Shown piece after piece: positions 1 to 23,003 of a DNA stretch of 23,003 nt. Every line of letters begins with the position of its first letter. Positions within the stretch are counted from its first letter, which is position 1. The translations under genes were made by a program, and so were the position numbers. A model generated the notes under the pieces. That model saw only the letters and a program-made list of their open reading frames with translations, searched no databases and had not been told where the DNA came from. The stretch is from a virus: IMG/VR virus record IMGVR_UViG_3300005293_000053, positions 1 to 23,003 of that record, one strand, 5' to 3'.

Positions 1-543
1 GGCCGCACTCAGCTCGGTGGCGGGATGCACTACTCTCTCGCGCGCGGGAAGCTGTGCCCTGGCGACGCTCGCATCGACCAGATCTTCGATGTCATCGCGC
101 CGCGGCTCTTCGGGGGTACTCCGACCCCGCCGCCGGTCGTCCCCGTGGACAAGCCGGTCACGCCCCCCGCCCCCGCCTGGCCTCAGATCGACGAGGACGG
201 CAAGTGGGGTGGCGACACGACTGGTCGTCAGCAGGACCGTTCCGGTACCGGCCACGACCGCGTGATCTCGAACCAGTGGCGTTCTCAGTACAACGAGAAC
301 ATCTACTCGGCTGAGTTCAACAAGTCGCTGATCGGTTCCGACCTGATCCGCTGGGCGCAGCGTCGTCTCCAGGCCCTCGGCCTCTACGGCGGCAAGATCG
401 ACGGGCTCGACGGTCACGACACCAACGTCGGCTTCCAGCGGTACTACGGAACGCCGCAGGACGGCATCATCAGTCCGGTGTCGACCGTCGTCAAGGCGAT
501 GCAGCACGAGCTCAACACCAAGAACACGTTCCTCGGTCTCTGA
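1..543 (+). CDS. Endolysin, C-terminal part (amidase-type lysin with wall-binding domain)
   Basis: The frame is open from base 1 to a TGA at 541-543, so the start lies upstream of the window. The first residues contain H-Y-S-L and then G-K-L-C-P-G-D-A. This resembles the C-terminal end of N-acetylmuramoyl-L-alanine amidase (PGRP/Amidase_2) domains, where the Cys of such a CPG motif is a zinc ligand. A Pro-rich linker (PTPPPVVPVDKPVTPPAPA) follows, then a module with D-G-K-W-G, L-I-R-W-A-Q-R-R-L-Q and V-G-F-Q-R-Y-Y-G-T-P-Q-D-G-I motifs, like tandem peptidoglycan-binding repeats of actinophage lysins. Its role would be to cut peptidoglycan at the end of infection. It sits upstream of the head genes, about 20.5 kb from the holin. 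The lysin assignment is fairly sure; the bond it cuts is inferred because most of the catalytic domain is outside. Confidence 0.85.
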   Translation, partial: GRTQLGGGMHYSLARGKLCPGDARIDQIFDVIAPRLFGGTPTPPPVVPVDKPVTPPAPAWPQIDEDGKWGGDTTGRQQDRSGTGHDRVISNQWRSQYNENIYSAEFNKSLIGSDLIRWAQRRLQALGLYGGKIDGLDGHDTNVGFQRYYGTPQDGIISPVSTVVKAMQHELNTKNTFLGL

Positions 544-544
544 C

Positions 545-658
545 ATGAAGAAGGTGTTCGTCGTAGCCGGCGTCATTGGGGCCTGTTGGCTCGCAGTCCT
601 TGTCGTCGGCTACGGCATCATCCAATCGATCAGCGCGCTTCTCGACTCCGACGACTGA
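545..658 (+). CDS. Putative 37-residue single-pass membrane peptide
   Basis: ATG at 545 lies one base after the endolysin stop and reads 37 codons to TGA at 656-658. The product starts MKKVFVVAGVIGACW and is hydrophobic from about residue 4 to 27. It ends in an acidic tail (LLDSDD). This is the topology of a small membrane protein with a short basic N-terminus. There is no clear SD, so translation may be coupled to the endolysin stop. Placement next to a lysin suggests a lysis accessory role (holin-like or regulator), but no family is recognised. It could be chance coding, although it fills most of an otherwise empty gap between two genes. Confidence 0.5.
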   Translation: MKKVFVVAGVIGACWLAVLVVGYGIIQSISALLDSDD

Positions 659-697
659 TCCGTCAAAATGGCAGCAATTCCCTAAGGAGGTGACAGC

Positions 698-1087
698 ATG
701 GCAGACAGCATTCTCGACTCGGTGAAGGCAACACTCGGAATCGAGGCCGACGACCCGTCGTTCGACCGCGAGCTCATCATCTACATCAACGGCGTCTTCA
801 CGAAGCTCACGCAATTGGGCATCGGTCCAGGTCTCGAGAAGCCCAGCACGATCGGCTACAAGATCCAGGACAAGGAGAACGACTGGATGGAGTTCCTTCC
901 ACCCACGATGCTCCTCGAGTCCGTCAAGACGTTCATGTACCTCAGCGTTCGGCTCGTGTTCGATCCGCCGTCTACCTCCTATGGGATCGCCGCCATGAAG
1001 GAGCAGATCGCGGAGCACGAGTGGCGCCTCAACGTGCAGCGAGAGGAGGCAACATGGACCAGTCCGATCCCCTCGACACCGTTCTAG
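698..1087 (+). CDS. Head-tail connector protein (gp6-like)
   Basis: This 129-residue protein starts at an ATG preceded by a strong SD (AAGGAGGTGA, 683-692). The N-terminal part (SILDSVKATLGIEADDPSFDRE) followed by helices with INGVFTKLTQLGIGP and the later VRLVFDPPSTS...EWRLNV region match, from memory, the gp6-like head-tail connector family of siphophages. These proteins form a ring below the portal and help close the filled head. Most of the fold is helical, as expected. It is unusual that the gene lies upstream of the terminase; in most siphophages it follows the capsid gene. Its 3' end overlaps the next gene by 34 bp. The last residues after EEATW look like low-information tail sequence. 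The family call is by recognition of motifs, not by a search. Confidence 0.7.
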   Translation: MADSILDSVKATLGIEADDPSFDRELIIYINGVFTKLTQLGIGPGLEKPSTIGYKIQDKENDWMEFLPPTMLLESVKTFMYLSVRLVFDPPSTSYGIAAMKEQIAEHEWRLNVQREEATWTSPIPSTPF

Positions 1088-1542
1088 CGCACTTCGGCGT
1101 CAAGGGCATGAGGTGGGGGCAGCGCAAGAAGGGCACGGGCAAGCCCAGCTCCCACAAGAAGGGTGATGGGCCCAAGTCGGCTGACGCCGAAGAGGCTCAC
1201 GGCAACAAGGCGAGGGCCAAGGAGAAGGGTGTCCACACTCTCTCCAACGCTGAGCTGAAGAAGGTCAACGAGCGTCTCAACCTCGAGCAGAACTACGCTC
1301 GAATGACGCAGGAGAAGACCAAGCTCGACAAGGGACACAACGCCGTCAAGGTGGCGCTCGGTCTCGTCGGCACGGCAGCTTCTGTGTACACCGCGCTCAA
1401 CAGTCCGATGTTCAAGGCGGGCAAGGCTTTCCTCAACGCGCAGATGGAAGGCGCGTTCGACGCTGCGATCCCGAACGGTTCCGGTGTTCACCGAGCCGTC
1501 AAGGTCGCGGCTGCCGCCGCCGGCCCCAAGCACCGAGCATAA
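1054..1542 (+). CDS. Small virion-module protein with HFGVKGMRWG tag (copy 1)
   Basis: The start is taken at ATG 1054 because GAGAGGAGG (1041-1049) sits just upstream; an in-frame GTG at 1021 has no SD. The product is 162 residues. Residues 13-22 read HFGVKGMRWG, followed by a Lys-rich, polar stretch (about 23-62), a charged helical segment (TLSNAELKKVNERLNLEQNY, about 62-81) and a hydrophobic Ala/Val-rich C-terminal third (about 97-157). Phage proteins beginning with an H-x-G-[VI]-K-G-M-[KR]-W-G motif occur widely near terminase and portal genes, but I know no established function. The charged helix followed by a hydrophobic tail could be a head-interior or scaffold-like protein; that is inference. 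Two further genes in this window (3301-3699 and 3696-4091) carry the same tag, while the rest of the three proteins differs. Confidence 0.75.
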   Translation: MDQSDPLDTVLAHFGVKGMRWGQRKKGTGKPSSHKKGDGPKSADAEEAHGNKARAKEKGVHTLSNAELKKVNERLNLEQNYARMTQEKTKLDKGHNAVKVALGLVGTAASVYTALNSPMFKAGKAFLNAQMEGAFDAAIPNGSGVHRAVKVAAAAAGPKHRA

Positions 1543-1558
1543 GAAGGGAGGATCAGCG

Positions 1559-3304
1559 ATGAGTTTGTCGAACACTGCGACTCCGATCTACTACGGCCGG
1601 TTTCGTGACGCGGTAATTCGCGGAGAGATTCCAGTCAACAAAGAGATCGCAATGGAGATGAATCGCATCGATGATCTCATCGCTGATCCGAACTTCTACT
1701 ACGACGATCTAGCCGTCGAGGGCTTCGTGAAGTACTGCGAGGCCGAACTCACTCTCACGGATGGAAGTGATCTTCATCTCCTTGACTCGTTCAAGGTGTG
1801 GGCCGAGCAGATCTTTGGTTGGTACCACTTTGTGGAGCGTAGCGTCTACGTCCCGTCGGAAGACGGCTCGACAGGCCACTACGTCCGCAAGCAGATCAAG
1901 AAGCGACTGGTCGTAAAGCAGTACCTGATCGTCGCGCGCGGGGCAGCCAAGTCGATGTACGCCGAATGCATCCAGGCGTTCTTCCTCAACGTCGACACGG
2001 CAACCAGTCACCAGATCACGACTGCCCCAACCATGAAGCAGGCGGACGAGGTTATGTCCCCTTTCCGTACTGCGATCACCCGGGCCCGAGGCCCCCTGTT
2101 CAAGTTCCTCGTGGCTGGCTCCATGCAGAACACGACCGGCAATCGCGCCGATCGTCAGAAGCTGGCGTCCACCAAGAAGGGGATCGAGAACTTCCTTACC
2201 GGTTCGCTGCTCGAGGTCCGGCCTATGAGCATCAACAAGCTCCAGGGTCTGCGGCCTAAGATCTCAACAGTCGATGAGTGGCTGTCTGGCGACGTTCGAG
2301 AGGACGTTGTCGGTGCGATCGAGCAGGGAGCCTCCAAGCTTCAGGACTATCTGATCGTCGCGATCTCTTCAGAGGGAACGGTCCGCAACGGATCGGGCGA
2401 CACAATCAAAATGGAACTCGCCAGCATTCTTCGTGGCGACTACATCGCTCCGCACATCTCCATCTGGCACTACAAGCTGGACGATGTGCAGGAAGTCAAC
2501 GATCCGTCGATGTGGTTGAAGGCCAACCCGAACCTTGGGAAGACCGTCACCTACGAGACTTACCAGGAAGACGTCGAACGCGCTGAGAAGGCGCCTGCTA
2601 CTCGGAACGACATCCTCGCCAAGCGGTTTGGGATTCCGATGGAGGGCTTCACCTACTTCTTCACCTACGAAGAGACGCTGCCTCACCCGCGGCGCTCCTT
2701 CTGGAAGCTTCCGTGCGCACTCGGCGCGGACCTTTCCATGGGTGACGACTTCTGTGCATTCACATTCCTCTTCCCGCGCGGCAATGGAACTTTCGGCGTC
2801 AAGACACGAAGCTACATCTCGTCTCTGACCCTCATGAAGCTTCCTGGCGCTATGCGTCAGAAGTACCAGGAGTTCCTCGACGAAGGCAGCCTCTGCGTTC
2901 TCGAATGCACGGTTCTAGACATGATGGAGGTGTATGACGACCTCGATCTGTACATCCAGAGCCAGCAGTACGACGTCCGTTCTCTCGGTTTCGACCCTTA
3001 CAACGCCAAGGAGTTCGTGGCTAGGTGGGAGACCGAGTATGGCCCGTACGCGATCGAGAAGGTCATCCAGGGAGCGCGCACTGAGTCCGTTCCTCTAGGT
3101 GAGTTGAAGGCGCTTGCTGCAGAGCGGTACCTTCTGTTCGACGAGGAGCTGATGTCGTTCGCCATGGGTAATGCGATCACGCTCGAAGACACCAACGGAA
3201 ACCGCAAGCTCATGAAGAAGCGTGCAGACGCGAAAATCGACAACGTGTCCGCGCTCATGGACGCCTATGTCGCCTACAAGCTCAACAAGGAGGCGTTCGA
3301 ATGA
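1559..3304 (+). CDS. Terminase large subunit
   Basis: ATG at 1559 follows the SD AAGGGAGGA and gives 581 residues, usual for the family; an upstream in-frame start at 1484 lies inside the previous gene. The ATPase domain shows a Walker A-like loop (IVARGAAKS, about 124-132), Walker B (ISTVDEW, about 235-241) and a coupling motif (AISSEG, about 268-273). The nuclease domain shows the expected acidic residues: D391 in GADLSMGDD, D479 in LGFDPYNA and D568 in NVSALMDAY. The protein would power DNA packaging through the portal and cut concatemers. The residue before the Walker A lysine is Ala, not the usual Gly. No small terminase subunit is visible in the window. The gene overlaps the next by 4 bp (ATGA). 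Confidence 0.95.
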   Translation: MSLSNTATPIYYGRFRDAVIRGEIPVNKEIAMEMNRIDDLIADPNFYYDDLAVEGFVKYCEAELTLTDGSDLHLLDSFKVWAEQIFGWYHFVERSVYVPSEDGSTGHYVRKQIKKRLVVKQYLIVARGAAKSMYAECIQAFFLNVDTATSHQITTAPTMKQADEVMSPFRTAITRARGPLFKFLVAGSMQNTTGNRADRQKLASTKKGIENFLTGSLLEVRPMSINKLQGLRPKISTVDEWLSGDVREDVVGAIEQGASKLQDYLIVAISSEGTVRNGSGDTIKMELASILRGDYIAPHISIWHYKLDDVQEVNDPSMWLKANPNLGKTVTYETYQEDVERAEKAPATRNDILAKRFGIPMEGFTYFFTYEETLPHPRRSFWKLPCALGADLSMGDDFCAFTFLFPRGNGTFGVKTRSYISSLTLMKLPGAMRQKYQEFLDEGSLCVLECTVLDMMEVYDDLDLYIQSQQYDVRSLGFDPYNAKEFVARWETEYGPYAIEKVIQGARTESVPLGELKALAAERYLLFDEELMSFAMGNAITLEDTNGNRKLMKKRADAKIDNVSALMDAYVAYKLNKEAFE

Positions 3305-3699
3305 GCGAAGTCGATAATTTCCTCGCGCACTACGGCGTGAAGGGGATGCGCTGGGGGCACCGGAAGCCTGATGACTCTGGCGGCGCTGCGCCCAAGAAGC
3401 GTTCTCGCAAAGAGCTTCGCGCGGTGAACAAGGCCGGTCGTGAGAAGTTCAACCAGGATCGAGCCGACAAGGTGCTCGGGGCGGCGCTGAAGAAGGGCGA
3501 TGGCGTGCTGATCAAGACGCACATGCCCTACGACCAGTACCCCACGATCATGAGCGGGAAAGAGTTCACGACATATCTCTCTCGCGGGGGCGCGTTCGAC
3601 ATCCGGATGACGGACATCTACGCGACCAAGGACGAGAAGGCCGGCACCTACGTCCTCAACGACCAGCCCACCGAGCGATACAAGAAGGTGAAAGCATGA
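3301..3699 (+). CDS. Small virion-module protein with HYGVKGMRWG tag (copy 2)
   Basis: This 132-residue protein starts inside the terminase stop (ATGA). Residues 10-19 read HYGVKGMRWG, preceded by an acidic nine-residue leader (MSEVDNFLA). A basic stretch (KKRSRKELRAVNKAGREKF, about 32-50) follows, then a compact mixed alpha/beta-looking region with TYLSRGGAFDIRMTDIYATKDEKAGTYVLND (written with gaps here: TYLSRGGAFD, IRMTDIYATK, GTYVLND). No hydrophobic membrane segment is seen. Outside the tag it does not resemble copy 1 or copy 3. The tight coupling to terminase and portal suggests a packaging or head-assembly role. I do not recognise the C-terminal domain. Confidence 0.75.
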   Translation: MSEVDNFLAHYGVKGMRWGHRKPDDSGGAAPKKRSRKELRAVNKAGREKFNQDRADKVLGAALKKGDGVLIKTHMPYDQYPTIMSGKEFTTYLSRGGAFDIRMTDIYATKDEKAGTYVLNDQPTERYKKVKA

Positions 3700-4091
3700 C
3701 ATCCATGCGTGAAGTCGAAGAGGGTCTCGCCCACTACGGGGTCAAGGGCATGCGGTGGGGCACGCGCCACAACAACACCCGTGACTACAACGGCAAGGAC
3801 TACGCCCGAGACGTCAACCAGTACGGATCTCGCGGAGCCAAGCGCATCGAGGCCCACGTCCAGGGTGGCCGGACCATCGGCAAGGCCCGTAGCAAGGAGT
3901 TCCGGCGGCAGACGGGTCAGGTTGCCGCAGTGGCTGCCGTAGGGCTTGGTCTGACGGTGCTTCCCGGCCTTCTGAAGACCGGAGCTGCCAGCACGCTCAA
4001 TCGTCGACAGGCGAAGGCCGCTGACTGGGAGAACCTGCAGAAGCTCATGGACAAGACCGCGCTCACATCCTACAAGACGCTCGTCCTGTAG
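3696..4091 (+). CDS. Small virion-module protein with HYGVKGMRWG tag (copy 3)
   Basis: The gene overlaps the previous one by 4 bp (ATGA) and encodes 131 residues. An internal ATG at 3705 is a possible later start, but GAAGGTG just upstream of 3696 supports the first. The tag HYGVKGMRWG is at residues 13-22 after an acidic leader (MTSMREVEEGLA). A basic, Arg/Asn-rich region follows (TRHNNTRDYNGKDYARDVN), then KARSKEFRRQ, a hydrophobic segment (about 75-98, QVAAVAAVGLGLTVLPGLL) and a basic amphipathic tail. The hydrophobic segment is long enough to cross or sit in a membrane, which would fit an internal head protein released into the host. That role is speculation. The portal follows after 35 bp. 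Confidence 0.75.
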   Translation: MTSMREVEEGLAHYGVKGMRWGTRHNNTRDYNGKDYARDVNQYGSRGAKRIEAHVQGGRTIGKARSKEFRRQTGQVAAVAAVGLGLTVLPGLLKTGAASTLNRRQAKAADWENLQKLMDKTALTSYKTLVL

Positions 4092-4126
4092 GCATATCCC
4101 TCTCAACTAAGGAAAGGAGGTGAGCG

Positions 4127-5413
4127 ATGGTGGTCAGCATTGGCGGAAGGCTCAAGCACGCTTGGAACGTCTTCTTTGGACGAGACGATGAGCTCCGGAT
4201 GGACTATATTCCGGTAGCGAACTACGGTTCTCGTCCCGATCGACTGCGAATGTCGTTCTCGAGCGAGAAGACGTTCATCTCGTCCATCTACACGCGTATT
4301 GCTATCGATGTGGCAGCGATCACGATGAAGCATATTCGTGTGAACGAGAACGGTCAGTACGTCGAGACCATCGACAGCGGACTGAACAACTGCTTGACCG
4401 TCGAGGCCAATATCGACCAGGCCGCTCGGGCGTTCAAGCAGGATCTCGTCTTGACGATGCTCGACAAGGGCGTCATCGCCGTGGTTCCGGTCGACGTGTC
4501 GATCAATCCGAAGACGTCCGGAAGCTACGACATCCAAACGATGCGTGTCGGAACGATTGTGCAGTGGTACCCGGAGCACGTGCGGGTGAGCCTGTACAAC
4601 GTGAAGACTGCGAAGCGTGAAGAGGTCACGGTTCCCAAGGCGTCGACGGCAATCATTCAGAACCCGCTGTACGAGGTGATGAACGAGCCGAACTCGACTC
4701 TTTCTCGGCTCATCCGGAAGCTCACGCTCCTTGATGCAGTCGACGAGGCGTCCAACGCCGGGAAGCTCGACATCATCATCCAGCTGCCTTACGCGGTCAA
4801 GTCCGAGACGCGTGAGCAGCAGGCCGAACAGCGTCGTGCGGCAATCGAAAAGCAGCTCAGTGGGGCCCGGACCGGTATCGCCTACATCGACGGCACCGAG
4901 AAGATCACCCAGCTGAACCGGCCGGCCGAGAACAACCTCATGGCCCAGATCGAGTACTTGACCGACATGGTCTACGCCCAGTTGGGTCTGACGAAGTCAG
5001 TCTTCGACGGCACTGCCGACGAGAAGACCATGGTCAACTACCACAACAGGACTATCGAGCCGATCCTCACCGCAGTGGTCGAGGCCTTTGCTCGTACGTT
5101 CCTCACCAAGACGGCACGCACCCAGCTTCAGACGGTTGGGTTCATCCGTAACCCCTTCAGCCTGGTCGCTACGGCAGATCTTGCCGAGATCGTGGACAAG
5201 TTCACTCGTAACGAGATCCTTTCGTCCAACGAGGTTCGTGGCATCATCGGATTCGCCCCTTCCAAGGACGCGAAGGCTGACGAGCTCCGCAACAAGAACA
5301 TCCCGGAGCCAGACCCGCAGGTCGAGTCGATGAAGCAGCCTCGCAAGGCTATCGACATCGGTCCAGTGGACCTGAAGCAGATCGAACCCCCTCCGAAGCA
5401 AGCCGCGAACTAG
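4127..5413 (+). CDS. Portal protein (HK97/SPP1-like phage portal family)
   Basis: ATG at 4127 is preceded by a near-perfect SD (AAAGGAGGTGA). The 428-residue product has the portal features: an N-terminal segment with FFGRDDELRMDY, the helical SSIYTRIAIDVAAITMKHI region, a central beta-rich domain with VQWYPEHVRVSLY, and the helical core with NNLMAQIEYLTDMVYAQLGLTKSVFDG (about 269-295 when read through) and a NYHNRTIEPIL helix. The C-terminus is Pro-rich and polar. Twelve copies form the ring through which DNA enters and leaves the head. Its place between the terminase and the protease-capsid gene is canonical. Confidence 0.92.
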   Translation: MVVSIGGRLKHAWNVFFGRDDELRMDYIPVANYGSRPDRLRMSFSSEKTFISSIYTRIAIDVAAITMKHIRVNENGQYVETIDSGLNNCLTVEANIDQAARAFKQDLVLTMLDKGVIAVVPVDVSINPKTSGSYDIQTMRVGTIVQWYPEHVRVSLYNVKTAKREEVTVPKASTAIIQNPLYEVMNEPNSTLSRLIRKLTLLDAVDEASNAGKLDIIIQLPYAVKSETREQQAEQRRAAIEKQLSGARTGIAYIDGTEKITQLNRPAENNLMAQIEYLTDMVYAQLGLTKSVFDGTADEKTMVNYHNRTIEPILTAVVEAFARTFLTKTARTQLQTVGFIRNPFSLVATADLAEIVDKFTRNEILSSNEVRGIIGFAPSKDAKADELRNKNIPEPDPQVESMKQPRKAIDIGPVDLKQIEPPPKQAAN

Positions 5414-5435
5414 TAAAGCAGAAAGGAACTTCAAA

Positions 5436-7394
5436 ATGGTACCCAATTTCAGTGGTTGGGCCACCGTCGCGGGCGTCAAGTGCGCTGACGGTCGCACGAT
5501 CATGAAGGATGCGTTCAAGCACCAGGACAAGGTGCGAGTTCCGCTGATGTGGCAGCACCAGGACGACTCTCCGGAGAACGTTCTCGGCTACGCCATCCTC
5601 GAGCACCGCGAGCAGGGTGTCTACACCCAGGCGTGGTTCAACGAGACCCCGGCGGGACAGAACGCGCGCGCCCTCGTCGAGCACGGGGACATCACCAACC
5701 TCTCGATCCGGGCCAACAACCTGGTCGAGAAGAACAAGAACGTGATGCACGGCAACATCCGGGAAGTCAGCCTCGTGCTGGCCGGTGCCAACATCGGCGC
5801 GTTCATCGACAACGTCAACCTCGAGCACGGCGAGAGCGACGACCAGCCCATCGAGGAGGCCATCATCTACACGGGACAGCCGCTCTCGCTCTCGCACGCC
5901 GAGGACGACAGCAACGACGAGACCGTTCAGGACGTCTACGACTCCATGAACGACAAGCAGAAGAACGTGGTTGCGTTCCTCGTTGGCGAGGCGCTCGAGA
6001 GCGTCCAGCACAGCGACGACAGCGACGACATCACCGGCGACGCCTCGGGCGACGACCAGAACGACGACGACGCCACCGGCGACGACGACAACATCGAGCA
6101 CAGCAACCAGAAGGGCACCATCGTGACCAACGTCTTCGACCGCACCGACGAGAACCGCGCCGGCGGCGGCACCCACCTGTCCCACGCCCAGCTGATGACG
6201 ATCGTCGGCGACGCGAAGAAGTCCGGCTCCTTCAAGGAGGCGTTCCTCGCCCACGCGGACGAGTACGGCATCACCAACATCGAGATGCTGTTCCCGGACG
6301 CCACGCTGGTCCAGAACACGCCCGAGTGGATCACCCGCCGGATGGAGTGGGTCGGCCCGGTGCTCAACGGCGCCCGCCACCTCCCGTACTCGCGCATCAA
6401 GACCCGCACCGCGGACCTGACGCACGAGGAGGCCCGTGCCAAGGGCTACATCAAGGGCAACCTGAAGAAGGAGCAGTTCTTCGCGATCGCCCAGCGTGAG
6501 ACCACGCCCAAGACGATCTACAAGAAGCAGAAGCTCGACCGTGACGACATCATCGACATCACGGACTTCGACATCGTCGCCTGGATCTGGCAGGAGATGC
6601 GGTTCATGCTCAACGAGGAGATCGCCCGTGCGATCCTCGTGGGCGACGGCCGTGAGGTGGACGACGAGGACAAGATCGACGAGACCAAGATCCGTCCGAT
6701 CGCGTTCGACGACCAGTTCTACACGGACGTCGTCGTCATCCCCAACGCCACGACTGCCGCGGACACGGTCGACCTGATCATCCGTGGTCGTGACAAGTAC
6801 CTCGGTGCTGGTGACCCCACGGCCTTCATGACCCGGGCGACCTACAACGACTTCCTCCTCATCAAGGACGGTCAGCAGCGTCGTCTGTACAACAACCGTG
6901 CGGACGTCGCGGCGGCGCTCGAGGCCAGCTCCATCGTCCTCGTCCCGATCCTCGAGGGCGTCAAGACGGACGACGGCGACCTGCTCGTCATCTTCGTCAA
7001 CATGTCGGACTACGCGATCGGTACGGACAAGGGTGGCCAGATCACCACGTTCGACGACTTCGACATCGACTACAACCAGTACAAGTACCTGATCGAGGGT
7101 CGCCTGTCGGGCGCCCTGATCTCGCACAAGACCGCTCAGGTCATCGTCCGCGGCCCGGCCACGGCGCAGACCAAGGTCACCCCGACGGCTCCGACCTTCG
7201 TCGTGGCCACGGGCGTCACCACCATCCCGACCAAGACCGGTGTGGTCTACAAGGACGGCGCGGGCACCACGCTCACCGCCGGCCCGCAGGCTGCCATCGC
7301 GTCGGGCGCGACCATCGAGATCGTCGCCTCGCCGGCGGCGGGCTACGTGTTCCCGCACGGCACCGACGAGGACTGGTCCTTCACGCGCGCGTGA
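5436..7394 (+). CDS. Prohead protease - major capsid protein fusion with C-terminal accessory domain
   Basis: One 652-codon frame starts after a GAAAGGA SD. Residues 1-125 are an HK97-type (S78) prohead protease: the His in MWQHQ (H41), the Ser in NLSIR (S90) and the Glu in REVSLV (E110) fit the conserved positions. An acidic linker rich in Asp (about 157-222) follows. Residues about 227-575 look like an HK97-fold capsid protein (VFDRTDENRAGGG, then EWITRRMEWVGPVL, FDIVAWIWQEMRFMLNEEIA and a C-terminal FDDFDIDYNQYKYLIEGRL part). Residues 580-652 form a small beta-rich domain with TIPTKTGVVYKDG and SPAAGYVFP motifs, similar to the tail of the 8045-8905 protein. The single frame means protease and shell are made in equal amounts and must be separated, presumably by self-cleavage near the linker. 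Codon use is strongly biased to C-ending codons, as expected for the most abundant virion protein. Confidence 0.9.
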   Translation: MVPNFSGWATVAGVKCADGRTIMKDAFKHQDKVRVPLMWQHQDDSPENVLGYAILEHREQGVYTQAWFNETPAGQNARALVEHGDITNLSIRANNLVEKNKNVMHGNIREVSLVLAGANIGAFIDNVNLEHGESDDQPIEEAIIYTGQPLSLSHAEDDSNDETVQDVYDSMNDKQKNVVAFLVGEALESVQHSDDSDDITGDASGDDQNDDDATGDDDNIEHSNQKGTIVTNVFDRTDENRAGGGTHLSHAQLMTIVGDAKKSGSFKEAFLAHADEYGITNIEMLFPDATLVQNTPEWITRRMEWVGPVLNGARHLPYSRIKTRTADLTHEEARAKGYIKGNLKKEQFFAIAQRETTPKTIYKKQKLDRDDIIDITDFDIVAWIWQEMRFMLNEEIARAILVGDGREVDDEDKIDETKIRPIAFDDQFYTDVVVIPNATTAADTVDLIIRGRDKYLGAGDPTAFMTRATYNDFLLIKDGQQRRLYNNRADVAAALEASSIVLVPILEGVKTDDGDLLVIFVNMSDYAIGTDKGGQITTFDDFDIDYNQYKYLIEGRLSGALISHKTAQVIVRGPATAQTKVTPTAPTFVVATGVTTIPTKTGVVYKDGAGTTLTAGPQAAIASGATIEIVASPAAGYVFPHGTDEDWSFTRA

Positions 7395-7417
7395 GGCCCT
7401 GATCGGTAGCCACTGAC

Positions 7418-7744
7418 ATGCCCAAGTTTTACGGGGATATTGGCTACGCGGGCGATCCGGTGGAGACAGCTCCGGGTGTTTGGACAAACCCCATCGTCGT
7501 GCGAAAGCACAAGGGTGAGGTTATCCGTAACTCACGAAAGCTGGAAGAGGCTGACAAGGTCAACATGGACTTGTCGGTCGGGAACTCCATATCCATCGTC
7601 GCGGATGCCTATGCTCGCGAACACTTTTGGGCTATGCGGTACATCAAGTGGTCGGGGGTGCTCTGGGTGGTCAGCAATGTCACCGTAGAGCACCCCCGGC
7701 TTATCTTGAGGCTGGGAGGTGTATACAATGGCCCAACGGGTTGA
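7418..7744 (+). CDS. Neck protein, head-closure-like
   Basis: This 108-residue protein starts 23 bp after the capsid stop; no strong SD is visible. It has a mostly beta-strand pattern: VVRKHKGEVIRNSRKLEEADKVNMDLSVGNSISIVADAYAREHF can be read as successive strands, followed by MRYIKWSGVLWVVSNV and a conserved-looking end, HPRLILRLGGVYNG. From memory this matches a common small siphophage protein encoded between capsid and tail tube, thought to be in the head-tail interface. The exact role (stopper or adaptor) is inferred from place and size. Its end overlaps the next gene by 17 bp. Confidence 0.6.
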   Translation: MPKFYGDIGYAGDPVETAPGVWTNPIVVRKHKGEVIRNSRKLEEADKVNMDLSVGNSISIVADAYAREHFWAMRYIKWSGVLWVVSNVTVEHPRLILRLGGVYNGPTG

Positions 7745-8033
7745 TCTCCAGAACCTTCTGGAGTTTCTCGCGGGACACCGGCGTGTATATTTCCAGTCAC
7801 CGGGCGCCGAAAGGATGGCTTACCCTGCCATCGTCTACACACGCGATGGCCGGGTGAACCAGTTCGCAGACAACGCTCCTTACGCAACTAAGAAGCGTTA
7901 TCAGGTGACGATCATTGACCCGATCGCTGACAGCGAGTTGGTCGACAAGATCGCAGCTCTGCCTCTGTGCACCTTTGTGCGATATTTCGAGACAGAGGGC
8001 CTGCACCACGACATCTACAGCCTCTACTTCTGA
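7728..8033 (+). CDS. Tail terminator / tail-completion-like protein
   Basis: ATG at 7728 is chosen because GGGAGGT ends 7 nt upstream; a GTG at 7719 overlaps that SD. The 101-residue product (MAQRVDLQNLLEFL..., VYFQSPGAERMAYPAIVYTRD, KKRYQVTIIDP, DKIAALPLCTFVRYF) has the helix-strand-strand plan of tail terminator and completion proteins, which cap the tail tube and join it to the neck. The family resemblance is from memory of similar proteins directly upstream of tail tube genes. It overlaps the preceding gene and is followed after 11 bp by the tail tube gene. Confidence 0.6.
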   Translation: MAQRVDLQNLLEFLAGHRRVYFQSPGAERMAYPAIVYTRDGRVNQFADNAPYATKKRYQVTIIDPIADSELVDKIAALPLCTFVRYFETEGLHHDIYSLYF

Positions 8034-8044
8034 AAGGCACCACA

Positions 8045-8905
8045 ATGACTCAGCTCACCTGGGACGGTGTTGGCGAGCGTCGGTTCGAGACCGGCGTGGA
8101 CCACGGCGTCCTCTACATCCCCACCGATGGGGTCTACGACCTCGGCGTGGCCTGGAACGGTCTCACCACCGTCACCGAGTCGCCGTCGGGTGCCGAGGCC
8201 CAGCCGCAGTACGCGGACAACATCAAGTACCTGAACCTCATGTCGGCCGAGGACTTCGGCGCGACGATCGAGTGCTTCACGTACCCGACCGAGTTCGAGC
8301 AGTGCGACGGTTCGGCCTCGCCGACGCCGGGCGTCACGATCGGACAGCAGAACCGCAAGTCGTTCGGCTTCTCGTACCGCACCCTCGTCGGCAACGACAC
8401 CGAGGGCACGGACCACGGGTACAAGCTGCACCTCGTCTACGGCGCCCTCGCGGCCCCGTCGGAGAAGGCCCGCAGCACCGTCAACGACTCCCCCGAGGCG
8501 GTCACGTTCAGCTACGCGGTCACGACGACTCCGGTCGCCGTCCCGGGCTACAAGCCCTCCGCCACGCTGACGATCGACTCCACCGAGGTCGACGCGGACG
8601 CCCTGGCGGCGCTCGAGGCGATCCTCTACGGCACGGAGGGCGCCGACCCGCGTCTCCCCCTGCCCTCCGAGGTGTTCACGCTGTTCGACAGCAGCATCAC
8701 CGTGGCCGAGACCGTCACGCCGGGCTTCGCGGCCAACGTCATCACCATCCCCACGGTGACCGGCGTGGTCTACAAGATCGGCAACGCCATCAAGACCGGC
8801 GTCCAGCCGGCCATCACGAAGGACACCGTCGTCAAGGCCAGCCCGGCTTCCGGGTACACCTTCACGCCGGAGTCCGACACCAGCTGGACCTTCAACTACA
8901 GCTGA
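8045..8905 (+). CDS. Major tail tube protein with C-terminal accessory domain
   Basis: ATG at 8045 follows a GAAAGG SD after the tail-completion stop; an in-frame start at 7967 lies inside that gene. The 286-residue product has a tube-protein body (about 1-215, MTQLTWDGVGERRFETGVDHG, W-N-G-L-T-T-V-T-E-S, ATIECFTYPTEFE, SYRTLVGND, YKLHLVYGALA, LYGTEGADPRLPLPSEV) and a beta-rich C-terminal domain (about 216-286) with TIPTVTGVVYK and SPASGYTF, related to the end of the capsid fusion protein. Codons are as strongly C-biased as in the capsid gene, fitting high expression. Two paralogues follow at 9509 and 10153; those lack this codon bias, so this copy is taken as the main tube protein. Confidence 0.88.
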   Translation: MTQLTWDGVGERRFETGVDHGVLYIPTDGVYDLGVAWNGLTTVTESPSGAEAQPQYADNIKYLNLMSAEDFGATIECFTYPTEFEQCDGSASPTPGVTIGQQNRKSFGFSYRTLVGNDTEGTDHGYKLHLVYGALAAPSEKARSTVNDSPEAVTFSYAVTTTPVAVPGYKPSATLTIDSTEVDADALAALEAILYGTEGADPRLPLPSEVFTLFDSSITVAETVTPGFAANVITIPTVTGVVYKIGNAIKTGVQPAITKDTVVKASPASGYTFTPESDTSWTFNYS

Positions 8906-8948
8906 TCCTGGCTGCTTGACCGGTCCAAAACAGAGAGGAGGCCAGAGA

Positions 8949-9491
8949 GTGCTCACTGTAATCGTTCCAGGAGTCGAGTCATACGACGAAGCTGCCGAGA
9001 GGTTCGTAAGTTCCCCGGAAGTTACCTTGGAGCTTGAGCACTCTCTGGTCTCCCTTTCAAAATGGGAGTCACTTTGGGAGAAGCCGTTCTTGAGCATGAC
9101 GGCTAAGACCAACGAAGAGACGCTGTCCTACATCGAGCTGATGTGTGTGACCCCAAATGTTCCTCCGGAGGTTTTCCACAGGCTTCCGGACGACGTTCTT
9201 CAGCAGATCAACCGCTACCTCAACGCCAAGATGACTGCTACGTGGTTCTACGACGACCCGAGCAAGAAGTCGAACCGAGAGGTGCTCACCGCTGAGGTGC
9301 TGTACTCGTGGATGGTCCAGTTCGGCATCCCGATCGAGTGCGACAAGTGGCACCTCAGCCGCCTTCTGACCCTTGTTCGAGTTCGCGGCGAGCAGATGTC
9401 TCCCCCGAAGAAGATGTCGTCTCGGGAGATTCTTGCCCGGAACCGCCGTCTCAACGAGGAGCGCAAGGCAGCCCTTAACACTACCGGCTAA
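8949..9491 (+). CDS. Tail assembly chaperone
   Basis: GTG at 8949 is the chosen start because GAGAGGAGG lies at 8933-8941; an ATG at 8916 is in frame but has no SD. The 180-residue product contains TLELEHSLVSLSKWESLWEKPFL, SYIELMCVTPNVPPEVF, AKMTATWFYDD, TAEVLYSWMVQFGIPIECDKWHL and a basic end (PPKKMSSREILARNRRLNEERK). This pattern matches the tail assembly chaperone family of siphophages. Such proteins bind the tape measure protein during tail assembly and are not in the virion. Most relatives make a second product by ribosomal frameshift; no extended second frame or clear slippery heptamer is seen here, and the next gene is a tube paralogue. Confidence 0.8.
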   Translation: MLTVIVPGVESYDEAAERFVSSPEVTLELEHSLVSLSKWESLWEKPFLSMTAKTNEETLSYIELMCVTPNVPPEVFHRLPDDVLQQINRYLNAKMTATWFYDDPSKKSNREVLTAEVLYSWMVQFGIPIECDKWHLSRLLTLVRVRGEQMSPPKKMSSREILARNRRLNEERKAALNTTG

Positions 9492-9508
9492 CACGAAAGG
9501 AGGACGAC

Positions 9509-10144
9509 ATGACGCGAGTTACATGGGGCGATGCCGGCCAGCGCTTCTACGAGGCAGGTGCCGATCGCGGAGTTCTCTACGTCGGTGACAATGCTGGCGT
9601 GCCCTGGAACGGACTGACCGCTGTCAGAGAGAGTCCTTCTGGCGGTGAGCCGCAGCCGTACTACCTCGACGGGTACAAGTACATCAACCTCGCTGCCGCA
9701 GAGGAGTTCGAGGCGACGATCGACGCGTTCTCGAGCCCTGCGGCATTCGGTGTGTGCGATGGGACTGCAAGCGTCGCCAACGGGTTGTTCATCACCCAGC
9801 AGCGACGCCAGGAGTTCGATCTGTGCTACCGCACCGCCATCGGGAACGACGTCGACGGTCTGGACCACGGCTACAAGCTTCACCTGGTCTATGGCGCCCT
9901 CGCAAAGCCGGCCACACGCAACAACAGGTCGCTGAACGACACGCCAGAGCCGATCGGTCTTAGCTGGGCCATCACCACGGCTCCTCCGAGGATCGACGGC
10001 TATCGCCCGACCTCCCACATGGTCGTGGACTCTCGCAGCACGCCTCCCGAGCTGCTGGTCGAGCTCGAGGATTTGCTGTACGGAACGGAATTCACCGACG
10101 CGGTGTTGCCTGCGCAAGCAGACCTCATCGAGATGTTCGCATAG
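9509..10144 (+). CDS. Tail tube protein paralogue 2 (short form)
   Basis: The gene follows a strong SD (GAAAGGAGG) and encodes 211 residues. It aligns by eye along its length with the body of the 8045 tube protein: TRVTWGDAGQRFYEAGADRGVLY, VPWNGLTAVRESPSGGEPQPYY, EEFEATIDAF, YRTAIGNDVDGLDHGYKLHL, VYGALAKPATRNNRSLNDTPE and LEDLLYGTEFTDAVLPAQADLIEMF. It stops where the accessory domain begins in the major copy. Codons are less C-biased than in the major copy, suggesting a lower-abundance product. It may form a special ring or segment of the tail, replace the main protein in part, or be a domesticated duplicate. The gene lies between the chaperone and the tape measure, where tube genes are not usual. 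Confidence 0.85.
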   Translation: MTRVTWGDAGQRFYEAGADRGVLYVGDNAGVPWNGLTAVRESPSGGEPQPYYLDGYKYINLAAAEEFEATIDAFSSPAAFGVCDGTASVANGLFITQQRRQEFDLCYRTAIGNDVDGLDHGYKLHLVYGALAKPATRNNRSLNDTPEPIGLSWAITTAPPRIDGYRPTSHMVVDSRSTPPELLVELEDLLYGTEFTDAVLPAQADLIEMFA

Positions 10145-10152
10145 GGGTCCTC

Positions 10153-10944
10153 ATGGCCAGAGTGATGTGGGACGCCGTCGGTGAGCGAAAGTTTGAGGCC
10201 GGCGTCGACCGAGGGGTTCTATATCCTTCGTTCGACTTCGGAGTGGGGTGGAGTGGCCTCGTCGAGGTTAGCGAAACTGCCGACGATCTGAACGAGACGA
10301 TCACATATTTCGACGGAGAGGTGCTCTCGAACCGATTGGCGCTGAGCAGTTTTGCAGCCACGATCGAGGCGATCACATATCCTGTCGAGTTCGAACCCTT
10401 CGACGGGTTTGACGAGATCGTAGGGGGTCAGGAGCGGCAGACCTTCCACTTCAGCTACCGAACCATGCTCGGGACCGATATTTCGACAGACGGGTACCGG
10501 CTACACCTCGTGTACAACGCGTTGGCCAAGCCTACTGCCCGGAACTACTCCTCGATTGACCCCTCGAACAGCGTTATGGCGCTCTCTTGGGATATTTCGA
10601 CGACTCCGGTTCCGTTCTACAACTCTCCGCTGTCGAAGTACCCGCCACGGGCCAGTGCACACATATTTATGGACTCAACCACGGTCAACCCCGAGATTCT
10701 TGCGGAGATCGAGCACATCCTGTACGGCGATGACCTGATCGATCCTCGGATTCCGTCGGCGTCAGAGATTCTCGATATTTTCGAGCCGTACGAGGTGTTC
10801 AAGATCATCGACCATGGGGACGGCACCTTCACCGCCATCGGTCCAGACGACATGGTGTACCTCACCTCGCCCACCGAGTTCGTTCTGTCTTCGCCGTCCG
10901 TAGTGATGGTCAGCTCGGACACGTACAAAGCCAGCAGCTACTAG
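10153..10944 (+). CDS. Tail tube protein paralogue 3 with different C-terminal domain
   Basis: The gene starts 8 bp after paralogue 2 (SD AGGGG) and encodes 263 residues. The body shares ARVMWDAVGERKFEAGVDRG, VLYPSFDFGVGWSGLVEVSE, FAATIEAITYPVEFEPFDG, HFSYRTMLGTD, YRLHLVYNALAKPTARNYSS and LYGDDLIDPRIPSASEI with the other two. The C-terminal domain (about 213-263) is unlike that of the major tube protein: it has FKIIDHGDGTFTAIGPDDMV and a short strand-rich end. A G-D-G-T-F/W-x-x-x-G-P-D-D domain like this occurs, from memory, at the end of other actinophage virion proteins. Seven-base-level codon use is mixed with several ATATTT hexamers (see findings). The role is likely structural in the tail; which part is unknown. 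Confidence 0.83.
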   Translation: MARVMWDAVGERKFEAGVDRGVLYPSFDFGVGWSGLVEVSETADDLNETITYFDGEVLSNRLALSSFAATIEAITYPVEFEPFDGFDEIVGGQERQTFHFSYRTMLGTDISTDGYRLHLVYNALAKPTARNYSSIDPSNSVMALSWDISTTPVPFYNSPLSKYPPRASAHIFMDSTTVNPEILAEIEHILYGDDLIDPRIPSASEILDIFEPYEVFKIIDHGDGTFTAIGPDDMVYLTSPTEFVLSSPSVVMVSSDTYKASSY

Positions 10945-10956
10945 GAAGGAGACGAC

Positions 10957-12801
10957 ATGGCCACCATCGAGGGCCTTACCAAGGCAAGGATGCTCGAGAT
11001 CGAGGCGGCCTCCGTCGTCGAGGGTTCTGTAGACCCCGCAACGGGCCACCTGATTCTCACCACGCACGACGGTGCGACCCAGGACGCAGGGTTGGTCGTG
11101 GGCAAGGACGCCACCGCGCTTCTTACGGTCGGCGACACCGCTACGGTGGATTTGGACCTGACGGGTCTGGGTACGCCGGCTTCTCCGTGGCTGCTCAAGG
11201 CCAACGTCAAGAGCCTACCCGTAGTCGACATGGTTGCGAACACCGACGTCGACACGCTCGTCACTCCGGGCCTGTACATGTCAAACACGCAGGCGACAAT
11301 GAACACGATCTTCAACTGGCCTGTGGAAGCGATTCCGCGAGCCGACAAGGCGGACGCCAACAACACCGCTGGCTCGTATCGAGACGCCACCAAGGGTCTT
11401 CTCGAGGTGCAGGTTGCCGGCCCGTGGGTCTATCAGACCGTGGAGCTCTATGTCCCGATCACGTCGGCAGGTTACTTCCCTGGCGGCGATTTCAGCGTGA
11501 CCTACAAGCGTCGTCGTTCGTCGAACGGTACGACTTGGAGCCCTTGGCAGTTCCAGGGTCCTCGCTTGGGCGCTCGAGGCAACACCGACCGAGACAAGAT
11601 CGGTGAATATCTGCTTCGTGGCAACCTCAGCCAGAGGGCTCGAACGGCCATGTCGGTCATGATATCCGGCTCTGGAGCGGCTTCGCCACAGGCCCCTTTC
11701 GAGGTGTTCACCATCGACGGGGTCCAGTGGTACAGCGACAACGGTGTGGGTCGCGTTTCAAGCGGATGGAAGCAGCTGACCTGGGGCTCGAGCATCACGA
11801 ACTACACCGCGGGTCCCGGATGGTCATCTCCTCAGGCGCTTCGTACCTCAGAGGGCATCATCATCGTTCGAGGTCTTGGTACCAGAGGCACGAACCTCGT
11901 CAACGGTGACCTGATCACGACGCTGCCCGAGGGTATGCGCCCTGCAGGGAACCTCATTTTCGCGGGGGTCTCGTCGAACAACACGTCGGGCATCACGATG
12001 CGCGTGCTCAAGACGGGCGAAGTCACCATGATTTCGAACCCTTCCGGCAGCGCAAGCTTCCTCGACATCGGCGCGATCATGTTCCCCGCAGCAGACGTTG
12101 CTCCGGACAGTGCATGGACGCCGATCACGTTGTCCCCGAACTGGACTGCCTACGCCGGATATCCTGCACCGAGTTGGTGGAAGGACTCCTTCGGTCGGGT
12201 CTGGCTTCGAGGACTAGCGTCGGGCACGTCGATTCCTTCGGCGGACAGTGAGATTTTCAAGCTGCCTGCCGGCTTGGCTCCTGCTTTGCAGGCTCACGCA
12301 GCTGCACCGTCTAGTGTCGCCAACGGCGGAGTCTCCGTACACTGGGTTGCCACCGTGCCCGCATCGCCGTCGACAAGTCAGATGTCCTACGTCTACAAGG
12401 TGAGTAACCCTACGGGCACCGTGACTTGGGTGTCGCTTTGCCAGTCGTACATCTTTCCGGTGGCAGAAATTCCGGACAGTTACTGGCGAACGATGCTCAT
12501 GGCCAACTCATGGAGCACCTACGGTGCGGCATACCCCACCCAGGGTATTTGGACTGCGCCTGACGGCATCTCACACATGCGTGGCCTCGTCAAGGGAGGT
12601 GCGGGGCTTCCTGTGGCCGTTACCGTGCCAATGGCGGCAAACGACCGACCGGTGTCAAATCTCATGTGGTTGACGTCCTCAAACAACGTTATGTCTCGCT
12701 TCACGATCAACTCCGGCGCAGCAGATCATGCAGTTGTGGCTAACACGGGCTCAACCGCCTGGTTCTCGTTCGATGGTGGTCACTACATGACGGAGGGATA
12801 A
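10957..12801 (+). CDS. Fibre-like protein with three C-terminal repeats (putative receptor-binding protein)
   Basis: The gene has a strong SD (GGAAGGAGA) and encodes 614 residues. The N-terminal 90 residues contain GSVDPATGHLILTTHDGATQ, typical of phage tail fibre and minor tail N-terminal regions. A middle part (about 91-205) includes PGLYMSNTQAT and SSNGTTWSPWQFQGPR, like the fibre domains that carry TWSPW motifs. The last 345 residues show three related units (about 270-380, 385-505, 509-614), each with W-[ST]-x-Y, a G-x-[IV]-x-x-[RM]-R-G-L-type strand, L-P-x-G-x-x-P and a turn near FP-x-A-[DE]. This looks like a receptor-binding or host-contact protein. The place upstream of the tape measure, next to the tube paralogues, is unusual: fibres normally follow the tape measure. 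No enzymatic motif is seen. Confidence 0.7.
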   Translation: MATIEGLTKARMLEIEAASVVEGSVDPATGHLILTTHDGATQDAGLVVGKDATALLTVGDTATVDLDLTGLGTPASPWLLKANVKSLPVVDMVANTDVDTLVTPGLYMSNTQATMNTIFNWPVEAIPRADKADANNTAGSYRDATKGLLEVQVAGPWVYQTVELYVPITSAGYFPGGDFSVTYKRRRSSNGTTWSPWQFQGPRLGARGNTDRDKIGEYLLRGNLSQRARTAMSVMISGSGAASPQAPFEVFTIDGVQWYSDNGVGRVSSGWKQLTWGSSITNYTAGPGWSSPQALRTSEGIIIVRGLGTRGTNLVNGDLITTLPEGMRPAGNLIFAGVSSNNTSGITMRVLKTGEVTMISNPSGSASFLDIGAIMFPAADVAPDSAWTPITLSPNWTAYAGYPAPSWWKDSFGRVWLRGLASGTSIPSADSEIFKLPAGLAPALQAHAAAPSSVANGGVSVHWVATVPASPSTSQMSYVYKVSNPTGTVTWVSLCQSYIFPVAEIPDSYWRTMLMANSWSTYGAAYPTQGIWTAPDGISHMRGLVKGGAGLPVAVTVPMAANDRPVSNLMWLTSSNNVMSRFTINSGAADHAVVANTGSTAWFSFDGGHYMTEG

Positions 12802-12977
12802 TGGCTAAGCGCACCGTAGGCATCCAATGGCTTTACGACACCGAAACCGGAGAGCTCTCTGCTCAGGGGGTTGTCTGGGACGACGACGATCCAATGGCGT
12901 GGAGCAAGGTCGGCGACATCACCTTCAACGTCTCGGACGTTGAGTTCATCCCGGTTCCCCCGCCGTCCGAGGGCTGA
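12801..12977 (+). CDS. Small 58-residue protein of unknown function
   Basis: The start overlaps the preceding stop by one base (TAATG), and GGAGGGATA upstream can act as SD. The product begins MAKRTVGIQWLYDTETGELS and ends DVEFIPVPPPSEG, with an acidic middle (WDDDDPMAW). It is polar, Trp-rich for its size and has no membrane segment. The coupling to the fibre-like gene suggests a chaperone or small partner of that protein, but nothing in the sequence proves this. The family is not recognised. Tight coupling, a fitting codon pattern and placement between two genes with only 15 bp after it support a real gene. Confidence 0.65.
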   Translation: MAKRTVGIQWLYDTETGELSAQGVVWDDDDPMAWSKVGDITFNVSDVEFIPVPPPSEG

Positions 12978-12992
12978 TGGAAAGGAGTCATT

Positions 12993-13373
12993 GTGGTTAT
13001 TTCGTTTAGCAGCAGTGGCTCCTTCTCCAACACCGAGAAGTTCCTCAAGGCCATGTCCAACAGCGATATTCTCGGCTCCCTAGATCAGTATGGGCGTCGA
13101 GGCGTCGCGGCTCTGCGGTCAGCTACCCCGGTCGAATCGGGCCTGACCGCAGAGCTCTGGACTTACGAGGTCGAAAAAACCGGCACGGGTTATTCCATCA
13201 CGTGGAGTAATACGCACTCGGTCAGCGGTGTCAACATCGCTGTCATTCTTCAGTACGGTCACGGTACCGGCACTGGCGGCTACGTTGCAGGGCGCGATTA
13301 CATCAACCCCGCGATCAGGCCCATATTTGACCAGATCGCAAACGACGTTTGGAAGGAGGTGACCTCGGCATGA
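12993..13373 (+). CDS. HK97 gp10-like head-tail/tail-completion protein
   Basis: GTG at 12993 follows a GAAAGGAG SD. The 126-residue product has FLKAMSNSDILGSLDQYGRRGVAALRSATP, then VEKTGTGYSITWSNTH and VILQYGHGTGTGGYVAGRDYINPAI, written here in parts. The phrase from L-Q-Y-G-H-G to R-D-Y-I-N-P-A-I-R-P is characteristic of HK97 gp10-like proteins, which act in tail completion or joining. These usually sit between the connector and the tail tube gene, but in related phages I recall this form directly upstream of the tape measure, as here. Its stop overlaps the tape measure start (ATGA). Confidence 0.7.
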   Translation: MVISFSSSGSFSNTEKFLKAMSNSDILGSLDQYGRRGVAALRSATPVESGLTAELWTYEVEKTGTGYSITWSNTHSVSGVNIAVILQYGHGTGTGGYVAGRDYINPAIRPIFDQIANDVWKEVTSA

Positions 13374-16300
13374 GCAGCGTTGACAACCGCGTAGTCGCGA
13401 TGAAGTTCGACAACAAGCAGTTCCAGGCAGGCGTCAAGGACACCATGGGGTCACTCGCCGATCTGAACCAGAGCCTGAAGATGGAAGGCGCCACGAAGGG
13501 CCTCTCTCAGGTCTCCGACGCCGTCGGCAAGTTCTCCCTCAAGGGCATGGCAGACGGTGTCGACCACATCGCCAGCAAGTTCAGCGCCATGTCCGTCGTT
13601 GCGATCACGGCAATCGCCGGCATCACCTCCAAGGCGATCGACGCCGGAGCGCAGCTCGTCAAGTCCCTCACGATCGCGCCCATCTCCGAGGGATTCTCCG
13701 ACTACAACGAGAAGCTCACCTCGGTCAAGACCATCATGAACGCCACCGGCGCCTCGATCGAGACCGTCAACGGCTACTTCACGGAGCTCGACACGTATGC
13801 CGACAAGACGGTGTACAACCTGAAGGACATGACTGGCGCGTTCGCCAAGTTCACCAACGCTGGTGTCGGGATGGACCAGTCGGTCCCCGCCATCAAGGGT
13901 ATCGCCAACATGGTCGCGCTTGCGGGCCAGGGTGCCGATGCTGCGTCGATCGCCATGTACAACCTCTCGCAGTCCATCGCGGGCGGCTTCCTCACCACGA
14001 CCGACTACAAGTCGCTGAACCTGGCGAACGTCGCGACCAAGGAGTGGAAGCAGAACATGGTCGACGCGGCTGTGGCCGCAGGGAAGCTGAAGCAGTCCGG
14101 TCCTGACGCATATACGCTCGCGGGCGATGCATCGGGCAAGGCCTACACCCAGGCAAGCCTCTTCAACGAGGCGCTTGCTGAGGGTTGGGCATCTTCCGAC
14201 GTTCTGCTCAGCGTTCTCGGCAACTACGGCGACGCCACCACCGAGCTGGGTAAGAAGGCTCAGGGCGCAGCCCAGGACGTCAAGTCCCTTCCGATGATGA
14301 TGGAGACCCTCAAGGCTTCTGTCGGAACCGGTTGGACCGAGTCGTTCGAGCTCCTGCTGGGCAACGTGGACGAGTCCACCAAGCTCTTCACCGGGCTGAC
14401 AGGCGTTATTCAGGGGCTCCTGGACGCTTCGTCGAACGCTCGAAACGCCCTTATCAAGGACTGGGTCGAGCTCGGGGGTAAGGAATCCCTCATTCAGGGC
14501 ATCAAGAACGCCTGGGAGGCTCTCAAGGCCATCCTGAAGCCTATTGGTGACGCCTTCCGGACCATATTTCCGCCCGCTACTGGGGAGACCCTTCTCAAGC
14601 TGACCGACGCGTTCAAGAAGTTCACCGCCGGTCTGATGATCAACAGCACGCAGGCAGACCTGATCAAGCGCACCTTCAGTGGCGTCTTCGCCATATTCAG
14701 CATCGTCTGGGAGGTCGTCAAGCAGGTCGTTGGCGTGTTCACCGATCTCACCGGGCAGTTCGGTGGTGCGGGTGACGGCGTCCTCGGCTTCACGGCCAAG
14801 ATCGGCGACTGGCTGGTCAAGGTCAACGACGCCATCAAGAGCGGCAAGGGTTTCACGGACTTCTTCCAGGACATCAAGACCCGCATCAAGTCGGTCATCG
14901 ATATCTTCAAGGAGGTCACCGGCTGGATCGGCGACATGATCGACAAGCTCCGTGGGATCGATGCCTCGGGTGCTGGCGATGCCGTGAAGAACCTCGGTAG
15001 CCGTTTCGAGAATATCCAGAGTGCTCTCAGCACGTTCATGGACACCCTCGGGAAGGTGGGCGGTTGGCTCAAGGATTTCTGGAACTGGGTCAAGCCCATG
15101 TTCTCGGCCATTGGGGACTTCCTCAGCGGTCTGGGCGAGAAGGTCGGCGACGCGCTGGCCAACCAGAACTTCGACAAGTTCCTGAACCTCGTCAACACCG
15201 GGCTGCTCGCTGGTCTGGTGCTCATCGTCAAGAAGTTCCTCAGCGGCGGCATCGACTTCAACATCGACGCTGGCGGAGGGATCTTCGAGACCATCAAGGG
15301 CACGTTCGGTGAGCTTACGAACACGCTCAAGACCATGCAGACCAAGGTCAAGGCCGAAGCGATCCTCAAGATTGCTGGTGCTGTGGCTATCCTCGTGGTC
15401 TCGGTCGTCGCGCTCTCCATGATCGACTCGGGCAAGCTATATTCCGCCCTGGGTGCGCTCACGATCATGTTCGTCCAGCTGGGTGCGGCTCTGGCCGTAT
15501 TCGACAAGATCGGTACCACGGGTAGCGCTGCCAAGATGGGCGTTCTCGCGGTCTCGTTCGGGCTTCTCGGCGCGGCGATTCTCATTCTCGTCGCTTCCGT
15601 GGCCATCCTGTCGAGACTTGACTGGAATGAGCTGGCTAAGGGTCTTACCGGCGTCATCGTCCTGGTCGGCGCTCTCGTTGGGGCTTCCAAGCTCCTTCAG
15701 GGCAACACTAAGGGCGCCATGGCGGGTGCGGCTGCGATGGTTGTGATGGCTGCGGCTATTGCGATCTTGGCTGGCGTGGTCAAGCTCTTCTCGTCCATGG
15801 ACTGGGAGGAGCTGGGCAAGGGTATCGGTGCGGTCGTCCTCATGCTGGGCTTGCTGGTCGGAGCGACATATTTGCTCTCGACGAACTCTGCAGGTCTGCT
15901 TGCAGGCGCAGCGTCCATGCTCATCATGTCGGTGGCACTCGGTGCTATCGCGGGGGTCATGAAGCTGTTCGGCGACATGGACTGGATGGATATTGTGAAG
16001 GGTCTCGTCGCTATGGCGGGGTCTCTGGCCATCCTGGCGGGTGCGATGTACCTCATGTCGGGCGGTCTCATCGGAGCTGCAGCCCTTCTGGTCGCCGCGC
16101 CTGCGATCCTCATCATGGCGTACGCGCTCGAGATCATGGGCAAGATGTCTTGGGAGGCCATTGCTAAGGCTGTCGTGCTGCTTGTTGGCTCGCTGGCGAT
16201 CTTGGCACTGGGTCTCACGGCGATGATCGTGGCTCTTCCTGGTGCTGTAGCGATGCTCGTTGTCGCTGCCGCGCTGGCTGTGTTGGCGCCGGTTCTCGTC

Positions 16301-17614
16301 CTGCTGGGCGGGATGTCTTGGGAGGCGATAGGTAAGGGGTTGGCCGTCTTGGCTGGGGCCTTTGCCGCTGTCGCAATCGGTGGGATGCTTCTTATTCCAG
16401 CGTTGATCCCGCTAGCAGCGTTCGCCGTCATCGTCGCTGTCATGGGCGTAGGGCTTCTTGCTGCTGGCGCTGGCATATTGGCGTTCGCTACGGGTCTCGC
16501 GATCCTGGCGGGTGCTGGTGCTGCGGCCGCAGTGGTTCTTGGCATGATGGTCGACACGATCATCGCCCTCATCCCGAAGGCTATTCGTGCTCTGGGTGAG
16601 GGCATCGTGGAGTTTGCGAAGGTTCTCAGCGAGTCCGGTCCGACCTTTGTCGCAGCCGCAGTAACGCTGATCACTTCCATCGCCACAGCGATCGACACCA
16701 CAGCCCCCATCGTGGTGAACACCATCGTCAACATGATCACGTTGCTCCTCGACGCGATCAACAAGAACCTGCCCAAGTTCATCGACAAGGGTTCGCAGAT
16801 CATTGTGAACTTCCTCAACGGTGTCGCCAAGAATATGCCGCAGATCACCACGGCGGCAGGGAACCTCATCATCGCCTTCATCACGGGCATTGGGGCTCAG
16901 GCGGGACGCATCGCTGAGGCGGGTGCCGACACGATCATCAAGTTCGTGAACAGCCTCTCCAACACCATTCGTACGCGCTCCGAAGAGATGAACGCCGCTG
17001 GTCGCAACTTGGCCAGTGCAATCATCAGTGGTATGACGAGCGGTCTGACGGGCGGTATCGGAGCGATCGCTAGCAAGGCTCGAGAGGTTGCGTCCAGCGC
17101 CCTCAACGCCGCCAAGAAGTTCCTCGGCATCGCGTCTCCTTCCAAGGAGTTCGCAAAGCTGGGTGCCTGGTCGTCCGAAGGGTTCGCAATCGGGATCGAG
17201 AAGACGGCAGATATGGCGGTTGTCGCTGCTGAGAACATGGGTAGCGACACCCTGGACGCGCTCAAGAAGTCCATTGTCAATGTCGGCGATATCGTCGCCA
17301 ACGACATGCAGCTTCAGCCCACGATCCGTCCAGTGCTGGACCTGACCGATATTCAGAAGGGCTCGACACTGATCGATGGTCTGCTCACGCCGACCGCGAT
17401 CGTTCCGTCCGAGTCTTACGCGCAGGCGTCGTCCATCGCGGTGGACCAGCGTCTCGCGCAGGAGTCTGCAACCGATATTTCCACCGTCACGGCGCCCACG
17501 GGTCCGCTGGTGGAGGTCACGCAGATCAACAACTCGCCTCAGGCGCTGACCGCATCTGAGATCTACCGACAGACCAAGAACCTGGTCTCTACTGTGAAGG
17601 GGGTGCTCCCGTAG
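13370..17614 (+). CDS. Tape measure protein
   Basis: ATG at 13370 is preceded by GGAAGGAGGTGA and overlaps the previous stop by 4 bp; a start at 13349 would include that SD. The 1414-residue protein is the longest in the window. It begins with a polar region, has a helical TMP core (FSDYNEKLTSVKTIMNATGA; LDTYADKTVYNLKDMTGAFA), then long hydrophobic Ala/Leu/Val segments from about 670 to 1070. Five repeats with a conserved Trp (W752, W812, W872, W928, W984; spacing 60, 60, 56 and 56 residues) lie there. The C-terminal part has KKFLGIASPSKEFAKLGAWS, typical of tape measure ends. It sets tail length and is thought to help DNA cross the membrane. By the usual rule of about 0.15 nm per residue the tail would be near 200 nm; this is inference. 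Confidence 0.95.
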   Translation: MSSVDNRVVAMKFDNKQFQAGVKDTMGSLADLNQSLKMEGATKGLSQVSDAVGKFSLKGMADGVDHIASKFSAMSVVAITAIAGITSKAIDAGAQLVKSLTIAPISEGFSDYNEKLTSVKTIMNATGASIETVNGYFTELDTYADKTVYNLKDMTGAFAKFTNAGVGMDQSVPAIKGIANMVALAGQGADAASIAMYNLSQSIAGGFLTTTDYKSLNLANVATKEWKQNMVDAAVAAGKLKQSGPDAYTLAGDASGKAYTQASLFNEALAEGWASSDVLLSVLGNYGDATTELGKKAQGAAQDVKSLPMMMETLKASVGTGWTESFELLLGNVDESTKLFTGLTGVIQGLLDASSNARNALIKDWVELGGKESLIQGIKNAWEALKAILKPIGDAFRTIFPPATGETLLKLTDAFKKFTAGLMINSTQADLIKRTFSGVFAIFSIVWEVVKQVVGVFTDLTGQFGGAGDGVLGFTAKIGDWLVKVNDAIKSGKGFTDFFQDIKTRIKSVIDIFKEVTGWIGDMIDKLRGIDASGAGDAVKNLGSRFENIQSALSTFMDTLGKVGGWLKDFWNWVKPMFSAIGDFLSGLGEKVGDALANQNFDKFLNLVNTGLLAGLVLIVKKFLSGGIDFNIDAGGGIFETIKGTFGELTNTLKTMQTKVKAEAILKIAGAVAILVVSVVALSMIDSGKLYSALGALTIMFVQLGAALAVFDKIGTTGSAAKMGVLAVSFGLLGAAILILVASVAILSRLDWNELAKGLTGVIVLVGALVGASKLLQGNTKGAMAGAAAMVVMAAAIAILAGVVKLFSSMDWEELGKGIGAVVLMLGLLVGATYLLSTNSAGLLAGAASMLIMSVALGAIAGVMKLFGDMDWMDIVKGLVAMAGSLAILAGAMYLMSGGLIGAAALLVAAPAILIMAYALEIMGKMSWEAIAKAVVLLVGSLAILALGLTAMIVALPGAVAMLVVAAALAVLAPVLVLLGGMSWEAIGKGLAVLAGAFAAVAIGGMLLIPALIPLAAFAVIVAVMGVGLLAAGAGILAFATGLAILAGAGAAAAVVLGMMVDTIIALIPKAIRALGEGIVEFAKVLSESGPTFVAAAVTLITSIATAIDTTAPIVVNTIVNMITLLLDAINKNLPKFIDKGSQIIVNFLNGVAKNMPQITTAAGNLIIAFITGIGAQAGRIAEAGADTIIKFVNSLSNTIRTRSEEMNAAGRNLASAIISGMTSGLTGGIGAIASKAREVASSALNAAKKFLGIASPSKEFAKLGAWSSEGFAIGIEKTADMAVVAAENMGSDTLDALKKSIVNVGDIVANDMQLQPTIRPVLDLTDIQKGSTLIDGLLTPTAIVPSESYAQASSIAVDQRLAQESATDISTVTAPTGPLVEVTQINNSPQALTASEIYRQTKNLVSTVKGVLP

Positions 17615-18435
17615 TGCTTACCAAGGTCGAAGTTCTAACGGCTTCAGGCACGACGCTGGCTCTTCCGTTGCAGGACGTGGGCGCAGGCTTCTTGGTCAAG
17701 GAGATCGAGGGTCTGGACCCCGTCAAGGCAACGATCGTTTCGTCTCCCTTCGGCACCCTGGACGGGTCTGAGTACCAGTCCAGCCGGAGGGAGAACCGGA
17801 ACATCACCATCAAGTTGGGCTTGACACCTGACTTCGCATTCACGTCTGTCCAGCAGCTGAGGCGCGCCCTGTACGGGTACCTCATGCCGAAGGCGGACGT
17901 CTTGCTGAAGTTCTACATGGACGACGTGCTCTTCGTTCAGATCCAGGGCCGTGTGGAGTCTCTCGAGACGCCGCTCTTCGCCAAGGAACCCGAAGTGGCA
18001 ATCTCACTCCTGTGCTTCAAGCCCGACTTCGTGGTGCCGACCTCGGTGGTGGTAGCTGGCAACACTGTGGCTACCACCACCGAGCAGTTGATCGAATATC
18101 CAGGAACGATCGAGACAGGGTTCCTGCTCACGCTCAACGTGAACCGTACGTTGGCCGAGTTCGTGATTTACAACCGTCTGCCCTCTGGCGAGACTCCTTC
18201 CATGGAGTTCGTCGGGGGCCTGGTGGCGGGCGACGTGGTGAAGATCAGCTCTGTTGCTGGTAACAAGTACGCGTCCCTCACCAGGGGTGGTGTGACCACG
18301 TCGATCCTGTGGGCGATCTCGCCTGTGGCTGCCTGGATCAACCTCTTCCCCGGGGACAACTACTTCCGAGTGCAGGCGTCGGGAGCTGCAATCCCCTTCA
18401 CGATCGAATATCTGACTAAGTACGGAGGGCTCTGA
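17614..18435 (+). CDS. Distal tail protein (Dit-like)
   Basis: GTG at 17614 overlaps the tape measure stop by one base (TAGTG), with a GAAGGGGG stretch upstream. The 273-residue product has the siphovirus tail-component pattern: IEGLDPVKATIVSSPFGTLDG, then RENRNITIKLGLTP, LRRALYGYLMPKADVLLKFY, VQIQGRVESLETPLFAKEPE and VAISLLCFKPDF in the N-terminal ring domain. A C-terminal galectin-like beta domain (about 145-273) follows. Dit forms the hexameric hub at the tail tip. The position directly after the tape measure is canonical. Confidence 0.85.
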   Translation: MLTKVEVLTASGTTLALPLQDVGAGFLVKEIEGLDPVKATIVSSPFGTLDGSEYQSSRRENRNITIKLGLTPDFAFTSVQQLRRALYGYLMPKADVLLKFYMDDVLFVQIQGRVESLETPLFAKEPEVAISLLCFKPDFVVPTSVVVAGNTVATTTEQLIEYPGTIETGFLLTLNVNRTLAEFVIYNRLPSGETPSMEFVGGLVAGDVVKISSVAGNKYASLTRGGVTTSILWAISPVAAWINLFPGDNYFRVQASGAAIPFTIEYLTKYGGL

Positions 18436-19613
18436 TGGATCTGTTCATTCTTGACGACACCCTCCGCCGCTCACAGGTTGTCGACACCTACGAGTCGCTT
18501 ATTTGGACCGAGCGATTCAAGGCCGTTGGCGACTTCGAGCTCCAGGTCAAGTCCGATCGTGGTACTCGCGCGCTATTTCCTGCGGGTACTCGTCTCGCGA
18601 TCAATGCCTCCAAGCGTGTTATGGAGGTCGAGACGATCGAGAACAAGGTCAACTCGAACGGGACGAACATCCTCTCGATCAAGGGGCGTTCGATCGAGAA
18701 GCTTCTGATGGATCGCTCGAACCGCAGGGACAGCATCGCGGCGGGCGACACTCCAGGGGCCTCGAACACCACGGGTACGCCAGGCAACATCGCGCGTGCC
18801 ATGTTCGACACGATCTGCAGGAACAACACCGTCATCCCTGGTGACGTCATCCCGTTCCTGCAGCCCGGTTCGATGCTTCCGGCAGGCTCGATTCCTGAGC
18901 CTTCGGAGGTCGTCACGATGACGTACAACACGGGAACCGTGTACGACTTCATCCAGAACGTCGCGGATATTTACGACCTCGGGTTCCGGCTCCTTCGCAA
19001 GGAGCTTCCGAACGGTGCAACGTCGCAGCTATATTTCGACATCTACACCGGGGACGACCGCACGACTCTGCAGACGACCAACGACGCTGTGATCTTCAGC
19101 GCGGAGCTCGACAACCTGTCAGACACAACCGAGCTGACGTCCACCGCGTTGTACAAGAACGTGGCGTACGTCTTCGGTCTGAACGGGTCCAAGATCGTCT
19201 ACCTCCCGGGGTTCGATGCCAACACCGCAGGCTTCAACCGGCGCGTGCTGATCGTGGATGCTCACGACATCGAGCTCGCTGATGGGCCGGCCCTTATGGC
19301 GGCTCTCGAGCAGCGCGGACAGGAGGAGTTGGCTAAGAACGGCGTAGTCATCGCCTTCGACGGCGAGATCCCTCAGTTCGGCTCCTATATTTACGGAGTG
19401 CACTACGACCTGGGGGACCTTGTCGAGACCCGCAACTCGGACGGTCTGTCCACCAACATGCTCGTCACCGAGCAGATCTTCGCTGTGGACGCTACCGGAA
19501 CGCGTTCATATCCCACCCTGGAATCGCGTCTCCTGATCACGGCTGGCTCTTGGTACGCCTGGGATGCCGGCGAGTACTGGGATGACGCTGACGGTTACTG
19601 GGCCGACGCCTGA
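18435..19613 (+). CDS. Tail tip protein, ReqiPepy6 Gp37-like
   Basis: The start overlaps the Dit stop by one base (TGATG). The 392-residue product begins MDLFILDDTLRRSQVVDTYE and has SLIWTERFKAVGDFELQVKS, INASKRVMEVETIENKV, ILSIKGRSIEKLLMDR and a later VYDFIQNVADIYDLGFRL segment. This is the plan of the siphovirus ReqiPepy6 Gp37-like family, which makes the hub below Dit in many actinophages and low-GC Gram-positive phages (a Tal/gp27-like role). The C-terminus is Trp/Asp-rich (WYAWDAGEYWDDADGYW). No peptidase motif is seen. Confidence 0.85.
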   Translation: MDLFILDDTLRRSQVVDTYESLIWTERFKAVGDFELQVKSDRGTRALFPAGTRLAINASKRVMEVETIENKVNSNGTNILSIKGRSIEKLLMDRSNRRDSIAAGDTPGASNTTGTPGNIARAMFDTICRNNTVIPGDVIPFLQPGSMLPAGSIPEPSEVVTMTYNTGTVYDFIQNVADIYDLGFRLLRKELPNGATSQLYFDIYTGDDRTTLQTTNDAVIFSAELDNLSDTTELTSTALYKNVAYVFGLNGSKIVYLPGFDANTAGFNRRVLIVDAHDIELADGPALMAALEQRGQEELAKNGVVIAFDGEIPQFGSYIYGVHYDLGDLVETRNSDGLSTNMLVTEQIFAVDATGTRSYPTLESRLLITAGSWYAWDAGEYWDDADGYWADA

Positions 19614-19635
19614 TATTTCACGAGAGGAGGATGAC

Positions 19636-19917
19636 ATGGCTGTAGGAGATGACGCCACCGCGGCAGGCTATTCGCTCGTCCCCAACACGGGCAGCGAGGA
19701 CGCCAAGGTTCGCTACGGCGCTCGAGAGATCAACCGAACTCGTGACTACATCGCGCAGGTCAAGGCAACCGTCAAGGCGATCTGGGCCATCGCCGATGGT
19801 GGTACCGGTGCTACGACGAAGGCCGGTGCGAGGACGAACCTCGGCATCACGTCCGGAACAGCCGCTCCGAACAACGCCAACGGCGCGGACGGCGATATTT
19901 ACATGAAGATCGTCTGA
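19636..19917 (+). CDS. Short tail fibre / collar-type protein
   Basis: ATG at 19636 follows GAGAGGAGGATGAC; an in-frame ATG at 19564 lies inside the preceding gene. The 93-residue product has a small helical N-terminus (VRYGAREINRTRDYIAQVKA) and then IADGGTGATTKAGARTNLGI. The G-G-T-G-A-T-T-x-x-G-A-R-x-N-L-G motif is common at the stalk or collar of tail fibres. The rest (GTAAPNNANGADGDIYMKIV) looks like a short fibre end. It may be a trimeric adaptor between the tail tip and the FN3 protein encoded next, with which it shares a one-base overlap (TGATG). Confidence 0.75.
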   Translation: MAVGDDATAAGYSLVPNTGSEDAKVRYGAREINRTRDYIAQVKATVKAIWAIADGGTGATTKAGARTNLGITSGTAAPNNANGADGDIYMKIV

Positions 19918-20681
19918 TGGCTAGGTCTAATACCGCGAACAGCGGAACCTCATATTACGACCTGGTCTTCCAGCTGGTCTCAGACGATGGTGTCACGCAG
20001 GTCGTTCGAGCGGTTATTTACCTCACCTCTCGCAACGTCACGGACACCACCAACAACCTGAGTGTCGGAGGCAACTACTCTCGTAGTGGAACTCTCGGCC
20101 TGGGCGGCGTGTACAACAACGCCGCTGTGTGGTCTCAGGACATCGCAGTCCAGCGCTCGGTCGGCGCCAACTACAACATCTCGGTCAGTGCAAGCTGGTC
20201 CTCGGTGGAGTACTGGGGCGCGACTCTCTCGGCATCTGAGAGCTACACGGTTCCTGCGCGATACGAGGCTCCCAGCGCACCTGGAACCAGTGCCGACAGC
20301 ATCACCCCGACAAGCGCTCGTATCGTCGTTACCGCGTCCACATACGCCGGTGGCGCGACCATCGATGCGTACGAGGCGTACGTCATGACGAACAACGCCT
20401 GGCCAGGACAGGGAGGAAATGTCGTAGCGTCCGCTTCTGGCGGTACGTTCACGGCTAACAACCTTCTCCCGTCGACCACGTACTACTACACCGCTCGCGC
20501 ACACAACAGCGCGGGTATTTGGTCTGGCTGGACGGCCATGAAGGCCTTCACCACGCTCCCCGCGGGCTACGTGAGAAACGCAGGAGTCTGGAAAAACGCC
20601 ATCCCATACGTCAAGGTTTCTGGGGTGTGGAAGATGGCGACGCCATATGTCAAGGTCGCGGGCGTTTGGAAGCTCGCATGA
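19917..20681 (+). CDS. Minor tail protein with fibronectin type III domain and C-terminal Trp repeats
   Basis: The 254-residue product starts with a beta-rich domain (1-115), followed by a fibronectin type III domain (about 118-214: PSAPGTSADSITPTSARIVV, then PSTTYYYTARAHNSAGIWSG and AFTTL). The end holds three short repeats: VRNAGVWKNAIPY, VKVSGVWKMATPY and VKVAGVWKLA. Such G-V-W-K repeats occur at the end of many phage tail proteins and are thought to bind saccharide or protein surfaces. It is probably exposed at the tail tip and adhesive. The start overlaps the previous stop by one base. Confidence 0.82.
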   Translation: MARSNTANSGTSYYDLVFQLVSDDGVTQVVRAVIYLTSRNVTDTTNNLSVGGNYSRSGTLGLGGVYNNAAVWSQDIAVQRSVGANYNISVSASWSSVEYWGATLSASESYTVPARYEAPSAPGTSADSITPTSARIVVTASTYAGGATIDAYEAYVMTNNAWPGQGGNVVASASGGTFTANNLLPSTTYYYTARAHNSAGIWSGWTAMKAFTTLPAGYVRNAGVWKNAIPYVKVSGVWKMATPYVKVAGVWKLA

Positions 20682-20709
20682 CCCACCTACCAGGAACGGA
20701 TCACAGTCT

Positions 20710-21060
20710 ATGGACGCACCATGGGTAGTCGCCATCATCGCCACGGCCATCACCTCTGTGGGTGCGTCCTCAGGCTTCTGGGCGTACGTGACCCGTCGTG
20801 ACAGTCAGAAGGGCGCCGCTGTACAGCTGCTGCTCGGACTGGCTCACGACCGCATCATATTCCTCGGCACGAAGTACCTCGAGCGTGGGTGGGTCACCTA
20901 CGACGAGTACGAGGATCTCGAGAAGTACCTCGTGACGCCATATTCTCACTTCGGTGGGAACGGTCTGGCTGAGCAGGTATGGAAGGCAGTGCAACAGCTG
21001 CCACTCAGGGGGAACAACCACCAGACGTTGATCCAGAGGATCGAACAGGAGAAGAAATGA
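20710..21060 (+). CDS. Small membrane protein of the lysis region
   Basis: ATG at 20710 is chosen over an upstream in-frame start at 20647, which lies inside the FN3 gene; a weak SD (AGGAACGGA) precedes it. The 116-residue product has one N-terminal hydrophobic segment (about 4-27, PWVVAIIATAITSVGASSGF), then a cytoplasmic part with LLGLAHDRIIFLGTKYLERG, WVTYDEYEDLEKYLVTPY and FGGNGLAEQVWKAV. From memory this L-A-H-D-R-I ... D-E-Y-x-x-L ... G-G-N-G family occurs in many siphophages beside the holin. Its function is not established; a holin partner or antiholin is possible. It overlaps the holin by 4 bp (ATGA). Confidence 0.75.
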   Translation: MDAPWVVAIIATAITSVGASSGFWAYVTRRDSQKGAAVQLLLGLAHDRIIFLGTKYLERGWVTYDEYEDLEKYLVTPYSHFGGNGLAEQVWKAVQQLPLRGNNHQTLIQRIEQEKK

Positions 21061-21419
21061 CCGACACTACGGCACCGAAGGATGCGCTGTTGACCAACGC
21101 ACAGTACGACCTGCTCAAGAAGATCGTCACCCTCGGTCTGCCGGCTGCGGGTGCGCTGTACGCGGGTCTGGCGCAGATCTGGGGCTGGCCGAACGCCGAG
21201 AACGTTGTGGGTAGCATCGCGCTGCTCACGGTCTTCCTTGGCGTCGTGCTGGGCTTCAGCGGCCGATCCTTCGCCAACAGCGAGTACAAGTTCGACGGGG
21301 AGGTGGTCGTGGACGAGTCTAATCCGCTCAAGCCCACGTACGACTTCCAGACGTCCCAGGACCTCGCGGAGCTGGTGCAGAAGAAGGAACTCATTTTCAA
21401 GGTGACGCCGCTCCACTGA
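21057..21419 (+). CDS. Holin (r1t-like)
   Basis: ATG at 21057 overlaps the previous stop (ATGA) with GGAGAAG as SD. The 120-residue product has LTNAQYDLLKKIVTLGLPAA, two hydrophobic segments (about 24-44 and 50-69), the loop IWGWPNAENVVGSI and FLGVVLGFSG. This matches r1t-type phage holins. A polar C-terminal domain (70-120, YKFDGEVVVDESNPL, then DLAELVQKKELIFKV) follows, as in many actinophage and low-GC Gram-positive relatives. It would make holes that let the endolysin reach the wall. The endolysin is about 20.5 kb upstream, not next to it. Confidence 0.85.
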   Translation: MTDTTAPKDALLTNAQYDLLKKIVTLGLPAAGALYAGLAQIWGWPNAENVVGSIALLTVFLGVVLGFSGRSFANSEYKFDGEVVVDESNPLKPTYDFQTSQDLAELVQKKELIFKVTPLH

Positions 21420-21425
21420 TGGGGG

Positions 21426-21458
21426 CTCGCGAGTAAAACACGCCTTGTAATGAAACCC
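21426..21458 (+). promoter_or_regulatory. Promoter-like element C (CTCGCGAG ... TGTAAT)
   Basis: The palindrome CTCGCGAG starts at 21426 and a TGTAAT -10-like box lies at 21446-21451, followed by GAAACCC. The spacing (20 nt from CTCGC to the box) is the same as in elements A, B and D. No TTGACA-like -35 box is seen 17 nt upstream. It is the only gap of note between the holin and the 21477 gene. Confidence 0.6.
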
Positions 21459-21476
21459 TCTTAGCAAAGGAGACCC

Positions 21477-21764
21477 ATGTCAAAGACCCCCGATACCACC
21501 AGCCCCAAGGTGACCGCCGCTCTGAACAAGGCTCTGCTCGAGCTCGAGAACTACCCCGCACACTCCAAGGAGTACGCCGAGATCGTCAAGCAGATTGTCG
21601 AGCTCCACAAGCTTCACGCCCACAAGCGTGATTACTTGGTGAGCCCTGACACTCTCGTGACGGTCGGAGCGAACCTCCTCGGGATCGTGGCCATTCTCAG
21701 CTTCGAACAGACCCGCGTCATCGCGACGAAAGCCCTCGGCTTCGTGGCCAAGGTCAAGATCTGA
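21477..21764 (+). CDS. Small conserved membrane protein of unknown function
   Basis: ATG at 21477 follows CAAAGGAGACCC. The 95-residue product has a charged helical N-terminal half (LNKALLELENYP, AEIVKQIVELHKLHAHKRDY), a VSPDTLVTVGANLLG segment leading into one hydrophobic stretch (about 59-76), and a basic end (ATKALGFVAKVKI). From memory, the S-P-D-T-x-x-x-x-G-x-N-L-L-G-I motif is common in small phage proteins next to or near holins. Its function is unknown. It has its own upstream element C and is followed by the strong terminator at 21788, so it closes the late region and could also be expressed separately. Confidence 0.78.
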   Translation: MSKTPDTTSPKVTAALNKALLELENYPAHSKEYAEIVKQIVELHKLHAHKRDYLVSPDTLVTVGANLLGIVAILSFEQTRVIATKALGFVAKVKI

Positions 21765-21787
21765 CAACCCCGCAAGATATTCAGAAG

Positions 21788-21828
21788 GGGAAGGCACTGT
21801 TACCCATTACACAGTGCCTTCCCTTTTT
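21788..21828 (+). terminator. Strong intrinsic terminator at the end of the late operon
   Basis: A 13-bp perfect stem (GGGAAGGCACTGT at 21788-21800 with ACAGTGCCTTCCC at 21811-21823) closes a 10-nt loop and is followed by five T. This is the best terminator in the window. It ends the long co-oriented structural gene block. Confidence 0.92.
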
Positions 21829-21899
21829 GCCTCTCGCAAGTCATACATCGCATCTCAATTTTTCCCCGGGAGGGTATTTTCCACAAACAATCCATATGC

Positions 21900-21934
21900 C
21901 CTCGCAAGATTTACGGGGCCTATAATGAAACCCC
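21900..21934 (+). promoter_or_regulatory. Promoter-like element A (CTCGCAAG ... TATAAT)
   Basis: CTCGCAAG starts at 21901, a perfect TATAAT lies at 21921-21926, and GAAACCCC follows. The 35 bases 21900-21934 are identical to 22214-22248 (element B). It precedes the 21962 gene by a leader of about 30 nt. No usual -35 is seen. Between the late terminator and this element (21829-21899) is a half-copy (CTCGCAAG at 21833) without a -10 box and no gene. Confidence 0.7.
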
Positions 21935-21961
21935 ATTCACCTTCCAAACAAGGAGACCCTC

Positions 21962-22171
21962 ATGGACACCAACGACACCACCGTCGCGAACACCGAGAAC
22001 TCTGTCATTGCGAAGGAGATCGCCGTCATGGTGATCGCGACTGTTGCAGTTACCGCTGCCACCTTCGCGACCATCGGCGCGCTCTCCATCGCTCTGACGA
22101 GCCTCGACGACCGCCTCGCTGCCCGTCGCCAGGCCAAGCTGGACGCCAAGAACGAGAAGAAGAAGCACTGA
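21962..22171 (+). CDS. Small membrane protein, cassette 1
   Basis: ATG at 21962 follows AAGGAGACCC. The 69-residue product has a polar Thr/Asn-rich N-terminus (MDTNDTTVANTENS), one long hydrophobic segment (about 18-47) and a strongly basic tail (RLAARRQAKLDAKNEKKKH). This looks like a single-pass protein with a basic cytoplasmic tail. The gene has its own promoter-like element (A) and its own terminator. The layout matches that of the next gene, whose N-terminus is also MD, Thr/Asn-rich and acidic. No family is recognised. Lysis timing, exclusion of other phages or a host-membrane role are possible, none proved. Confidence 0.72.
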   Translation: MDTNDTTVANTENSVIAKEIAVMVIATVAVTAATFATIGALSIALTSLDDRLAARRQAKLDAKNEKKKH

Positions 22172-22175
22172 TTTC

Positions 22176-22211
22176 AAGGCCCGAAATACCCTCACACGGT
22201 ATTAGGGCTTT
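22176..22211 (+). terminator. Intrinsic terminator of cassette 1
   Basis: The stem pairs GCCC with GGGC (22179-22182, 22205-22208) and AATACC with GGTATT (22185-22190, 22198-22203), with a small internal loop and a CTCACAC loop. Flanking AAG/TTT pairs extend it, and it ends in TTT. A near-identical copy lies at 22496. Confidence 0.8.
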
Positions 22212-22213
22212 GG

Positions 22214-22248
22214 CCTCGCAAGATTTACGGGGCCTATAATGAAACCCC
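22214..22248 (+). promoter_or_regulatory. Promoter-like element B (CTCGCAAG ... TATAAT)
   Basis: It is identical over 35 bases to element A, with CTCGC at 22215-22219, TATAAT at 22235-22240 and GAAACCCC after it. It begins just after the terminator of cassette 1 and precedes the gene at 22271. Confidence 0.7.
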
Positions 22249-22270
22249 CACCTCACAGTTAGGATCAATC

Positions 22271-22477
22271 ATGGACAACACCACGAACGAGACCGAGACC
22301 ACCGAGGCCACCAAGAACACCGTTCTTCTCTACACCGCCACCGCGCTCGCCGTCGTGGGTGCAGCTGTGGTCGTCACCAAGACGATCCGCTACGCCTCCG
22401 CCGTCGCCACGGTCGTGAAGCAGAAGAAGGCGCTCAAGGCGGCCGAGGCTCCCGAGCTCACCGTCGTTGCCAACTGA
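22271..22477 (+). CDS. Small membrane protein, cassette 2
   Basis: ATG at 22271 follows TTAGGATCAATC. The 68-residue product has an acidic Thr-rich N-terminus (MDNTTNETETTEATKN), a hydrophobic segment (about 17-36, TVLLYTATALAVVGAAVVV), a basic part (KTIRYASAVATVVKQKKALK) and a short neutral end. It mirrors the cassette 1 product in size and plan but the sequence match is weak. It is flanked by element B and by the terminator at 22496. No family is recognised. Confidence 0.72.
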   Translation: MDNTTNETETTEATKNTVLLYTATALAVVGAAVVVTKTIRYASAVATVVKQKKALKAAEAPELTVVAN

Positions 22478-22495
22478 CCCCTGCAAGACAGGTTC

Positions 22496-22531
22496 AAAGC
22501 CCGAAATACCCTCACACGGTATTAGGGTTTT
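22496..22531 (+). terminator. Intrinsic terminator of cassette 2
   Basis: It has the same AATACC/GGTATT helix and CTCACAC loop as the terminator at 22176, with AAAGCCC pairing to GGGTTTT (22496-22502 and 22525-22531). The flanking base differs between copies but pairing is kept (G-C changed to G-U), which suggests selection on the hairpin. Confidence 0.8.
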
Positions 22532-22532
22532 G

Positions 22533-22560
22533 CCTCGCGAGAAAAACACGGTGTGTAATG
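22533..22560 (+). promoter_or_regulatory. Promoter-like element D (CTCGCGAG ... TGTAAT)
   Basis: CTCGCGAG starts at 22534 and TGTAAT lies at 22554-22559 with the same 20-nt spacing as elements A-C. It directly follows the terminator of cassette 2. Unlike A-C it leads into about 190 nt with no gene before the ATG at 22754. Confidence 0.6.
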
Positions 22561-22691
22561 AAGAGAGTCGCTATATGCGATCTGAGACACGAATGTGTAG
22601 GTTAGAATCCTACCCAGAGTGGCAGCACGCACCGAACAGCTGCTTAACGAACTCCGGTTTAGTTGGCCGAGTTACCTCTCTTCTCATTTTT
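22560..22691 (+). ncRNA. Candidate structured RNA or long structured leader
   Basis: No convincing gene is seen in 22560-22753. The stretch can fold into several helices: TCGC/GCGA (22568-22571 with 22577-22580), ACAC/GTGT (22587-22590 with 22595-22598), GTAGG/CCTAC with a 7-nt loop (22597-22613, exclusive with the ACAC/GTGT helix by two bases), GCAGC/GCTGC (22622-22643) and AACTC/GAGTT (22650-22673). GAAGAGAG (22560-22567) pairs with CTCTCTTC (22676-22683) and would close them all, followed by ATTTTT. This could be a small RNA ending at 22691. A caution is that a start 6-7 nt after the TGTAAT box would remove most of the closing 5' strand. It could instead be the 5' leader of the 22754 gene. 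Confidence 0.35.
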
Positions 22692-22693
22692 GC

Positions 22694-22715
22694 CTATCAC
22701 TTTCACAAGTGATAG
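22694..22715 (+). terminator. Hairpin, possible weak terminator or leader element
   Basis: A perfect 9-bp stem (CTATCACTT with AAGTGATAG) closes a TCAC loop. Only AAGCTTTG follows, so termination would be weak. It lies 38 nt upstream of the 22754 start and may act in translation or RNA stability instead. Confidence 0.45.
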
Positions 22716-22753
22716 AAGCTTTGCCCATCCAGTCCTTTGAAAGGGGACCCATC

Positions 22754-23003
22754 ATGTACTACCTCCACGTCGGCGCCAAGCCGAAGCAGCTCGCGTCCGT
22801 GCTCAAGATCGTCAAGTTCCTCGGCAACCGTTTCTACATCGACGGTGACGGCTGGGAGACCTGGGGCGAGGCTCTCGGCACCGACCGGAACGACAAGAAG
22901 ACCCTGCACATCTCGATCGCCGTCGCCTCGACCTGGGAGGCACGCCTCGTCGCGAAGCTCCTGATGGGCGAGACCACGGTCTCCAAGTACGACGGCCACT
23001 ACG
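22754..23003 (+). CDS. Unknown protein, partial (runs off the window)
   Basis: ATG at 22754 follows GAAAGGGGACCC and the frame stays open to the last base (83 full codons). It begins MYYLHVGAKPKQLASVLKIV and includes KFLGNRFYIDGDGWETWGEA, then DKKTLHISIAVASTWEARLV. The codon use is strongly C-ending, as for highly expressed phage genes. It looks like a small soluble alpha/beta protein with no membrane segment. No family is recognised. It lies past the late terminators and its leader follows element D. Confidence 0.75.
   Translation, partial: MYYLHVGAKPKQLASVLKIVKFLGNRFYIDGDGWETWGEALGTDRNDKKTLHISIAVASTWEARLVAKLLMGETTVSKYDGHY

What the first reader, a model, noticed from the sequence alone, without database searches (positions are those of the whole stretch)
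1054..4091. Three different proteins around the terminase share one N-terminal tag, H-[FY]-GVKGMRWG
Genes at 1054, 3301 and 3696 each carry the ten-residue motif at residues 10-22, after an acidic leader, and then diverge completely. The DNA under the motif differs at synonymous sites, so selection acts on the peptide. Motifs of the H-x-G-[VI]-K-G-M-[KR]-W-G type are known in phage head-region proteins, but I know no function. Three copies on unrelated bodies in one module suggest a docking or cargo signal that brings different proteins to one partner (portal, capsid interior or protease). One body has a hydrophobic segment and one a charged helix, as expected of head-internal cargo.
Basis: partly seen in the sequence, partly recalled or inferred. 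Interest (0 to 1): 0.72.

Follow-up and report, generated by a model that had tools for sequence, protein, structure and literature searches.

The report
Modular phage head cargo tag (DUF7211)
Three otherwise unrelated proteins of this phage carry the same short N-terminal peptide, which turns up in hundreds of phages built on one type of virus head, several times per genome and on many different proteins including enzymes and toxins, so it is probably an address label that loads proteins into the virus particle.

Summary
Proteins at 1054-1542, 3301-3699 and 3696-4091 share only the tag LAH[FY]GVKGMRWG; all hit Pfam PF23847 (DUF7211, 25 residues, no known function). In 555 loci, 1,067 open frames carry it on several hundred body types. 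It is bound to one head lineage, defined by an S78 protease-major capsid fusion: 37/37 tag-first virus records have that capsid, 257/271 capsid-first loci have the tag, and in 299 host genomes all 4 with the tag are among the 6 with the capsid. Tags lie on the capsid strand (858/858), upstream of it (854), between connector, terminase and portal. Unrelated bodies in one genome have more alike tags than homologous bodies in different genomes, as expected if one partner reads them. Bodies include acetyltransferase, 2H phosphoesterase, ADP-ribosyltransferase and papain-fold deamidase domains; once, portal, tag and deamidase are one chain. MuF, the usual carrier of head-borne effectors, matched in 0/42 of these genomes. 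Best reading: an N-terminal capsid-targeting sequence working like phage T4's, with no evident sequence relation. Virion localisation, partner and cleavage are undemonstrated. P0001 is a conserved core part; P0002 and P0003 are accessory.

The parts
1054..1542 (+). P0001: tag (residues 11-24, core 13-22) plus conserved core body (helical, 'LS..EL......R..LE..Y'); gene between connector and terminase
   Evidence: Shine-Dalgarno-like GAGAGGAGG before ATG
1090..1119 (+). tag core HFGVKGMRWG
3301..3699 (+). P0002: tag plus accessory body (8 tagged homologues found, mostly between TerL and portal)
3328..3357 (+). tag core HYGVKGMRWG
3696..4091 (+). P0003: tag plus accessory body with a hydrophobic segment (12 tagged homologues)
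3732..3761 (+). tag core HYGVKGMRWG
698..1087 (+). head connector (PF24829), 5' border of the tagged-gene interval
   Evidence: E 1.5e-30
1559..3304 (+). terminase large subunit
   Evidence: phrog_9, E 1e-104
4127..5413 (+). portal protein, 3' border of the tagged-gene interval; candidate partner
5436..7394 (+). prohead protease (S78)-major capsid fusion (phrog_3270), the marker of the head lineage that has the tag; candidate partner
   Evidence: (E 2.9e-218)

Best explanation
DUF7211 is an N-terminal capsid-targeting sequence. During procapsid assembly a flexible, about 20-residue peptide (acidic-LxH[HYF]G[VI]KG[MQ][KR]WG[VI]R[RK]) on each tagged protein docks on one internal site of the S78-protease/capsid-fusion head, so that a core protein (P0001 type) and a changing set of accessory proteins (here P0002 and P0003) are enclosed and, at least for the enzyme-bearing ones, leave with the DNA into the host. 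It does in this MuF-less head lineage what the T4 capsid-targeting sequence does in T4 and what the MuF domain does elsewhere. Shown by computation: modularity, copy number, linkage to the head lineage, position, tag evolution by genome, kinds of body. Inferred: enclosure in the virion, docking on the protease-capsid fusion (my first guess) or the portal, ejection, and any cleavage of the tag.
For: Linkage: phage-record tallies for the tag and the capsid fusion agree genus by genus (Arthrobacter 95, Gordonia 55, Streptomyces 54, Lactococcus 13, Curtobacterium 7), apart from 21 Streptococcus records that match only the capsid domain at about 22% identity; 37/37 tag-first virus records have phrog_3270; 257/271 capsid-first loci have the tag (45/50 after strict redundancy removal); in 299 host genomes all 4 with DUF7211 are among the 6 with phrog_3270 and lie about 3-8 kb upstream on the same strand (hypergeometric P 5e-8, 2e-6 without the centre genome). 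Position: 858 tags on the capsid strand, 0 on the other, 854 upstream; 55% and 71% of frames between connector-TerL and TerL-portal are tagged against 0.5% between portal and capsid and 0.1% after it. Common reader: tags on unrelated bodies of one genome are 79.6% identical, tags on homologous bodies (20-60% identity) of different genomes 69.6-75.3%, random pairs 69.9%; 45 genomes against 15, P 1.3e-4; Arthrobacter phage Qui has 9 tags that all lost the consensus K. Bodies: GNAT, 2H phosphoesterase, papain-fold glutamine deamidase, ADP-ribosyltransferase. Fusion: portal-tag-deamidase in L386:4707-6842, portal-tag in L240. Virion hint: Lactococcus phage 1706 gp07, annotated 'structural protein', carries two tags. 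MuF: 0/42 of these genomes. Tag outside the folded part in the P0001 model (pLDDT about 50-63 against 94-97 in the helices).
Against: No virion proteomics for any tagged protein could be read here. AlphaFold2 did not dock the tag on the portal in the L240 fusion (tag region pLDDT 35-42), though this was a monomer with few tag-bearing rows. Covariation of tag positions with residues of capsid fusion, portal, TerL and connector gave no clear partner. Most bodies (P0002 and P0003 included) have no recognisable enzyme domain. Head genes travel together, so linkage cannot single out a partner.
Confidence: 0.68

Rival explanations
1. The tag binds the terminase or the packaging motor, not the capsid interior: tagged proteins are packaging co-factors that act in the producing cell.
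For: Tagged genes flank terL on both sides.
Against: The bodies include toxin-type and host-modifying enzymes with no evident packaging role; the tag is found on the C-terminus of the portal; phage 1706 gp07 is annotated as a virion structural protein.
Confidence: 0.12
2. The tag is a portal-docking peptide: tagged proteins sit on the inner crown of the portal, as SPP1 gp7 does, in few copies.
For: Portal C-terminal fusions with the tag in two genomes; two thirds of the intervals end at the portal gene; a mild excess of portal columns among residues tracking tag position +3.
Against: A tag on the portal itself would be redundant; the tag did not dock in the model; the covariation signal is weak.
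Confidence: 0.3
3. The shared tag is a relic of gene duplication with divergent bodies (one ancestral tagged protein), kept only by descent and without one common partner.
For: Many bodies fall into one large single-linkage cluster of basic, helical proteins; gene families can duplicate in place.
Against: The tag stays about 70% identical when homologous bodies have fallen to 20-30%; tags track the genome rather than the body; bodies include clearly unrelated enzyme folds, and 60 frames carry two to four tags.
Confidence: 0.1
4. The peptide is a protease recognition or pro-peptide only (cut by the S78 protease) and has no docking role.
For: The lineage always has the protease, and T4 propeptides serve both purposes (PMC9026906).
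Against: The tag can be internal (residue 337 or more) between two domains, or at the end of the portal, and up to four copies occur in one chain; no conserved cut site was found in the frequency table around the tag.
Confidence: 0.08

Closest known systems
Phage T4 capsid-targeting sequence (CTS) of IPI/IPII/IPIII and Alt
   Same: A short N-terminal peptide (10-19 residues in T4) shared by otherwise different head proteins, including an ADP-ribosyltransferase and an anti-restriction protein; bodies diverge and are exchanged while the leader stays (PMC9026906).
   Different: No evident sequence relation (compared with the published description only); here up to 9 tagged genes per genome, tags also internal or repeated, in siphovirus-type heads with a protease-capsid fusion; cleavage and ejection untested.
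MuF domain proteins and MuF polymorphic toxins (SPP1 gp7, Mu gpF)
   Same: A head-module carrier element joined to exchangeable effector domains (ART, 2H, toxins) next to portal and terminase genes (PMC5576092, PMC5512222).
   Different: MuF is a folded domain of about 110 residues, usually one gene just downstream of portal; DUF7211 is about 20 residues, many copies, upstream of portal; MuF PF04233 matched in 0 of 42 tag-bearing records.
Pfam PF23847 DUF7211
   Same: The three window tags are members.
   Different: Pfam gives a 25-residue family of unknown function; no held paper names it.
Polyvalent proteins of phages (Iyer et al. 2017)
   Same: Head-packaged multi-domain effectors, some fused to portal or MuF domains.
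   Different: Those are recognised by their effector domains; a short shared targeting tag did not appear in the passages read here.

Membership tests
PF23847 DUF7211 | match above the curated gathering score (27 bits) | tested here: met
   42.3, 51.7 and 39.2 bits for the three proteins
T4-type capsid-targeting sequence (works like) | short N-terminal peptide shared by head proteins with different bodies | tested here: met
   first tag at residue 40 or before in 89% of 1,067 frames
T4-type capsid-targeting sequence (works like) | encoded with a head that has a prohead protease | tested here: met
   37/37 records with phrog_3270
T4-type capsid-targeting sequence (works like) | necessary and sufficient for incorporation in the head | not testable with these tools
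   needs virions
T4-type capsid-targeting sequence (works like) | removed by the prohead protease | not testable with these tools
   needs virion mass spectrometry; no conserved cut site seen
T4 capsid-targeting sequence (homology) | sequence relation to the T4 propeptides | not tested
   no alignment with T4 propeptides was made
MuF proteins | MuF domain PF04233 | tested here: not met
   0 of 42 tag-bearing records and 0 in the window's record, with positive controls ringing
Polymorphic or head-delivered effectors (class) | recognisable effector domain on a shared carrier | tested here: met
   met in related genomes (GNAT, 2H, ADPrib_exo_Tox, Gln_amidase); not met for P0001-P0003 themselves

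The most novel reading that the evidence does not exclude
This head lineage uses two different short address tags: DUF7211 on proteins encoded between connector and portal, and a second tag (about [FL]LxHYxSxYYDPVKAHEYYLRxRxLKGR, not matched by any Pfam family in three examples) on proteins encoded between portal and capsid or fused to the portal C-terminus. Never both on one chain, they would send different cargo to different places or layers of the procapsid.
Probability: 0.25. Interest if true: 0.82.

Novelty: new variant of a known kind. Interest (0 to 1): 0.7.

Why it matters
Head-carried proteins delivered with phage DNA are known for T4, for MuF phages and for some jumbo phages, but for most siphoviruses nobody can tell from sequence which proteins are in the head. 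If this tag is an address label, it turns a DUF into a predictor of virion content in hundreds of phages of Actinobacteria and gut Firmicutes, points to new candidate host-takeover and anti-defence proteins, and gives an easily tested handle for loading reporter proteins into phage heads.

Tried and rejected
Partner by covariation: tag positions +1, +3, +4, +6 against columns of capsid fusion, portal, TerL and connector in 178 genomes, with 0, 10 or 20 principal components removed; no protein stood out. Docking in cis: AlphaFold2 of the L240 portal-tag fusion left the tag unstructured. Solved structures: no relative of tag, capsid fusion or portal in the PDB by sequence. Fold search of the P0001 model returned only uncharacterised phage proteins, among them ReqiPepy6 gp013. 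Anti-defence link: PADLOC gave one marginal match in 100 bodies. Literature: no held paper contains the peptide strings or 'DUF7211'; the 2008 paper on phage 1706 is not held, so I could not verify how gp07 was called structural.

Full report
WHAT IS THERE. The window is a whole 23,003-base IMG/VR virus record. Its left third is a head module: connector 698-1087 (PF24829), tagged gene 1054-1542, terminase large subunit 1559-3304, tagged genes 3301-3699 and 3696-4091, portal 4127-5413, and a protease-major capsid fusion 5436-7394 (phrog_3270). Each tagged protein has LAH[FY]GVKGMRWG within the first 24 residues. The codons differ at synonymous sites, and chance expectation is about 0.003 per window even for a loose version. 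Outside the tag the three bodies show no real similarity. All three are members of Pfam PF23847, DUF7211, a 25-residue family of unknown function, and of about 14 PHROG families that share the tag but not the body.

HOW WIDESPREAD. In the INPHARED phage collection the tag occurs in about 245 records and 940 places, mainly Arthrobacter, Gordonia and Streptomyces phages, with Lactococcus, Curtobacterium, Rhodococcus, Microbacterium, Faecalibacterium and Bifidobacterium phages. In 42 large records the family occurs 1 to 9 times each and in none of 14 control genomes. In all loci together, 1,067 frames carry it; in 89% the first tag starts at or before residue 40, and 60 frames hold two to four tags. 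By BLAST the bodies form 327 clusters at a loose cut-off (one of them large, 238 single), so the exact number of unrelated bodies is not known.

BOUND TO ONE HEAD LINEAGE. Genus tallies for tag and capsid fusion are the same apart from 21 Streptococcus records that match only the capsid domain, at about 22% identity, and have no tag; the portal gives the same picture. All 37 tag-first virus records carry phrog_3270. Going the other way, from the capsid fusion, 257 of 271 loci with at least 5 kb upstream have the tag; with strict redundancy removal 45 of 50. The remaining ones include divergent tags such as HYGKKGM. In 299 genomes drawn evenly from one bacterial family, 4 have DUF7211, 6 have phrog_3270, and all 4 are among the 6, with tags 3-8 kb upstream on the same strand.

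POSITION. Of 858 tags in loci with the capsid gene, all are on its strand and 854 are upstream. Tagged frames make up 55% of frames between connector and TerL, 71% between TerL and portal, 0.5% between portal and capsid and 0.1% in the 6 kb after the capsid gene.

ONE READER PER GENOME. If the tag merely came along with its body, homologous bodies should have the most similar tags. They do not: tags on unrelated bodies of one genome are 79.6% identical; tags on homologous bodies (20-60% identity) from different genomes 69.6-75.3%; random pairs 69.9%. The within-genome value is higher in 45 genomes and lower in 15 (P 1.3e-4). Arthrobacter phage Qui has nine tags, all with the usual K replaced by M, Q, L or A. 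Either all tags of a genome adapt to one partner or they exchange sequence; both need a common function.

BODIES. P0001 is the local member of a core family found between connector and TerL in 209 of 272 distinct genomes. Its model has a confident helical part (residues 43-85, pLDDT about 94-97) and a loosely predicted tag. In Gordonia and Rhodococcus phages a 2H phosphoesterase domain precedes tag and core body. P0002 and P0003 are accessory (8 and 12 homologues). Elsewhere the bodies include GNAT acetyltransferases (L006:10206-12077, L189), papain-fold glutamine deamidases (L091, L130, L137, L386), an ADP-ribosyltransferase and 2H phosphoesterases. L386:4707-6842 is portal, tag and deamidase in one chain; L240 is portal plus tag. 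These are the kinds of enzymes that other phages attach to MuF or portal domains (PMC5512222, PMC5576092). MuF itself matched in 0 of 42 of these records.

VIRION EVIDENCE. The only direct hint found is Lactococcus phage 1706 gp07, annotated 'structural protein' in its GenBank record, with two tags and the same gene order. I recall that this rests on mass spectrometry in the 2008 paper, which is not held, so it is an unverified lead.

MECHANISM. The best-supported reading is a capsid-targeting sequence: a flexible leader that docks tagged proteins inside the procapsid, as the T4 CTS does (PMC9026906). My first guess for the dock is the protease-capsid fusion, the one feature that marks the lineage, then the portal. 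Covariation and a fused-chain structure model did not decide it. Cleavage of the tag by the S78 protease is possible but untested.

VERDICT. Observation confirmed. Interpretation supported in kind, not proved. The motif is catalogued but functionless in Pfam; the evidence that it is a modular address tag of one MuF-less head lineage I have not found in the literature held here.

Noticed in passing
L005:23341-23988, L006:14848-15450, L007:17559-18335, L471, L344; portal C-termini of L170, L213, L363, L377, L410, L415: A second N-terminal tag, about [FL]LxHYxSxYYDPVKAHEYYLRxRxLKGR, in 78 frames of related loci: 58 of them between portal and capsid fusion, 6 fused to the portal; never together with DUF7211 on one chain. 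No Pfam match for the tag in three examples. Absent from the window.
   Followed up: partly
L386:4707-6842; L240:7309-8961: Portal proteins with DUF7211 at the C-terminus; in L386 followed by a papain-fold glutamine deamidase domain.
   Followed up: yes
window 7209-7394 and 8729-8905: The C-terminal domain of the capsid fusion and that of the first tail-tube-like protein are homologous (44% over 62 residues, E 6e-10); weak matches to the end of phrog_3270 about 1.5 kb downstream in other records suggest the same there.
   Followed up: partly
window 7967-8905, 9509-10144, 10153-10944: Three tandem paralogues (38-48% identity) in the place where related phages have two annotated major tail proteins.
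   Followed up: partly
window 21422-22562: Repeated intergenic elements: four copies around CTCGCAAGATTTACGGGGCCTATAATGAAACCCC (with a TATAAT box) and two of a 40-nt unit, in front of small membrane-protein frames; probably repeated promoters.
   Followed up: partly
records G005-G037 (gut-type contigs), e.g. G025, G010, G011: Several capsid-fusion genes of gut-type phages are matched across one or more in-frame TAG, TGA or TAA codons: match running past the stop, frameshift, or stop-codon reassignment.
   Followed up: no
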